Positions 1 through 64,000 of a stretch of 64,000 bases of DNA are shown piece after piece. The notes under the pieces are model-generated. The model worked only from the letters and a program-made list of their open reading frames with translations. It was not told the origin of the DNA and ran no database searches. Positions within the stretch are counted from its first letter, which is position 1. Every line of letters begins with the position of its first letter. The position numbers and the translations under genes are program-made. Source of the stretch: Enterobacter ludwigii (GTDB taxonomy: Bacteria; Pseudomonadota; Gammaproteobacteria; Enterobacterales; Enterobacteriaceae); NCBI GenBank assembly GCA_900068845.1, contig CEFQ01000004.1:62159-126158 (forward strand), read 5' to 3'.

Positions 1-68
1 CATCACTTAACGTGTCCGTTGCCACCGGTGTATGTCTGTTCGAAGCCGTTCGTCAGCGTCAGGCGTGA
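1..68 (+). CDS. rlmB: 23S rRNA (guanosine-2'-O-)-methyltransferase RlmB, C-terminal end only
   Basis: The first 68 bases read in one frame to a TGA stop and encode the last 21 residues of a protein, ending VCLFEAVRQRQA. This matches the tail of the SpoU-family methyltransferase RlmB, which 2'-O-methylates a guanosine in domain V of 23S rRNA. The gene starts outside the window. In E. coli rlmB is followed by yjfI-yjfC and then aidB; here aidB follows directly, so that block is absent. Confidence 0.8.
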   Translation, partial: SLNVSVATGVCLFEAVRQRQA

Positions 69-111
69 TCCCCGCCGCAAAATAGTTTTTGAGCCAGACA
101 TAACTGCACAT

Positions 112-144
112 CCTCTTCATACTTGAAAAATGAGTATGAGGAGG
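112..144 (+). promoter_or_regulatory. Hairpin that sequesters the aidB Shine-Dalgarno
   Basis: CCTCTTCATACT (112-123) pairs with AGTATGAGGAGG (133-144) over 12 base pairs, one of them U-G, around a 9-nt A-rich loop. The 3' arm contains AGGAGG at 139-144, the ribosome binding site of aidB, seven bases before its ATG. No U-run follows, so it is not an intrinsic terminator. Pairing is seen directly; a role in translational control is inference. Confidence 0.6.
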
Positions 145-151
145 ACGTTTA

Positions 152-1780
152 ATGACCTGGACCACCCACACCGTATTCAATCAGCCCCATCCGCTCAGCA
201 ACAGCAACCTGTTCACGCGCGATATTGCTTTGTGCGAGGCGGTAGTCCGCGAAGGTGCCAGCTGGGATCGTGAATGGCTGGCTTCAGTTGGTCTGCAACT
301 TGGCAGTGCAGAATCCCTCGAATTAGGCCGCTTAGCCAACGTTGAAGCGCCGGAATTGCTGCGTTACAACGCGCGCGGTGAACGTCTTGACGAAGTGCGT
401 TTTCATCCCGCCTGGCATCTTTTGATGCAGGGATTATGCGCCAGCCGTCTACACAATCTCAGCTGGCAGCCCGACGTACAGCCGCAGGCGATGGTGGCGC
501 GTGCCGCAAGATTTATCCTGCATGCGCAGGTTGAAGCAGGCTCGCTCTGTTCCGTCACGATGACGCACGCCGCCATTCCGCTGCTGCAGAATCATCTGCC
601 TGAACCCTATGCTGACTGGCGCGAAGCGCTGCTCAGCGATCGTTACGATGCGCACCATCTGCCGGGCAATAAGAAACGTGGCCTGCTGATTGGCATGGGC
701 ATGACGGAAAAACAGGGCGGCACCGATGTGTTGAGTAACACCACACGCGCCGAACCGCTCGGCGTGCGCGGGCCGGGCGAAGCGTATCGTATCACCGGCC
801 ATAAATGGTTTTTCTCGGTACCGCAAAGCGATGCACATCTGGTTCTGGCGCAAACTTCACAAGGTTTAAGTTGCTTCTTCCTGCCCCGCTTGCTGCCGGA
901 TGGCACACGCAACGCTATCCGCATCGAACGCCTCAAAGACAAGCTCGGTAATCGCTCCAATGCCAGCGCGGAAGTGGAGTTTCAGGATGCCGTTGGCTGG
1001 CTGATGGGCGAGGAGGGCAACGGCGTGCGGCTGATCCTGAAGATGGGCGGCATGACGCGCTTTGACTGCGCGCTGGGTAGCCATGGACAAATGCGCCGTG
1101 CGCTGTCGATTGCCGTACACCATGCGCAACGGCGTCAGGTGATGGGCAAGAACCTTATCGATCAGCCGCTGATGCGCGTGGTGCTGGCGCAGCAAGCGCT
1201 GCAGCTGGAGGGCCAAACCGCATTGCTGTTGCGGCTGGCGCGCGCCTGGTCAACCCCCGCCAGCGAGCATGAGCGCTTATATGCACGCTTGTTCACACCC
1301 GCCGCTAAATATGTTGTCTGTCAGGCGGGTATCCCCTTTGTCGCGGAAGCGATGGAAGTGTTAGGTGGCATCGGTTATTGCGAAGAGAGCGAGCTGCCGC
1401 GCCTCTATCGCGAAATGCCAGTCAACAGCATTTGGGAAGGCTCCGGCAATGTGATGTGCCTTGATGTCCTGCGTGTACTTGGACGTCATGCCGAGGTGAT
1501 GACCATGTTACATGATGAGTTTGATGCGGTAAAAGGCAGCAATCGTCACTTTGATCGCCGCTGGCGTCAATTACGCTTGCAGCTCGCAAATCCCCGCGAA
1601 GGGCAGGCACGCGAGATCACGCGCGAACTGCTGCAGCTGGCGAGTGCTGCGATTCTGCTAAAAGTGGCAGAACCGCCACTGGCCGATGGTTGGTGTCAGC
1701 AGCACCTTGATCTGCGCGGCACGCGTGCATTAAGCGGCGATCTCTGCGCGCGCTTACTGTTGCGCTGCAGCACCGGTTGA
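152..1780 (+). CDS. aidB: Adaptive-response acyl-CoA dehydrogenase-like protein AidB
   Basis: This flavoprotein of 542 residues matches the usual AidB length (541 in E. coli). AidB belongs to the acyl-CoA dehydrogenase superfamily, has weak isovaleryl-CoA dehydrogenase activity, binds DNA through its C-terminal domain and is induced in the Ada response to alkylation. Visible landmarks are the FAD-contact stretch GMGMTEKQGGTDV near residue 185 and the C-terminal WEGSGNVMCLDVLRVL. The start is fixed by AGGAGG seven bases upstream. That site is buried in a 12-bp hairpin. The gene ends inside the convergent bsmA reading frame (27-bp overlap). I saw no clear Ada box in the short upstream region. 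Confidence 0.93.
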   Translation: MTWTTHTVFNQPHPLSNSNLFTRDIALCEAVVREGASWDREWLASVGLQLGSAESLELGRLANVEAPELLRYNARGERLDEVRFHPAWHLLMQGLCASRLHNLSWQPDVQPQAMVARAARFILHAQVEAGSLCSVTMTHAAIPLLQNHLPEPYADWREALLSDRYDAHHLPGNKKRGLLIGMGMTEKQGGTDVLSNTTRAEPLGVRGPGEAYRITGHKWFFSVPQSDAHLVLAQTSQGLSCFFLPRLLPDGTRNAIRIERLKDKLGNRSNASAEVEFQDAVGWLMGEEGNGVRLILKMGGMTRFDCALGSHGQMRRALSIAVHHAQRRQVMGKNLIDQPLMRVVLAQQALQLEGQTALLLRLARAWSTPASEHERLYARLFTPAAKYVVCQAGIPFVAEAMEVLGGIGYCEESELPRLYREMPVNSIWEGSGNVMCLDVLRVLGRHAEVMTMLHDEFDAVKGSNRHFDRRWRQLRLQLANPREGQAREITRELLQLASAAILLKVAEPPLADGWCQQHLDLRGTRALSGDLCARLLLRCSTG

Positions 1781-2080
1781 TGGCGCGCCATAAAGAATGG
1801 CGGTGGCGTACCAGAAGCTGGGAATGGTGGTTTCATCCAGCATCAGAATTTGATAGTAAACCGCACCCGCCTGATTGGCTTTGGCGGCAATAGCGCGCTG
1901 TGCATCATCCGGCGAGCCGCGCGTGGTGGCGGTGATGTTACCGAGCTTTGGCAGGCCAACACTCTGGGCGCGTGAAATCTCTTGCGCGTGCTGCGTTGGC
2001 GGCGGCGGAGCTTGTGGTGTGGTGGTAAACGCGGCGCAGCCGCTGAGCAGCAGAGTCAAAGCCAAAAAGAGAGTACGCAT
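1754..2080 (-). CDS. bsmA: Biofilm/stress lipoprotein BsmA (YjfO), DUF1471 family
   Basis: A predicted lipoprotein of 108 residues. The start at 2080 is chosen because it begins a signal peptide (MRTLFLALTLLLSGC) with lipobox LSGC and follows AGGAGT; an in-frame upstream ATG would add ten residues before it. The mature part has the DUF1471 (YhcN/BhsA/McbA) fold signature, with a conserved ATTRGSPDDAQ stretch and a C-terminal WYATAILYG. BsmA affects biofilm formation and stress tolerance in E. coli. It lies between aidB (convergent, overlapping) and a chemoreceptor gene on its own strand. Confidence 0.8.
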   Translation of the reverse strand: MRTLFLALTLLLSGCAAFTTTPQAPPPPTQHAQEISRAQSVGLPKLGNITATTRGSPDDAQRAIAAKANQAGAVYYQILMLDETTIPSFWYATAILYGAPSTGAAAQQ

Positions 2081-2094
2081 AGCAACTCCTGAAG

Positions 2095-2128
2095 CAGGAA
2101 GATGGCTCAAGTGTAAGCCATCTTCCTG
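2095..2128 (-). other. Perfect 13-bp inverted repeat between chemoreceptor and bsmA
   Basis: CAGGAAGATGGCT (2095-2107) and AGCCATCTTCCTG (2116-2128) form a perfect stem with an 8-nt loop. It lies just downstream of the chemoreceptor stop on the minus strand. No U-run follows on that strand, so termination is uncertain; it may instead protect the 3' end or block read-through into bsmA. Confidence 0.45.
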
Positions 2129-2134
2129 TGGCTT

Positions 2135-4066
2135 TTAGTCCTTCAGATGAAAAATGCTCACCAACTGCGTCAGATGATGGCCTTTCTTACTCAGATGAAT
2201 GGCGGTGGTTTCTGACTGGTTAATCATATCGCTGCTTTGATGAGTGGCGTGACTGATGTGGTTCATCGCCAGATTCACCTGACCAATGCCCGCCGCCTGT
2301 TCCTGCGCGGCAATATTGATCTCACCCATCAGGTTTTTAACCTGCTCAATGTGATTGACGATATGGCTCATTGCATCGCGTGTTTGCTCCGACAACGTGT
2401 GGCCCGCCGCCACTTTGTCGATTGAGCTGGCGATCAACCCATCAATCTCCTTCGCCGCCGTGGCACTGCGCTGTGCCAGCGCACGGACTTCCGCCGCGAC
2501 CACCGCAAAGCCTTTGCCGTGTTCACCGGCGCGCGCGGCTTCAACGGCGGCATTGAGCGCCAGAATGTTGGTCTGGAAAGCAATCGACTCAATCACATGG
2601 GTGATATCGGCGATACTTTGCGACGCCACGCGAATCTCCGACATGGTTTCTACCGAACGTGCCACGGTGCTGCCACCGTGATTCACGGTGTTGGCCGCTT
2701 CACCGACCAGTGCCATGGCCTGACGCACATTGGCCGCGGTTTGTGCCACCGTGGCGCCAAACTGCTCCATGCTGGCTGAGGTTTCTTCCACGCTGCTGGC
2801 CTGACGACCAATCTGTTCACTGATGCTGGAGCTGCTGGCGGCGATAGTATCGGTGCCGCTGCTGATTTCACGTGCGGCTGAACGTACCTGACTGACGACT
2901 TTCTCCAGTCCATCGCCAATGCCGTTGATCGCGCTGATCAGTTGACCAATTTCATCGCGGCGCGAAGAGTCGAGATGAGCCTGCAGATTACCGGCAGCGT
3001 ACTGTTCAGCCAGATGAATGACCTGCTGCAATGGGCGCGTGATAGCGCGGCGGCTGTACCACATAAAACTCATGGCAAAAACGATCACCAGCGCCAGCCC
3101 TATGGCAATAAACAGATTACGGCTGTGCGTGATGGGCGCCAACAGACTGGCACGGCTCACTTCACCGGCAATAATCCAGTTCCAGCCCGGCAACTGTTGC
3201 CACGCTAGCAGTTTGGTTTCGCCATCGATTTCAACTGTGACCAATCCCTTCGGCTGGCTAAGCAGTTGCTGCTGAATGGCGCTATCCCAGCGCGGCAGTT
3301 TTCCTTCAGATTGACGATCAAACAGATATTGGCCCTGGTTTTTACCCGGCGCACCGTTCAGCACCGAGAAGGTACCGCTGTCGCCAAGATGACGCGCCAG
3401 CACTTTGTCGCGCATCAATCCATATTGCGCATCGATCTGCACGCCTACGAACAGAATGGCGATCACCGCGCCGCTGCTATCCTGCACCGGCTGATACTGC
3501 GTGATGTAGCGATGGCCGAACAGCGTCGCCAGGCCACGATAAACCGTGCCCTGATTGACGTTGCGCCAGGCCGCGCTACTGCGATCGAGTTTGGTGCCAA
3601 TCGCCCGACTGCCATCCTCTTTTTTCAGTGAGGTAGAGATGCGCACATAATCCTCACCGTCGCGCACGAAAATGGTTGATACCGCGCCGGTGCGGTCGAG
3701 GAAATCATCGACCGCGATCTGATCGAGATTAAGGGTTTTCAGCCCGGCACGCAGTGTTGGCGTGCTGAATTCGCCCACCTGAATGCGTTCGTTTTCATCA
3801 CGACTAAAGCGTTTAGGCAGGAAGCTTTGGAACAATTTGGTGTAATTCGCCACCTCTTCTGACAGCGTGGCGTTGAACATGGTGGCCATTTCATTGATGC
3901 CTTGCACCTGATTTTGCATATCATCGGTTGCCAACTGCTCGAGCTGGCGTGCCGCGTTATGGCTCAGGGTTGAGGTCAGCGTAAATAGCACAATTGCCAC
4001 GCTCAAAGACGTCAATACAGACAGCTTAATTCCGAGACCCATGGCGCTGAGAGAAAGACGCTTCAT
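2135..4066 (-). CDS. Methyl-accepting chemotaxis protein with periplasmic Cache domain
   Basis: A chemoreceptor of 643 residues. I start it at 4066 ([10 protein letters not shown]) because a cytoplasmic N-terminus and first membrane helix (about 13-33) follow at once; the reading frame stays open 64 codons further upstream without family-like sequence. Residues 40-310 form a large periplasmic region that looks like a Cache sensor. A second membrane helix (317-337), a HAMP domain (about 340-395) and the signalling helical hairpin follow. The hairpin tip has [21 protein letters not shown]. No C-terminal NWETF-type CheR/CheB tether is present. The ligand is unknown. In E. coli no receptor gene lies between bsmA and yjfP, so this looks like a lineage-specific insertion. 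Confidence 0.9.
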
Positions 4067-4192
4067 AAAGTACCTTTTGAGTTTATTTAGGGGTACAAGA
4101 TCAACGGCAAAATACGCTAAATGTTTAGGGCGGGAATTATTCAAACTTAATGTGAAGTGGCTCGCATTTTGGCACGTAGCGCTTACACTCAG

Positions 4193-4211
4193 TCCAGTGA
4201 TAATCATTCTC
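4193..4211. promoter_or_regulatory. Fur-box-like sequence between chemoreceptor and yjfP
   Basis: TCCAGTGATAATCATTCTC matches 14 of 19 positions of the classical Fur consensus (GATAATGATAATCATTATC), including the central TGATAATCATT. It lies 13 bases before the yjfP start and upstream of the divergent chemoreceptor gene. Iron regulation of either gene is only a suggestion. Confidence 0.3.
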
Positions 4212-4223
4212 AATGGAGGCGGT

Positions 4224-4973
4224 ATGATTGAGTTGGCGACGGAGAATCTGGCAGGCATCGAATGTATTCATGCATCACCGGCCGGGCAGCGCCAGGCGCG
4301 CTTGCCGACGGTGTTGTTCTATCACGGTTTTACCTCATCCAAAGAGGTTTACAGCTACTTTGCCGTGGCGCTGGCGCAGGCCGGTTTTCGCGTGATTATG
4401 CCCGATGCGGACATGCACGGCGCACGTTATAACGGCGATACCGACGCGCGGATGACCCACTTCTGGGAAATCCTCAAACAGAACATCGATGAAGTGCCGT
4501 TGCTGGAAAAGGTGCTGCGCGATAACGACTGGATTGCTGATGAGCGTTTTGCCGTGGCGGGAGCCTCGATGGGCGGCATGACCGCACTGGGCGCGATGGC
4601 GCGCTATCCGCAGCTCCATAGCGTGGCGTGCTTAATGGGTTCCGGCTATTTTATGCAACTGAGTCATACGCTTTTTCCGCCGCTGGTGGCGCGTACGCCA
4701 GAACAGAAAGCGGCTTTTGCCGCACGTTTAGCGCCGCTGGCACCGTACGATCCCAGTGAACAACTGCAGAAGCTGGCGAATCGCCCTTTGCTGCTATGGC
4801 ACGGCGAAGCGGATGAAGTGGTACCGTTTGCCGAAACGGTACGGCTGGAGAAAGCCTTACGCGAAGCTGGATTAGATCAGCAGATGACTTCGCTTTCTGA
4901 GACGAATATCGGCCATAAAATCACGCCTTCGGCGCTAACCGCGTTGGTCAGTTTCTTTAAACATCATTTATAA
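4224..4973 (+). CDS. yjfP: Alpha/beta-hydrolase esterase YjfP
   Basis: An esterase of 249 residues, the same length as E. coli YjfP. The start at 4224 follows GGAGG at the right distance and begins [11 protein letters not shown]; the frame stays open upstream without SD or similarity. The nucleophile elbow GASMGG (the Ser is the nucleophile) is near residue 117, an oxyanion HGF motif is in [11 protein letters not shown], and [13 protein letters not shown] with a late His completes the catalytic Asp/His. The family hydrolyses short-chain carboxyl esters; the physiological substrate is not known. Confidence 0.88.
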
Positions 4974-4979
4974 ACAACG

Positions 4980-5009
4980 CGGGTTGGCGTGATTGGCACC
5001 AGCCCGTTT
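4980..5009 (+). terminator. Weak hairpin after yjfP
   Basis: Starting seven bases after the yjfP stop, CGGGTTGG and CCAGCCCG can pair with a small bulge, followed by only three T. It may end yjfP transcripts or those of the convergent small gene at 5022-5231. The support is weak. Confidence 0.3.
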
Positions 5010-5021
5010 CGGTAGGCCGTT

Positions 5022-5231
5022 TTAAAGTTGTGATGACAACCGTTCGGCGGCGCTGGTATTGGCACTGACTGGGTTACTGCTGGCAGGCGCATCCAGCCGA
5101 TTGACGTAGACATAGCCTGATGCCGCGTTGCTGCTGTGACTTCTCATCTGCTGCGCGAAGTCAGCGGTGCTGGCAAGAGCGGGTGTAGACAGGAAGAGAC
5201 CCAGTAAAGTGGCGAAAATGATCGTTTTCAT
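5022..5231 (-). CDS. Small exported protein of unknown function (69 aa)
   Basis: I do not recognise this family. The product starts with a textbook signal peptide: Lys at position 3, a hydrophobic core (IIFATLLGLFL), then a likely cleavage site after ALA near residue 20. The mature peptide is about 48 residues, rich in Ser, Asn and Ala, with no Cys, so it should be a soluble periplasmic peptide. A good ribosome binding site (GAGGAG) precedes the ATG. A 224-bp gap upstream leaves room for its own promoter. It lies convergent to yjfP and divergent from rpsF. Confidence 0.6.
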   Translation of the reverse strand: MKTIIFATLLGLFLSTPALASTADFAQQMRSHSSNAASGYVYVNRLDAPASSNPVSANTSAAERLSSQL

Positions 5232-5455
5232 TATCGACTCCTCACTCCAGGGATTGCACTCTCAGACGTTTCGAAAAGGGTAAATCGTGGCGTCTGTAAA
5301 TAGTGTAGTTCTTAACCAGGTTGCCGCCAGATCGTCCCATTGAACGCCTTCTTCAGCGATTTTGACAAAGTGTCATCTAACTCCCTGAAGCACCTCACTT
5401 AGCACAAAAAGCCGCATCAGCTGGCACGATAGTCGCCATTTGATGAATTGTGCGC

Positions 5456-5484
5456 TTGAGTTTCCGCAAGGACGCCAGTATGAT
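5456..5484 (+). promoter_or_regulatory. Sigma-70 promoter of the rpsF operon
   Basis: TTGAGT (5456-5461) and TATGAT (5479-5484) are separated by exactly 17 bases and lie 134 bases before rpsF. The long leader that results carries the S6:S18 target. It is the only strong promoter-like pair I found in the 386-bp gap before rpsF. Confidence 0.65.
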
Positions 5485-5554
5485 TACGCGTCAATTTTTC
5501 AGCTGCATTCAGAGGTGTGTTTCATTTTTTAAATGATTCACAACCTATAACGTT

Positions 5555-6013
<459 letters not shown>

Positions 6014-6019
6014 TCCGAC

Positions 6020-6569
<550 letters not shown>

Positions 6570-6596
6570 TCGGTAGTTGTCCATTAACGACTTTAA

Positions 6597-7058
<462 letters not shown>

Positions 7059-7075
7059 TTTTACTCGGTAATGTG

Positions 7076-7104
7076 AAAACGCCGGCCTTGTGCCGGCGTT
7101 TTTG
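7076..7104. terminator. Bidirectional terminator between rplI and oapA
   Basis: ACGCCGGC (7079-7086) and GCCGGCGT (7092-7099) form an 8-bp GC-rich stem with a 5-nt loop, followed by a T5 run on the plus strand and preceded by A4. It should end both the rpsF operon and the convergent oapA transcript. Confidence 0.85.
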
Positions 7105-7114
7105 TTTCTGCGTA

Positions 7115-7777
7115 CTACTGGGCGCGGATAAAGCTGCCATCTGGTTGGCGCGTAAACAGCACCGGGCCGTTGCTGCCATCCACTGTTAACCCCGTCACCA
7201 TGCCTTGCGCATTCTGACGAATCTTCACCTGCTGACCATTCTGCAACGCGCTTAATGGCTGCCCATCACCTTCAACACGCGCCATGGCAAATACATCATT
7301 GACCGGCAAATTGTTATCACGGAACAGCTGCGCTAACGTCTGACCCGACGCCACGTTGTAAGTGCGCCATTCGCCCTGCGAATCGGTTTTCGGCGGCGTA
7401 TTCTGCTGTTGCTGCTGTTGATTGTTATCGTAAATCTCCGCCTGCATTGGCACTTCTTTCGCGGAATTGTCAGCCGGACGCTCAATCGGGTACTGCGGCG
7501 TAGTGCTCGGCCACAGAAACGCCAGCAGCAGCACCAGCAATGCAATGACAATGCCACGACGATGAAAAGCGGGCAGCGGATCCATCCAGCGCACATTATC
7601 CAGCAGATGCCAGGCGCGCTGCAGTGCGGCGGGAACGCGGGAAGGGTGATCGGAAGCCATTCGTGAATCCTCCTCGCTGGCGGCTTGGCGCGAAATGCGC
7701 GGCAGCCAACGTTGCAACCAAGGTAATAAAGTACGCGGTGCGCGCGTCCTGCGACGTCGTGGGTCAATCTGGCCCAT
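7115..7777 (-). CDS. ytfB: OapA/YtfB cell-envelope protein with LysM-like domain
   Basis: A single-pass inner-membrane protein. Near residue 84 begins MDPLPAFHRRGIVIALLVLLLAFLW, the hallmark cytoplasmic motif and membrane helix of the YtfB/OapA family. A Gln-rich linker and a C-terminal OapA/LysM-like domain (WRTYNVASGQTLAQLFRDNN to VLFTRQPDGSFIRAQ) follow in the periplasm. In E. coli YtfB binds glycans at the septum and influences division. Two starts are possible. The one at 7777 (chosen, 220 residues) gives an Arg-rich cytoplasmic extension, GQIDPRRRRTRAPR. The one at 7660 (181 residues) follows GAGGAGG and corresponds to the E. coli start. Confidence 0.85.
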   Translation of the reverse strand: MGQIDPRRRRTRAPRTLLPWLQRWLPRISRQAASEEDSRMASDHPSRVPAALQRAWHLLDNVRWMDPLPAFHRRGIVIALLVLLLAFLWPSTTPQYPIERPADNSAKEVPMQAEIYDNNQQQQQQNTPPKTDSQGEWRTYNVASGQTLAQLFRDNNLPVNDVFAMARVEGDGQPLSALQNGQQVKIRQNAQGMVTGLTVDGSNGPVLFTRQPDGSFIRAQ

Positions 7778-7993
7778 GTATTCTCTCTTGTGCCGACGGT
7801 GGCAGGTGAAAACCTTGCCACAGCTATAGTATGAGCAATGCTGACAGGAAGTGCCTGGCAGCATTGAAAAATTTGACCGGGGTATTGTTTCCGTTTCGCC
7901 GGGAAATGTCATCTGCGGCGCGTGAGATTTTACGCCAGCCGCCCGCGCTGGTATGCTGCCGGTTCTATTTTTCTCCGGGATTAAGGAAACAAA

Positions 7994-8614
7994 ATGACGA
8001 CCCCTTCATTCGACAGCGTCGAATCACAAGCAAGTTACGGTATCGGTTTACAGGTAGGCCAGCAGCTGCAAGAGTCTGGACTGCAGGGTCTGCAGCCAGA
8101 AGCACTGCTCGCCGGCCTGCGCGACGCGCTGGAAGGGAACTCGCCGGCCGTCCCGGTTGACGTGGTACATCGCGCACTGCGTGAAGTGCACGAGCGCGCA
8201 GAAGGCGTGCGTCGTGAGCGTGTAGAAGCGATGGCGGCAGAAGGTCAGACTTTCCTTGAGCAAAACGCGCAGCGCGAAGGCGTAAGCAGCACCGAAACCG
8301 GTCTGCAGTTCAGTGTAATCACTCAGGGCGAGGGTCCAATCCCCTCACGTCAGGATCGTGTCCGCGTGCATTACACCGGTAAACTGATCGATGGCACCGT
8401 ATTCGATAGCTCAGTGGCGCGTGGCGAACCGGCAGAATTCCCGGTCAGTGGCGTTATCGCGGGTTGGATCGAAGCGCTGACCCTGATGCCAGTGGGTTCC
8501 AAGTGGGAGCTGGCGATTCCACACAACCTCGCTTACGGCGAGCGCGGTGCTGGTGCCTCTATCCCGCCATTCAGCACTCTGGTCTTCGAAGTCGAGCTGC
8601 TGGAAATTCTGTAA
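7994..8614 (+). CDS. fklB: FKBP-type peptidyl-prolyl isomerase FklB (FKBP22)
   Basis: A cis-trans prolyl isomerase of 206 residues, the same length as E. coli FklB. The N-terminal dimerisation domain ([12 protein letters not shown]) is followed by the FKBP fold from about residue 120 ([19 protein letters not shown], then [20 protein letters not shown] and a final [10 protein letters not shown]). No signal peptide is seen. SD AAGGAAAC precedes the ATG. In E. coli cycA and several ytf genes follow; here cpdB lies directly downstream. Confidence 0.96.
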
Positions 8615-8620
8615 GCTCTG

Positions 8621-8642
8621 AAGGGCGGCTATCGCCGCCCTT
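8621..8642. terminator. Hairpin between convergent fklB and cpdB
   Basis: AAGGGCGGC (8621-8629) pairs perfectly with GCCGCCCTT (8634-8642) around a 4-nt loop, between the fklB stop and the cpdB stop. The T-run is poor on both strands, so efficiency is uncertain. Confidence 0.5.
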
Positions 8643-8647
8643 GATCG

Positions 8648-10594
8648 TCACTTCTTCTGCAAATCCACCTGCCACAACGCAAAACCTATCTCATCGCTGC
8701 CCACCGCTTTCATCGGATAATCAGCATGCTGCTCGATAAATGTCGTCGCTTTCGCGCCAGGCGCGGTTTCAAAACGGATATCCAACGGCGTGGTGCTGCT
8801 AATGGGGGCTAAGCGCCAGTTGTGATCCGCCTGCGGTTTCACTTCGCCATGCGTTTTGGTTTCGCTGCTGATGTAGGCGGCAACCACCGAGCGGTTCTCA
8901 TCCGGTGACGCGAACGCGACATACTTATCGCCGGTACCGGCAAACTTGCCGCCGTAAGCGCGGTAGTTATTGGTAGCGACCAGGAACGTCGCATGAGGGT
9001 CGATAGGCTTGCCTTGCCAGCTAAGATCTTTAATGCGCGAAGCCTCTTTGTTGATTATTGTGCATTCCGCATCGTAACGCGGCGGTTGCGTGACGTCGAT
9101 TTGGTACTGCACGCCATCAATCACATCGAAGTTATAGGTGCGGAAATCCCAGTTAATCAGCGATTGCGGTTTGCTGCTGTGCGGATCGATTTGATTAAAC
9201 TGCGCGGCTGAGCACTCCAGCCACTCCTTCACCTGCGCACCGCTGACCTTCATCACCACCAACGTGTTGGGATAGAGGTAGAGATCGGCGGCATTGCGGA
9301 AGGTGAGATTGCCTTTTTCCACTTCAACATAGCTTGCAGGATCGTTTTTACGACCGCCGGCTTTGAAAGGCGCAGCGGCTGAAAGCACCGGCAAGCGGCC
9401 CAGATCGGGATCGCCCTGAATAAAGTGCTCAACATAAGCGCGCTGCGCGTTGTTGACGATCTGTACCGTGGGATCGTCCTGCACCAGCGACAGATAGCTG
9501 TACATCACGTCAGCAGATTTGCCGATCGGTTTGGCAACAAACTCACGCGTGGCGCGATGATCCTGCTCCAGCACTCGCACCAGGTTGGCATCTTCGGCGG
9601 CCAGCGATTTTTTCGCCGCGCTGTCATAAATCGGTCGCGCTTCAGCTTTGCCCTGCGCCACCCGCCATTGGCCGCCGTCGTTATTCAGCACCAAATCGAC
9701 CACGCCAAGATGATCTCCCCACATGCCGGGCATCACGGCCGGCACACCATTGAGCGTGCCCTGAGCAATATCAGCACCTTTAATGGCGGCGAACTCTTTG
9801 CTCGGGAATACCGCATGTGCATGGCCGAACATAATGGCATTGATACCGGGAACCTGGCTGAGGTAGTAAACCGAATTTTCTGCCATGGCGTGATAGGGTT
9901 CACTGCTTAAACCGGAGTGCGGAATAGCGACGATTATTTCAGCACCTTTTGCGCGCATTTCCGGCACATAGCGCTTCGCTGTTTCAGTGATGTCATCAAC
10001 CCGTACTTTTCCCTGCAGATTGTTGCGATCCCAAACCATAATCTGCGGGGGAACGAAGCCGATGTAACCAATTTTCAGCGTATGCGGCTTACCTTCGCGG
10101 TCTGCGACCGTGGTTTCCTTGATGAGGTAGGGTGTAAACAGCGGTTTTCCGCTTTTTTCATCGATAATATTGGCGTTGACGTAGGGAAAACGCGCACCGG
10201 CCAGCGCTTTTTGCAGGTACGGCAAGCCATAATTGAATTCATGATTACCAAGGTTACCGACGGCGTAATCCAGCGTGTTCATCGCTTTGTAGACTGGATG
10301 CACCTCACCCTGTTTTAGTCCTTTCGCCGCCATGTAATCGCCCAGCGGGCTGCCCTGAATGATATCGCCGTTATCGACCAGCACGCTGTTCTTCGCTTCA
10401 GCGCGCGCTTGCTGAATTAAGGTGGCAGTGCGCACCAGGCCAAATTTCTCGGTCGGCGTATCTTTGTAATAATCGAAATCCATCATATTGCTGTGCAGAT
10501 CGGTGGTTTCCAGGATGCGCAGATCCACCGTTGCAGCCTGTACCGTGGCGGCAGTAATACAGAGTGCCAATAACGACATGCTCGCTTTCAACAT
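8648..10594 (-). CDS. cpdB: Periplasmic 2',3'-cyclic-nucleotide 2'-phosphodiesterase/3'-nucleotidase
   Basis: CpdB hydrolyses 2',3'-cyclic nucleotides and 3'-nucleotides in the periplasm to salvage nucleosides and phosphate. The start at 10594 follows AAGGAG and gives 648 residues (647 in E. coli) with signal peptide [20 protein letters not shown]. Metallophosphoesterase motifs are in order: ETTDLHSN near residue 27, [32 protein letters not shown] and [11 protein letters not shown] 5'-nucleotidase C-terminal domain (from about 390) binds substrate. It is transcribed away from cysQ. Confidence 0.96.
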
Positions 10595-10758
10595 CGCTTG
10601 CTCCTTGTTCGGTCCAATGGGCCTCTCAAAATAATGTAAAACCATGACGAATTATCATTTCAATTTGTGATGGAGCTCGGACTTTCATCCAATATCTGCC
10701 GCCGCGTCAGGGCAAAAGCGCATTCAGCATCCCGCCATAGCCGCCATCGATTAACTAT

Positions 10759-10777
10759 GGTATTGATAATCATATAG
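10759..10777. promoter_or_regulatory. Fur-box-like sequence in the cpdB-cysQ gap
   Basis: GGTATTGATAATCATATAG agrees with 13 of 19 positions of the Fur consensus, centred on TGATAATCAT. It lies in the 293-bp divergent gap between cpdB and cysQ. Neither gene is a usual Fur target, so this may be chance. Confidence 0.2.
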
Positions 10778-10887
10778 ATTGCCGCAGCAGTCCGTGCAGC
10801 CGCAGGCTGTTGAAGGACAACTGCTAAAATGAATACAGATTGGCGGTTAGTGTCTGACAGGCAGAATTAGCGGAAAAGAGGTAAATA

Positions 10888-11634
10888 ATGTTAGATAAAA
10901 TTTGTCAGCTGGCACGTGAAGCGGGCGATGCCATCATGCAGGTGTATAACGGCGCAGAGCCGGTAGACGTAACCCGCAAGTCGGATGATTCGCCGGTGAC
11001 GGCGGCCGATCTCGCTGCGCACCGTATCATTGTTCAGGGACTAACGGCGCTTTCGCCAGATGTACCGGTGCTGTCTGAAGAGGATCCACCGAGCTGGGAA
11101 GTGCGTCAGCACTGGCAAAAATATTGGCTGGTCGATCCGCTGGATGGCACCAAGGAGTTTATCAAGCGCAACGGCGAGTTCACGGTGAACATTGCGCTAA
11201 TCGAAAACGGCAAACCGGTGTTGGGCGTGGTGTATGCGCCGGTGCTGGGCGTAATGTACTCAGCTGCTGAAGGTAAAGCCTGGAAAGAAGAGAAGGGTCA
11301 GCAGACGCAAATTCACGCGCGTGAGGCGCGTCCACCGTTAGTGGTCGTTAGCCGTTCGCATTTTGATAGCGATACCGAGTTGCAGGAGTATCTGCATCAG
11401 CTTGGTGAGCATCAAACCACGGCGATTGGTTCATCGCTGAAGTTCTGTCTGGTGGCCGAAGGCAGCGCGCAACTTTATCCGCGTTTCGGACCCACTAACA
11501 TCTGGGATACCGGCGCAGGACATGCGGTGGCCATTGCAGCCGGCGCGCATGTCCACGACTGGCAGGGCAAAACCCTCGATTACGCACCGCGCGAATCATT
11601 CCTTAATCCCGGCTTCCGCGTTTCGCTGTTTTAA
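10888..11634 (+). CDS. cysQ: 3'(2'),5'-bisphosphate nucleotidase CysQ
   Basis: An inositol-monophosphatase-superfamily enzyme of 248 residues (246 in E. coli). It removes the 3'-phosphate from 3'-phosphoadenosine 5'-phosphate, the by-product of PAPS use in sulfate assimilation, and also recycles PAPS. Metal-binding motifs are EEDPP near residue 69, the DPLDGTKEF block near 93-101 and [15 protein letters not shown] near 211. SD AAAGAGG precedes the ATG. Confidence 0.96.
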
Positions 11635-11640
11635 GATTGG

Positions 11641-11666
11641 TCACGGCGCGATAAATCGCGCCGTGA
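11641..11666. repeat. 26-bp palindrome after cysQ
   Basis: TCACGGCGCGA and TCGCGCCGTGA form an 11-bp perfect stem with loop TAAA, seven bases after the cysQ stop. The core GGCGCGATAAATCGCGCC resembles the hairpin at 12839-12856, so the two may belong to one repeat family. No T-run follows. Confidence 0.55.
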
Positions 11667-11717
11667 CGGAATGTGCAATGATGTGATGCGGTGCTCATCT
11701 GATCGACTTTACGCCAC

Positions 11718-12281
11718 TCACTTCTGCAACAACTCATGAATCAACTTCATCGCTTGCTGCACTTCATCCTGCGTCAGCGGGCCATCTTTGGCGTAACGCA
11801 CGTGTGCGGTGTTATCCAGCACCACAATCGCGGCTCCACCCTTCTCCAGCTGCCAGGCCTGACGCGCGCTGCCGTTGCTATCGATGATGAACTGCGACCA
11901 CGGAAATTGCTGCTTATTGCTCTCAATGCTGCTGCGTACGAACATGCCGGTGCCCGGAATCGCGTCATCGGTATTTACGATGGTGGTGGTTTGATAACGA
12001 TCGTGCGGCAGATGCGCGGCTTTAATGGCTTCAATTAACGCAGCGTTCTGCTCTTTAGCGGAAGAGCGACCGGCAATGTGCAGAATGACGCGAACTTTTC
12101 CACTCAGCTGCGCGCTATTCCAGGATTTGTAGCTAAACTTGTCTTTATCTTGTTGATAAACCAGCTCTCCTCTGTCGCTAATGCCAACCGCGGGCACGCG
12201 TTCACCCAGTTTGAATGCATGTGCCGAAGCAAGATTAGGCAGCAGAAGTGCCAGTGCTATCACAGTGTGTCTCAAACGCAT
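11718..12281 (-). CDS. ytfJ: Periplasmic YtfJ-family protein
   Basis: A protein of 187 residues (184 in E. coli) with a cleavable signal peptide ending ASA near residue 20. The YtfJ family has a thioredoxin/peroxiredoxin-like outline, but no CxxC or peroxidatic Cys is present in the mature part. Conserved stretches are RVILHIAGRSSAKEQN and TTTIVNTDDAIPGTGMFVRS, both nearly identical to E. coli. The biochemical role is not known. SD AAGGAG precedes the start. It is convergent with cysQ. Confidence 0.9.
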   Translation of the reverse strand: MRLRHTVIALALLLPNLASAHAFKLGERVPAVGISDRGELVYQQDKDKFSYKSWNSAQLSGKVRVILHIAGRSSAKEQNAALIEAIKAAHLPHDRYQTTTIVNTDDAIPGTGMFVRSSIESNKQQFPWSQFIIDSNGSARQAWQLEKGGAAIVVLDNTAHVRYAKDGPLTQDEVQQAMKLIHELLQK

Positions 12282-12594
12282 TTATCAAACTCCTTGGTGA
12301 TCCGACCAGTTGTTCATGTTCCTGCAATATTAGGCATGGATGATGCGTCTGTCGCAATGAGTTAACAGGTTTGCAACCTATGCCACAATTCCTTAATGAG
12401 TGAAGGTTTATACTGGGTTTAGTGAAGCTGATAACAGAGTATTCTGTAATGATGTGTCAATTCAGTAAATAATTCACTTTTTCGGAACATGGGTAAGAAA
12501 GGATGCTCTATAGTTATGCCTCATTTGCGCTTCATGGGTTCGTACCAAATTTGGTTACGACGGAGCGTATTAAACATTTTAGGAGTTAAACAGC

Positions 12595-12801
12595 ATGAAG
12601 ATCTTCCAGCGCTATAATCCGCTGCAAATTGCGAAATATGTAAAAACGCTATTTAGAGGAAGGTTGTACATCAAGGATGTGGGCGCGTTCGAGTTTGATA
12701 AAGGCAAAGTGATGTTGCCGCGCGTCAAAGATAAACAGCATCTCAGCGTGATGTCAGAAATCAATCGCCAGGTGCTGCGACTGCAAGCCGAGTACAACTA
12801 A
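12595..12801 (+). CDS. ytfK: YtfK, DUF1107 small protein linked to the stringent response
   Basis: A soluble protein of 68 residues, the E. coli length, starting [20 protein letters not shown]. In E. coli YtfK stimulates (p)ppGpp accumulation by SpoT during phosphate and fatty-acid starvation. SD TAGGAG precedes the ATG. The 313-bp gap upstream (12282-12594) is AT-rich and must hold the promoter, but I could not single out a convincing -35/-10 pair or Pho box by eye. Confidence 0.93.
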
Positions 12802-12815
12802 GCAAGTATAAAAAA

Positions 12816-12867
12816 GGGCGCCAATGGCGCCCCGTAGCGGCGCGATTAATCGCGCCTTGTTTTTTTA
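12816..12867 (+). terminator. Tandem hairpins and T-run after ytfK
   Basis: Two stems follow the ytfK stop: GGGCGCC-AAT-GGCGCCC (12816-12832) and the 18-bp perfect palindrome GGCGCGATTAATCGCGCC (12839-12856). The second leads into TTGTTTTTTT. This should be an efficient terminator. The second palindrome resembles the one after cysQ. Confidence 0.85.
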
Positions 12868-12886
12868 GTCAGGATCAAACTGAAGT

Positions 12887-14218
12887 TTATTCCGATTCTT
12901 CCACGGCATTCTTCGTCACATTCAGCACGGGCGGGCGCTCATCAATACGCGTGACCAGCAACTGATCGATGCGATAGCTATCAATATCCACCACTTCAAA
13001 CTTATAGCCGGAAAACTTCACAAAGTCGGTACGCTTCGGAATCTTGCGCAGCATATACATCATGAAGCCGCCAATCGTTTCGTAGTTGCCAGACTGCGGG
13101 AAATCATCGATATCCAGCACGCGCATCACGTCATCAATTGGCGTACCGCCTTCCACCAGCCATGAGTTCTCATCACGCGCGACAATCTGCTCTTCCTGAC
13201 CTTGTCCGACCAAATCGCCCATCAGCGTGGTCATCACGTCATTCAGCGTAATGATGCCCACCACCAGCGCATATTCGTTCATGATCACCGCGAAATCTTC
13301 GCCCGCGGTTTTGAAGCTTTCCAGCGCTTCGGAGAGCGTCAGCGTGTCCGGCACAATCAGCGCCGAGCGAATCTGCACGCCGCTGTTCAGCGTCAGGCTT
13401 TGGTTGCCCAGCACACGCAGCAGCAGCTCTTTGGAATCAACATAGCCAACGATATGGTCGATATCGCCATCGCAGACAATAAATTTGGAGTGCGGATGCT
13501 GTGCGATTTTGGTTTTAAGCGTGGTTTCATCTTCGTGTAGATCAAACCACACCACATTCTCGCGCGAGGTCATCGAAGACGGCACGGTACGCGATTCCAG
13601 CTCAAACACGTTTTCAATCAGCTCATGCTCCTGCTTACGCAGCACACCCGCCAGCGCGCCGGCTTCTACCACCGCATAAATATCGTCAGAAGTGATGTCG
13701 TCTTTTCGCACCATCGGCAGTTTGAACATGCGGAAGAAGACGTTAGCCAGGCCGTTAAACAGCCACACCAGCGGACGCAATACCACCAGGCAGAAGCGCA
13801 TCGGGTTGATGATACGCAGTGCCACGGCTTCCGGTGCGATCATGCCGACGCGTTTTGGCGTCAGGTCAGCAAACAGAATGAACAGGCTGGTAACAATGGT
13901 GAAGGAGCAGATAAAGCTGAGCTGTTCAGCCAGTTCCGGTGCCACGATGTGGCTGAACAGGCTATTAAAGGCAGGTGAGAAGGCCGCATCACCAACGATA
14001 CCGCCAAGGATGGCAACGGCATTCAGGCCAATCTGCACCACGGTGAAGAACATGCCAGGTTGTTCCTGCATTTTCAACACGCGCTGGGCGTTGATGTTGC
14101 CTTCGTCAGCCAGCAGCTTCAGCTTGATCTTGCGGGCAGCCGCCAGCGAGATCTCCGAAAGAGAAAAAAATGAACTGATGACTATCAGTAAAAGAATGAC
14201 AAGCAAGCTATCGAGCAT
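12887..14218 (-). CDS. paeA: CNNM/CorC-type membrane protein, polyamine exporter PaeA (YtfL)
   Basis: A membrane protein of 443 residues (447 in E. coli YtfL). An N-terminal DUF21 (CNNM) transmembrane domain (about 1-190, starting MLDSLLVILLLIVISSFFSL) is followed by paired CBS domains (about 205-330). A C-terminal CorC/HlyC domain (about 345-430, GNYETIGGFMMYMLRKIPKR) completes it. YtfL has been renamed PaeA because it protects E. coli and Salmonella against cadaverine and putrescine, probably by export; older annotations call it a hemolysin-like protein. In E. coli msrA lies beside it; here a 453-bp gap takes its place. Confidence 0.9.
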   Translation of the reverse strand: MLDSLLVILLLIVISSFFSLSEISLAAARKIKLKLLADEGNINAQRVLKMQEQPGMFFTVVQIGLNAVAILGGIVGDAAFSPAFNSLFSHIVAPELAEQLSFICSFTIVTSLFILFADLTPKRVGMIAPEAVALRIINPMRFCLVVLRPLVWLFNGLANVFFRMFKLPMVRKDDITSDDIYAVVEAGALAGVLRKQEHELIENVFELESRTVPSSMTSRENVVWFDLHEDETTLKTKIAQHPHSKFIVCDGDIDHIVGYVDSKELLLRVLGNQSLTLNSGVQIRSALIVPDTLTLSEALESFKTAGEDFAVIMNEYALVVGIITLNDVMTTLMGDLVGQGQEEQIVARDENSWLVEGGTPIDDVMRVLDIDDFPQSGNYETIGGFMMYMLRKIPKRTDFVKFSGYKFEVVDIDSYRIDQLLVTRIDERPPVLNVTKNAVEESE

Positions 14219-14671
14219 AAAAGATCCGTTGGGTTAATAACTTGTCATTTTTGGCCTGGGCAGCGCGGGAGTGGGCGTACATCCGGTACTTGCCAGTCAA
14301 ACAGGCTATCCGTGCCAAAAATGTCTGCGCCATATCGACAAGATAAGGGTAACGTCGGGGCAGATAATGAACGCAGGCGAGGCCTGCAGGTCGCTGATTA
14401 TAGCAGCAGCGCTTATCATGCCGCCAGAGGCGTGCGTTATGCGTTCGGATTAATCCGAGTGAGCAATGGCCACGCACAGAAGAATCGCTTGGCGGTTGTA
14501 TCGTTTCCCCCATTTACCGACAATAGGTCACAATTTGGCTTAGTCGCTGGGTTTACGCCGATGGGCAGAAAAAAGGCGGCTATGCTGATGGGTATACGAG
14601 CGGTGGTGATACCCTTCTACAGAATAAATGCCCCTGCGGAATAGGGGCCGGCATTATTAACAGGAGTACGT
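14219..14671. other. 453-bp gene-free gap where msrA is expected
   Basis: This divergent gap between paeA and tamA contains no supported gene. Two open frames of about 100 codons lack an SD, similarity or plausible composition. No MsrA motif (GCFWG) is readable in either direction. Near the tamA end, AATGCC...GGCATT enclosing CCCCT...AGGGG forms a small nested stem (about 14627-14655) just upstream of the tamA ribosome binding site. Confidence 0.6.
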
Positions 14672-16411
14672 GTGCCACGATTTCATGTTTATTGTTTGGC
14701 CAGCCTGTTGCTTGCTGCACCTGCCGTTGAGGCAGCAAAAGTGCGCTTGCAGCTGGATGGTCTGACCGGGGATTTGCAGAAGAACGTCAGAGCACGCTTG
14801 TCCACTATTGGCAGTGACGAGGTGTCGAATGACGGCCGTTTCCAGGCGCGCGTCGCGGAAGCGATCAAGGAAGGCTTGCGCGCGCTGGGCTATTACGAGC
14901 CCCAGATCGATTTCGAATCGCGCCCGGCTCCGCCGCAAGGTGGTCGTCCGGTATTGATCGCCCACGTCACGCCCGGCGAACCGGTAAAGATTGGCGGCAG
15001 CACCATCGTGATTGAAGGTGAAGCCCGAACTGACGCGGATTATCAAGCTTGGGTCAAACAGGGCAGGCCGAAAGTGGGTACGCAGCTGAATCACGGCGCC
15101 TACGACAAATTCAAAAACGGTTTCTCCAGCCTGGCATTGCGTAATGGTTACTTCGACGGTGACTTTAAGCAAAGCCAGCTTGGCGTTTCGGTCGAACGAC
15201 GCGAAGCCTTCTGGGACATCAACTACGATAGCGGCCCGCGTTACCGTTTTGGCGATGTCAGTTTCCAGGGTTCGCAAATCGACGAAACCTATCTGCAAAA
15301 TCTGGTGCCGTTCAAAAAGGGCGATCACTACAGCTCGCGCGATCTGGCGGAACTCAACCGCCGCCTGTCGGCGACCGGCTGGTTCAACTCGGTGGTAGTG
15401 GCGCCTGAATTTGATAAAGGCCGCCAAACCAAAGTGTTGCCGCTGAATGCTGTGGTCTCACCACGCGTAGAAAACACCATTGAAACCGGCGTCGGATACT
15501 CCACCGATGTGGGGCCGCGTATTAAAGGTACGTGGAAAAAACCGTGGATCAACAGCAGCGGCCACAGTCTGGCCGCCAGCGCCTACGTCTCTGCGCCGGA
15601 GCAGCAGCTCGATCTCAGTTACAAAGTCCCGCTGCTGAAAAGTCCGCTGGAGCAGTATTATACATTCTCTGGCGGCGTGAAGCGCACCGATCTCAACGAC
15701 ACCAAAGCCGATACCACCACGCTGGCGATGTCACGTAACTGGGACAGCAGCAGCGGATGGCAGAAGGCGATTAACCTGCGCTGGAGCCTCGATCACTTTA
15801 CCCAAGCCAGCGTCACCAACACCACCATGTTGCTCTATCCGGGCGTTAGCCTGAACCGCACCCGTTCGCGCGGCGGTTTAATGCCGACGTGGGGCGATTC
15901 GCAGCGTTACTCGGTGGACGTGTCGGATACCACTTGGGGTTCGGACGTTGATTTCGTCATCATGCAGGCGCAAAACGTCTGGATTCGTACCCTTGCCGAC
16001 AAACATCGCTTTGTGGCGCGTGGCAATCTCGGCTGGATCGAAACCAACGATTTCGACAAAGTGCCGCCGGATCTGCGCTTCTTCGCCGGTGGCGATCGCA
16101 GTATTCGCGGTTACAAATACAAAGACGTTTCGCCACGCGATGACGACGGCAAGCTGACCGGCGCCTCGAAAATGGTCACCGGCTCGCTCGAATATCAATA
16201 CAACGTGACCGGAAAATGGTGGGGCGCGGTGTTCGTCGATTCCGGTGAAGCGGTTAACGACATCAAACAGAGCAACGTTAAAACCGGCGCCGGCTTCGGC
16301 GTGCGCTGGTCTTCTCCGGTAGGGCCGATCAAGTTTGATATCGCGCGGCCGATTGGCGACGACAAGGAGCATGGATTGCAATTTTATGTAGGATTGGGGC
16401 CTGAACTATGA
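14672..16411 (+). CDS. tamA: Translocation and assembly module outer-membrane protein TamA
   Basis: An Omp85-family outer-membrane protein of 579 residues (577 in E. coli). A signal peptide ends VEA near residue 18, three POTRA domains fill about 20-265, and a 16-strand barrel forms the rest, ending [12 protein letters not shown]. The barrel carries the Omp85 signatures [12 protein letters not shown] and [14 protein letters not shown]. With TamB it helps assemble outer-membrane proteins and move phospholipid to the outer membrane. The start codon is GTG, preceded by CAGGAGT. The last four bases overlap the tamB start (ATGA). Confidence 0.97.
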
Positions 16412-19400
16412 AGCTGTGGAAAAAGGTCCTGATTGGTATCGGTATTTTTCTGGTGCTGCTGATTGGCAGCATCGCGTTTCTGATTGGCACCACGCCAGGT
16501 TTGCATCTGCTGCTGAAAGGCGCCGATCGTTGGGTGCCAGGGTTGTCGATCAAGCAGGTTGAAGGGGGCTGGCGCGACCTGACGCTAAGCGGCGTGAAGT
16601 ATGAAATGCCAGGCGTCAACGTGGATGCGGGACGTTTCCATCTGGCGCTGAATCTCAACTGTCTGTTGCATTCATCGGTGTGTGTGAATGACATCGCGCT
16701 GCAGGATGTCAGCGTGGTGGTGGACAGCAAAAAAATGGCGCCTGCCAGCGCGCCGCCGCCAGAAGAGGAGAGCGGCAGCACCAATCTCAGCACGCCGTAT
16801 CCGATCACGCTGAGCAAAGTCGGCCTGCATAACATCAACGTTAAAGTTGACGATACGGCGATTTCACTGCTCGATTTCACCACTGGCCTGCAGTGGCAGG
16901 ATCGCGCACTGACGCTGACGCCAACCCATATCCAAAGCCTGCTGATCGCGCTGCCAAAAGCCTCCAACGTGGTGGATGAACAAGTGGTGCAGCCAAAAGT
17001 GCAGCAGCCGCAGCCGGATGAAAAACCGCTGGGTGAAACGCTGCAGGCAATGTTCGCTAAGCCGCTGTTACCGGAAATGCCGGACTTCCAGCTGCCGCTG
17101 GATATCACCGTGCAGGAACTGCTGGGTGAACAGCTGCGCATTACCGGCGATACCGATGTATCGATTACGCGCCTGTTATTGAAAGCCAAAACCGCCGATC
17201 GCCATCTGCAGCTGGAAACCTTTGATGTCGATTCGCCGCAAGGGCAAGTCAACGCCAGTGGGGAAGCGACGCTGGCCGACAACTGGCCGGTGAATTTCGC
17301 GTTAAACGGCACGCTTAATCTCGACCCGATCAAGGGCGAGAAGATCAAAATGAACCTCGCGGGTGCAATGCGCGATGAACTGAAACTGGGACTGAATCTC
17401 TCCGGACCAGTACGCGCACAGTTGGATGCAACGGCACAACCTGCCGTAGCCGGTTTGCCGCTGGCGTTGAAACTTACCAGCCCGCAACTGCGCTGGCCGC
17501 TGACCGGTGCGGTGCAGTATCAGGCGGATAACCTCGATTATCAGTTCAAAGGCAAAGCCACCGATTACGTCATGTCACTGCGCACCGCAGTGAAGGGCGA
17601 AGGTGTGCCACCCGCCACGATTGCGCTGGACGGCAAAGGCAACGTACAGCAGTTCAATCTCGATAAGCTGCGGGTTGCGGCGCTGCAGGGCAATATCGAT
17701 CTGACGGCGCTGGTGGACTGGAGCAAAGCCATCAGCTGGCGCAGTGAATTGACGCTCTCAGGCATCAACACCGCCAAACAGTATCCGGATTGGCCAGCGA
17801 AGCTGGAGGGCAAAATTACCACGCGCGGCAGCCTGTACGGCGGCAGTTGGCAGCTCAGCGTGCCGCAGCTGGAGCTGAAAGGTAACGTCAAGCAGAACGC
17901 AGTAAGCGCCAAAGGTACGTTGACCGGCAACAGCTACAACCAGTGGAAGGTGCCCGGCCTGAATATTGCGCTGGGCCGCAACCATCTGGACGTGAAGGGT
18001 GAGCTGGGCGACACGCTCAATCTCGACGCTAACATTGATGCGCCGAATCTGGATAACGCGCTGCCGGGACTGGGCGGCGTAGCCAAAGGCACCATCAAAG
18101 CGCGCGGCACCTTGCAGGCACCGCAGCTGCTGGCCGATCTTACGGCAACCGGTTTGCGCTGGCAGCAACTGCAAATTCGTCGCGTGGCGTTGCAGGGCGA
18201 TGTGAAATCCAGCGATCAAATCGCCGGGAAGTTGCAACTGCGTGTGGAACAGCTGCAGCAGGATGCGCTAAAAGTGAACCTGCTGACGCTGAACGCCGAT
18301 GGCAATGAAAAGCAGCATCAGCTGAAGCTTGAGGTGCAGGGCGAACCGGTTTCCGGTCAGCTGGCGCTTAACGGCAGCTTTGATCGCAAAACTGAGCGCT
18401 GGCAGGGCAATCTCAACAATACGCGTTTCGACACGCCGGTAGGCGAATGGCGCCTGACGCGCGCGATGGCGATCGATTACCTCAACAGCAAGCAAACCGC
18501 GACCATCGGGCCGCACTGCTGGCAGAACCCGAACGCTCAGCTGTGCGTACCGGAACCGATTGAAGCGGGTGCCAGCGGACATGCGCATGTGGTGCTCAAT
18601 CGTTTTGATCTGGCGATGATCAAACCGTTTCTCACCGATGCGACCAAACTGAACGGCGTGTTCAGCGGTGATGCGCGCGTTAACTGGACCGCTGACGGCG
18701 CGCTGCCGACCGGCACGCTAGCGCTGAAAGGCAACGGTGTGAAAGTGGAACAGGACGTGCAGGGCAACACCTTGCCGATCGCCTTCGACACGCTGAATCT
18801 GAATGCAGCGCTGAAAAACGGTCGGGCCCAGCTGGATTGGCTGATTCATATCGTCAATAACGGCCAACTGAGCGGCAATGTGCAGATCGCCGATCCTGAA
18901 AATCGTCGTCAGCTGTCAGGCAACATCGGCATCAGTAACATTTCGCTGGCGATGTTGAATCCGGCGCTAATGCAGGGCGAGAAGATCAAAGGCAACCTGA
19001 ACAGCAATCTGCGCCTTGGCGGCACGCTGCAACAGCCGCAGGTATTTGGTCAGTTGGGGCTGAGCGACGTGGATGTGGACGGCAGCTTTATGCCGGTCGA
19101 TCTCACCGCTGCCAATCTCAACATGGTGTTCAACGGCATGAGCTCAACGCTCAACGGCATGATTCAGACGGCGCAGGGCAATCTTAACCTGAGCGGTAAT
19201 GCCGACTGGAGCCAGCTGGACAACTGGCGCGCGCGCGTTGCCGCTCAGGGCAGCCGCATCCGCGTCACGGTACCACCCATGGTGCGCATGGATGTCTCGC
19301 CGGATCTGGTGTTTGAAGCCACACCAGCGGCGTTCAGTCTTGATGGCAAAGTGGATATTCCGTGGGCGCGCATTACCGTGCAGGAAGTGCCGGAAAGCGC

Positions 19401-20178
19401 CACCGGCGTCTCGTCGGATGAAGTGATGCTGGATCAAAACCTCAAGCCGATTGCGCCGAAAACCGCCGCCATTCCGATCAACAGTAATCTGGTGATCCAC
19501 GTTGGTAATGATGTGCGTCTCTCGGCATTTGGACTGAAAGCCAAGCTGAATGGCGATCTCAAACTGGTGCAGGATAAAAATGGCCTTGGCTTAAACGGTC
19601 AGATCAATATCCCGTCCGGTCGCTTCCATGCGTATGGTCAGGATCTGGTGGTGCGCAAAGGTGAGTTGCAGTTTGCCGGTCCGCCGGATCAACCTTACGT
19701 CAACCTTGAGGCGATCCGTAATCCAGAGGCCACTGAAGACGATGTCACCGCCGGATTGCGTGTAACCGGGCTGGCGGATGAGCCGAAAGTGGAAGTGTTC
19801 TCCGATCCGGCGATGTCGCAGCAGGAAGCGCTTTCTTACCTGTTACGCGGTCAGGGACTCAACAGCGATGGCGACAGTAACGCATTAACTTCCGCCCTTG
19901 TTGGATTGGGGGTTGCGCAAAGTGGTCAGGTTGTGGGTAAAATCGGCGAGACCTTCGGCGTCAGTAATCTGGCAGTTGATACCGCTGGCGTAGGTGATAG
20001 CCAGCAGGTGCAGGTGAGTGGTTACGTGTTGCCAGGTCTACAAGTAAAATACGGTGTTGGCATATTTGATTCACTGGCGACGTTAACCTTGCGTTATCGC
20101 CTGATGCCCAAACTCTATTTAGAAGCCGTGTCAGGTCTCGATCAGGCACTGGATTTGCTCTATCAGTTTGAGTTTTAG
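16408..20178 (+). CDS. tamB: Translocation and assembly module inner-membrane protein TamB
   Basis: A very large AsmA-like protein of 1256 residues (1259 in E. coli). One N-terminal membrane helix (about 7-27) anchors it in the inner membrane. The long periplasmic body is made of repeated beta-taco segments that bridge the envelope as a hydrophobic groove. The conserved DUF490 C-terminus (from about 920, ending LYQFEF) docks to the TamA POTRA domains. It overlaps tamA by four bases, indicating translational coupling, and ytfP starts three bases after it. Confidence 0.97.
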
Positions 20179-20180
20179 CA

Positions 20181-20528
20181 ATGCGAATAATTGTCTACGG
20201 CAGTTTACGGCGCAAACAGGGAAACAGTCATTGGATGACGAATGCGCAGTGGCTCGGCGACCATCAGATTGTGGGGTTTGATCTCTACAATCTGGGTCAC
20301 TATCCGGGCGTGGTGGAAGGAGAAGGTAGCGTCTATTGCGAGGTGTATCGCATTGACGCCAGCACGCTCGGCGAACTTGATGCCTTGCGCACCAAAAATG
20401 GCGAATACAAGCGCCAGCTTATTCAGACGCCTTACGGCAGTGCCTGGCTGTATGTCTATCAACGCTCCATTGCAGGTCGCACGCACATTGCGAGCGGGGA
20501 CTGGCTAAGGCGCGATGGCGATAGCTAA
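20181..20528 (+). CDS. ytfP: Gamma-glutamylcyclotransferase-fold protein YtfP
   Basis: A small protein of 115 residues (113 in E. coli) in the gamma-glutamylamine cyclotransferase superfamily. The N-terminal RIIVYGSLRRKQGNSHWM gives the YGSL substrate-binding loop, and GELDALR corresponds to the region of the catalytic Glu. The physiological substrate is not established. It starts three bases after tamB and is the last gene of tamA-tamB-ytfP. Confidence 0.9.
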   Translation: MRIIVYGSLRRKQGNSHWMTNAQWLGDHQIVGFDLYNLGHYPGVVEGEGSVYCEVYRIDASTLGELDALRTKNGEYKRQLIQTPYGSAWLYVYQRSIAGRTHIASGDWLRRDGDS

Positions 20529-20533
20529 CAAAT

Positions 20534-20564
20534 AAAAACACCGTCCATTGGACGGTGTTTTTTT
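20534..20564. terminator. Bidirectional terminator between ytfP and ppa
   Basis: AAAAACACCGTCC and GGACGGTGTTTTT form a 13-bp stem with a 3-nt loop, flanked by A-runs on the left and seven T on the right. It serves the convergent ytfP and ppa transcripts. Confidence 0.9.
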
Positions 20565-20584
20565 ATGGCTGGCAGAAAAGAAAC

Positions 20585-21115
20585 TTATTTCTTCTGCGCG
20601 CGCTCGTAAGAGGCGATGATTTCAGCTTTAGCCGCTTCTGCGTTATCCCAGCCGTCAACTTTCACCCATTTGCCTTTTTCCAGATCTTTGTAGTGCTCGA
20701 AGAAGTGGGTGATCTGCGCTTTCAGCAGTTCTGGCAGGTCGTTCACATCTTTGATGTGATCGTACTCTTTGCTCAGCTTGGTGTGTGGAACCGCAACCAG
20801 TTTGGCATCTTCGCCAGACTCATCGGTCATTTTCAGCACGCCAACGGGACGGCAACGGATAACGGAGCCCGGCACCAGCGGATACGGGGTTGGCACCAGT
20901 ACGTCAACCGGGTCACCATCCAGAGACAGCGTGTGGTTGATATAACCGTAGTTGCACGGATAGAACATGGCGGTAGACATGAAACGGTCTACAAACAGGG
21001 CGCCAGACTCTTTGTCGACTTCATATTTGATCGGATCGGCATTCGCCGGGATCTCGATGACAACATAGATATCTTCTGGCAACTCTTTACCTGCAGGCAC
21101 CTGGTTCAAACTCAT
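20585..21115 (-). CDS. ppa: Inorganic pyrophosphatase (family I)
   Basis: The soluble Mg-dependent pyrophosphatase, 176 residues as in E. coli, hydrolyses pyrophosphate to phosphate. The start at 21115 gives [26 protein letters not shown] precedes it, and an in-frame ATG five codons upstream has no SD. The family signature DGDPVDVLV, which holds the metal-binding Asp residues, is near residue 66. Codon use is strongly biased, as for a highly expressed gene. Confidence 0.97.
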
Positions 21116-21215
21116 CTGGCTTTCCTTCATTAGTCATATGTTGAGTGATGGCTATTATAGCCAACTGACTCTGAAAGTATGCCCCCTTTTTGGCGTTTCA
21201 GAATGCTCCAACCCG

Positions 21216-21665
21216 CTACTTCGCGGTGACAAACAGCGAGACGATACCCGCAGCAATCAGTGGTCCAACCGGTACACCGCGAAAGAAGGCTACACCAATC
21301 ACTGTACCAATCAGCAGCCCACCAATTACCGACGGCTGCACGCTCATAAAGTTCACGCCGCGTCCGCCAAGCCAGGCAACAAAAATGCCCACCACAATCG
21401 CGATAATTGATTGCCAGTTAGCGAACGATTTCAGCAGCGAAGATGCCGGCAGCGTACCGCTGGCCAGCGGCGCCATTACCGCAACGGTCAAAATAATGAT
21501 GCCGATTTGAATGCCCTGTTTTTCCACATAGGGAAAGAACTGCGACAGCGGGGTGAGCTTAATCGCCAGCAGGATTAGAATCGAAATGGTAACGGCGCTG
21601 TTATGAACGAAATAGCTGAGGACGGCGAGGCAAACAAGAATGATGGTGGAGGCATAAGCAGCCAT
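21216..21665 (-). CDS. yeaL: UPF0756/DUF441 membrane protein YeaL
   Basis: A hydrophobic protein of 149 residues (148 in E. coli YeaL) with about four membrane helices. Family-defining stretches are [26 protein letters not shown] and [20 protein letters not shown]. The function is unknown. SD GGGAG precedes the start. In E. coli yeaL is at a different chromosomal site, so its place beside ppa reflects rearrangement or mobility. Confidence 0.9.
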
Positions 21666-21735
21666 GATTTCTCCCTGCAGATTGATGGGCGCGCTGGCTG
21701 TTGCCAGCGCTAAGCGTATTAAACGCTTACATTAA

Positions 21736-22152
21736 TCAACAATCGTCGGGGTTGGCGCAACTGCCTTTGTTAATTGATTGCAACATCAGGGCCTGATTAC
21801 GCACCAGACTGACACCCTGCGCACCGACCGAGAGCGCGGCCATCGTGCCCTGGCTGCTCATGAAATAGCTACGGCTGGCATCCAGCCAGTTATCGCGATA
21901 CGTCAGCCATGCACGTTGGGCGTTGCGCAATTTGTCTTTAGGCTCGCCGGTTAATTTTTTCATCGCTTGCGTGTACTGCGCATTCATCTCTTTATCCCAC
22001 GCCTTACTGGCTGTGCCATAGCATTGCGACATACCAAGGGTGGTGGATTCCTTATTCATACACTGGTCGAGCTGCTGATCGATAGGATTCTGCTGCTGTG
22101 CCGTGGCGAAACCACTTGCCAGTAAAAACGCCATCGGGAGCCATTTTTTCAT
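21736..22152 (-). CDS. LprI/DUF1311-family exported protein
   Basis: A protein of 138 residues with a signal peptide cleaved after ATA (about residue 18). The mature part has the DUF1311 (lysozyme-inhibitor LprI N-terminal) pattern. Cysteines occur in LDQCMNKES and SQCYG, followed by WDKEMNAQYTQAMKKL and NAQRAWLTYRDNWLDA. A Cys pair lies at the C-terminus (SCANPDDC). Family members are periplasmic; some inhibit lysozyme, but for most the role is unknown. It could aid defence against lysozymes, which is inference. Confidence 0.8.
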   Translation of the reverse strand: MKKWLPMAFLLASGFATAQQQNPIDQQLDQCMNKESTTLGMSQCYGTASKAWDKEMNAQYTQAMKKLTGEPKDKLRNAQRAWLTYRDNWLDASRSYFMSSQGTMAALSVGAQGVSLVRNQALMLQSINKGSCANPDDC

Positions 22153-22320
22153 CGTTTCATTCCTTAAATTTTGCGGGGGCAGAGTTCAGTAAAACTGAAG
22201 CGTATGTGATCGTCAGCAGATTGACCATCAACGCCGGATAAAGTTTCTGCGATCAACTGCCGATAATCTCTCCGTTTTAGGGCCAGCGGATTTTGCCTTT
22301 TCTTGCAAACGGGGATGATC

Positions 22321-23883
22321 ATGATCAAACAGCTATCTATTCGTACTGCATTACTCACGCTCTTGGCTTTTATGACGCTGCTGCTACTGGCGGTGAGCGC
22401 GATGGGGATTTCTGCTATCAACGCAGGTAATCAATCGTTGGATGCACTCAACCGCATTCAGGGGGTTGAGCTCAACAGCTTGTATCAAAGTCGTTCTGAA
22501 TTGATGCGGGCTCGCGCCAACGCTGCGCTGGCGGTGCGTAAAATTGAAATTGGTTTACTGGATGACGGGGATGTGGTCACCAAACAAACCCAGGCTGCGG
22601 TAGAGAGTTCGCATAAGTATTTGCAAGCCTTTGTGGATGCCGGAACGGTCACCGCGCACGGTAAAACACTGGCTGATGCCGTTGTCGCGACCTATAACGC
22701 GTACGAGAAAGAGGGCATCACACCGATGATTGATGCTCTGAAAAAACAGTACACCGACGAATATTATCAGGTGCTGGAAGGCAAACAATCGGCGCTGGCG
22801 GCCAGTTACTCGAAAGCGGTCAATGATTTTAGCGTGTACGCCAATGATGTTTCCGCGACGCGCCTTGCGCAGACAGCACATGATGAGCTGAAGCTGCAGA
22901 TTCTTATTGGTGTTTCAGTGGCCCTGACCTTGCTGCTGATTGCGCTGGCGTGGCTGCTGCTGCGTCGTCTGCTGCTGCGTCCACTCGACGGCGCGATTGT
23001 GCATCTGGAGCAAATTGCCGCAGGCGATTTGTCACAGCCGCTGCCAGCGGCCGGGAAAAATGAGTTAGGCCGCCTCAATCAGGCGTTAGCGAATATGCAG
23101 CTGGCGCTGAGCAGTTCGGTAAGCCAGGTGCGCGAAGCCAGCTTGCAGATTGATGTGGGCAGTCGCGAGTTAGCCGCTGGCACCGTGCATCTTTCCCAGC
23201 GTACCGAAGAGTCAGCCGCTTCGCTGGAGCAAACCGCTGCCAGCATGGAGCAGCTCACCGCCACCGTGCGTCTCAATGCCAGCAATGCCAAAGAGGCCAA
23301 TCAGCTCGCCAGCAATGTCTCTGACAGCGCCGACCGCGGTGCCGAAGTGGTGGGCTACGTGATGGAGAAGATGCAGGAGATCACCCAGAGCTCCAATCGT
23401 ATCGGCGACATCCTCAGCGTAATTGATGGCATCGCCTTCCAGACCAACATCCTGGCGCTGAACGCCTCGGTTGAAGCGGCGCGTGCAGGTGAACAAGGTC
23501 GCGGCTTCGCCGTGGTCGCCAATGAAGTGCGTACGCTGGCGGGCCGTAGCGCTACCGCCGCCAAAGAGATTCGTGAGCTGATTGCGGAATCGCAAACGCG
23601 GGTGAAAGAGGGCAGCGACATGGCTACGCGCGCAGGCGAAACCATGGATGAAATCTCCAGCGAAGTAATGCGTGTCACCACGTTGATGAAAGAGATTTCC
23701 ATCGCCTCAGAAGAGCAAAGTCGCGGTATTGAACAGGTGAATCAGGCGGTGACGCAGATGGATGAAGCCGCGCAGCAAAACGCTGCATTGGTTGAAGAAG
23801 CCAGTGCCGCAACGCAGTCGCTGGAAGCGCAGTCGCAGCAGTTGCAGGATTCGATGGCGCAATTTCGGGTTGCTGCGGCGTAA
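22321..23883 (+). CDS. Methyl-accepting chemotaxis protein, Tar-like four-helix-bundle sensor
   Basis: A chemoreceptor of 520 residues. The ATG at 22321 follows GGGG at six bases; in-frame upstream starts would add two to six residues. Membrane helices at about 8-30 and 193-214 flank a roughly 160-residue periplasmic domain of the Tar/Tsr four-helix-bundle type. HAMP (about 215-270) and the signalling hairpin follow, with tip [20 protein letters not shown]. The C-terminus ends AQFRVAAA without an NWETF pentapeptide, so methylation probably relies on receptors that carry the tether. The ligand is unknown. Confidence 0.92.
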
Positions 23884-23908
23884 TAAAGTAATTACGTGAA
23901 ATAAAGTG

Positions 23909-23928
23909 GGTCGCTATAAATAGCGACC
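23909..23928. repeat. Solitary 20-bp palindrome GGTCGCTATAAATAGCGACC
   Basis: A perfect palindrome lies 26 bases after the chemoreceptor stop. It is a variant of the GGTCGCCATAAATGGCGACC family found at 27191, 32503, 32556, 57007 and 57043. No T-run follows, so it is counted as a repeat rather than a terminator. Confidence 0.6.
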
Positions 23929-23984
23929 AAACAATCAAATAATCGCAAAGCGTATTTAAATGCAGTGAATCAATAGGCCGTTAT

Positions 23985-24257
23985 TTAATTATTCTTGTGC
24001 GTGCGAATTTTTTCCGCTAATGCATCATCTTCCGCGTAAAAATAGGCGGCAGGTATTCCTAATACATCCGCCAATCTCTGAGCGGTATCTAAATCAACCT
24101 GATGAATTCCATTCTCGTAACGATTAATTCGTGTACTGGCAACAAACTCATCAATTCCCGCGGCCATCCCCAATCCTTTCTGCGACAAGCCTTTAGCCAG
24201 ACGCGCTTGTTTCAAGCGTCGTTGGAAGGTTAGCTGGAGAGAGGAGGTCGATTTCAT
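23985..24257 (-). CDS. Xre-family helix-turn-helix repressor
   Basis: A one-domain DNA-binding protein of 90 residues. The HTH_3 fold spans about residues 11-73 (RRLKQARLAKGLSQKGLGMA, then INRYENGIHQVDLDTAQRLA and LGIPAAYFYAEDD). The recognition helix holds an inserted stretch, DEFVASTRINRYE. No SD is visible before the ATG, and a perfect CTACGA-GAA-TCGTAG palindrome begins three bases upstream, suggesting autorepression. It diverges from a Nlp/Ner-type regulator. AT-richness is higher than in neighbours, which suggests acquired DNA. Confidence 0.85.
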   Translation of the reverse strand: MKSTSSLQLTFQRRLKQARLAKGLSQKGLGMAAGIDEFVASTRINRYENGIHQVDLDTAQRLADVLGIPAAYFYAEDDALAEKIRTHKNN

Positions 24258-24259
24258 GG

Positions 24260-24274
24260 CTACGAGAATCGTAG
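24260..24274. promoter_or_regulatory. Operator O1, palindrome CTACGA-GAA-TCGTAG
   Basis: A perfect 6-bp inverted repeat with a 3-bp spacer, placed immediately upstream of the xre start codon where its ribosome binding site or transcription start should be. The TACGA/TCGTA core is shared with O2 at 24290-24312. It is probably bound by the Xre repressor itself, which is inference. Confidence 0.6.
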
Positions 24275-24283
24275 ATTTACTGC

Positions 24284-24312
24284 TTGTCAGATACTACGAG
24301 TAACGTAGTATC
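24284..24312 (+). promoter_or_regulatory. Promoter with operator O2 in its spacer
   Basis: TTGTCA (24284-24289) and TAGTAT (24306-24311), 16 bases apart, form a likely promoter for the Nlp-type gene. The perfect inverted repeat GATACTACG...CGTAGTATC with 5-bp spacer occupies 24290-24312, filling the space between -35 and -10 and covering the -10. A protein bound there would exclude RNA polymerase. Sequence symmetry is seen; repression is inferred. Confidence 0.6.
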
Positions 24313-24348
24313 GTAAATAGAACGGATAAGCGGACTAAGGAGAGTTGC

Positions 24349-24627
24349 GTGAATAATTCGAAACCAGACTGGCATCCTGCCGATATTATTGCTGCTCTGC
24401 GAAAGAAAGGAACATCAATGGCGGCGGTATCGCGACAATCTGGATTATGCTCAACCACCCTCGCCAATGCATTAGTGCGGCCATGGCCAAAAGGGGAATT
24501 ATTAATTGCCGAAGCGATTGGTATTTCGCCCGCCGAAATTTGGCCAAGTCGCTATTATGCGGAAGATGGCGCGCTCATTGATCGTCAGGCCAGGATCAGG
24601 AATATGAAAACAAAAAACCCGCACTAA
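24349..24627 (+). CDS. Nlp/Ner-type (SfsB-like) transcriptional regulator
   Basis: A helix-turn-helix protein of 92 residues related to phage Mu Ner and E. coli Nlp/SfsB. WHPADIIAALRKKGTSMAAV then SGLCSTTLANALVRPWPKGE and IAEAIGISPAEIWPSRY are the family landmarks. The start is GTG, with AAGGAGAG five bases upstream. It diverges from the xre gene across a 91-bp region with two operator palindromes. Its stop codon lies in the loop of the fbp terminator. No other phage gene is nearby, so this appears to be a domesticated two-gene switch. Confidence 0.85.
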   Translation: MNNSKPDWHPADIIAALRKKGTSMAAVSRQSGLCSTTLANALVRPWPKGELLIAEAIGISPAEIWPSRYYAEDGALIDRQARIRNMKTKNPH

Positions 24628-24633
24628 GGCGGG
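24612..24633 (-). terminator. Intrinsic terminator of fbp, overlapping the nlp-like stop
   Basis: On the minus strand CCCGC...GCGGG forms a 5-bp stem with a 6-nt loop, followed by six T. It lies 21 bases after the fbp stop. The plus-strand TAA of the convergent Nlp-type gene (24625-24627) is in the loop. Confidence 0.7.
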
Positions 24634-24654
24634 CTTGGCAATGCGGGATGTCAC

Positions 24655-25662
24655 TTACGCTGAATGATTGTCCGGATATTCACGGATAAAGCGCTCCACG
24701 TCACCCACCATCGAGTCGTTGCCGCAGAAGAACGGGCAGCGCTGATGCAGCGTTTCTGGCTGGATATCAAGGATGCGATTCGCGCCATCGCTGGCTTTAC
24801 CGCCCGCTTGCTCTGCCAGGAAGGCCATCGGGTTGCATTCGTACAGCAGACGCAGCTTACCTTGCGGATGGCTTGCGGTGCTTGGATAAAGATAGATGCC
24901 GCCTTTCAGCAGGTTGCGGTGGAAATCCGCCACCAGGGAACCAATATAGCGCGAGGTGTACGGGCGCTTGGTGGCGATATCTTCTTCCTGACAGAACTTC
25001 AGGTATTTCTTCACGCCCTGTGGGAAGCGAATGTAGTTACCTTCGTTGATGGAGTAAGTGTAACCCTGCTCCGGGAAGGTCATGCGCTCGTGGCTCAGGC
25101 AGAAGACACCGAGCGACGGATCGTAGGTAAACGCATGCACGCCCACACCGGTGGTGTAAACCATCATGGTGGAAGAACCGTAAACCACATAACCGGCAGC
25201 AACCTGCTTGTTGCCTGGCTGCATGAAATCGGCTTCGGTGATTGGCGTACCCGGCTCGCTGATACGATGGTAGATAGAGAAAATGGTGCCGACGGAAACG
25301 TTAACGTCGATATTCGAAGAACCATCCAGTGGATCCATTAACACGACGTATTTGCCATTTTCTGAACCTTCGAAGATGACGAATTCATCTTCTTCTTCAG
25401 ACGCGATACCGGCAACCACGCCGCGCGCTTTCAGGGCGGCTTTCAGCTTTTCATTTGCGAACAGATCAAGCTTCATCTGCTGCTCACCCTGCACGTTTTC
25501 CACGCCGCTGGCACCCAGAATATCCACCAGACCCGCTTTGTTGATATCGCGGTGGATAATTTTAGCGCCAAGCTTAATGGAAGAAATCAGCGCCGTCAGT
25601 TCACCTGTGGCGTGTGGAAAGTCGTGTTGCTTCTCGACGATGAATTCGCCTAACGTTTTCAT
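24655..25662 (-). CDS. fbp: Fructose-1,6-bisphosphatase class I
   Basis: The gluconeogenic enzyme that converts fructose-1,6-bisphosphate to fructose-6-phosphate. The start at 25662 gives 335 residues beginning [20 protein letters not shown] (332 in E. coli); the frame stays open 40 codons upstream without similarity. Metal and phosphate sites are in [32 protein letters not shown] and [25 protein letters not shown] serves as SD. It is divergent from mpl and has its own terminator. Confidence 0.96.
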
Positions 25663-25828
25663 AACACATTCCCTGCATCTACGATGGAGTGGCAGCAGCT
25701 GTAACAAGCTACCAACGTATGAGCGCAGTTTAGCCGATTGAACTTTAAAAACCATAGTCCTAATCCGTTTCTTCCCTCGCAACTCGGCGTTACACTGTGC
25801 GCCGAACTTTTGAGTAATGGATCTCTTT

Positions 25829-27184
25829 ATGCGTATTCACATCCTCGGGATTTGTGGCACTTTCATGGGCGGACTGGCAATGCTGGCGCGCTCGCTGGGA
25901 CACGACGTTACCGGTTCAGACGCCAATGTCTATCCGCCGATGAGCACGTTGCTGGAACAGCAAGGCATTGAATTAACAGAAGGTTATGATGCCAGCCAGC
26001 TCGATCCGCAACCCGATCTGGTGATCATTGGCAACGCGATGACGCGCGGCAATCCTTGTGTGGAAGCGGTACTGGAACGCAACATTCCTTACCTCTCCGG
26101 CCCGCAATGGCTGCACGATTTCGTGCTGCGCGATCGTTGGGTGCTGGCGGTGGCGGGAACCCACGGTAAAACCACTACAGCCGGCATGGCAGCGTGGATT
26201 CTCGAGGCTTGCGGCCTTGAACCGGGCTTTATCATCGGTGGTGTGCCAGGAAACTTCGAGGTTTCAGCAAAATTAGGAAAAAGTCCATTCTTCGTCATCG
26301 AGGCGGATGAGTACGACAGCGCGTTCTTCGACAAGCGTTCCAAGTTCGTGCATTACTGCCCGCGCACGCTGATTCTCAATAATCTCGAATTCGATCACGC
26401 GGATATTTTTGACGATCTGCGCGCTATCCAGAAGCAGTTCCATCACTTGATCCGCATCGTGCCGGGCCAGGGCAAGATCCTGCTGCCGGAGCACGACAAC
26501 AACATCAAGCAAGTGATGGCTATGGGCTGCTGGAGCGAGCAGGAAACCGTGGGCGACAACGGTCACTGGCAGGCGAAAAAGCTCACGCCGGACTCCTCAC
26601 ACTGGGAAGTGTGGCTCGACGGCGAGAAAGTCGGCGAAGTGAACTGGGCGCTGGTGGGCGAGCACAACATGCACAATGGCCTGATGGCGATTGCGGCGGC
26701 ACGTCACGTTGGGGTGAAGCCGGTGGATGCCGGTGAAGCGCTGAGCAGTTTCATTAATGCCCGCCGTCGTCTTGAACTGCGCGGTGAAGTGAATGCCATC
26801 AAGGTGTATGACGATTTTGCTCATCATCCTACCGCGATTCTGGCCACGCTGGCGGCGCTGCGCAGTAAAGTGGGTGGCACGGCGCGCATTTTGGCGGTGC
26901 TTGAGCCGCGCTCAAATACCATGAAGATGGGCGTGAGCAAGAACGAGCTGGCACCGTCGCTGGGACGCGCAGATGAAGTGTTCCTGTTCCAGCCCCATCA
27001 CATTCCATGGCAGGTGTCCGACGTGGCCGAGGCGTGCATCCAGCCGGCGCAGTGGAGCGCGGATATCGATACGCTGGTAGAAATGGTGGCGAAGAAAGCT
27101 CAGCCAGGCGATTCGATTCTGGTGATGAGTAACGGCGGGTTTGGTGGGATTCACCAGAAACTGCTGGAGCGGTTAGGGCGGTAA
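25829..27184 (+). CDS. mpl: UDP-MurNAc:L-Ala-gamma-D-Glu-meso-DAP ligase (murein peptide ligase)
   Basis: Mpl recycles the murein tripeptide by ligating it to UDP-MurNAc in the cytoplasm. The product has 451 residues (457 in E. coli). The Mur-ligase P-loop [17 protein letters not shown] is near residue 108, with the central [19 protein letters not shown] and [12 protein letters not shown], and C-terminal [12 protein letters not shown]. The start at 25829 ([15 protein letters not shown]) follows family homology; an ATG four codons upstream is also possible, and neither has a strong SD. Confidence 0.95.
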
Positions 27185-27190
27185 TTGTTC

Positions 27191-27249
27191 GGTGGCCATT
27201 AATGGCCACCCTACGATGTACCGTTGTAAGGTCGGCATTCGTGCCGACC
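27191..27249. repeat. Head-to-head pair of 20-bp palindromes after mpl
   Basis: GGTGGCCATTAATGGCCACC (27191-27210) and GGTCGGCATTCGTGCCGACC (27230-27249) are separated by 19 bases that begin CTAC and end GTAA. The same design, two 20-bp palindromes around a short CTAC-led spacer, occurs at 32503-32575 and 57007-57062. This suggests a dispersed REP/BIME-like repeat family. Confidence 0.7.
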
Positions 27250-27254
27250 TTTTT
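27228..27254 (+). terminator. mpl terminator formed by the second palindrome
   Basis: AAGGTCGGCA and TGCCGACCTT form a 10-bp stem closed by a TTCG tetraloop and followed by T-run 27250-27254. It ends mpl transcription ahead of the convergent darP. Confidence 0.85.
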
Positions 27255-27270
27255 CATGTCCGCAGCAGAC

Positions 27271-27813
27271 TTAAGCTTCTGCCAGCTCGCGCAGATACTG
27301 GAAAATCAGGCGGGCGGATTTAGGCGGCTTATTGGTGGCTTTCTCTTTCTGCGCATTACGGATCATGCTGCGCAGTTGCTGACGATCGGCGTGCGGATAG
27401 AGGTTAAACACTTCTGCTACCGCGTCATCACCTTGCTCGATCAAACGATCGCGCAATATCTCGAGCTTATGGAACAGCGCAACCTGCTGGTTGTGGCGGT
27501 TCTTCAGCTTATCCAGCGCCTGGCGAATCGGATCTTCATCGCGGGAGCGCAGCATCTTACCGATCAGCTGTAACTGACGGCGACGGCCTTCTTTCTTGAT
27601 GCGCTGCGCCAGTTCAATCGCGTCGCGCAGTTGTTCGTCGAGGGGGATTTTGTCGAGGGAGTTTTTCCCCAGGTCAACGAGCTCGGCACCAAGGCGTTTC
27701 AGCTCTTCGGCATCGCGTTTAATTTCGCTTTTGCTGACCCAGATAATCTCTTCATCTTCTTCGTCATTATTATCCGGCACATCGTCGAGCCAGTCTTCGG
27801 GCTGCTTGGTCAT
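27271..27813 (-). CDS. darP: Dual-action ribosomal maturation protein DarP (YjgA)
   Basis: A highly charged helical protein of 180 residues (183 in E. coli). The acidic N-terminus ([33 protein letters not shown]) is the family signature. DarP binds the peptidyl-transferase region of pre-50S particles and promotes late large-subunit assembly. It is convergent with mpl and divergent from pmbA. Confidence 0.95.
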
Positions 27814-27879
27814 CTCTTGGCTCCCTAAAAAAAAGAGGCTAATCCTACCAGTTTATCGGGCGACTGCGAAATTGTTCTC

Positions 27880-27896
27880 TGAGTCTGATAGACTCA
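27880..27896. promoter_or_regulatory. 17-bp palindrome TGAGTCTGATAGACTCA upstream of pmbA
   Basis: Perfect 7-bp arms around GAT lie 34 bases before the pmbA start, in the 116-bp gap shared with darP. Position and symmetry suggest a regulator binding site; I do not recognise the protein. Confidence 0.3.
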
Positions 27897-27929
27897 ATTC
27901 ATTCATACTTAAGATTAGACGGCAGGTCG

Positions 27930-29270
27930 ATGAACGTATCTACTCAGGTTGCAGAACAACGTAAAGTGTTGGAACAGGCTGTCGCGCAGGCGTTGGAATT
28001 GGCAAAAGCCAGCACCGATGGCGCTGAAGTGGCGGTCACCAAAACTACCGGCATCGGCGTCAGTACCCGCTATGGCGAAGTGGAAAACGTCGAATTCAAC
28101 AGCGATGGTGCGCTCGGCATCACCGTCTACCATCAAAACCGTAAAGGCAGCGCCTCATCAACCGATCTCAGCCCGGATGCGATCAAACGCACCGTGCAGG
28201 CGGCGATCGACATTGCGCGCTACACCTCAGTGGATCCTTTTGGCGCACCAGCCGATCCCGATCTGCTGGCGTTTGACGCGCCGGATCTCGATCTCTACCA
28301 TCCGTGGGAGATCGATGCCGATCGCGCTATCGAGCTGGCTGCTCAGGCGGAACAAGCGTCGCTGCAGGCCGACAAGCGCATCACCAATACCGAAGGCGGC
28401 AGTTTCAACAGCCACGTGGGAATCAAAGTTTTTGGTAACAGCCACGGCATGTTGCAGAGCTACTGCTCCAGCCGCCATTCGCTCTCCAGCTGCGTGATTG
28501 CTGAGCAGAATGGCAACATGGAGCGTGATTACGCCTACACCATTGGCCGCTCCTTTGACGATTTGAAAAGCGCCGATTGGGTGGGTGCAGAGTGCGCACG
28601 TCGCGTGCTGGCACGTCTGGCGCCACGCAAGCTCTCGACCATGAAAGCGCCGGTGATCTTCGCGCCGGAAGTGGCGACCGGTTTGTTTGGTCATCTGGTT
28701 GGCATGATCAGCGGCAGCAGCGTCTATCGTAAATCCACCTTCCTGCTCGATTCACTCGGTAAGCAGATTCTGCCGGAATGGCTCACCATTGAAGAGCATC
28801 CGCACCTGCTGAAAGGATTGGCGTCCACGCCGTTCGACAGCGAAGGCGTGCGCACGCAATCGCGTGACATCATTAAAGATGGCGTGCTGCAAAACTGGCT
28901 GTTAACCAGCTACTCGGCGCGCAAGCTGGGCTTGCAAAGCACCGGCCACGCGGGCGGTATTCATAACTGGCGTATTGCCGGCCAGGGCCACAGCTTCGAC
29001 GATATGCTGAAGCAGATGGGGACCGGTTTGGTGGTCACCGAGATGATGGGTTCCAGCATCAACGGTATGACCGGCGACTATTCACGTGGTGCATCCGGTT
29101 TCTGGGTGGAAAACGGTGAGATTCAATACCCTGTGAGCGAGATCACAATCGCCGGAAACCTTAAGGATATGTGGCTCAATATGGTAACCGTCGGTAACGA
29201 CATTGAAACCCGCAGCAATATACAATGCGGTTCGGTGCTGCTGCCGGAGATGAAAATCGCCGGACAATAA
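27930..29270 (+). CDS. pmbA: Metalloprotease subunit TldE (PmbA)
   Basis: The TldE half of the TldD/TldE heterodimeric protease, 446 residues (450 in E. coli). The complex degrades unfolded peptides, matures microcin B17 and acts on CcdA. The catalytic metal site is in TldD, not in TldE. Landmarks are [20 protein letters not shown] near residue 43, [18 protein letters not shown] and [17 protein letters not shown] at the end. SD GGCAGG precedes the start. tldD is not in this window. Confidence 0.95.
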
Positions 29271-29286
29271 GAGTCATCGCTTTCTG

Positions 29287-29314
29287 AAAGCAGCCCAAGC
29301 GGCTGCTTTTTTTT
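29287..29314 (+). terminator. Terminator after pmbA
   Basis: AAAGCAGCC and GGCTGCTTT form a 9-bp stem with loop CAAGC, continuing into a T-run ending at 29314. It separates pmbA from cybC. Confidence 0.9.
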
Positions 29315-29342
29315 CGCCCGACAATAATAAGGATAGAATTTT

Positions 29343-29729
29343 ATGCGTAAGCATGTGATTGCAATGTTGTCTTTGTCGCTGTTGTTCTCCTCGGCTAGCG
29401 TGTTTGCGGCCGATCTGGAAAAAGATATGGATGCGCTCAAAGAGGGGCTGAGCGTGGTGAAGAAAACCTCTGACGCGCAGGAAATGCACACCGCGTTGGG
29501 TAAAATGCGCCAGGCGGCAACGGATGCTAAGCAATCTACGCCGGAAAAACTGGAAGGTCAGGCGGCCGATAGCGCGCAAATCAAGGATTACCATGCCGGT
29601 CTGGATTCGCTGATTGCGCAAATCGACGTGGTCGATAAGTTAGCGCAGGCCAACAAGCTGGATGAAGCCAAAACCGAAGCGAAGAAACTGGAAGAGATTC
29701 GCAACGCCAACCATAAGAAATTCCGCTGA
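29343..29729 (+). CDS. cybC: Soluble periplasmic cytochrome b562
   Basis: A four-helix-bundle b-type cytochrome of 128 residues, the same length as the E. coli precursor. The signal peptide ends VFAA with cleavage before ADLEKDM. The axial ligands are present: Met at mature position 7 (ADLEKDM) and His near the C-terminus (NANHKKFR). The redox partner is unknown. In E. coli K-12 the gene is commonly considered defective for export; here the signal peptide is intact. A weak stem (CCAGCC-CAAC-GGCTGG, about 29741-29756) follows the stop. Confidence 0.93.
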   Translation: MRKHVIAMLSLSLLFSSASVFAADLEKDMDALKEGLSVVKKTSDAQEMHTALGKMRQAATDAKQSTPEKLEGQAADSAQIKDYHAGLDSLIAQIDVVDKLAQANKLDEAKTEAKKLEEIRNANHKKFR

Positions 29730-29814
29730 TAACCCGGCCAGCCCAACGGCTGGTCTTATCCCTTCTTGCCTTTTCACCGTTTTAATCCACATAAACCCAT
29801 CATTTTTCGCATTT

Positions 29815-29830
29815 TGTGACCGATTTCGCA
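29815..29830. promoter_or_regulatory. CRP-like site upstream of the accessory catabolic operon
   Basis: TGTGACCGATTTCGCA matches nine of ten conserved CRP positions (TGTGA-N6-TCACA). It lies in the 253-bp gap between cybC and the PRD gene. A 7-bp hairpin, TTTCCAC-TTCGAG-GTGGAAA (29874-29893), follows. I could not find a convincing -10 at a standard distance, so catabolite control is only a suggestion. Confidence 0.4.
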
Positions 29831-29982
29831 CACTTCGTGCGTCCTGAGATCTGGCGCACACCCGCCCGTGGGATTTCCACTTCGAGGTGGAAAAGATGCG
29901 TCTCAACAGCCTGTAGCGGAAAGCGTAATTTCTTTTCAACGCGAATTATCTGTAATTGTCCGCTGTAAACAGGAGTAACAAG

Positions 29983-30321
29983 GTGAGGAGTGAAGCTGTC
30001 CCGCTGAAACCGAGCACGCCGGAAGCGATTCAGGCGCTGGCGGATAATGTGTTAAGCCAAATTGCCGCGATCTACACCGCACACCACATCGAAGCCAATG
30101 CCGTACAGCAGCAGATGCTGGCTTCGCATGTCCGTGCGATGGCAGCGCGCTCCCTGACGGGTGAAGCGCTGCCAGAGGTCGAGGCTGAACTGTTTGAAGA
30201 TATCTCGCCGCAAACCATGGCGCTGGCGCAGCAGGTGGTGGATCTGTTTGGCAATCTGCCAAAAGAAGAAGCCTGGCTGTTATCGGTCCATATCGAAGTG
30301 GCGAAAGCGAACGAAGCATAA
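29983..30321 (+). CDS. Stand-alone PRD-domain protein (EF_0829 type)
   Basis: A soluble protein of 112 residues made of a single PTS-regulation domain, without DNA- or RNA-binding parts. The two His typical of PRDs are present in ASHVRAMA and LLSVHIEVAKAN. The GTG at 29983 is chosen because AGGAGT precedes it by six bases; a TTG nine codons upstream has no SD. It is the first gene of an operon like EF_0829-EF_0839 of Enterococcus. PRDs elsewhere are phosphorylated by HPr, so this may couple the operon's transporter or enzymes to PTS state, which is inference. Confidence 0.8.
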   Translation: MRSEAVPLKPSTPEAIQALADNVLSQIAAIYTAHHIEANAVQQQMLASHVRAMAARSLTGEALPEVEAELFEDISPQTMALAQQVVDLFGNLPKEEAWLLSVHIEVAKANEA

Positions 30322-30338
30322 ATTGCGAGGAATCGAAC

Positions 30339-30695
30339 ATGGTAACTGTAGTGATTGGCGATCGTCTGGGTAAAGGTCAGAAAGTAGCCGCGGGTATTGA
30401 GAAAGCGGGTGGTCGTGCGGTGGTGGTGCCGGGCGTGGCAGCCGACATGAAGTTGGGTGACGTGATGAAAGCGGAAAACGCTGACTTCGGCATCTCCTTC
30501 TGCGGCAGCGGCGGTGCGGGCGCTATTACCGCGCAGAACAAATATGGCTACAAAGCCAAACACGGCATGCGCTCAATTGACGAAGGGGTTACCGCCATCA
30601 ATGAAGGTGCCACCGTGCTGGGCTTCGGCTTTATGGATAAAGAAGAGCTGGGTGAGCGTCTGGTGCAGGCCTGGACTAAAAAACACGGCAGCTAA
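30339..30695 (+). CDS. Glycine-rich SFCGS-family protein
   Basis: A soluble protein of 118 residues, a member of the family named for the motif SFCGSGGAGAITAQNKYGYK near residue 50. The N-terminus MVTVVIGDRLGKGQKVAAGI looks like the first beta-alpha unit of a small Rossmann or PTS-IIB-like fold. A single Cys in the Gly-rich loop could be a phospho-acceptor or ligand residue; this is speculation. SD GAGGAA is good. DUF4312 starts two bases after its stop. It occurs in conserved clusters with DUF4310-4312 and no activity is established. Confidence 0.82.
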   Translation: MVTVVIGDRLGKGQKVAAGIEKAGGRAVVVPGVAADMKLGDVMKAENADFGISFCGSGGAGAITAQNKYGYKAKHGMRSIDEGVTAINEGATVLGFGFMDKEELGERLVQAWTKKHGS

Positions 30696-30697
30696 GC

Positions 30698-30997
30698 ATG
30701 AAACAGCAATACGAGACGCAGGTAACGGTGCAGGGCAAAGGCGACAGTAAAGCAAAAGCCTTTGCCGATGCGCTGAGCAAGGTGCAGCAGCAAGTGCTGC
30801 GCACCAGCCAAAAGATTCTGTTGCGCATTGAACCCATGGATGTGCGGGTGCTGCGCGCGCAGGAGAGCGTGCGAAAGGAGAAGTTTCTCTTCTTCTTCCT
30901 CGCGCGTGAGCGACGGAATTACAGCGTTGAGCTGGACATTACCGTTAGCGTCACCGTGATCGACACCGAGAACATCACGTTCACGGCGACACCCTAA
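30698..30997 (+). CDS. DUF4312-family protein
   Basis: A soluble protein of 99 residues starting MKQQYETQVTVQGKGDSKAK and ending TDTENITFTATP-like (VTVIDTENITFTATP). It has an alternating strand-helix pattern and no membrane segment. It belongs to DUF4312, found only with the SFCGS, DUF4311 and DUF4310 partners as far as I know. It begins two bases after the SFCGS gene, so the two are translationally linked and probably work together. No function is known. Confidence 0.8.
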   Translation: MKQQYETQVTVQGKGDSKAKAFADALSKVQQQVLRTSQKILLRIEPMDVRVLRAQESVRKEKFLFFFLARERRNYSVELDITVSVTVIDTENITFTATP

Positions 30998-31050
30998 TCA
31001 TCCCAGCATCTAAATATGTAGGGTAAAAACGACAACAAAGGGTCAACATC

Positions 31051-31827
31051 ATGTTTTTAATCATTTTGTTTAAGTCGTTAATCATTGGCGGATTGGTTGG
31101 CGTTGGGGTGGGAGCAGGCGCAGCGCGCATGTTCCACGCCCCGACCACACAAGGTATGGGCGCGTTCCGTACCTTGGGTGAACTCAATTCCTGTGAAGGC
31201 GATCCGGCATCGCACTTCTCCTTTGGTCTCGGCTTCTTCTTTAACGCCTGGGCATCATCCGTTGCGGCAGGCTCCTTCACGCAGGACGTTGACCACCGCA
31301 TCCTGCCGAACTGGGGCGCGGCAGCATTGATGGTGAAGAATCGTAACGTGGCCGAAACGCTGCATAACCCGAAACGCATGGCGATTGCCTGCGGCATCAT
31401 CGGCATGATTGTGGTGGCCTTCCTTAACAGCACCGCATCAGCGGTGCCGGCGGCGCTGCAAGTCACCGCCGTCAAAGTGCTGGTGCCGGCGGCTAACCTG
31501 CTGGTGAACACCGTGATGCCGGTGATTTTCTGGCTGGCCGCGATTGATGCCGGTAAGAAATCAGGTTTCTGGGCCACCATCTTTGGCGGTCTGGCGCAGC
31601 TGATCATGGGCAACGCCGTACCGGGTTTGGTGCTGGGCATCCTGATTGGTAAAGGCGTGGAAGAGAGCGGCTGGAACAAAGTCACCAAGGTGATGATGTT
31701 TGCCATCGTATTGCTGTTTGCCCTGAGTGGCTTCTTCCGCGGTTTCGATATGAAACTGCTGCAATCCTTCCAGCTAGGTATTCCGGGTTGGCTGGATATG
31801 ATCCACAACAGCGTCAGCGGCAAATAA
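31051..31827 (+). CDS. DUF4311 integral membrane protein, putative transporter subunit
   Basis: A protein of 258 residues with about six hydrophobic segments, from FLIILFKSLIIGGLVGVGVG at the N-terminus to VMMFAIVLLFALSGFF near residue 220. A polar segment with the conserved-looking GELNSCEGDPASHFSFGLGF lies after the first helix. SD AAAGGGT. Together with DUF4310 it is presumably the membrane part of an uptake system for the substrate of the enzymes downstream. In the Salmonella dga operon the same place is taken by mannose-type PTS IIC and IID. No similarity to IIC or IID is obvious to the eye. Confidence 0.8.
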   Translation: MFLIILFKSLIIGGLVGVGVGAGAARMFHAPTTQGMGAFRTLGELNSCEGDPASHFSFGLGFFFNAWASSVAAGSFTQDVDHRILPNWGAAALMVKNRNVAETLHNPKRMAIACGIIGMIVVAFLNSTASAVPAALQVTAVKVLVPAANLLVNTVMPVIFWLAAIDAGKKSGFWATIFGGLAQLIMGNAVPGLVLGILIGKGVEESGWNKVTKVMMFAIVLLFALSGFFRGFDMKLLQSFQLGIPGWLDMIHNSVSGK

Positions 31828-31839
31828 GGAGCCATCAGC

Positions 31840-32487
31840 ATGAACGAGAACGAAAACAAAGGGTTCTGGTACGCCGACTGGTCTTTCCCGATTTTTGTTG
31901 GCCTGCTCTCCTCCGGCGTGTTTGCCGGTACCCACATGTATTACCTGTACGGCATTGGTGCGTTTAACGAAGTGGCGTTTGTCTCCATGCTGCGTTCTGG
32001 CATGGAAACCGGCGTGTATGGCGCGGTCGCGGCATTCGGTGCCAGCTTCCTGTTCGCACGCATTATCGAAGGTTCGCTGGTAGGGATTCTCGATATCGGC
32101 GGTGCGATCCAGACTGGCGTCGGCCTCGGCGTGCCCGCGCTGCTGCTCGGTGCGGGCATCGTGTTCCCGGTCGCCAACTTCGCCGCCTCGCTGGCCACCG
32201 GTTTGGTGGTGGGGTTAGCGATTGGTTATCTGATCATCCTGGCGCGTAAGTTCACCATCAACCAGAGCGACTCGACGTACGGTGCAGACGTGATGATGGG
32301 CGCGGGTAACGCATCAGGCCGCTTCCTTGGGCCGTTGATTATCCTGTCTGCCATGGCCGCATCGATTCCCATTGGTCTCGGTTCGCTGGTCGGCGCGCTG
32401 CTGTTCTACCTGTGGAATAAGCCGATTACCGGTGGCGCGATTCTGGGCGCGATGGTGTTGGGTGCGATGTTCCCGATTTCGCTGTAA
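31840..32487 (+). CDS. DUF4310 integral membrane protein, putative transporter subunit
   Basis: A protein of 215 residues with about five to six membrane segments and very Gly-rich helices (GVGLGVPALLLGAGIVFPVAN, GLVVGLAIGYLIILA). The N-terminus is cytoplasmic-looking (MNENENKGFWYADWSFP). It starts 12 bases after DUF4311 behind SD AAGGAG, so the two are made together. A polar loop with DSTYGADVMMGAGNASGR could be a substrate-binding re-entrant segment, which is inference. A 116-bp gap with paired palindromes separates it from the enzyme genes. Confidence 0.8.
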   Translation: MNENENKGFWYADWSFPIFVGLLSSGVFAGTHMYYLYGIGAFNEVAFVSMLRSGMETGVYGAVAAFGASFLFARIIEGSLVGILDIGGAIQTGVGLGVPALLLGAGIVFPVANFAASLATGLVVGLAIGYLIILARKFTINQSDSTYGADVMMGAGNASGRFLGPLIILSAMAASIPIGLGSLVGALLFYLWNKPITGGAILGAMVLGAMFPISL

Positions 32488-32502
32488 TGCGGCTGATTGA
32501 AC

Positions 32503-32575
32503 GGTCGCCATAAATGGCGACCCTACATGTTGGGTGCGCATTTTCAGTCATGTAGGGTGCGCATTCATGCGCACC
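32503..32575. repeat. Paired palindromes inside the catabolic operon
   Basis: GGTCGCCATAAATGGCGACC (32503-32522) and GGTGCGCATTCATGCGCACC (32556-32575) flank a 33-bp spacer. The spacer holds a partial third copy: GGGTGCGCATT occurs at 32532 and again at 32555. The outer words CCCTACATG and CATGTAGGG are also inverted. The element fills most of the only long gap of the operon, between the membrane and enzyme genes, so it may modulate the ratio of the two mRNA halves. Confidence 0.75.
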
Positions 32576-32603
32576 TGGCAACAATCGCAGTATAGGAGTA
32601 AAC

Positions 32604-33737
32604 ATGTTTGATCTGATTCTGCGCCGCGCCCGTCTGTGCGATGAACAGCTGGTAGATATTGCGATCCAGCACGGCAAAATTGCCGCCGTCGGCGAGGTGA
32701 GCGGCGCGGCACAGCAGGAGCGCGATCTCGCGGGACGCTACTACGTCAGCGCTGGCTGGATTGATAGCCACGTGCACTGTTATCCCAAATCCCCGATTTA
32801 TCACGACGAAGCCGACACCATTGGCATGGCGCAAGGCGTCACCACCGTGGTGGATGCAGGCAGCACCGGCGCAGATGATATCGACGACTTTTACCAGCTC
32901 ACGCGTTCGGCCACCACCGAAGTACGTGCGCTGATTAACATCTCGCGCACCGGCATTGTGACGCAAAACGAGCTGGCCGATATGGCACAGATCGATGGCG
33001 AGGCGGTGGTACAGGCGGTGAAACGCCGCCCCGATTTTATCGTCGGCCTGAAAGCCCGTATGAGCAGCAGCGTGGTGGGCGAAAACGGCATTCAGCCGTT
33101 GGTGCGTGCCAAGGCCATTCAGCAGGCGGCGGGCAATTTGCCGCTGATGGTACACATCGGCAATAACCCGCCGGTGCTGGAAGAGATCGCCGATCTGCTG
33201 ACCTCTGGCGACATCATCACCCACTGCTTCAACGGCAAACCAAACCGCATCTTATCGCCGCAGGGCGAGCTGAAAGCGGCAGTAAAAAATGCCATTGCGC
33301 GTGGCGTGAAGCTGGATATCGGTCACGGCGGCGCCAGCTTTAGCTTCGAGGTGGCGCGTCAGGCGATCGCGCAGGGCATTCTGCCCGACACCATCAGCTC
33401 CGATATTTACTGTCGTAACCGCATCAACGGCCCGGTACATAGCCTGGCGCACGTGATGTCGAAATTCTTCAGCATTGGCATGACGCTGCCGCAAATCATC
33501 GCGTGCGTCACCGTTAATGCCGCTGCTGGTCTGCGTCTGGCGGGCAAAGGGCGCTTAACCGCAGGTTATGACGCCGACCTGACCATTTTTACCGTCAAAG
33601 AGGAAGCCCGCCCGTTCGTCGATGCTGAAGGCGAGCGGGTGATGGGTGAACAACATGTGCTGCCGCTGGCCGTGGTTATCGCGGGTCACTGGCATCTGAC
33701 TGATGAAGGGAAAGCGAATCATGTCTTCGATTTATGA
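32604..33737 (+). CDS. Amidohydrolase/deacetylase-family metallohydrolase (EF_0837 type)
   Basis: A cytoplasmic amidohydrolase-superfamily enzyme of 377 residues. Binuclear metal ligands are visible: HVHC near residue 55, the likely carboxylated Lys in FIVGLKARMSSS, His in VHIGNNPP and ITHCFNGKPN, and the Asp in DTISSDIYCRNR. A final beta-sandwich holds GYDADLTIFTV. Related annotated proteins are called N-acyl-amino-acid or dihydroorotase-like deacetylases. In this operon it may remove an N-acyl group from an amino-sugar acid before the ammonia lyase, which is inference. SD AGGAG. The next gene overlaps its end by 17 bases. Confidence 0.85.
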   Translation: MFDLILRRARLCDEQLVDIAIQHGKIAAVGEVSGAAQQERDLAGRYYVSAGWIDSHVHCYPKSPIYHDEADTIGMAQGVTTVVDAGSTGADDIDDFYQLTRSATTEVRALINISRTGIVTQNELADMAQIDGEAVVQAVKRRPDFIVGLKARMSSSVVGENGIQPLVRAKAIQQAAGNLPLMVHIGNNPPVLEEIADLLTSGDIITHCFNGKPNRILSPQGELKAAVKNAIARGVKLDIGHGGASFSFEVARQAIAQGILPDTISSDIYCRNRINGPVHSLAHVMSKFFSIGMTLPQIIACVTVNAAAGLRLAGKGRLTAGYDADLTIFTVKEEARPFVDAEGERVMGEQHVLPLAVVIAGHWHLTDEGKANHVFDL

Positions 33738-34842
33738 AAAATATGACCTGAAGCAGGTCATCAATGCCTCGGGCCGCATGACCATTCTGGGCGTTTCCAC
33801 GCCGTCTGCGGACGTGGTGGATACCGTCAGCTACGGTCTGAATCATTACTTCGAGATGAAAGACCTGGTCAACAAGACTGGCGCTTACATCGCCAAACTG
33901 CTGGACGTAGAAAGCGCGGTGGTGGTGTCGTGCGCCTCGGCGGGCATTGCGCAGAGCGTGGCGGCGGTAATCGTTAAAGATAACGACTGGCTGCTGGAGA
34001 ATCTGCACGCCGCGCCGCTCAGCGTGCCGCACGATATCGTGGTGCCAAAAGGGCACAACGTGAACTTCGGCGCGCCGGTTGGCAGCATGGTGGCACTGGG
34101 CGGCGGTCGCTTGATCGAAGCCGGTTACAGCAACGAATGTTCGCCAGAGCAGCTGGCGGCGGCGATCACGCCGACCACGGCGGCGCTGATGTATATCAAA
34201 TCGCACCACTGCGTGCAGAAAAGCCATCTCAGCGTTGAGCAGGCGGCGGTTGTCGCACGCAAACACGGCATTCCACTGATCGTTGATGCGGCAGCTGAAG
34301 AAGATTTGCAGTGTTACTACCAAATGGGCGCTGATTTAGTGATTTACAGCGGTGCCAAAGCAATTGAAGGGCCGACCAGCGGCTTGGTGATTGGTCGCAC
34401 ACAGTACGTTGAATGGGTGAAACGCCAGAGCAATGGCATTGGTCGCGCGATGAAAGTCGGCAAAGAGGGCATTCTCGGCCTGACGCAGGCGATTGAAAAC
34501 TATCTGGTGCAGCCGAAAACCACAGGCGCTGAGATGGTGACCAACATGACGCCTTTCATCGACAACCTCAACACCCTGAACGGTGTCACCGCGCGCGTGG
34601 TGTGGGATGCGGCGGGACGCGATATCGCGCGTGCTGAAATCAAGTTCGATGAAGCGGTCACCGGCTGGCCGACCGGCGAGCTGGTGCAGGCATTGAAAAC
34701 CGGCGACATCGCCATCTATTTCCGTGGCTACAAAGCCAACGAAGGCATCATCGAAGCCGATGTGCGCAGCGTCAGCGCCGATCAGCTGCACATCATCTTT
34801 AGCGCTATTCAGGCGTTGATCAGCGGAGGAACACGCGCATGA
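33721..34842 (+). CDS. dgaE: DgaE-like PLP-dependent ammonia lyase
   Basis: A fold-type I PLP enzyme of 373 residues (SelA/MJ0158-like). The PLP Lys is in VIYSGAKAIEGPTSGLVIG near residue 215 and the preceding Asp in LIVDAAAEEDL. DgaE of Salmonella removes ammonia from D-glucosaminate-6-phosphate to give 2-keto-3-deoxy-6-phosphogluconate. The start at 33721 follows GAAGGG inside the end of the amidohydrolase gene; a start six codons earlier lacks an SD. It overlaps the aldolase by four bases. The exact substrate in this cluster is inferred, not shown. Confidence 0.85.
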   Translation: MSSIYEKYDLKQVINASGRMTILGVSTPSADVVDTVSYGLNHYFEMKDLVNKTGAYIAKLLDVESAVVVSCASAGIAQSVAAVIVKDNDWLLENLHAAPLSVPHDIVVPKGHNVNFGAPVGSMVALGGGRLIEAGYSNECSPEQLAAAITPTTAALMYIKSHHCVQKSHLSVEQAAVVARKHGIPLIVDAAAEEDLQCYYQMGADLVIYSGAKAIEGPTSGLVIGRTQYVEWVKRQSNGIGRAMKVGKEGILGLTQAIENYLVQPKTTGAEMVTNMTPFIDNLNTLNGVTARVVWDAAGRDIARAEIKFDEAVTGWPTGELVQALKTGDIAIYFRGYKANEGIIEADVRSVSADQLHIIFSAIQALISGGTRA

Positions 34843-35576
34843 GTCTCAACCCGAATTTCTATCAGGGCCGCCTGTGCCTGAATGTGCTGGCCGGTTCGAA
34901 GCAGAATGCCAAAGAAATCTGGCAGGCGGCGGAAGGCCATGTGCTGGTGGGCGTGCTGTCAAAAAACTATGCCAGCAATGACGAAGCGATTGCCGATATG
35001 CGCGAGTATGCTGCGCTGATCGACAATGCGCTCTCAGTAGGTTTGGGCGCGGGCGATCCGAACCAGTCGGCGATGGTGAGTGAAATCTCGGCGGTACTGC
35101 AACCGCAACACGTCAATCAGGTATTCACTGGCGTGGCGACCAGTCGTGCGCTGCTCGGCCAGAACCACACCGTGGTGAACGGTTTGATTTCGCCAACCGG
35201 TACGCCGGGGATGGTGAAAATTTCTACCGGGCCGCGCAGTTCAAAGGGTGCCGACGCGATTGTGCCGATCGACAGCGCCATCGCCATGTTGCAAGACATG
35301 GGTGGCAGCTCGGTAAAGTACTTCCCGATGGGCGGGCTGAAGGCGGTGAATGAGTATCGTGCGGTGGCGGAAGCCTGTGCGCGTCACGACTTCTGGCTGG
35401 AGCCAACCGGTGGTATCGATCTCAACAACTTCGAAGAGATTGTGCGCATTGCGCTCGATGCCGGTGTCAGCAAAGTGATCCCGCACGTCTACAGTTCGAT
35501 TATCGATAGCGCAACCGGCGACACGCGCATTGACGATGTGCGTCAGCTTCTGGCAACGTGCAAGAAACTGCTGTAA
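34839..35576 (+). CDS. dgaF: DgaF-like 2-keto-3-deoxy-6-phosphogluconate aldolase
   Basis: A class I aldolase-type TIM barrel of 245 residues in the KDGP aldolase (EF_0839) family. The likely Schiff-base Lys is in SSVKYFPMGGLKAV near residue 165, and the phosphate/substrate loops include PTGTPGMVKISTGPRSSKG and LEPTGGIDLNNFEEI. It should split 2-keto-3-deoxy-6-phosphogluconate into pyruvate and glyceraldehyde-3-phosphate. The ATGA overlap with the lyase gene implies coupled translation and adjacent pathway steps. Confidence 0.87.
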   Translation: MSLNPNFYQGRLCLNVLAGSKQNAKEIWQAAEGHVLVGVLSKNYASNDEAIADMREYAALIDNALSVGLGAGDPNQSAMVSEISAVLQPQHVNQVFTGVATSRALLGQNHTVVNGLISPTGTPGMVKISTGPRSSKGADAIVPIDSAIAMLQDMGGSSVKYFPMGGLKAVNEYRAVAEACARHDFWLEPTGGIDLNNFEEIVRIALDAGVSKVIPHVYSSIIDSATGDTRIDDVRQLLATCKKLL

Positions 35577-35600
35577 CAAATGAGTAACAGGTGAGGCTCC

Positions 35601-37511
35601 GTGAGATTTCCCAATCAGCGTCTGACCCAGCTTTTCGCTGCGCTGCAAAATGAAACCCTGCCGCAGGACGAACTGGCACGCCGCTTTTCCGTTTCGACGC
35701 GCACGGTGCGCACCGATATCACCGCGCTGAACGCGCTGCTGGAACAGCACGGCGCGCAGTTTGTGCTGGCGCGCGGCGCGGGATATCAACTCAAAATTGA
35801 CGATGCGGCGCGCTTTGGTCGCTTACAGCAAGAGAGCGCCACGCCGCTGCGGGTGCCGCGCACGTCGCAGGAGCGCGTGCGTTATCTGCTGACGCGCTTT
35901 CTCACCGCCGCCTATTCCATCAAGCTGGAAGATCTGTCGGAAGAGTGGTTCGTTAGCCGCGCCACGCTGCAAAGCGATATGGCGATCGTTCGCGAATGGC
36001 TCGGCCGTTATCACCTTAATATCGAAACCAAACCGCATTACGGTATGAAGCTGTTTGGCAGCGAGGCGGCGATCCGCACCTGCTTAACTGACTTGCTGTG
36101 GCAGATCGACCAGGAAACGCCGGAGAGCCCGCTGCTGACGGTGGAAGCACTACACAGCGGCATGCTGGCGCAGCTCGAACCTTTGCTGCAACAGTGCTTT
36201 GCCCAGCACGCGATTCGCCTTAGCGATGAAGGCGATCGTTATTTACAAATCTACTGCGCGGTGGCGGTGCGGCGTATTAGTGAAGGTTTCCCGCTTAACG
36301 ATCCCGGGGCAGAAGATGTGGGCGAGGAAGTGCGCGAAGCGGCACACGACCTGATTAACCTGATGCGTCCGCTGGTCGGCAAGCCGATTTCACAGGCGGA
36401 AGAGAACTGGCTGCGGGTCAACATTGCCGCGCGGCAGATTCAGGCGCTGGCACCCAGCACCATTAATGCCGATGATGCCGATGCGCTGGTCGATTACCTG
36501 CTGAATTACATCAACACCCATTACAACTATCGACTGCAGCACGATGAACAGCTGCGCGCCGACCTGCGCACCCATATCAAAACCATGATCACGCGGGTAC
36601 GCTATCAGATCCATATCCCCAATCCGCTGCTGAGCAACATTAAGCAGCACTATCCAATGGCCTACGATGTGACGCTGGCGGCGGTAACCAGCTGGGGCAA
36701 ATACACGCCTTACACCATCAGCGAAAACGAGATCGGTTTTCTGGTACTGCATATCGGCGTGGGGCTGGAGAGGCATTACGAAGTTGGCTATCAGCGCCAT
36801 CCGCAGGTATTGCTGGTGTGCGACAGCGGCAACTCAACGCTGCGCATGATTGAGGCGCTGCTGCTGCGCAAATATCCACAGTTAGTGGTTACGGCGCGGC
36901 TGTCGCAGCGGGACTACGAGTTACGCGAGCATATTGATGAAGACTTCGTCGTTTCCACTGCGCGGCTGAGCGAGAAGAACAAGCCGATTGTGGTGATGTC
37001 GCCGTTCCCGACCGAATTCCAGCTGGAGCAGCTCGGTAAGCTGGTGCTGGTGGATCGCACGCGTCCTTACATGCTGGAGAAGTACTTCGACGCGCAGCAC
37101 TTTATGGTGCTGGATAAGCCGATGGCGCAGTCGGATCTGTTCCGCCTGCTGTGCAATCAGCTGGAAAGCGAAGGTTTTGTCGATGCGGATTTCTATCCGT
37201 CGGTGGAGGAGCGCGAAGCGATCGTCAGCACCCTGCTCGGCGAAGGCATCGCGCTACCGCATTCACTTGGTTTGCTGGCGCAGAAAACCGTGGTCTACAC
37301 GGTGTTAGCGCCGCACGGCGTCAGCTGGGGTGAGGAGACCGCGTCAGTGATTTTCCTGCTGGCGATCAGCAAAAGTGAATACGAAGAGGCGATGGCGATT
37401 TATGATCTGTTCGTCACCTTCCTGCGCGAAAGGGCGACGACGCGGCTGCGCGATTGCGCGGATTTTGTCAGCTTTAAAGCGGTGGCGATCGATTGTTTGA
37501 GCCGGTTGTGA
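35601..37511 (+). CDS. PRD-containing BglG/MtlR-type transcriptional regulator
   Basis: A regulator of 636 residues. Parts in order: a DNA-binding HTH_11 domain (about 1-60, ELARRFSVSTRTVRTDITAL), a second HTH-like domain (about 85-155), two PRDs (about 170-395) and an EIIB-like domain with CDSGNST (about 405-490). An EIIA-like domain with active-site-type His in IALPHSLGLLA (about 500-636) ends it. This MtlR-like layout means DNA-binding activation controlled by PTS phosphorylation, not RNA antitermination. The start is GTG. It is the last gene of the cluster it most likely controls, 24 bases after the aldolase. Confidence 0.87.
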   Translation: MRFPNQRLTQLFAALQNETLPQDELARRFSVSTRTVRTDITALNALLEQHGAQFVLARGAGYQLKIDDAARFGRLQQESATPLRVPRTSQERVRYLLTRFLTAAYSIKLEDLSEEWFVSRATLQSDMAIVREWLGRYHLNIETKPHYGMKLFGSEAAIRTCLTDLLWQIDQETPESPLLTVEALHSGMLAQLEPLLQQCFAQHAIRLSDEGDRYLQIYCAVAVRRISEGFPLNDPGAEDVGEEVREAAHDLINLMRPLVGKPISQAEENWLRVNIAARQIQALAPSTINADDADALVDYLLNYINTHYNYRLQHDEQLRADLRTHIKTMITRVRYQIHIPNPLLSNIKQHYPMAYDVTLAAVTSWGKYTPYTISENEIGFLVLHIGVGLERHYEVGYQRHPQVLLVCDSGNSTLRMIEALLLRKYPQLVVTARLSQRDYELREHIDEDFVVSTARLSEKNKPIVVMSPFPTEFQLEQLGKLVLVDRTRPYMLEKYFDAQHFMVLDKPMAQSDLFRLLCNQLESEGFVDADFYPSVEEREAIVSTLLGEGIALPHSLGLLAQKTVVYTVLAPHGVSWGEETASVIFLLAISKSEYEEAMAIYDLFVTFLRERATTRLRDCADFVSFKAVAIDCLSRL

Positions 37512-37526
37512 TGGAGGATGCCCGCC

Positions 37527-37646
37527 GTCCCCCATCCCAGCCTTCCCCCGCAAGCGGGGGAAGGAGACGCTGCCACATGCAACTCAGAACTAACATGTGG
37601 CAGCATCCTCCTCCCCCATTTATGGGGGAGGACCGAGGAGGGGGAC
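37527..37646. repeat. 120-bp cloverleaf-like inverted-repeat element
   Basis: The outer ends GTCCCCC and GGGGGAC are inverted, and three strong hairpins lie inside. CCTTCCCCCG-CAAG-CGGGGGAAGG is at 37541-37564. GCTGCCACATG...CATGTGGCAGC with 14-nt loop is at 37569-37604. TCCTCCCCCAT-TT-ATGGGGGAGGA is at 37609-37632. The left and right halves resemble each other in inverted orientation. GCCCGC occurs just outside both ends (37520 and 37648), perhaps a target duplication. It fills the gap between the regulator and yhaJ stops and encodes nothing. It may be a MITE-like element or a strong bidirectional transcription block. Confidence 0.65.
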
Positions 37647-37659
37647 AGCCCGCACCTAC

Positions 37660-38559
37660 TTAACCGCGCTTCGCTAGCAACCTCGGAATCTCACGCAAAC
37701 ACCAGGCTTTCGCTTCGCCCATGCTGTCGCGGCGCCACGCCATAATAATATCCACTTCGCGCGTATACTCTGCGCTCACCACGCGTAAACGCCCCTCGGC
37801 GATATCTTGCTCCACCATCGGATAGGGCATCGTAGCCACGCCCAAACCTGCCAGCAGTGCGCGACGTTTATCATCCATGCTGCTTACCGTCAGACGCTGC
37901 TGCTTATCCAGTAACTGCACCGTCAGCACCGGTCGCTCGCGCGCCGTATCCGCTACCGCAATGCCGCGGTATTTTACGCGCGTCACTTCTGACAGCGGCT
38001 CAGCTTCCTGATGAATCGGATGATCCGGGCTGGCAACGTAGACGCTCATAATGCTGTAAAGCTTGCGGGTGTTGATTTCGGTTGAGGCGCGAAAGTGCAG
38101 ATCCGGGGCAATAACGATATCGGCGCGCCCCTGTTCCAGCCGCTCCCAGGCACCGGCTAACACTTCGGTGATCAGCGAAATCTGCGTATTGGCTTTTTCT
38201 GACAGCTTTTCTACCAGTGGAAACAGACGTTCGGTAGGAACCAGCGCTTCGGCCACGATGGTGAGATGCGTTTCCCAACCGCGCGCTAGCGCTTCAGCAT
38301 CGGTGGTGAGTTTATCGGCGGCTTCGAGCAGCACGCGGCCACGTTCCAGCAGCATGCGACCCACATTGGTGAACTTGGTGCGGTGGCCGGAACGGTCAAA
38401 CAGCACCACATCCAGCTCCTCTTCCAGCTTCTGCATGGTGTAACTCAGCGCGGAAGGGACGCGACCCAGTTCATCGGCCGCAGCGGCAAAGCTGCCACGG
38501 CGGTCAATAGCATCCATCACACGTAAAGCTTCAAGGGTTAACGCGCGGTCTTTTGCCAT
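37660..38559 (-). CDS. yhaJ: LysR-family regulator YhaJ
   Basis: A LysR-type regulator of 299 residues (298 in E. coli YhaJ). The N-terminal winged HTH (ALRVMDAIDRRGSFAAAADE then LGRVPSALSYTMQKLEEEL) is nearly identical to E. coli, followed by the effector domain from about 90. In E. coli YhaJ activates yhaK and influences yqjF and virulence genes. It is divergent from yhaK, which is its likely target, and its 3' end meets the cloverleaf-like element. Confidence 0.95.
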   Translation of the reverse strand: MAKDRALTLEALRVMDAIDRRGSFAAAADELGRVPSALSYTMQKLEEELDVVLFDRSGHRTKFTNVGRMLLERGRVLLEAADKLTTDAEALARGWETHLTIVAEALVPTERLFPLVEKLSEKANTQISLITEVLAGAWERLEQGRADIVIAPDLHFRASTEINTRKLYSIMSVYVASPDHPIHQEAEPLSEVTRVKYRGIAVADTARERPVLTVQLLDKQQRLTVSSMDDKRRALLAGLGVATMPYPMVEQDIAEGRLRVVSAEYTREVDIIMAWRRDSMGEAKAWCLREIPRLLAKRG

Positions 38560-38688
38560 GCCGATTCTCTGTCAGTAAATTTGAACATGCCGGGCAGATT
38601 AACTGGCTTACAATCCGGCGTCCAGACTTTTACCATAATCCCATCAAGCCTGCGGTCGAATCTCACCGCAGCGTGTCGGAGGATTATC

Positions 38689-39390
38689 ATGATGACAACC
38701 CGCTGCGCGTCCGCATGTGGCCAGGCCGATTTCGGTTGGTTGCAGGCGCGCTACAGCTTCTCATTTGGCCACTATTTCGATCCAAAATTAATGGGCTACG
38801 CGTCACTGCGCGTGCTTAACCAGGAAATTCTGGCGCCGGGCGCCGCATTCCAGCCGCGCAGTTATCCGCAGGTCGATGTGCTGAATCTGGTGCTACAAGG
38901 TGAAGCCGAGTACCGCGACAGTGAAGGCAATCACCTGATTGCGCGTGAAGGCGAGGCGATGCTGCTCTCTGCGCGTCAGGGGGTGAATTACAGCGAAATC
39001 AACATCAGCAAAGATCGCCCGCTAACGCGTATGCAGCTGTGGCTGGCTGCCTGCCCGGAGCGTGAAAATCCGCTGTTGCAGAAGCTCGAACTGCCGCAGC
39101 AAACCAGCGTGTTGATCGCCTCACCCGATGGTGCGGAGGGCAGCCTGCAGTTGCGCCAGCAGGTTTGGGTGCATCAGGTGACGTTAGCCCCGGGCGAGCA
39201 GTACACGGTGAAATTACACGGGCCGCGCGCTTATCTGCAATCGATTCATGGTTCGCTGGATGTGCAGGCGAGCAGCGCCAATCAGCAGCCGCTGAGCTGC
39301 GGCGACGGCGCGTTTCTTAGTGATGAGAACCAGATTAGCCTGCAGGCCAGAACGCCGCTGCGCGCGCTGGTGATTGATCTGCCTGCATAA
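38689..39390 (+). CDS. yhaK: Pirin-family bicupin YhaK
   Basis: A cytoplasmic two-cupin protein of 233 residues, the E. coli length. The start at 38689 (MMTTRCASACGQADFGWLQ) follows CGGAGGA; the frame continues upstream without similarity. Landmarks are YSFSFGHYFDPKLMGYASLRVLNQE and HGPRAYLQSIHGSLDVQ. E. coli YhaK lacks the canonical pirin metal site and has been proposed as a sensor of oxidative or nitrosative stress. It is transcribed away from yhaJ. Confidence 0.93.
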   Translation: MMTTRCASACGQADFGWLQARYSFSFGHYFDPKLMGYASLRVLNQEILAPGAAFQPRSYPQVDVLNLVLQGEAEYRDSEGNHLIAREGEAMLLSARQGVNYSEINISKDRPLTRMQLWLAACPERENPLLQKLELPQQTSVLIASPDGAEGSLQLRQQVWVHQVTLAPGEQYTVKLHGPRAYLQSIHGSLDVQASSANQQPLSCGDGAFLSDENQISLQARTPLRALVIDLPA

Positions 39391-39437
39391 CATCTTTTGT
39401 CGCGGCGCAATCTATTGCGCATCAAATCGTGCGGCAT

Positions 39438-39462
39438 AAAAAAGGGCGACCGAAGTCGCCCT
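39438..39462 (-). terminator. Terminator of the lpoA-yraN-diaA-dolP genes
   Basis: On the minus strand AGGGCGAC-TTCG-GTCGCCCT is an 8-bp stem with a UUCG tetraloop, followed by six T. It lies 18 bases beyond the dolP stop. A smaller inverted repeat, GCGGCGCAAT...ATTGCGC, lies nearer yhaK (about 39403-39421). Confidence 0.88.
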
Positions 39463-39480
39463 GATAATGTGCAGTAACGT

Positions 39481-40053
39481 TTATTTGAGAATGGTGAAGG
39501 CCGTGGTCACGTGCTTCACACCGCTCACACGGCTGGCAACATCGGCCGCCGCCTTCGCTTCTTCTGCTGTGACCAGACCCAGCAAGAACACTTCACCGTT
39601 TTCGGTGGTCACTTTGACGTTCGAAGATTTCACCTGATCGCTGCCCAGCAGCTGCGAGCGGATTTTGGTGGTAATCCAGGTATCGGATGACGAGGTGCCG
39701 AGGCTGACTTTCTGTCCGCTACGGATTTCGTTATACACCTCGGTTGCACCGTCTACGCCCATGGCGATCTGTTTGGCGCGGCTCGCCAGATCTGGCGTTG
39801 GCGATTGACCGGTCAGCAGTACTTTGCCCTGATAGGCGGTGACAACGACGCGTGCCTGGTTTTTAATCTGCTCATCTTTTGCCAGTGCGTTAGAGACGCG
39901 CAGCTCCAGCGTACCGTCATCTACCTGCGTACCCACGGTGCGCGGGTCAGTGGCGGTTTTGGTGGCGACGGCAGCGCCGCCTGCAACCACGGCAACACAG
40001 CCTTGCAGCAGCAGGGCCGTGAAGAGAATGGCGACAGCGTTCAATGCTTTCAT
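39481..40053 (-). CDS. dolP: Outer-membrane lipoprotein DolP (YraP), two BON domains
   Basis: A lipoprotein of 190 residues (191 in E. coli). The start at 40053 follows AAGGAGC; the signal peptide ends in lipobox LLQGC. Two BON domains follow (about 45-115 and 120-190), with TAYQGKVLLTGQSPTPDLAS and NVKVTTENGEVFLLGLVT. DolP binds anionic phospholipid at division sites and supports the BAM complex and outer-membrane integrity. It starts 16 bases before the diaA stop on the same strand, so they overlap. Confidence 0.95.
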   Translation of the reverse strand: MKALNAVAILFTALLLQGCVAVVAGGAAVATKTATDPRTVGTQVDDGTLELRVSNALAKDEQIKNQARVVVTAYQGKVLLTGQSPTPDLASRAKQIAMGVDGATEVYNEIRSGQKVSLGTSSSDTWITTKIRSQLLGSDQVKSSNVKVTTENGEVFLLGLVTAEEAKAAADVASRVSGVKHVTTAFTILK

Positions 40054-40067
40054 TTGAGCTCCTTCAG

Positions 40068-40655
40068 TCATTCCTGGTGTGGGAACAAAGTGTTATCAAT
40101 CAAATCGCACAGGCAGTTCAGCGTCAGCATATGCATTTCCTGAATGCGCGCACTACGATGTGATGGAATGCGAATTTCCACATCATGCGGACCGAGCAGG
40201 CCCGCCAGTTCACCGCCATCATGGCCGGTTAACGCAACGATGGTCATATCGCGGGTAACCGCAGCTTCAACCGCTTTGACGATATCGCGGGTGTTGCCAC
40301 GGGTGGAAATGGCCAGCAGCACATCACCAGCCTGACCAAGCGCGCGAACCTGCTTGGCGTAAATTTCATCGTGCAGACGATCGTTGCCAATCGCCGTCAG
40401 CATCACATTATCGGCGCTCAGTGCCAGCGCAGGCAGGCTAGGGCGCTCCGTCTCGAAACGGTTAATCATGCTGGCGGCAAAATGCTGGGCATTGGCCGAC
40501 GAAGCACCGTTCCCGCAGCTAAGGATTTTGTTACCGTTCAGCAGCGATTGCACCAGCGTCATCGCGGCGCGAGAAATCGCATCGGGCAGCGCTTCGGCTG
40601 CGGCGATTTGTGTCTGAATACTTTCGGTAAAACACGCTTTAATTCTGTCCTGCAC
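40068..40655 (-). CDS. diaA: DnaA initiator-associating protein DiaA
   Basis: A SIS-domain protein of 195 residues (196 in E. coli) that binds DnaA as a tetramer and promotes timely initiation at oriC. The SIS fold includes [19 protein letters not shown] and [20 protein letters not shown]. The start codon is GTG (GTGCAGGAC), preceded by AGGTGG. It lies between yraN and dolP in the conserved order lpoA-yraN-diaA-dolP. Confidence 0.95.
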
Positions 40656-40669
40656 AAGACCACCTGGTT

Positions 40670-41065
40670 CTATCCATCGGCATTAAAGGCATCGGGCAGC
40701 CACTCCAGCTCACGCCCGGTAATGGCAATGATGTCAAAACGGCAATTCACCGTATCAAAACTGCCGCCACGCGCCAGCAACCAGAGCGCGGCAGCACGCA
40801 GCAGCTTTTGTTGTTTCTGGCGCGTTACGCTGGCGGCGGCACCGCCGTAGCGCGCATCGCGACGATAGCGCACTTCAACAAAAACCCAGCAATCGGCGTC
40901 GCGCATAATCAGGTCAATTTCCCCGCTGCGACAGCGGACATTGCTGGCGAACCACTGCAGTCCGGCGCGCTCCAGAAAACGGCGCGCCAGTTGTTCCTGC
41001 TCAGCGCCAATGCGCTGGCGGTTTACTGCACCGGAACGATCTGTCCCTGACGATACTGGTTCCAT
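40670..41065 (-). CDS. yraN: UPF0102 endonuclease-like protein YraN
   Basis: A small protein of 131 residues with a Holliday-junction-resolvase-like endonuclease fold (UPF0102). The motif GEIDLIM...[11 protein letters not shown] supplies the acidic residues and Lys/Arg typical of such nucleases. The start at 41065 follows AGGAAG and matches the E. coli length; it lies inside the end of lpoA, a 43-bp overlap. No cellular role is established. Confidence 0.9.
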
Positions 41066-43044
41066 GCCAACTTCCTGTTGATCACGCAATCCGTGTCGGC
41101 GTTCAGCTTGCCGGTGTTGCCATCAATGGCAAAGCCTGGCACCTGACGCATCTGGTTAAAGTGATTCGCCAGCGTCCAGGCATCAATGCCCATCGCGTAA
41201 AGGCGAACCAGCGAATAATCGTTGTTGAACGACTTCGCCGCTTGCTGCATCAGGCCGGGATTGTTACCGGACAGCAGCGGAATATCGCTGAACTGCAGTC
41301 CGTCCATCTCCAGACGGAAGTCCGGACCTGCGCCCGCCTGCGCACTGCGTGAACTGGCGTACAGCGCAGTATTGTTACGGCTGCTGGTACGCATCGCAAT
41401 CATTGGTTTGATCAGCTGCAGCTCATCCTGGCTGGCAACAATGTACACCGCATCAACGCTGCCGCTGCTGGCATCTGCCGTTGGCGCCGGTGCGCTGGAT
41501 TGCGGCGCTGGGATCGTCAGGCCAGCAATCGCTACACTCTGCGATGGTGCAGGCTCAACGCTCAGCGGTGTACCGCTTAACGCGATACCGGCGCCGCTGT
41601 TGATCCCTTGCTTCAGTTCGCCGACGCCGCCGAAACGCTGCTGCAGTACGGTTGAACCACCCAGCGTTTGCCACTCTTGCGCAAACGCTTTACTGATGCG
41701 ATCGCCATAACTGCTGCGCGGCACCAGCAGCAACGGCTGGCGTTTGCCCTGCTCGTAGATATGGTGCGCGGCATCGCGTGCTTCGTCTTCAGGAGAAAGC
41801 GCAAAGTAACAAATATTCGGATGGTTCTGGATCTGTTCTGGCTCGTTAAGCGCCAACACGTTAAGTGGGGTTTGGCTGTTGACCACTTGTTCTACGTCGT
41901 TTTTCAGCAGCGGGCCGACCACCAGCGTGGCGCCATCTTGCTGTGCTTGCTGCATCACCTGCGCAATGGGCTGGCTGCTGGTGTCATACACTTTCACCTG
42001 CGCATTGCTGTCGCCTTGCGCGGCAGCCGGTTGTGCGGCTGGCTGCGGCTGCTCGATTTGCGGTGGTGTATTCCCTGCAACGGCTGGGCTGACAACGCTG
42101 TTAGTGTCGGCTGGCGTCTGCGCGCTGGCATCGTCGGCGGCAGGTGCTGCTGGCGCGGCTTGCGGCGCGGGCGCGTTGAGCACGCCATTGCGTGCATCGG
42201 TGAAGCCTTTCTGAATCGCGTTGGCAAACACCTGCGCCTGGCCATTGAGCGGCAGCAGCAACGCGATGGTATTCGTCGACGCTTTAGTGAAGTTTTGCAC
42301 CTGGCTGAGCTGAGTGGGCAGCGTTTTCGCGCCTGGGTTCTGCGGATAGCGCGTCTGCCAGTCTTTAATCGCCGCTTTCAACATCTGTGGATCCTGGCTG
42401 TTCGTGCGCCAGGTATTCAGCAGATCGAGCCAGCCTTGCAGCGTATTTTCGTCAGCATTAATCACCAGGCTATTGATCTGATCCTGCGTCATTTGCGTCA
42501 GCGCTTGCCAGGTTGCATCGATATTACTTTGGTGATCAACGCCTTTCAGCAGCGGTTCCTGAGCAATATAGGCACGCAGCAGCGGCAGTGAAGGACGATT
42601 CTGGGCCGCCGCGATTTGCAGCGCGTAGTAGCGCACCTGCTGATCCTGCGACAGATCGCCGCTTTTTACCTTACCGAGCAACTGTTGTGCGCCGCTATAG
42701 TCCTGCTGACCAATCTGCATTTGCGCACGCAGCAGCAGCAGTTCTTGCTGTTGCACATCGCTCAGCTGTTGCGGCAGTTGATTCAGCTGATTAGCCGCCT
42801 GCGGATACTTTCCTTCCTTCAACAGGGCACGGATGGCAAGTAATTGCCAGTCGGTCTTGCTATCATCGCTGCTTTGCTGCACCTGTTGCAGATAATAGTC
42901 AGACCGGCCAGTCGCAGGACCCTGAATATTGACGTTAGAGGTTTGTTGCGGTCCCTGACCACTACATGCGGCTAAAATCAGCCCAGCGAGAAGAACAGGT
43001 ACTAAGCGTCCTGCTTTATGACGTACGACTTTTGAAGGAAGCAT
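41023..43044 (-). CDS. lpoA: Outer-membrane lipoprotein activator of PBP1A, LpoA
   Basis: A lipoprotein of 673 residues (678 in E. coli) that reaches through the peptidoglycan to activate PBP1A. The start at 43044 ([10 protein letters not shown]) leads to a signal peptide with lipobox LAAC. The N-terminal TPR-like helical domain (about 30-250) is followed by an Ala/Pro/Gln-rich low-complexity linker (about 280-350). The C-terminal periplasmic-binding-protein-like domain ends [19 protein letters not shown]. Upstream in-frame ATGs are ignored because they lie in the leader. It is divergent from rsmI. Confidence 0.95.
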
Positions 43045-43106
43045 ACTGTATCCAGTGATGTTTTTTTCAAGATGCTCAATATTAAATCGGCAATTCGGAT
43101 GAAACA

Positions 43107-43970
43107 ATGAAACAACTCGATCGGGCAGAGATTTCTGCCAGCACGCTCTATATCGTTCCTACCCCGATCGGTAACCTGGGTGATATCACTCAACGAGCGT
43201 TGACGGTGCTCTCGAGCGTCGATCTAGTCGCAGCGGAAGATACACGTCATACCGGGCTGTTGCTACAACATTTCGCCATCAATGCGCGACTCTTCGCACT
43301 TCACGACCACAACGAACAGCAGAAAGCTGAGGTACTGTTAGCCAAGCTGCAAGAGGGCCAGAGCATTGCGCTGGTCTCTGATGCGGGTACGCCGTTAATC
43401 AACGATCCCGGCTACCATTTAGTGCGTCGTTGTCGTGAAGCTGGCGTGCGCGTAGTGCCATTGCCAGGCGCCTGCGCAGCGATTACAGCATTAAGCGCGG
43501 CGGGGTTACCGTCCGATCGTTTCTGTTACGAAGGGTTTCTACCGGCTAAAAGTAAAGGACGCTGCGATGTGCTGCGTGCGCTGGGCGAGGAGCCGCGTAC
43601 GCTGATTTTCTATGAATCGACTCATCGCCTGATCGATAGCCTGCAAGATATGGTCAGCGTGTGGGGCGGCGAGCGCTATGTGGTGCTGGCGCGTGAATTA
43701 ACCAAAACCTGGGAATCGCTGCAGGGCGCGCCGGTGGGCGAACTGCTGGCGTGGGTGCTGGAAGATGAAAACCGTCGTAAAGGTGAGATGGTGCTGATTG
43801 TTGAAGGCCACAAAGCCGATGAAGAAGCGCTGCCGGCTGAGGCGTTGCGTACGCTGGCGCTGCTGCAAAAAGAGCTGCCCCTGAAGAAAGCCGCCGCGCT
43901 GACGGCGGAAATTCATGGCGTGAAGAAGAACGCACTATATAAGTACGCGCTGGAGCAGCAAGAGGCGTGA
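43107..43970 (+). CDS. rsmI: 16S rRNA (cytidine-1402-2'-O)-methyltransferase RsmI
   Basis: An SAM-dependent tetrapyrrole-methylase-fold enzyme of 287 residues (286 in E. coli). It 2'-O-methylates C1402 in the decoding centre, next to the base modified by RsmH. Landmarks are [18 protein letters not shown] near residue 14, [30 protein letters not shown] and [19 protein letters not shown]. The rnpB promoter overlaps its stop codon. Confidence 0.97.
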
Positions 43971-43995
43971 CAAATGGCGGCGGATCGCCTATTAT
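43967..43995 (+). promoter_or_regulatory. rnpB promoter
   Basis: GTGACA (43967-43972) and TATTAT (43990-43995) are exactly 17 bases apart; the RNA start follows eight bases later. The -35 overlaps the rsmI stop codon. The GC-rich segment after the -10 (CCCGCGCC) resembles a stringent discriminator. Confidence 0.8.
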
Positions 43996-44003
43996 CCCGC
44001 GCC

Positions 44004-44382
<379 letters not shown>

Positions 44383-44387
44383 TTTTT

Positions 44388-44422
44388 AAACACAAAACCC
44401 GCTTCGGCGGGTTTTGTGTTTT
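44388..44422 (+). terminator. rnpB terminator
   Basis: AAACACAAAACCCGC and GCGGGTTTTGTGTTT form a 15-bp stem closed by TTCG, just after the mature 3' end. The RNA is expected to be trimmed back from here. Confidence 0.9.
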
Positions 44423-44587
44423 CTGGGGTGGGATGAGCAAGGAAATTAATTAATCGCGCCCACGTAAAGAAATGAAAATCCCGGAAAACATTATTGCGGC
44501 TATGCCAGAATAAGCGCGTGTTTAACCACCGAGGACAAATTTAATCCACACTGATGAGAAGCAACAACGTGGATAAGTTGTAATTTT

Positions 44588-44686
44588 ATGGACAAAATTT
44601 TCGCGCCAAATAAGGCTTTATTCTCTTCTTCTTTCCCTGCTTTAAACTGCCCAATCTGCGATCAGCACTGGCGTTTCGCGCTTTAG
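44588..44686 (+). CDS. Candidate upstream ORF (32 aa) in the mdtJI leader
   Basis: An ATG-to-TAG frame of 32 codons, starting MDKIFAPNK and ending CDQHWRFAL, ends 93 bases before mdtJ. The gap between rnpB and mdtJ is 357 bp, unusually long, and holds nothing else I can name. In E. coli a leader ORF called mdtU is reported to be needed for spermidine induction of mdtJI; size and place agree, but I cannot confirm sequence similarity. The SD is weak (GGATAAG, about 14 bases upstream). Treat as a candidate. Confidence 0.4.
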   Translation: MDKIFAPNKALFSSSFPALNCPICDQHWRFAL

Positions 44687-44779
44687 TTCCGTTCTCTCCT
44701 TTCTGACTTTTTACATTAATTCGGCTCACACGCCTATTTTCGCGTGGGTGGCGTTTATTTCTCGTTCAGGAGAGAAATT

Positions 44780-45130
44780 ATGCTGTATTGGATTTTATTA
44801 GCGCTGGCGATTGCCGCGGAAATTATTGGTACCGTCTCGATGAAATGGGCCAGCGTTAACGGCGGCAACGCCGGTTATATTTTTATGCTGGTAATGATCG
44901 CACTTTCTTATATTTGTTTATCCTTTGCCATTAAGCGTATTGCCCTTGGTGTGGCGTATGCCATGTGGGAGGGCGTGGGTATTCTGTTTATTACGCTGTT
45001 CAGCGTGCTGTTGTTTGATGAGACCTTATCTGTCGTCAAAGTCGCCGGACTGCTAACGCTGATCCTCGGCATTGTCCTAATCAAATTAGGTACGCTGAGT
45101 CGCAAGGAACTGCGCCATGGCAACGTTTAA
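44780..45130 (+). CDS. mdtJ: Spermidine export protein MdtJ (SMR family)
   Basis: A four-helix small-multidrug-resistance protein of 116 residues (121 in E. coli). It forms a heteromer with MdtI to export spermidine. The conserved Glu of helix 1 is in [16 protein letters not shown], and helix 3 has [12 protein letters not shown]. The start at 44780 follows AGGAGAG; twelve upstream in-frame codons are not supported. It overlaps mdtI by 14 bases. In E. coli mdtJI is elsewhere on the chromosome. Confidence 0.93.
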
Positions 45131-45446
45131 CTGGATACACATCGCGTGGCTGGTGCTGGCTATTGGTCTGGAAATCGTCGCCAATATCTTCCTGAAATAT
45201 TCTAATGGTTTTCGCCGTCCGCTATTTGGCGTGTTATCGCTGGTTGCTGTGCTGGCGGCGTTCAGTGCGCTGGCGCAGGCGGTGAAAGGCATCGATCTCA
45301 CCGTCGCGTATGCATTATGGGGCGGGCTGGGATTGGTGGCCACGGTGGCGGCCGGCTGGATTTTATTCGGTCAGCGACTGAGCCGCACCGGCTGGCTGGG
45401 TGTGGGATTGCTGTTAATCGGTATGGTGCTGATTAAGTTCGCTTGA
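45117..45446 (+). CDS. mdtI: Spermidine export protein MdtI (SMR family)
   Basis: The SMR partner of MdtJ, 109 residues as in E. coli, with four membrane helices. The conserved Glu is in [19 protein letters not shown] and helix 3 has [13 protein letters not shown]. The 14-base overlap with mdtJ implies coupled translation of the two halves of the exporter. Confidence 0.94.
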
Positions 45447-45478
45447 AAAAGCTTCACCTCTCCACCGGAGAGGTGAAG
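45447..45478 (-). terminator. Terminator of yqjG (minus strand)
   Basis: CTTCACCTCTCC and GGAGAGGTGAAG form a perfect 12-bp stem with a 3-nt loop. On the minus strand it is followed by CTTTTTC, giving a U-run eight bases beyond the yqjG stop. It may also slow mdtI transcripts on the other strand. Confidence 0.8.
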
Positions 45479-45485
45479 ATTAGCC

Positions 45486-46460
45486 TCAATCCCGGCCGTG
45501 TGGCTCATCCCAGTCAAAGGCTGGGCCCAGCGAGATCACACCGCTTGGGTTAATGGTTTTGTGGCTGCAATAATAGTGATGGCGGATGTGCGGCAGGTTA
45601 ACCGTGTCAGCGATGCCGGGCATCTGATAGATGTCGCGCAGGAAGCCACTGAGGTTACGGTAATCACTGATGCGATGGCGGTCGCACTTAAAGTGGGTGA
45701 CGTAGACCGGATCAAAGCGCACTAACGTAGTCCACAAGCGCAAATCGGCTTCGGTAAGTTGATCGCCAGTGAGATAGCGATGCTGACCGAGAATCTGCTC
45801 AAGACGCGCTAAGGAGTGAAACAGCGATGTAACGGATTCATCGTAGGCTGCTTGCGAAGTAGCAAAACCGCTTTTATAAACACCGTTGTTTACCGTGTCG
45901 TAAACCCAGCTGTTCACCTCATCGATCTTTTCACGCAGGTCGGCGGGATAATAGTCACCCGCGCGGGCACCTTGCGCATCGAACGCACTGTTGAGCATAC
46001 GCATGATGTCGGCGGATTCATTGCTGACGATGGTTTGCTGAGTTTTATCCCACAGCACCGGCACGGTGACGCGACCGGTGTAGTGCGCATCGGCGTGCAG
46101 ATAGAGCTGATAGAGAAATTCTTTTTGATACAACGCGTCGCCAGTGGCGTCAGGGAAACGGGTGTCGAAGGTCCAGCCGTTTTCCAGCATCAGCGGATGT
46201 ACCACCGAAACCGAAATCATCTCTTCCAGTCCCTTGAGCTGGCGCATTAACAGCGTGCGATGCGCCCACGGGCAAGCAAGAGAGACATAAAGATGGTAAC
46301 GACCGCGTTCAGCAGCGAAGCCCGCTTGGCCGGTTGGGCCGGCGCTGCCATCGGCGGTAACCCAGTTACGCCAGACGGCGTCAGAGCGTTTGAAGCGGCC
46401 ACCGGTTGACTTCGTATCGTACCAGGTGTCATGCCAGACACCGTCAATCAGCTGTCCCAT
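45486..46460 (-). CDS. yqjG: Glutathionyl-hydroquinone reductase YqjG
   Basis: A xi-class glutathione transferase of 324 residues (328 in E. coli) that reduces glutathionyl-hydroquinones to hydroquinones. The active-site Cys is in SLACPWAHRTL near residue 62. VPVLWDKTQQTIVSNESADI and LTEADLRLWTTLVRFDPVYV are family signatures. The start at 46460 (MGQLIDGVWHD) follows GGAGGG. It lies downstream of yqjF with a terminator-like hairpin between them. Confidence 0.95.
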   Translation of the reverse strand: MGQLIDGVWHDTWYDTKSTGGRFKRSDAVWRNWVTADGSAGPTGQAGFAAERGRYHLYVSLACPWAHRTLLMRQLKGLEEMISVSVVHPLMLENGWTFDTRFPDATGDALYQKEFLYQLYLHADAHYTGRVTVPVLWDKTQQTIVSNESADIMRMLNSAFDAQGARAGDYYPADLREKIDEVNSWVYDTVNNGVYKSGFATSQAAYDESVTSLFHSLARLEQILGQHRYLTGDQLTEADLRLWTTLVRFDPVYVTHFKCDRHRISDYRNLSGFLRDIYQMPGIADTVNLPHIRHHYYCSHKTINPSGVISLGPAFDWDEPHGRD

Positions 46461-46474
46461 AAGCCCTCCATAAT

Positions 46475-46501
46475 AAAAAAGGGCGAGGAAAATCCCCGCC
46501 C
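46475..46501 (-). terminator. Terminator between yqjF and yqjG
   Basis: On the minus strand GGGCGGGG and CCTCGCCC pair (one G-U) around a short loop, followed by six T. The T-run ends just before the yqjG ribosome binding site, so yqjG may depend on read-through or its own promoter. Confidence 0.75.
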
Positions 46502-46540
46502 CTGTCATTCAGTATATGTGTTCTCGGACGCTTATGCTGC

Positions 46541-46951
46541 TTAGCGTGCGGCCGCTGGCTGGACGCGCTGACGAATCAGACGGTCAATGCTGTAAGCGCC
46601 TGGACCTACCAGACCCAACACCAGGAAACCACCGGCGATGGAGAGGTTTTTCATGAACATCAGCTGGTTAACACCTTCCGCAAAGTTGCTGTGGAACAGG
46701 AACGCTGTCAGCAGGGTGAAACCCGCGGTGAACAGTGCGGTAAAGCGCGTCAGGAAACCGAACAGAATGGCCAAGCCGCCGCCGAACTCCAGCAGGATAA
46801 CCAGTGGCAGCAGGAAGCCAGGGACGCCCATCGCCTGCATGTACTGTGCGGTGCCCGCATAACCGGTGATTTTGCCCCAGCCTGCGGTGATAAACAGAAT
46901 GGTCATCAATACGCGTGCTACCAGCAGGCCTGAGTCTTCGAATTTTTTCAT
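46541..46951 (-). CDS. yqjF: DoxX-family membrane protein YqjF
   Basis: A four-helix inner-membrane protein of 136 residues (130 in E. coli). ILFITAGWGKITGYAGTAQY and LPLVILLEFGGGLAILFGFLTRF are near-identical to E. coli. DoxX proteins are linked to quinone or thiosulfate redox chemistry; the E. coli gene responds to nitroaromatics through YhaJ. Two adjacent ATGs exist; the second (46951) has the better distance to GGAG. Confidence 0.93.
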   Translation of the reverse strand: MKKFEDSGLLVARVLMTILFITAGWGKITGYAGTAQYMQAMGVPGFLLPLVILLEFGGGLAILFGFLTRFTALFTAGFTLLTAFLFHSNFAEGVNQLMFMKNLSIAGGFLVLGLVGPGAYSIDRLIRQRVQPAAAR

Positions 46952-47157
46952 CATCTACTCCAACAAGGTTTTTGTTGCAGGTTGTTGGCCTGCGGGTTTT
47001 GAATCCCCTTGAACCGGCTGTTTCAGTTCAGTGGGCTGATGGAGGGAGATAATAATCGCAGGTTGGAATAGTTGTAAGCGAGATATACTGTCAATGTTGT
47101 TCAGTAAATTTGAGGGGGCGAAACCGAACCTTTACGATCCGGTTTTAAATAGAGGGA

Positions 47158-47442
47158 TTAGCGTGTATTTAAGGTGGATTTGATCATGCGCCAGGTGCTC
47201 CAGGCGCCGAAGCCGCGCTTGGCCCAGCGCAGCAGGCGATTGGGGCTGCGAATCGACCAGATAGCCAATGCGCTGCTCCCGATTGCCAGGTAGCGGCGCA
47301 TGCCAATGAAGGTCAGCCAGCCACGATCGTATTGCGCGGTGCTGGCTAGCCAATCGCGTCCATCGGCGCTGAGATCGAGTCGCTGTTGCTGCACCTGATT
47401 AAGCAGTTCGTGAATGCGTGCTTCACGTTCGCGGCGGCTCAT
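47158..47442 (-). CDS. yqjK: YqjK-like protein
   Basis: A small basic protein of 94 residues (99 in E. coli). A coiled, charged N-terminus (MSRREREARIHELLNQVQQQRLDLS) is followed by one hydrophobic segment (about 49-65) and WAKRGFGAWSTWRMIKSTL. The function is unknown. Its start overlaps the yqjE stop by four bases, so yqjD-yqjE-yqjK is one operon. Confidence 0.9.
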   Translation of the reverse strand: MSRREREARIHELLNQVQQQRLDLSADGRDWLASTAQYDRGWLTFIGMRRYLAIGSSALAIWSIRSPNRLLRWAKRGFGAWSTWRMIKSTLNTR

Positions 47443-47837
47443 GAGCGATCTTCCTCCAGCAATTTACGATCGGTATCCAGCTCTTTACGCGTGTGGCGTA
47501 ACAACGTTGACTGGCGTGACTTGTACAACGTCCACAAACCAAAGATCAGCGCCAACGCAAACAGTACCGCGGTGGTGATAGCAATGGCCATCAGGCGATA
47601 TTGCGCATCTACCGCCCAGATGATCAGTACCATCAGGCTCATAAGACCGAAAGCTGTAAACAGCATGGTGAGGCCAACCATCATCAGCATCTGAATCAGG
47701 TTTGCCTTCTCCTCTTCCAGTTCCACAATGGCCAGTCGGACACGCGTCTCGACCATGCTGACCAGCGTGGTAACTATCCGTTGACCGATGTTAAAGACCC
47801 CTTTGCCGGGGCCGTGGCTTTGCTGACTATCACTCAT
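47439..47837 (-). CDS. yqjE: Phage holin-like membrane protein YqjE
   Basis: A protein of 132 residues with two adjacent membrane helices (LIQMLMMVGLTMLFTAFGLM and a second near residue 85). It belongs to the holin-like YqjE family. The start at 47837 aligns with E. coli; an ATG one codon earlier overlaps the yqjD stop (TAATG). There is no separate SD, so it is translated by coupling to yqjD. Confidence 0.9.
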   Translation of the reverse strand: MSDSQQSHGPGKGVFNIGQRIVTTLVSMVETRVRLAIVELEEEKANLIQMLMMVGLTMLFTAFGLMSLMVLIIWAVDAQYRLMAIAITTAVLFALALIFGLWTLYKSRQSTLLRHTRKELDTDRKLLEEDRS

Positions 47838-47839
47838 CA

Positions 47840-48145
47840 TTAACGCCGTGAGATTAGAATGCCGATGAGAATACCTACCGCTGCACCAATACCCACGCCG
47901 TGCCACGGATTATCACGCACGTATTCGTCCGCTTTTTCCGCCGCTTCACGCGTAGTTTGTGCAATACGTTCGCCGGAATCGCCGAGGCGTTCACGGGAGC
48001 TTTCAATAGCACCGCGCGCTTTATGACGCAGTTTATCCAGCTCACCTTTGGATTTATCTGCTGAGCTACTCAGCACTTCTTCCAGGGTATCAGCCAGATT
48101 TTTCAATTCAGCGCGCAGATGTTCAGATGTTGTTTCTTTAGCCAT
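47840..48145 (-). CDS. yqjD: ElaB/YqjD-family membrane-anchored ribosome-binding protein
   Basis: A protein of 101 residues (101 in E. coli), DUF883. A long amphipathic coiled N-terminal part (SEHLRAELKNLADTLEEVLS) is followed by a C-terminal tail anchor (WHGVGIGAAVGILIGILISRR). In E. coli YqjD binds 70S ribosomes at the membrane in stationary phase and is RpoS-dependent. It is the first gene of yqjD-yqjE-yqjK; AAAGGAG lies upstream. Confidence 0.93.
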   Translation of the reverse strand: MAKETTSEHLRAELKNLADTLEEVLSSSADKSKGELDKLRHKARGAIESSRERLGDSGERIAQTTREAAEKADEYVRDNPWHGVGIGAAVGILIGILISRR

Positions 48146-48180
48146 GGAAATCTCCTTTTACAGCATTTAGTTAAGTCCGA

Positions 48181-48552
48181 TTAATAAGGCTCAGCTTCAA
48201 GCTTTTTCAGTTCGTGCCGCGCCTCTTCTAGCTTACGTTCGCGCTTCTCGATTTTGTCCTTGTCACCGTCCTGACGCTCTTCTTTCAGCTCACGCTCACG
48301 CTCGGCGATTTTGTGCTTCTGCTCAGCGATGCGTTCGCTTTGTGCAGATTTCAATTTCTCATCGGTGCAGCCTGCACGGACTTCGGTCAATGCGCGCTCC
48401 AGCCCGGTTACGCGGCGCTGGTTGTTATGCTGCTTCGCCATGTCGATCTCACGTTGAATGTCCTGCTCTTTTTGTTGGCAGAGCGATTCAGCCGCCAGCA
48501 GCGAACCCGAGAGTGAGAAAAGAATAGCACCTAGCAGTAATTGACGTTTCAT
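48181..48552 (-). CDS. yqjC: Periplasmic DUF1090 protein YqjC
   Basis: A secreted, highly charged helical protein of 123 residues (122 in E. coli). The signal peptide ends LLAAES; the mature form has two Cys (LCQQKE and AGCTDEK) likely in a disulfide, then a Glu/Lys-rich coiled coil to the end (KKLEAEPY). The start at 48552 is chosen for the signal peptide; the frame remains open 21 codons upstream. The function is unknown. It may be co-transcribed with yqjD, 35 bases downstream. Confidence 0.92.
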   Translation of the reverse strand: MKRQLLLGAILFSLSGSLLAAESLCQQKEQDIQREIDMAKQHNNQRRVTGLERALTEVRAGCTDEKLKSAQSERIAEQKHKIAERERELKEERQDGDKDKIEKRERKLEEARHELKKLEAEPY

Positions 48553-48694
48553 CAGGTTGTGACCTTCCATTGTTAATAACCTGCCAGAGATCAGACAGGA
48601 GGGGCTTCCCAGCATGTCTTAGGCTTACGCTACCTCTAAGAATAGACAGCAGATGAAAAAATTCAAAGAAGACGCGGGGATAGCGAGGATTAGC

Positions 48695-48723
48695 TCACCG
48701 CCTGGCTTAACGTCAGGCGGTGA
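48695..48723 (-). terminator. 10-bp hairpin after mzrA
   Basis: TCACCGCCTG and CAGGCGGTGA form a perfect stem with a 9-nt loop, three bases beyond the mzrA stop. A U-run is missing, so it may be a transcript-stabilising stem or a weak terminator. Confidence 0.5.
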
Positions 48724-48726
48724 AAT

Positions 48727-49095
48727 TTAGCTGTAAGTGGGGCGATTGGCGTCTGGATATTGCTGTGACGCCTGCGGACCCGCCGCCACGACAAAGCCTT
48801 GTGGCAACAGGCGTCGCAACACTTTTTGTGCCGCCAGGCTCTGCTCTTCATTCTCAAAATGAATCACCAGCGCATCGCCAGAAGGCGTAATACTTTTGAT
48901 ACGCACGCCTTGCGCGGAAAGTTGCTGATAGAGGTAAAAACCATCGGGCAAATTGGTGCCGCTATTCGCGACACGGATTTGCACCACGGTTTCGTGCTGC
49001 ATCAAATTCGGTACGAAACAGACCGCCAGCAGCGCCAACGCGCCGCCTAGCACCCAAGGCAGGAAACGCCTTGGGAATCCACGGAAGTTGATCAT
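48727..49095 (-). CDS. mzrA: EnvZ/OmpR modulator MzrA (YqjB)
   Basis: A bitopic inner-membrane protein of 122 residues (127 in E. coli). One membrane helix (about 13-29) precedes a periplasmic domain with [20 protein letters not shown] and [15 protein letters not shown]. MzrA binds EnvZ and links the Cpx response to EnvZ/OmpR. It overlaps the end of yqjA by four bases, so the two are made together. Confidence 0.94.
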
Positions 49096-49769
49096 GACTG
49101 TGAATTCCCGTTACGCGTTGATTGACGTTTACGCCATAGCACCACTAAAGAACCGACCAGGCCAATCACCAGCAGCACCAGCGGCAGCAGCATCAGGCAC
49201 AACATCAACTCATCTTCGTAACGACGGAAAATCGGGGTTTTGCCCAGTGCGAAGCCCAACACGGTCAGGATTAGCACCCACAGGAAGCCACTTACCCAGT
49301 TGAAGAACTGGAAGCGCGCATTACTCAGGCCAGAAAGCCCGGCGATGGTGGGAAGCAAGGTGCGGACAAAGGCAATAAAACGACCAATCAACAAGGCCGA
49401 TAAGCCGTGGCGATGAAACAAGGCGTGCGCGCGCTGGTGATATTGCGCCGGCAAATGCGATAACCAATTTTGTACGGTGGGCGTATTACCGAGCCAGCGG
49501 CCCTGAATGTAGCTCACCCAGCAGCCAAGGCTGGCGCCGGTGGTCAGAATCAGCAGAGTCAGCGGGAAACCCATCGTGCCTTTCGCAATCAGGACACCGA
49601 CCAGAATCAGCAAACTGTCGCCCGGTAGAAAGGCGGCGGGCAGCAGTCCATTTTCCAGAAACAGAATCATGAACAGCACGCCATAAATAGCCCAAACCAA
49701 AGTTGGGTCGGAGAGCATTTCGTAATCCTGCTGCCATAAGGCATGCAGCAATGCTTGCAAAATATCCAT
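49092..49769 (-). CDS. yqjA: DedA-family membrane protein YqjA
   Basis: A DedA protein of 225 residues (220 in E. coli) with about five to six membrane segments. [22 protein letters not shown] and [20 protein letters not shown] are the DedA hallmarks, including the Glu and the Arg needed for function. It is required, redundantly with YghB, for envelope integrity and alkaline tolerance and probably acts in lipid carrier recycling. The ATG at 49769 is used; a TTG just upstream is in frame. Confidence 0.95.
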
Positions 49770-50103
49770 CAATCATTCCTGAACATCATTGTTAAACGTG
49801 CCCGTGAGGGGCTTAGGCGCAGACTGGCGTTGGTTATACATTTTAGATAAGCAGCCTGAGCAGGAGTTTCCGGATCCTTCCAGAATTGATTGTTAAATCA
49901 GCGACTTTTTAAAGCCCTGTCGCAAAGGGTAATAAAAGGGCGATAACTGTAACAAAAATAACGTTATCCAGACAGGGGAAAGTGCCTGCCGCACAGGAGT
50001 TTTACCTTTAGACGCAGGTGGTCAAAAGGAGCTTTACATGAGCTGACACTATTGCAGACTAACTGACTTTTTCGTCAGCAAAACGCCTGAAAAACAAGCA
50101 GGA
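49770..50103. other. 334-bp gap between yqjA and exuR
   Basis: No gene longer than a few codons is supported. It must contain the yqjA promoter (minus strand). GATAAC...GTTATC, an inverted repeat with 15-nt spacer, lies near 49942-49968. A perfect SD followed by the two-codon frame ATG-AGC-TGA is on the plus strand at about 50026-50046. No full CpxR box (two GTAAA words) was found. Confidence 0.4.
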
Positions 50104-50877
50104 TCAGCGTGCGTTGTCGCTACCTTCTGGAAGGATGACTGGATTTTCCGCAAACATGTAACGGTCGACGTTGAATTCGAAATCGTCAGTGGTGGCGTTA
50201 AACAGCATCTGTTTAGTATTTTCCAGATGTTGCCACATTGCCAGCTTACTGGCGGCGGGATCTTTGCGGATCAGGGCTTTGAGGATCTGGTCGTGATCGT
50301 CACACCAGCTGGTGATATTTTTGGCATCAATGTGTTCATGCAGCTTCAGCCAGTAAGGATTATGCAGGCGATGCAGCCACATCTTTTCGACAATCGCCGC
50401 TAAGGCGCTGTTTTGCGTTGATTGCGCGATGCGCACATGAAACTCCATATCCCACGCAGAATCGCGAGAATGGTCTTCCTGACGCGCTTTCTCCTGAATC
50501 GCCATCAGTGCCACGATATCCTGACGCGTCACCTGCGTGGCGGCAAACTCGGCCACGTTGCTTTCAATCAGCTGACGCGCCTGCAATAACTCGAAGGGGC
50601 CAAAATTGGCGAACTCCAGTTGGCTCGACGTCACCACACGATTCTGCTGCTGGTTGCTGATCACGTGAATGCCGGAGCCTTTCCGCACCTCCACATAACC
50701 TTCCACTTCCAGCATGATAATCGCTTCACGTACCACGGTTCGGCTCACCTGCATCTCTTCCGCGATCAGACGCTCGGCAGGCAGTTTGTCGCCGACGCGG
50801 TAGTCGCCTGCTTCAATGCGGCGTTTAAGCTCGCTAGCAAGCTTTTGATAGAGGCGTCGTGATTCGGTCAGGTCCAT
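50104..50877 (-). CDS. exuR: Hexuronate regulon repressor ExuR (GntR family)
   Basis: A GntR/FadR-type repressor of 257 residues (258 in E. coli). The N-terminal winged HTH ([20 protein letters not shown] then [19 protein letters not shown]) is followed by the FCD effector domain from about 90, with metal-ligand His in [13 protein letters not shown] and [12 protein letters not shown]. It represses exuT and the uxa genes until galacturonate or tagaturonate is present. A good ExuR-type operator lies 30 bases upstream of its own start, so it is probably autoregulated. Confidence 0.95.
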
Positions 50878-50906
50878 TGCGCGGTCCGCTGTGAAAAAAA
50901 GTTGAG

Positions 50907-50918
50907 TTGTTATACCAC
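50907..50918. promoter_or_regulatory. ExuR-type operator upstream of exuR
   Basis: TTGTTATACCAC agrees with ten of twelve bases of the ExuR/UxuR core TTGGTATACCAA. It is 30 bases before the exuR start in the exuT-exuR gap and is consistent with autorepression. Confidence 0.55.
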
Positions 50919-50938
50919 TTCAGTCGCACAGAGGAAAT

Positions 50939-50958
50939 GGGCTGGCTGATGCCAGCCC
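50939..50958 (-). terminator. Hairpin after exuT
   Basis: GGGCTGGC and GCCAGCCC form an 8-bp stem with a TGAT/ATCA loop, eight bases beyond the exuT stop. On the minus strand ATTTCC follows, a weak U-tract. Confidence 0.5.
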
Positions 50959-50965
50959 GATGAGC

Positions 50966-52267
50966 TTATGTGCCTACCGCGGCGGATGGCACGGCAGGCT
51001 GATCGTCGAGTTCAGAAACCGGTTGGTTTTTAAGAACCGTCCAAATGACAACTGCGCCTAACAGATCAAACACCGCCAGCGCCGCAAACAGCGGGCTGAA
51101 ACCCAGCGTATCGGCCAGCGCACCCACCACCAATGCAAACATGGTGCTCGCCGTCCAGGCCGCCATGCCGGTTAAGCCATTCGCGGTAGCCACTTCGTTA
51201 CGGCCAAACACATCTGAAGAGAGGGTGATCAGCGCGCCAGAAAGCGCCTGATGGGCAAATCCGCCGACGCACAGCAGCGCAATGGCAACATAGGGACTGG
51301 TGAACAAACCGATGGTGCCCGGAGCAATCATCAACACCGCGCCCATGGTGACCACCAACTTGCGCGAAACGATGAGATTGACGCCAAACCAGCGCTGGAA
51401 CAGGGGTGGCAAGTAGCCGCCAACGATGCAACCGAGATCGGCGAACAACATTGGCATCCAGGCAAACATAGCGATCTCTTTCAGATTGAAGCCGTACACC
51501 TTGAACATAAAGAGGGGAATCCACGCGTTAAAGGTTCCCCATGCCGGTTCAGCGAGGAAACGCGGCAGCGCAATGCCCCAAAATTGACGATTGCGCAGGA
51601 TCTGGCGCGCCGACATCTTCTTATTGTTGCCGGTTTGATGCTGTAGCTCCTGGCCGGCAATGATGTAGTGACGCTCCTCATCGCTCAGCTTGGTTTGCTG
51701 TTTGGGATGCTTGTAAAACACCAGCCAGCAGATTGCCCACACCATGCTCAGCACGCCGGTGATAATAAACGCCATTTGCCAGCTATGCGCCATGATTGCC
51801 CACACGACTAACGGCGGTGCCAGCATTGCGCCAATCGACGATCCCACGTTGAAATAACCCACCGCGACAGAACGCTCTTTGGCCGGGAACCATTCGCTAC
51901 TGGCTTTTAAACCGGCAGGAATCATGGCTGCTTCTGCTGCGCCCACCGCGCCGCGCGCCAGCGCAAAGCCGCCCCAACTGCCCGCCATCGCAGTGGCCGC
52001 ACAGAAGATTGCCCACATCACGGCAAATACCGCATAGCCGATTTTGGTGCCGAGCATATCCAGCACGTAACCGGCCACCGGTTGCATGATGGTGTAGCAA
52101 GCCGAGTAAGCGGCGACGATATAAGAATATTGTTGTGTTGTGATACCCAGCTGCGTTTCCAGCGTGGGGGCGGCGACGGCAATGGTATTGCGCGTCAGGT
52201 AACCGAGCACGGTGCCCAGCGTCACCAGCCCAATCATATACCAGCGTAGCCCTTTGATCTTACGCAT
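50966..52267 (-). CDS. exuT: Hexuronate (galacturonate/glucuronate):H+ symporter ExuT
   Basis: A major-facilitator transporter of 433 residues (432 in E. coli) with 12 membrane helices, of the anion:cation symporter family. MRKIKGLRWYMIGLVTLGTV is nearly identical to E. coli at the start chosen (52267, SD GAGG). VARGAVGAAEAAMIPAGLKA-like helix 4 and SSEWFPAKERSVAVGYFNVG follow. The 40 in-frame codons upstream have no similarity. It is divergent from uxaC across 372 bp with ExuR-like and CRP-like sites. Confidence 0.95.
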   Translation of the reverse strand: MRKIKGLRWYMIGLVTLGTVLGYLTRNTIAVAAPTLETQLGITTQQYSYIVAAYSACYTIMQPVAGYVLDMLGTKIGYAVFAVMWAIFCAATAMAGSWGGFALARGAVGAAEAAMIPAGLKASSEWFPAKERSVAVGYFNVGSSIGAMLAPPLVVWAIMAHSWQMAFIITGVLSMVWAICWLVFYKHPKQQTKLSDEERHYIIAGQELQHQTGNNKKMSARQILRNRQFWGIALPRFLAEPAWGTFNAWIPLFMFKVYGFNLKEIAMFAWMPMLFADLGCIVGGYLPPLFQRWFGVNLIVSRKLVVTMGAVLMIAPGTIGLFTSPYVAIALLCVGGFAHQALSGALITLSSDVFGRNEVATANGLTGMAAWTASTMFALVVGALADTLGFSPLFAALAVFDLLGAVVIWTVLKNQPVSELDDQPAVPSAAVGT

Positions 52268-52404
52268 TATTAACCTCATCCAGTCTGTCGTTGCGGATTT
52301 ACCGCTGTAGTTATCTGGAGCGGGAAAGCGTGAACAATGCCGTTCACTCCCGCAGTTCCTTGCCTGTGCCATAAAGTCCGGTAGCAACGGGGCGAGAGGT
52401 TAAC

Positions 52405-52416
52405 TTGTTATACAGC
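52405..52416. promoter_or_regulatory. Candidate ExuR operator near exuT
   Basis: TTGTTATACAGC matches eight of twelve bases of the ExuR core. It lies about 140 bases upstream of exuT in the shared exuT-uxaC gap. Confidence 0.4.
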
Positions 52417-52546
52417 CTCAAAAGTTGAATGCCATCACATAAACCTTGCAGCCCGTGTGTGTAAGGACTAAAGATCGCTAAAACAGCCATTTAACGCCAT
52501 ATCCCCAACAGGGATGTCCATATACCCACAGTGAAACTGTCATTAT

Positions 52547-52562
52547 TGTGAGTCGCATCGCA
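52547..52562. promoter_or_regulatory. CRP-like site between exuT and uxaC
   Basis: TGTGAGTCGCATCGCA matches nine of ten conserved CRP positions and lies 78 bases before uxaC. CRP control of hexuronate genes is known in E. coli. Confidence 0.55.
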
Positions 52563-52585
52563 AACAATTTTGCCGTTTGCTTGAA

Positions 52586-52597
52586 TTGGTATGATAA
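52586..52597. promoter_or_regulatory. Candidate ExuR operator upstream of uxaC
   Basis: TTGGTATGATAA matches nine of twelve bases of the ExuR core and sits in the wider word AATTGGTATGATAAATT, 42 bases before uxaC. The place fits a repressor site over the promoter. Confidence 0.5.
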
Positions 52598-52639
52598 ATT
52601 TTAGGTAAAGCCATCTGGCTATAAAATGAGGAAGCAGGT

Positions 52640-54055
52640 ATGTCGCGTTTTATGAGTGAGGATTTTCTACTCGATACCGAGTTCGCCCGTCGTCTGTACC
52701 ACAACTACGCTAAAGACCAGCCGATTTTCGACTATCACTGTCACTTACCGCCGCAGCAGATTGCCGATAATTACCGCTTCACCAACCTCTATGACATCTG
52801 GCTGAAAGGCGATCATTACAAATGGCGTGCGATGCGAGCGAACGGCGTGCCGGAAGCGTTATGCACCGGCGATGCCAGCGATCGTGAGAAATTTAACGCC
52901 TGGGCGCGTACCGTACCGCATACCATCGGAAATCCGCTCTATCACTGGACACACCTCGAACTGCGTCGTCCTTTCGGCATTACCGATGTGCTGCTGAACG
53001 AACAGAGCGCTGAGCGTATTTGGCAGCAGTGCAATGAATTGCTGGCGCAGGACGCATTCAGCGCGCGCGGCATCATGCAGCAGATGAAAGTGAAAATGGT
53101 CGGCACGACGGACGATCCGCTTGATGACTTACAGCATCATCGCAAGCTGGCGCAGGACAGCAGCTTTGACGTTAAAGTGCTGCCGAGCTGGCGTCCGGAC
53201 AAAGCTTTCAACATTGAACTGGCGAGTTTCCTGCCGTGGATTCAGCGCTTAGAGCAAGTGGCGGATGTCAGCGTGCTGCGCTTTGACGATCTGCGCCGCG
53301 CCTTAAGTCTGCGACTTGATCACTTCGCTGCACATGGCTGCAAAATCTCCGATCACGCGTTAGATGTGGTGGTGTTTGCTGAAGCGGATGAAGCCACGCT
53401 GGATGGCATTCTGGCGCGCCGTCTGCAAGGTGCTGCGCCTTCCGCTGAAGAGACGGCCCAATTTAAAACCGCGGTGTTGGTATGGCTCGGCAGCGAATAT
53501 GCACGCCGCGGCTGGGCGCAGCAGTACCACATTGGGGCGCTGCGTAATGCCAATCGGCGTCAGTTCGATCTGCTTGGCCCAGATGTTGGCTTCGATTCGA
53601 TTAACGATGCGCCGCTGGCGATTCCGCTGGCGCGCTTGCTGGATGCGCAAAACCGCAATAATGCGCTGCCAAAAACCATCCTTTACTGCGTTAACCCGCG
53701 CGACAATGAAGTGCTGGCCACCATGGCGGGCAATTTCCAGGGCGAAGGCGAACCGGGCAAGATGCAGTTTGGTTCGGCGTGGTGGTTCAACGATCAGTTG
53801 GATGGCATGCAGCGGCAGATGACGCAGTTAGCGCAAATTGGCCTACTGAGCCGCTTTGTCGGCATGCTAACCGACAGCCGCAGCTTCCTCTCCTACACGC
53901 GCCACGAATATTTCCGTCGCCTGCTGTGCCAAATGATGGGCAATTGGGTGGCGCGCGGCGAAGCGCCGGCCGACGAGGCGTTGTTAGGGCAGATGGTACA
54001 GAACATCAGTTTCAACAATGCGCGCGATTACTTCGGCATTGAGCTGGGAGCCTAA
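52640..54055 (+). CDS. uxaC: Uronate isomerase UxaC
   Basis: An amidohydrolase-superfamily isomerase of 471 residues (470 in E. coli). It converts galacturonate to tagaturonate and glucuronate to fructuronate. The metal-binding motif [15 protein letters not shown] is near residue 32, with [16 protein letters not shown] and the C-terminal [30 protein letters not shown]. Here it leads a uxaC-uxaB-uxaA operon, whereas E. coli has uxaCA and a separate uxaB. Confidence 0.96.
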
Positions 54056-55506
54056 TGATGCAGCACCTCAACCGCCACAATTTCCCCGGCGCGCACTATA
54101 GCGAGCGCGTCATCCAGTTTGGTGAAGGTAACTTCCTGCGCGCCTTTATTGATTGGCAGCTCGACTGGCTCAATCAGCATCACAACACCGATGCGGGCGT
54201 GGTGGTGGTACGGCCGCGCAACCGTGTGGTGGAAGAGACGCTGAATCAGCAAGACGGCTTATACACCACGCTGATTCGCGGGCTCAATGCGGCGGGCGAG
54301 CAGGTAAGTGAAGCTCGCCTTATCCGCAGCGTGAATCGTGAAATTCAACCTTATCAACAATTTGACGAATTCCTTGCGCTGGCACGCGCGCCACAAATGC
54401 GCTTTGTCTTCTCCAATACTACGGAAGCGGGCATCGCCTTCGCTGAGCAGGATCGGCTGGACGATGCGCCCGCCTCATCTTTTCCCGGCAAACTCACGCA
54501 GCTGCTGTGGGCGCGCTTCAACCATTTTGCCGGCGCCAGCGATAAAGGTTGGCTGGTGGTGCCGTGTGAACTGATCGATTACAACGGCGATACGCTGCGT
54601 GAACTGGTGCTGCGCTACAGCAAACAGTGGCAGCTGCCGCCGGAGTTTGCCCGCTGGGTGCAGGATCATTGTGCGTTTTACAACACGCTGGTGGACCGTA
54701 TTGTCACCGGTTATCCGGCGGATAGCGCGGCGATCGAAGCGCAGTTGGGCTACAAAGATCGCTATCTGGTGGCGGGCGAAGTCTATTACCAGTTTGTGAT
54801 TCAGGGGCCAAACATGCTGGCGCAAGAGCTGAAGCTCGACACGCTGGCACCGGAAGTGAAGTTGGTGGATGACATCACGCCGTACAAAGCGCAGAAAGTG
54901 GCAATCCTCAACGGCGCGCACACCGCGCTGGTACCGGTGGCGTTTCAGGCCGGGCTGGAGAGCGTCGGTGAAGCAATGGATGACGCGCAGATTGCTGGCT
55001 TTGTCGATGCGCTGCTGCGCGAGGAAGTCATCCCGACGCTGGATCTGCCGCGCGATGAGCTGCACGCCTTTGCCGACGCAGTGCAGCGCCGTTTCCGTAA
55101 TCCGTTTATTCGTCATGCGTTGCTCTCAATCGCCCTCAACGGCATGACCAAATTTCGCACCCGTTTGCTGCCGCAGCTTTTACTGTCGCAACAGCAAAAC
55201 GGGCAGTGGCCCGCCCGCCTGACCTTCGCCTTTGCCGCGCTGCTGGCTTTTTATCGTGGTGCAGAGGGCGAACGTCGCTGGCCGCTGCAGGATGACGAAC
55301 ACTGGCTGCAGCGTTTTGCTGAACTGTGGCCCGCAGTACAGAACGATAAACAGACTCCGGAGCAGTTGGTACGCGCGGTACTGAGCGATGCCAATCACTG
55401 GGGCGAAGATCTCACTCAGCGGCCCGGATTAGTGGCTGCGGTCAGCCAACACCTGCAAAACATCATCGTCCACGGGATGCGGACGGCGTTGACACAACTG
55501 AGATAA
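54055..55506 (+). CDS. uxaB: Altronate oxidoreductase (tagaturonate reductase) UxaB
   Basis: A long-chain mannitol-dehydrogenase-family enzyme of 483 residues, as in E. coli, that reduces tagaturonate to altronate with NADH. The N-terminal dinucleotide motif is in [20 protein letters not shown], and the catalytic Lys region is in [20 protein letters not shown]. Its ATG overlaps the uxaC stop (TAATG), so translation is coupled. Placing uxaB between uxaC and uxaA puts the three steps in one transcript. Confidence 0.95.
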
Positions 55507-55510
55507 CGCT

Positions 55511-57001
55511 ATGCAAGATGCCATTAGAATACATTCACGCGACAACGTTGCTGTGGCGTTGCGCGATTTGCCAGCCAATACCCAGGTCGAAATCAATCAA
55601 CAGGCGATCACCCTGCAGCAGGAGGTTGGGCGCGGCCATAAGTTTGCGCTGCAGCCTTTAGCCACCGACGCGCTGGTGATCAAATACGGTTTGCCCATTG
55701 CTCATGCCACCCAGCCGATTGCGGCAGGTGAGATTATCCACTCCAGCAACGCGCGCACCAATCTGAGCGATGTAGACGAATACGATTATCAGCCCGATTT
55801 CCTTGAGCTGCCGCCGCAAGCAGGCGACCGTGACGTGCAGATCTATCGCCGCGCCAGCGGAGAAGTCGGCATCCGTAATGAGTTGTGGATCCTGCCCACC
55901 GTGGGTTGCGTAAATGGCATCGCGCGGCAAATCCTGACGCGTTTTATGAAAGAGACCAACGATGCCGAAGGCATTGATGGCGTGCACCTGTTCAGCCATC
56001 CGTTTGGCTGTTCGCAGCTTGGACAGGATCACGAGAACACCCGCACCATGTTGCAAAATATGGTGCGCCATCCCAATGCTGGCGCAGTGTTGGTGATTGG
56101 CCTTGGCTGCGAAAACAACCAAGTCGGTGTGTTCCGGGAAACGCTCGGTGGCTTCGATAGCGATCGCGTGCAGTTTATGGAGTGCCAGAAGCAGGATGAT
56201 GAAGTGGAAGCCGGGCTGGAACGCCTGCACGAACTTTACACTGCGATGCGCGCGGATCAACGTCAGCCGGGCAAACTCAGCGAGCTGAAGTTTGGTCTTG
56301 AGTGCGGCGGTTCGGATGGTTTTTCCGGTATCACCGCCAATCCCATGCTCGGCTGTTTCTCTGACCAGATGATTGCTAACGGTGGTACCACGGTGCTGAC
56401 CGAAGTGCCGGAGATGTTTGGTGCCGAGCGTATTTTGATGAGCCGCTGCCGCGATGAAGCCACCTTTGAAAAGACCGTGGCGATGATCAACGACTTCAAA
56501 CGCTACTTTATCGATCACCAGCAGCCAATCTACGAAAATCCGTCACCGGGCAACAAAGCGGGCGGCATCACCACGCTGGAAGAGAAGTCACTTGGCTGCA
56601 CGCAGAAAGCTGGCCAAAGTCAGGTGGTGGATGTGCTGAAGTACGGTGAGCGCTTGCATACGCCGGGACTGAATCTATTAAGTGCCCCGGGTAATGATGC
56701 TGTGGCAACCAGCGCGCTGGCGGGGGCGGGCTGTCATATGGTGCTGTTTACCACCGGCCGCGGCACGCCCTACGGCGGTTTTGTGCCGACGGTAAAAATC
56801 GCCACCAATACGCAGCTGGCTGAGAAGAAGCCGCACTGGATCGATTTCAATGCCGGGCGTTTGATCGAAGGCATGAGCATGACGGAGATGTTGGAGGATT
56901 TCGTCGATATGATTGTGGCGATTGCCAATGGCCAACCGGCGCGGAATGAAACGAATGATTTCCGCGAGTTAGCCATCTTTAAAAGTGGCGTGACGCTCTA
57001 A
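55511..57001 (+). CDS. uxaA: Altronate dehydratase UxaA
   Basis: An iron-dependent dehydratase of 496 residues (495 in E. coli) that converts altronate to 2-keto-3-deoxygluconate. The N-terminal SAF domain (about 1-95) is followed by the catalytic UxaA/GarD part with GCSQLGQDHENTRTML, GLGCENNQVG, KFGLECGGSDGFSGITANP and a late TTGRGTPYGG. The conserved Cys residues are candidate metal ligands. It starts four bases after uxaB; the operon ends at paired palindromes. Confidence 0.96.
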   Translation: MQDAIRIHSRDNVAVALRDLPANTQVEINQQAITLQQEVGRGHKFALQPLATDALVIKYGLPIAHATQPIAAGEIIHSSNARTNLSDVDEYDYQPDFLELPPQAGDRDVQIYRRASGEVGIRNELWILPTVGCVNGIARQILTRFMKETNDAEGIDGVHLFSHPFGCSQLGQDHENTRTMLQNMVRHPNAGAVLVIGLGCENNQVGVFRETLGGFDSDRVQFMECQKQDDEVEAGLERLHELYTAMRADQRQPGKLSELKFGLECGGSDGFSGITANPMLGCFSDQMIANGGTTVLTEVPEMFGAERILMSRCRDEATFEKTVAMINDFKRYFIDHQQPIYENPSPGNKAGGITTLEEKSLGCTQKAGQSQVVDVLKYGERLHTPGLNLLSAPGNDAVATSALAGAGCHMVLFTTGRGTPYGGFVPTVKIATNTQLAEKKPHWIDFNAGRLIEGMSMTEMLEDFVDMIVAIANGQPARNETNDFRELAIFKSGVTL

Positions 57002-57006
57002 AACCC

Positions 57007-57062
57007 GGTGCGCATCAATGCGCACCCTACGGATTCGCGTCAGGTCGCCATTTATGGCGACC
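57007..57062. repeat. Paired palindromes between convergent uxaA and sstT
   Basis: GGTGCGCATCAATGCGCACC (57007-57026) and GGTCGCCATTTATGGCGACC (57043-57062) flank a 16-bp spacer that begins CTAC. They occupy almost the whole 72-bp gap between the two stops. No T-run follows, so they may act as 3'-end stabilisers or a collision block; membership in the window-wide palindrome family is clear. Confidence 0.75.
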
Positions 57063-57073
57063 TGGGGCAATGA

Positions 57074-58315
57074 TTATTCGGAGACCGTACGACGCGGCTC
57101 ACGCTCGGCTTCGGCCTGGCATACGGCCGCGGTAAACAGAATATCCGTTGATGAATTCAATGCGGTCTCGGCGGAATCCTGCAGGACACCAATAATAAAG
57201 CCCACTGCAACCACCTGCATTGCCAGGTCGTTCGGAATACCAAACATATTGCAGGCCACTGGAATCAGCAGCAGCGAACCGCCAGCCACGCCGGATGCGC
57301 CACAGGCACACAGCGAAGCCACCAAACTCAACAGAATCGCAGTCGGTACATCCACCGAAATGCCCAGCGTATGCACCGCTGCCAGCGTCAACACGGTGAT
57401 GGTGATCGATGCACCCGCCATGCTGATGGTGGCACCAAGCGGAATCGATACCGAATAGGTGTCTTCATCCAGACTGAGACGCTTAGCCAGCGCCATATTC
57501 ACCGGGATATTCGCCGCCGAGCTGCGGGTAAAGAACGCGGTGACGCCACTTTCTCGCAGGCAGGTAAACACCAGCGGATAGGGATTGCGGCGGATCTTCT
57601 GGAACACCAACATCGGGTTGATTACCAGCGCCATAATCAGCATGCAGCCGAGCAGCAGCGCCAGCAGATTGGCGTATTCCCAGATGGCATCAAAGCCGGT
57701 TGAGGCGAGGATGGATGCCACCAGGCCAAAAATCCCCAGCGGCGCACAGCGGATCACACAGCGTACCACCCAGGTTGCGGCATTGGACGCATCATTGAGA
57801 AACGCTTTGCTACTGGGGCTAGCATGACGAAACGCCAGACCTAAGCCCAGCGCCCACACCAGAATGCCGATGTAATTGGCGTTCATCAGTGCTTCAATCG
57901 GATTGGAAACCATGCTGATCAGCAAGCCGTGTAGCACTTCGGTAATGCCCGAAGGGGGCGTGATTTGCGTGGCTCCAACATTCATCGAGAGCGTCTGTGG
58001 GAACAGATGGCTGAAGATCACCGCCACCACGGCAGCAAAAAAGGTGCTGAGCAGATACAGCATGATGATCGGGCGGATATTGGTTTTCTGTCCCTGCTGA
58101 TGGTTGGCGATCGAGGAGATCACCAGCACCAAAACCAGCAGCGGCGCGACGGCTTTCAGCGCCCGCACGAACAGCTCACCCAGCAAGCCAACGGCTAATG
58201 CGGCATCGCGTGAGAACCACGCCAGCGCCACGCCCGCCACCAGGCCAATCATGATTTGTTTTACCAGGCTGCCTGCGAACAGCGCGCCCAGACGTCCAAT
58301 AAAGTTGTTTTGCAT
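57074..58315 (-). CDS. sstT: Serine/threonine:Na+ symporter SstT
   Basis: A DAACS-family transporter of 413 residues (414 in E. coli) that imports serine and threonine with sodium. The family features are a Ser-rich re-entrant loop ([16 protein letters not shown]), then [22 protein letters not shown] and a C-terminal [20 protein letters not shown]. About eight membrane helices are evident. The SD is weak (AAAAAGACTG). In the 230-bp gap upstream (58316-58545) I see only the alx terminator. Confidence 0.95.
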
Positions 58316-58507
58316 ATCACAGTCTTTTTATTCGCGGTCATGAGTGTTGTGCGCGGTTCCACCACGCGCAACGGTTTGCCCGGCGGAGTATAAGGAAAAG
58401 AGCTTATGAAGAAAGAGATAATTCTGTGCATGCGCAGCAGATCGGTTTTTTGATCTGCTGATGATGGGAAGTGTGACAGATATATAAAAGGCGAAGGTTG
58501 CCACTGG

Positions 58508-58539
58508 CGAAACAAAGCAGGGGCGATTAGCGCCCCTGC
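58508..58539 (-). terminator. alx terminator
   Basis: GCAGGGGCG and CGCCCCTGC form a 9-bp stem with a 5-nt loop; on the minus strand TTTGTTT follows. It lies seven bases past the alx stop. Confidence 0.8.
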
Positions 58540-58545
58540 AGAAGA

Positions 58546-59517
58546 TTATGGTGAGATCTTCTTCTGGTCGTTTCTGTGGTTCACCCAGGCGTTGATCAGC
58601 AGCGTGCCGCCGAGAATCACGCCCACCACCGTCAGCGAGATGCCGACTGGAATGTGATAGAACTCGACGATCAGCATCTTGATACCGATAAACACCAACA
58701 CAATCGCCAGGCCATATTTCAGCATTGAGAAGCGCTCAGCCACGTTGGCCAACAGGAAGTACATGGCACGCAGGCCGAGAATCGCGAACAGGTTTGAGGT
58801 GAGGACAATGAACGGATCGGTCGTCACCGCGAAGATCGCGGGGATGCTGTCCACGGCGAAAATCACGTCACTCAGTTCGACCATGATCAGCACCAGCAGC
58901 AGCGGCGTGGCGAACAGCACACCGTTTTTGCGGGTGAAGAACTTCTCACCGTCAAGGCTATCGGTCATACGAAGATGCTTGCGCAACCAGCGTACCACCG
59001 GCTTATCACCGACCGCGCTGTCATCTTCCTCTTTCGCCAGCGCCATTTTAAGGCCGGTGAACAGCAGGAAGGCGCCGAAGATATACAGAATCCAGCTGAA
59101 CTGCACCACAAGCCAGCTACCGGCGAAGATCATAATGGTACGCAGTACAATCGCGCCCAATACACCATAAATCAGTACACGACGCTGTAGGTTGGCTGGA
59201 ATAGCGAAGTAGCTAAACAGCATCAGCCAGACAAAGACGTTATCAACCGCCAGCGCTTTCTCTAATACGTAACCGGTAAGGAACGCAAGGGTTTGCGCGG
59301 TAGCGACTTCGCGCCCGGCGGTGCCATCGAGATACCACCAGAAAGCGGCGCTAAACAGCAGTGAAACGGAGACCCAAACCAGCGACCATACAGCCGCTTG
59401 CTTGAATGACATGGTTTGTGCGCCGCGTCGGCCCTGTAATAGCAGGTCAATCGCCAGCATGATGATCACAACGACAGCGAAGCTGCCCCAAAGTAACGGT
59501 GTGCCCACTGAGTGCAT
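58546..59517 (-). CDS. alx: TerC-family membrane protein Alx (manganese homeostasis)
   Basis: A TerC-family protein of 323 residues (321 in E. coli) with about nine membrane helices. Acidic intramembrane motifs [17 protein letters not shown] and [19 protein letters not shown] are the TerC signature and probably bind metal. In E. coli alx is induced at high pH and by Mn through its leader RNA and is implicated in Mn export. SD AAAAGGAT. The leader here has the riboswitch-like structure and terminator listed below. Confidence 0.95.
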
Positions 59518-59539
59518 AGTCGTATCCTTTTCCAGACAT

Positions 59540-59577
59540 AAAAAAAGCGGCTGAGGTCAGAAGACGTCAGCCGCTTT
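59540..59577 (-). terminator. Terminator hairpin in the alx leader
   Basis: AAAGCGGCTGA and TCAGCCGCTTT form an 11-bp stem, extended past a G-G mismatch by GTC/GAC, with loop TTCT on the minus strand. Seven T follow, just before the alx SD. Being upstream of the gene it should act as an expression platform, not a gene end. Confidence 0.8.
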
Positions 59578-59700
59578 GATCGTGCTGCAAGCAATCCTCG
59601 CCTTCCGGCAAGGTCTCACTTACAACACAGAATAGATTCCGGGTTGCCTGACGACCGGATGCGTGTTGCATGTTACATAGCGCATCGTAATGACGATCAA
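59578..59700 (-). promoter_or_regulatory. yybP-ykoY (Mn2+/pH-responsive) riboswitch of alx, approximate limits
   Basis: On the minus strand the region holds a CATCCGG...CCGGAAT pairing and the conserved-looking GAGACCTTGCCGGAAGGCGA stem-loop, directly before the leader terminator. The E. coli alx leader has the same order and is known as the pH-responsive PRE element, a yybP-ykoY Mn2+ riboswitch. I infer the class from position and these pieces; the aptamer was not folded, and its 5' limit is uncertain. Confidence 0.65.
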
Positions 59701-59788
59701 TCAGCTTACAAGTTACTCCCCTTTGCAGCGCTCAACATACGGAGTTGAATCATCGCTTTCAAGAGGCTGCGGAAATGTTTTGCAATAT

Positions 59789-60775
59789 TTACATTTCAGC
59801 CCGATCTGCCGGGAATACTACGCCCGTCTGGCGGCGGATTTCGGTGAGCAGCGCCGCCGTAATGCGCGAGGTTTCTAACGCCGCGTGCTCAACGTCACCG
59901 GCTTCAACTAATCCGGCAAAGATCTCTGCTTCATACAGCATGGTATTGATGTGCTGCGGCTGCGTCAGGTTTTGGCTCTCACCGCCGCGTGGAATAAAGC
60001 GCAGCTGCTGGCATTCGGCGATCTTTTCAATCACCAGCGATCCCGCTTTACCCTGAATTTCACTCGGAATCAGTGAATCGCTAACTTTTGAGTGCAGCAA
60101 GGTGACATCAAAGTCGCCGTAGCCCAGCACCACCACACCATGCGCATCAACGCCACTTTCCAGCAGGGAAGCTTGCGCTTTCACCTGTTGCGGTGCGCCC
60201 CACAAGGTGACGGCCGCGGCCAGGCAGTAAAAGCCGATATCCATGATCGAGCCGTTCGACCATTGCGGATTAAAGGTATTCGGATTCTCACCATCAAGAT
60301 AGCGCTGATAACGCGACGAATATTGGCAGTAATTGATTAATGCCTTACGCAGTTTACCCAGCTGTGGCAGTGTTTTTTGCAGTTGCAGGAACGTTGGCAG
60401 GCTGGCGGTTTTAAAGGCTTCGAATAACACCACCTGATGCTGACGTGCGCAGGCAATCATCGCCTCGGCTTCACGCAGGTTAGACGCCATCGGCTTCTCG
60501 CAAATCACATGCTTACCGTGCGACATAAACAGTATCGCCTGTTCACTGTGCAACGCATTCGGGCTGGCAATATACACCGCATCGATTTCACTGCTGGCGG
60601 CAAGTTCATCCAGTGAGGTGAAGGTCAGCTTGCAGGGGTAATCCACCACAAAGGCATCGGCCTGCTGCTGATTACGTGAATAAACGCCGCTCAACTTCAT
60701 CTTGCCGGTTTCATGCGCGGCGTCGATAAACTGGCGGGTAATCCAGTTAGTTCCCACGATGGCGAAACGAATCAC
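59789..60775 (-). CDS. ygjR: Gfo/Idh/MocA-family oxidoreductase YgjR
   Basis: An NAD(P)-dependent oxidoreductase of 328 residues, the E. coli length. The Rossmann motif is at the very N-terminus (IRFAIVGTNWITRQFIDAA); EKP in VICEKPMASN is the family's catalytic Lys motif, and SNGSIMDIGFYCL lies in the second domain. The start is GTG at 60775, chosen because GGAGAG precedes it and the product then equals E. coli in length; the open frame continues 52 codons upstream. The substrate is unknown. Confidence 0.92.
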   Translation of the reverse strand: MIRFAIVGTNWITRQFIDAAHETGKMKLSGVYSRNQQQADAFVVDYPCKLTFTSLDELAASSEIDAVYIASPNALHSEQAILFMSHGKHVICEKPMASNLREAEAMIACARQHQVVLFEAFKTASLPTFLQLQKTLPQLGKLRKALINYCQYSSRYQRYLDGENPNTFNPQWSNGSIMDIGFYCLAAAVTLWGAPQQVKAQASLLESGVDAHGVVVLGYGDFDVTLLHSKVSDSLIPSEIQGKAGSLVIEKIAECQQLRFIPRGGESQNLTQPQHINTMLYEAEIFAGLVEAGDVEHAALETSRITAALLTEIRRQTGVVFPADRAEM

Positions 60776-60913
60776 GTGCTGCTCTCCTGCTAAAGTAAAA
60801 CGGCAGAGTAACATGTTCATCTGAGTGCCAGGCAGGCGAAATTTGATCCTGAGATCCGCATTCCAATATGATGATGCCGCACAACTTTTTAACCGACTAG
60901 CGGGGACGCGCGG

Positions 60914-62602
60914 GTGAGTGGAAGTAAACATGCTCTGAACTGGACCACATTACTGATCGCCATTCCCGTTGGATGTGTGGCTTCGCTGGTAACGCTGGCA
61001 TTTCGCGGCGTGATCGAATTGATCAACCACCTACTTTTTAACAGTGATAGTGAAATCACCGTGGCAATGCATGTCTGGCCATGGATCTTCTGGCCGCTGC
61101 TGGTGGGGGCGGGCGGGGTATTAGCCGGTTTCTTCCTGCGCTATGCGGTGGCGATTGAAAAACAGGAAACGGTGCAGACCGATTATCTGGAAGTGATCAA
61201 CGCCCGGCTTGATGCGGTACCCACGAAAACCTCGCTGTTCCGTGCGCTGTCATCAATTGCCAGTATCGGCAGCGGCGCGTCGATTGGTAAAGAGGGGCCG
61301 ATGGTGCAGCTATCGGCGCTGAGCGGCAGTTTAATTGGCCGCTGGCTGCCTGCCTCATTCAATCTGCGCAATAGCGATATCGTAGCGATGGCCGCTGCCG
61401 CCGGGCTTTCGTCGGTGTATCACGCCCCGCTGGCATCGGCGATATTTGTGGCGGAAATCGCTTTTGGCATCTCGGCGCTGCAACGCTTGATTCCGCTGAT
61501 AGTCTCGTCGGCGGTGGCGGTGATGACCATGTGGTCGCTGGGTTTCCGCAGCGCGCTATATCCATTATCCGAAGCACTATTTCAGATGGATATCAGCAGT
61601 TTGCTGATGACACTGCTGATTGGTTTTGTCGCCGGTATCGCCGGGTGGCTGCTGATCAAACTGATTGCCCGCAGCAAAGCGCTGTTTGGCCGCGTGCGTT
61701 CGCTGCCGCTGCGGTTGGGTGCGGGTGGGTTGGCGGTGGGCTTTCTGGCGCTGATCTCTACCGATATTCTCGGTAATGGCTACGAAGTGATCGTGAAAAT
61801 TATTAATGGCCAGTATGTACTGATGGGCTTGTTAGGATTGCTGCTGCTGAAAACGCTGGCGACCACGCTGTCGGTTGGGTCCAATGCGGTCGGCGGGCTA
61901 TTTACCCCTTCATTGTTGATCGGCGCACTGCTCGGCGTGGCACTGGCGCAAATGGGCGTGATGCTGCATTTACCGGTCGGCAATACCTTGCTGTATGCGG
62001 CCATCGGCATGGCGGCGGTGCTGGCGGCGGTCAGTCAGGCACCGTTAATGGCGATGCTGATGGTGTTAGAGATGACGCTAAATAGCAGCCTGCTGTTCCC
62101 GATCATGATCGCGTCGGTGTTGGCGTCAATGGTGGTGTATCGCCTGCAATCTTCCAGCACCTATCCGGTGGTGAGCAGTCATTTCAGCCGTTCCGAAGCT
62201 AAATATGACTTCGATAACATGCGTGTCGATCAGTTGATCATTCCCGGCGCGGCGTTACAGCCGGAAGAGTCGGTTGGGCAGGCGCTGGCGGTGAGCTCAC
62301 TCAAGCGTGAACGTTATGTTTATGTGATTAATAGCGAAGGGCAATTTCTCGGCGTAGTGTCGATTCACGATATTTCACGCAAGGTGTTAGCGCAGGAGAT
62401 TACCCTGCATTCACCAGTGAGTAGCGTGATGGACAATAATTTTCCCTGCATTTATCAAAATCAAAGCATGCGCGAAGGTTGGGAAGCCTTTGCCCGTGTC
62501 ACGCTTGAGCGTTTACCGGTGCTGAATAATCCGCAAGAGCGCCGTTTTATGGGCGCATTGACGAAAACCAGCCTGATTCAAAAAGCGCAGGAGTTTCTTT
62601 AA
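60914..62602 (+). CDS. ClcB-like ClC chloride channel/exchanger with C-terminal CBS pair
   Basis: A protein of 562 residues. The ClC membrane domain (about 1-430) has the GKEGP motif with the gating Glu (IGSGASIGKEGPMVQ near residue 120) and GGLFTPSLLIG near 330. The ClcB-type TDYLEV replaces GSGIP in the first filter region. The last 130 residues form two CBS modules (MRVDQLIIP... and SPVSSVMDNNFPC...), which E. coli ClcB (418 aa) lacks. The start is GTG after GGGGA. CBS pairs usually bind adenine nucleotides. It overlaps the convergent ygjP by four bases. Confidence 0.85.
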   Translation: MSGSKHALNWTTLLIAIPVGCVASLVTLAFRGVIELINHLLFNSDSEITVAMHVWPWIFWPLLVGAGGVLAGFFLRYAVAIEKQETVQTDYLEVINARLDAVPTKTSLFRALSSIASIGSGASIGKEGPMVQLSALSGSLIGRWLPASFNLRNSDIVAMAAAAGLSSVYHAPLASAIFVAEIAFGISALQRLIPLIVSSAVAVMTMWSLGFRSALYPLSEALFQMDISSLLMTLLIGFVAGIAGWLLIKLIARSKALFGRVRSLPLRLGAGGLAVGFLALISTDILGNGYEVIVKIINGQYVLMGLLGLLLLKTLATTLSVGSNAVGGLFTPSLLIGALLGVALAQMGVMLHLPVGNTLLYAAIGMAAVLAAVSQAPLMAMLMVLEMTLNSSLLFPIMIASVLASMVVYRLQSSSTYPVVSSHFSRSEAKYDFDNMRVDQLIIPGAALQPEESVGQALAVSSLKRERYVYVINSEGQFLGVVSIHDISRKVLAQEITLHSPVSSVMDNNFPCIYQNQSMREGWEAFARVTLERLPVLNNPQERRFMGALTKTSLIQKAQEFL

Positions 62603-63099
62603 GCCGCGTTGCCGCGCATCGCCTGGTCGGTCATCCACAGGCGGGCGTCAAACTCCAACTGATGATAATCCGGTTCCATGTGGCAGCAGAGTTGGTAAAA
62701 GGCTTTGTCATGCTCTTTCTCTTTCAGGTGAGCCAACTCGTGCACCACGATCATACGCAGAAATGCTTCCGGTGCGAGGCGGAAGAACGTGGAGATGCGG
62801 ATCTCCGCTTTGGCTTTTAGGTTGCCACCTTGCACGCGCGAAATCGCCGTATGCAGCCCTAATGCGTGCTTCATCACCTTAATCTTATTGTCCCAAATCA
62901 CTTTGCTCACCGGTGGCGCGCTGCGCATGTAGCGGTTTTTCAGCGCCTGCGTGTAATCATAAAGCGCCCGGTCGCTGACGATATTGTGCGTATTGGGATA
63001 GCGTTGCTGGAGAAAGGAACCTAAACGCTCATGTTCGATCAGTGTCTGAACCTGCTCGAGGATGTTTTCAGGGTAACCCTGCAGATAGATTAATGACAT
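62599..63099 (-). CDS. ygjP: YgjP-family zinc metallopeptidase-like protein
   Basis: A cytoplasmic protein of 166 residues (167 in E. coli) of the DUF45/M48-like family. The zinc motif is [18 protein letters not shown] near residue 113, in which HELAH and the later His supply the ligands. NALGLHTAVSRVQGG-like and [16 protein letters not shown] complete the match to E. coli. The true substrate is not established. Its stop overlaps the end of the ClC gene. Confidence 0.9.
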
Positions 63100-63127
63100 T
63101 GGGATTCCCGGCGAAAGACAGTATACT
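63099..63127 (+). promoter_or_regulatory. rlmG promoter
   Basis: TTGGGA (63099-63104) and TATACT (63122-63127) are exactly 17 bases apart, 54 bases before rlmG, and overlap the ygjP start on the other strand. Confidence 0.65.
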
Positions 63128-63180
63128 GCGCCCCCTTTTTAGGGCGAAAATCGCGCAAAGTGTACCACGCCGGAGATTCC

Positions 63181-64000
63181 ATGAGCCAACTTGAACTGAC
63201 CAATCGCACGCTGACGCTGCACCGCTTCCCGCCCATGCGTGAGGAAAGCCCGCTACAGGCGTGGGATTCCGCCGATGAATACCTGTTGCAGCAAGCGCTG
63301 CCTGAGGGACCGGTATTGGTGTTCAACGACAGCTTTGGAGCCTTGACCTGCGGACTAGGCGCGCGTCCCGTGTGGCACGTCAGCGATTCGCTGCTGAGCG
63401 AACAGGCGGCGAAACAGAACCTGCGTCTCAATGAGATGGATGAAGATCAGGTGCACTTTATAGATAGCCTGGCGCCACTGCCAGCCGCGCCGGCGGTGGT
63501 GATGATCAAAATCCCCAAAGCGCTGGCTTTGCTGGAGCATCAACTACGAGCACTGCGCGAAGTGGTCACGCCAGACACGCTGATTTTGGCGGCGGCGAAA
63601 GCCAAGGATATTCACAACTCCACGCTGCAACTGTTCGAGCGTATTCTGGGCGAGAGCAAAACGTCGCTGGCGTGGAAAAAAGCGCGTCTGATTTACAGCC
63701 GCTTCACCGCGCCTGCCTTAGTGGATCAGCCTGCGACCACGGTTTGGCCGCTTGACGATTCTGAATATCAGATCCACAACCATGCCAACGTGTTCTCCCG
63801 CGCCTCGCTGGATGTTGGCGCGCGTTTCTTTATGCAACATCTGCCCTTTGACATTGAAGGCGAGATTCTCGATTTGGGCTGTGGCAATGGCGTGATTGGC
63901 TTGCTGGCGCTGGAACAGAATCCGAATGCGGATGTGCTGTTTTATGACGAATCTTACATGGCGGTGGCATCAAGCAAACTGAACGTGGAAGTGAACCGCC
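63181..64000 (+). CDS. rlmG: 23S rRNA (guanine-1835-N2)-methyltransferase RlmG, N-terminal 273 residues
   Basis: The frame starts at ATG 63181 ([18 protein letters not shown]) and is open to the window edge. RlmG methylates G1835 of 23S rRNA. The N-terminal domain contains [13 protein letters not shown] and [20 protein letters not shown]. The SAM-binding motif of the second domain is [18 protein letters not shown] near residue 232. The catalytic NPPF motif lies beyond the window (E. coli protein 378 aa). Confidence 0.95.

What the first reader, a model, noticed from the sequence alone, without database searches (positions are those of the whole stretch)
29983..37511. EF_0829-EF_0839-type operon: a possible undescribed uptake and catabolism system
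Nine co-directional genes encode a free PRD protein, SFCGS, DUF4312, two membrane proteins (DUF4311, DUF4310), an amidohydrolase, a DgaE-like lyase, a DgaF-like aldolase and a PRD/EIIB/EIIA regulator. The families are known mainly as a conserved cluster; no transport or enzymatic activity is established to my knowledge for the four SFCGS/DUF proteins. In Salmonella the dgaE and dgaF genes sit behind mannose-type PTS genes (dgaABCD). Here five other proteins hold that place. I infer that DUF4311 plus DUF4310 form the permease and SFCGS plus DUF4312 are cytoplasmic components.
Basis: partly seen in the sequence, partly recalled or inferred. Interest (0 to 1): 0.85.

Follow-up and report, generated by a model that had tools for sequence, protein, structure and literature searches.

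The report
Amino-sugar-acid operon with orphan transporter
This nine-gene operon, found with the same enzyme set in relatives from Pantoea and Salmonella to Bartonella and Enterococcus, is predicted to import an acylated amino-sugar acid and likely breaks it down to pyruvate, using four proteins with no assigned function, one of which has the predicted fold of a sugar-phosphate isomerase.

Summary
In detail: nine co-directional genes at 29983-37511 match the EF_0829-EF_0839 families. Of 83 relatives surveyed (the 80 closest of 370, plus three records), 82 carry the deacetylase, DgaE-like lyase and DgaF-like aldolase; the other is cut by its contig end. New here: (1) SFCGS is likely related to DUF2620 (E. 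coli YhfU), and its model has an RpiB/LacAB fold with the catalytic-type Cys kept; the DUF4312 model resembles dodecin. (2) The lyase keeps the three arginines docked to the 6-phosphate in Salmonella DgaE, yet no kinase lies in the Gram-negative operons read. (3) A 20-bp palindrome upstream is conserved in 80 of 81 loci and is the only such site found in the genome. (4) A Bartonella plasmid carries the same nine genes plus an HPr-EI fusion. Best reading: uptake and catabolism of an N-acyl 2-amino-2-deoxy-aldonate. Transport, the phosphorylation step and the substrate are untested. DUF4311/4310 gave no confident fold, a link to YhfT failed the sequence test, and a link to chitin LPMOs was tested and not supported. 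No function for the four DUF proteins was found in the open-access library searched.

The parts
29815..29830 (+). CRP-like site TGTGA-N6-TCGCA (9 of 10 consensus positions)
   Evidence: 26 of 81 upstream regions have 9 or more matches, about 1% of mononucleotide shuffles do; 55 of 81 do not; consensus recalled
29874..29893 (.). operator palindrome TTTCCACTTCGAGGTGGAAA, predicted site of the operon's PRD regulator
29983..30321 (+). free PRD protein (GTG start), His49 and His103 invariant in 85 of 85
30339..30695 (+). SFCGS protein, RpiB/LacAB fold predicted, Cys55 invariant in 90 of 90
30698..30997 (+). DUF4312, dodecin-like fold predicted (a lead)
31051..31827 (+). DUF4311, integral membrane protein, putative permease half
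31840..32487 (+). DUF4310, integral membrane protein, putative permease half
32604..33737 (+). EF_0837-type amidohydrolase (COG3964-like, recalled), predicted N-deacylase
33721..34842 (+). DgaE-family PLP ammonia lyase, phosphate-site Arg304/335/349 kept
34839..35576 (+). DgaF-type 2-keto-3-deoxy-6-phosphogluconate aldolase
35601..37511 (+). HTH-Mga-PRD-EIIB-EIIA regulator (GTG start); His325, His384, His392, Cys407, His554 invariant in 81 of 81

Best explanation
This operon is predicted to take up an N-acylated 2-amino-2-deoxy-aldonate (an oxidised amino sugar such as N-acetylglucosaminate) and would convert it to pyruvate and glyceraldehyde-3-phosphate under likely control of the PTS and CRP. 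Shown by sequence: gene content, order, conservation, active-site residues, operator. Inferred: DUF4311 and DUF4310 form the membrane carrier, with SFCGS (RpiB fold) and DUF4312 (dodecin-like) as its cytoplasmic partners; the amidohydrolase removes the N-acyl group; the DgaE-like lyase removes ammonia to give a 2-keto-3-deoxy-aldonate-6-phosphate; the DgaF-like aldolase splits it. In 35 of 83 loci a 7-bladed lactonase would open the aldonolactone first. The regulator, phosphorylated by HPr and PTS partners on its PRD, EIIB and EIIA sites, would bind the palindrome at 29874-29893 and switch on the promoter. Where the 6-phosphate comes from (transport, a genomic kinase such as KdgK, or an imported phosphate ester) is open.
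For: Families over cut-off. Linkage: of 83 loci (80 genome-contig loci, E. faecalis, Bartonella, Klebsiella) 83 have PRD, SFCGS, DUF4312, DUF4311 and DUF4310; 82 have the amidohydrolase, DgaE and DgaF; L011 is cut. Salmonella (STM4440-4448) and a Listeria-labelled contig agree. Lyase: His163 and Arg304/335/349 are kept in 83 of 83; by my count on the alignment these Args match Arg301/332/346, where the 6-phosphate was docked by hand in Salmonella DgaE (PMC9529869, passages). DgaF is over its cut-off. Amidohydrolase residues H56, H58, K150, H184, H207, D267 are near-invariant (97% or more) in 90 rows (that these are the metal ligands is recalled). Lactonase PF10282 in 35 of 83. Operator in 80 of 81 at 6 or fewer mismatches and 70 of 81 at 4 or fewer; shuffles reach 6 or fewer in 1.1% and 5 or fewer in 0.12%; only match at 2 or fewer mismatches in the 5.08 Mb genome. 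In Salmonella, STM4441-2 are listed as crp-regulated and, like STM4446, as raised in a permissive caecal community (PMC11000858, passages). The Bartonella plasmid has the nine genes plus HPr-EI. Precedent for the chemistry: GlcNAc1A is deacetylated, deaminated and phosphorylated to KDG-6-P in Pseudoalteromonas (PMC9537276, abstract and passages).
Against: No step is biochemically tested. In Pseudoalteromonas the deacetylation and deamination precede phosphorylation, whereas the lyase here keeps a phosphate site, so the order differs or the manual docking misleads. No kinase in the Gram-negative operons read or among the annotated genes of the Bartonella plasmid, whose gene table is incomplete. 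DgaE is below the equivalog cut-off for D-glucosaminate-6-P. The AA10 LPMO link failed: 14 of 69 operon genomes have an LPMO against 13 of 80 without the operon, Fisher p 0.53, and the window's own genome has none. DUF4311/4310 gave no usable model. The loci are the 80 closest of 370 found and are nearly all Enterobacterales. E. faecalis has no close copy of the palindrome before its regulator gene (8 mismatches), nor does L075 (10).
Confidence: 0.55

Rival explanations
1. The DUF proteins are a phosphorylating permease of a new, non-PTS-homologous type: HPr phosphate would pass over the free PRD (His49/His103) and Cys55 of SFCGS to the substrate while DUF4311/4310 carry it in.
For: Lyase and aldolase of phosphate-binding type, no kinase in the Gram-negative operons read; the Bartonella plasmid adds HPr-EI and no annotated kinase; Cys55 90 of 90, His49/His103 85 of 85; parallel yhfU-yhfT-yhfY set in E. 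coli.
Against: The SFCGS model matches RpiB, no EIIB among the 50 rows shown; HPr-EI would be needed for the regulator in any case; E. faecalis has a PfkB kinase in its locus; the window genome has KdgK.
Confidence: 0.12
2. SFCGS is an enzyme, an isomerase or epimerase of the imported sugar acid, not a transport subunit; DUF4311/4310 alone would transport.
Against: DUF2620, its likely relative, stays next to a membrane protein in the yhf clusters, whose enzymes differ, and as a yhfU-yhfT pair without other yhf genes in L115; SFCGS lacks the C-terminal tail of RpiB.
Confidence: 0.3
3. The operon serves specifically the C1-oxidised end of chitin made by LPMOs (GlcNAc1A), the missing OngB/OngC of Aeromonas.
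For: Similar reaction series in the ong pathway; two Aeromonas strains have LPMO, KdgK and KdgA homologues but only distant or no matches to OngB/OngC (PMC11653859, passages), and the families here are named after AHA_3910 to AHA_3917 (that AHA is A. hydrophila is recalled); lactonase in 35 of 83.
Against: No association with LPMO_10 in 149 genomes of the window's family, p 0.53; own genome has no LPMO.
Confidence: 0.2
4. The substrate is an N-acyl D-amino acid or acylated hydroxy acid outside sugar metabolism.
For: An Agrobacterium enzyme of cog3964 was annotated as dihydroorotase and reassigned (reference cited in PMC12524618, passages); that the window's amidohydrolase belongs to cog3964 is recalled.
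Against: The aldolase is a KDPG-type enzyme over its cut-off and the lyase keeps sugar-phosphate residues.
Confidence: 0.1

Closest known systems
Salmonella dgaABCDEF (D-glucosaminate, mannose-family PTS)
   Same: ends in a DgaE lyase and a DgaF aldolase; PTS-controlled (PMC4987338, passages)
   Different: transport by a mannose-family PTS; LevR-type sigma-54 activator DgaR; no deacetylase gene in the operon as listed. Salmonella also holds the operon described here (STM4440-4448)
ong cluster of Pseudoalteromonas (oxidative chitin, GlcNAc1A)
   Same: deacetylation, deamination, KDG-6-P, pyruvate branch
   Different: SSS transporter OngIT, D-aminoacylase-type OngB, OngC, own KdgK, MurR/RpiR-type repressor OngR
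E. coli yhfS-yhfZ
   Same: free PRD protein (YhfY; hhalign E 2.6e-5 to the free PRD here), DUF2620 (YhfU) directly beside a polytopic membrane protein (YhfT), PLP and hydrolase genes
   Different: other enzymes, one large membrane protein, no DUF4312 seen; YhfT not shown to be related to DUF4311/4310
RpiB/LacAB isomerases
   Same: predicted fold, Cys-Gly-Ser-Gly loop
   Different: 118 residues, no C-terminal tail, beside membrane genes in the 83 loci surveyed

Membership tests
[quoted passage not shown]
   His163 83 of 83; Lys213 83 of 83, taken as the PLP lysine from the SGAK motif, whereas the passage in PMC9529869 prints Lys-217
[quoted passage not shown]
   R304, R335, R349 83 of 83; site assigned by manual docking in the paper
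[quoted passage not shown]
   367.7 of 600 bits
KDPG aldolase DgaF | NCBIfam equivalog cut-off NF047796 | tested here: met
   388.5 against 300 bits
PTS permease | EIIC, EIIB or EIIA domains in the transport genes | tested here: not met
   no PTS family in SFCGS, DUF4312, DUF4311, DUF4310
RpiB/LacAB isomerase | fold | tested here: met
RpiB/LacAB isomerase | catalytic-loop cysteine | tested here: met
   C55 aligned with the E. coli RpiB CGTG cysteine, 90 of 90; that this Cys is catalytic in RpiB is recalled
RpiB/LacAB isomerase | C-terminal tail (phosphate-binding arginines, recalled) | tested here: not met
   the last residues of E. coli RpiB have no counterpart
DUF2620 (YhfU) | sequence homology to SFCGS | tested here: inconclusive
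   for: Pfam E 0.0047, under the cut-off, BLASTP E 4.3e-6 in a set of 16 proteins, shared Cys and Gly loop; against: hhalign of shallow alignments E 0.023, probability 2%
Dodecin | beta-alpha-beta-beta fold over the whole chain | tested here: inconclusive
YhfT membrane family | sequence homology to DUF4311 plus DUF4310 | tested here: inconclusive
   hhalign scored below the reversed controls in every setting tried; the fold model failed
ong oxidative chitin pathway | presence with an AA10 LPMO | tested here: not met
   14 of 69 against 13 of 80, p 0.53
ong oxidative chitin pathway | OngB and OngC orthologs | not tested
   sequences of OngB and OngC were not fetched

The most novel reading that the evidence does not exclude
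An RpiB-fold protein with an invariant cysteine, a polytopic membrane protein and a free PRD form a recurring transport module, found once with a deacetylase-lyase-aldolase pathway (this operon) and once as yhfU-yhfT-yhfY in E. coli, and it is a new class of PEP-driven phosphorylating carrier outside all known PTS permease families.
Probability: 0.1. Interest if true: 0.95.

Novelty: new variant of a known kind. Interest (0 to 1): 0.6.

Why it matters
The operon is common: 69 of 149 sampled genomes of the window's family hold DUF4310, and it was read in Salmonella, Klebsiella, Serratia and an enterococcus, yet four of its nine proteins have no assigned function. Giving SFCGS an RpiB fold, DUF4312 a dodecin-like fold, a likely tie of SFCGS to E. 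coli YhfU, and an operator make a named set of tests possible (reporter on one palindrome, candidate inducers, Cys55 mutant). It may also supply the deacetylase and deaminase reported missing in Aeromonas.

Tried and rejected
YhfT equals DUF4311 plus DUF4310 fused: looked right by eye, but hhalign at default settings gave E 0.45-0.59 while the two reversed controls gave 0.11 and 0.16, and the controls were better in every other setting too; dropped. SFCGS against DUF2620 by hhalign of the same shallow alignments was weak (E 0.023, probability 2%); the relation rests on the other results. First joint alignment A7 misplaced the DUF4310 rows and was not used. Structure of DUF4311-DUF4310: mean pLDDT 43.4, not searched. 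LPMO co-occurrence: no association. DUF4310 in viral contigs: 32 pattern hits, no relative. E. coli: megablast of the operon found none in a collection of 5,426 genomes, but that mode misses DNA below about 85% identity; the DUF4310 profile does not ring in the E. coli control genome. Rfam: nothing in 29600-37800. Promoter scan: one sigma-70 match, outside the operon, fewer than shuffles. Profile search of YhfT in PDB: nothing. Fold searches: families not listed are not excluded. The class sample found SFCGS only in the own genome (1 of 321); the phylum sample found DUF4310 in 7 of 299, all of the window's family. The palindrome search of 60 relatives gave matches in 28; I did not check where those of the other genomes lie. 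The shuffles for palindrome and CRP site keep base composition only, and the loci are related, so their counts are not independent.

Literature searches on which 'no published role found' rests: in the open-access PMC library only. The 2013 Salmonella D-glucosaminate paper was not held. PMC12017989 (OngB) was seen in the listing only.
Full report
What is there. Nine + strand genes fill 29983-37511. Eight match, over the curated cut-off, the family that their neighbours would predict: free PRD (TIGR03582), SFCGS (TIGR03577), DUF4312 (TIGR03578), DUF4311 (TIGR03580), DUF4310 (TIGR03579), amidohydrolase (TIGR03583), DgaE family (TIGR01437), aldolase (TIGR03581 and NF047796); the ninth is a regulator with HTH_11, Mga, PRD and EIIA domains. 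Spacing is tight, with -17 and -4 nt overlaps among the enzymes. The window lies in a 5.08 Mb genome of 100 contigs; the closest loci are Pantoea.

Neighbourhood test. Of 83 loci (80 from genome contigs, the best of 370 relatives found; plus E. faecalis, Bartonella and Klebsiella records), 83 carry all five upstream genes, 82 the amidohydrolase, lyase and aldolase, and 81 the regulator; the misses are contig ends (L011, L033). A Salmonella record, with the genes as STM4440-4448, and a Listeria-labelled contig (its regulator match is partial and weak) agree. This sample is heavily enterobacterial, so the statement is strong there and thin elsewhere. DUF4311 proteins are also listed from Lactiplantibacillus, Companilactobacillus, Carnobacterium and Parageobacillus, whose neighbourhoods I could not read.

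Variations. A 7-bladed lactonase (PF10282) sits between the aldolase and the regulator in 35 of 83 loci. E. faecalis has in addition an EIIC, a small protein with three hydrophobic segments, a MupG-like 6-phospho-muramidase and a PfkB kinase; the kinase is a distant relative of E. coli KdgK (26% over 224 columns). A Bartonella plasmid has the nine genes followed by one protein with HPr and all EI domains, and no annotated sugar kinase elsewhere on the plasmid (the gene table of that collection is incomplete). That the host lacks a sugar PTS is what I recall of Alphaproteobacteria, not a test.

The membrane pair. DUF4311 and DUF4310 each show five hydrophobic segments in a simple hydropathy scan, SFCGS and DUF4312 none. 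They are extremely conserved (66-73% identity between the window's proteins and Gram-positive members), which starved the structure prediction (pLDDT 43). Permease is an inference from position and membrane nature.

A parallel in E. coli. The yhf cluster has a free PRD (YhfY), DUF2620 (YhfU) and a membrane protein (YhfT). In nine clusters fetched (of 20 sites listed), yhfU is next to yhfT in 9 of 9; one pair stands without the other yhf genes in its 12 kb stretch (L115); a YhfY was detected in 7 of 9. YhfY and the free PRD match by hhalign at E 2.6e-5. The window's own genome has such a cluster too (L113). This favours a link between the RpiB-fold protein and a membrane partner rather than particular enzymes. 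A homology of YhfT with DUF4311/4310 is not shown: reversed controls scored better.

The enzymes and the phosphate puzzle. In Salmonella DgaE the 6-phosphate was docked by hand at Arg301, Arg332 and Arg346, with His163 as proton donor (PMC9529869, passages). The aligned residues here, counted by hand on the alignment, are Arg304, Arg335, Arg349 and His163, all 83 of 83; His162 is kept in 82 of 83, and the residue at the docked carboxylate, Arg226, is Arg in 34 and Lys in 49. The aldolase is over the cut-off of the DgaF model and is close to several solved putative KDPG aldolases. So the lyase substrate is likely phosphorylated, but no kinase is in the Gram-negative operons read. The genome has a KdgK 72% identical to E. 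coli's, and no second lyase over the DgaE-family cut-off. In the ong pathway of Pseudoalteromonas, deacetylation and deamination come first and KdgK acts on KDG (PMC9537276, abstract and passages). Three solutions remain: phosphorylation on entry, a genomic kinase, or import of a phosphate ester.

Regulation. A palindrome, TTTCCACTTCGAAGTGGAAA, stands upstream of the first gene: 80 of 81 regions have it with 6 or fewer mismatches and 70 of 81 with 4 or fewer; shuffles reach 6 or fewer in 1.1% and 5 or fewer in 0.12%. L075 has none (10 mismatches). Bartonella has a 5-mismatch version; E. faecalis has none before its regulator gene (8). The window copy, 29874-29893, is the only match at 2 or fewer mismatches in its genome, with none for the reversed control pattern. 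A CRP-like site lies at 29815-29830; 26 of 81 regions have one of that quality against about 1% in shuffles, and 55 do not. A Salmonella study lists STM4441-2 as crp-regulated (after RegPrecise) and lists them and STM4446 as raised with a permissive caecal community (PMC11000858, passages). The regulator keeps His325, His384, His392, Cys407 and His554 in 81 of 81. That PRD, EIIB and EIIA sites of such regulators are phosphorylated is recalled.

Substrate. The chemistry fits an N-acyl 2-amino-2-deoxy-aldonate. The ong pathway and the note that two Aeromonas strains have LPMO, KdgK and KdgA homologues but no close OngB or OngC (PMC11653859, passages) suggested chitin oxidation as source. I tested it: in 149 genomes of the family, 69 have DUF4310, 27 have LPMO_10, 14 have both; Fisher p 0.53. 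The window's genome has no LPMO. The sample includes reduced genomes, which I did not take out. The chitin link is therefore not supported in this family, though a compound made by other microbes would leave no such trace.

Other papers seen as passages only: PMC7396535, PMC13001218, PMC2912369, PMC7701990, PMC10746210, PMC11448024, PMC4987338, PMC7432712, PMC12524618. PMC7701990 suggests that EF0839 and EF2975 may belong to amino-sugar metabolism, in line with this reading. PMC4987338 gives dgaABCDEF as STM3772-66.

Verdict. A real, conserved and unassigned catabolic operon. The enzymatic half is a variant of a known kind; for the transport half I found no relative of known function, and it is the interesting part.

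Noticed in passing
window 37519-37654: A palindromic element of about 140 bp (arms 61 nt, 72% complementary) directly behind the regulator gene; 20 further copies of 125 bases or more at 82-92% identity in the same genome, a MITE- or REP-like family.
   Followed up: partly
L113 6126-11590 (G000:C10): The window's genome also holds a yhf-type cluster (yhfT, yhfU, yhfW, yhfX, yhfY and a further gene), with YhfT only 37% identical to E. coli's.
   Followed up: partly
149 genomes of the family: Genomes with DUF2620 (yhf) also have DUF4310 more often than others, 15 of 18 against 54 of 131 (p 0.0009); reduced genomes in the sample may cause this.
   Followed up: partly
L090 121-7085: The Bartonella plasmid carries its rep, par and toxin-antitoxin-like genes twice as an inverted duplication beside the operon.
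   Followed up: no
L089 14414-15502: E. faecalis version holds a MupG-like 6-phospho-N-acetylmuramidase and an EIIC between DUF4310 and the amidohydrolase, which hints at a phosphorylated glycoside entering the same pathway.
   Followed up: no
window 33721-34842, relatives: The residue aligned with the carboxylate-binding Arg226 of Salmonella DgaE is Arg in 34 and Lys in 49 of 83 lyases.
   Followed up: no
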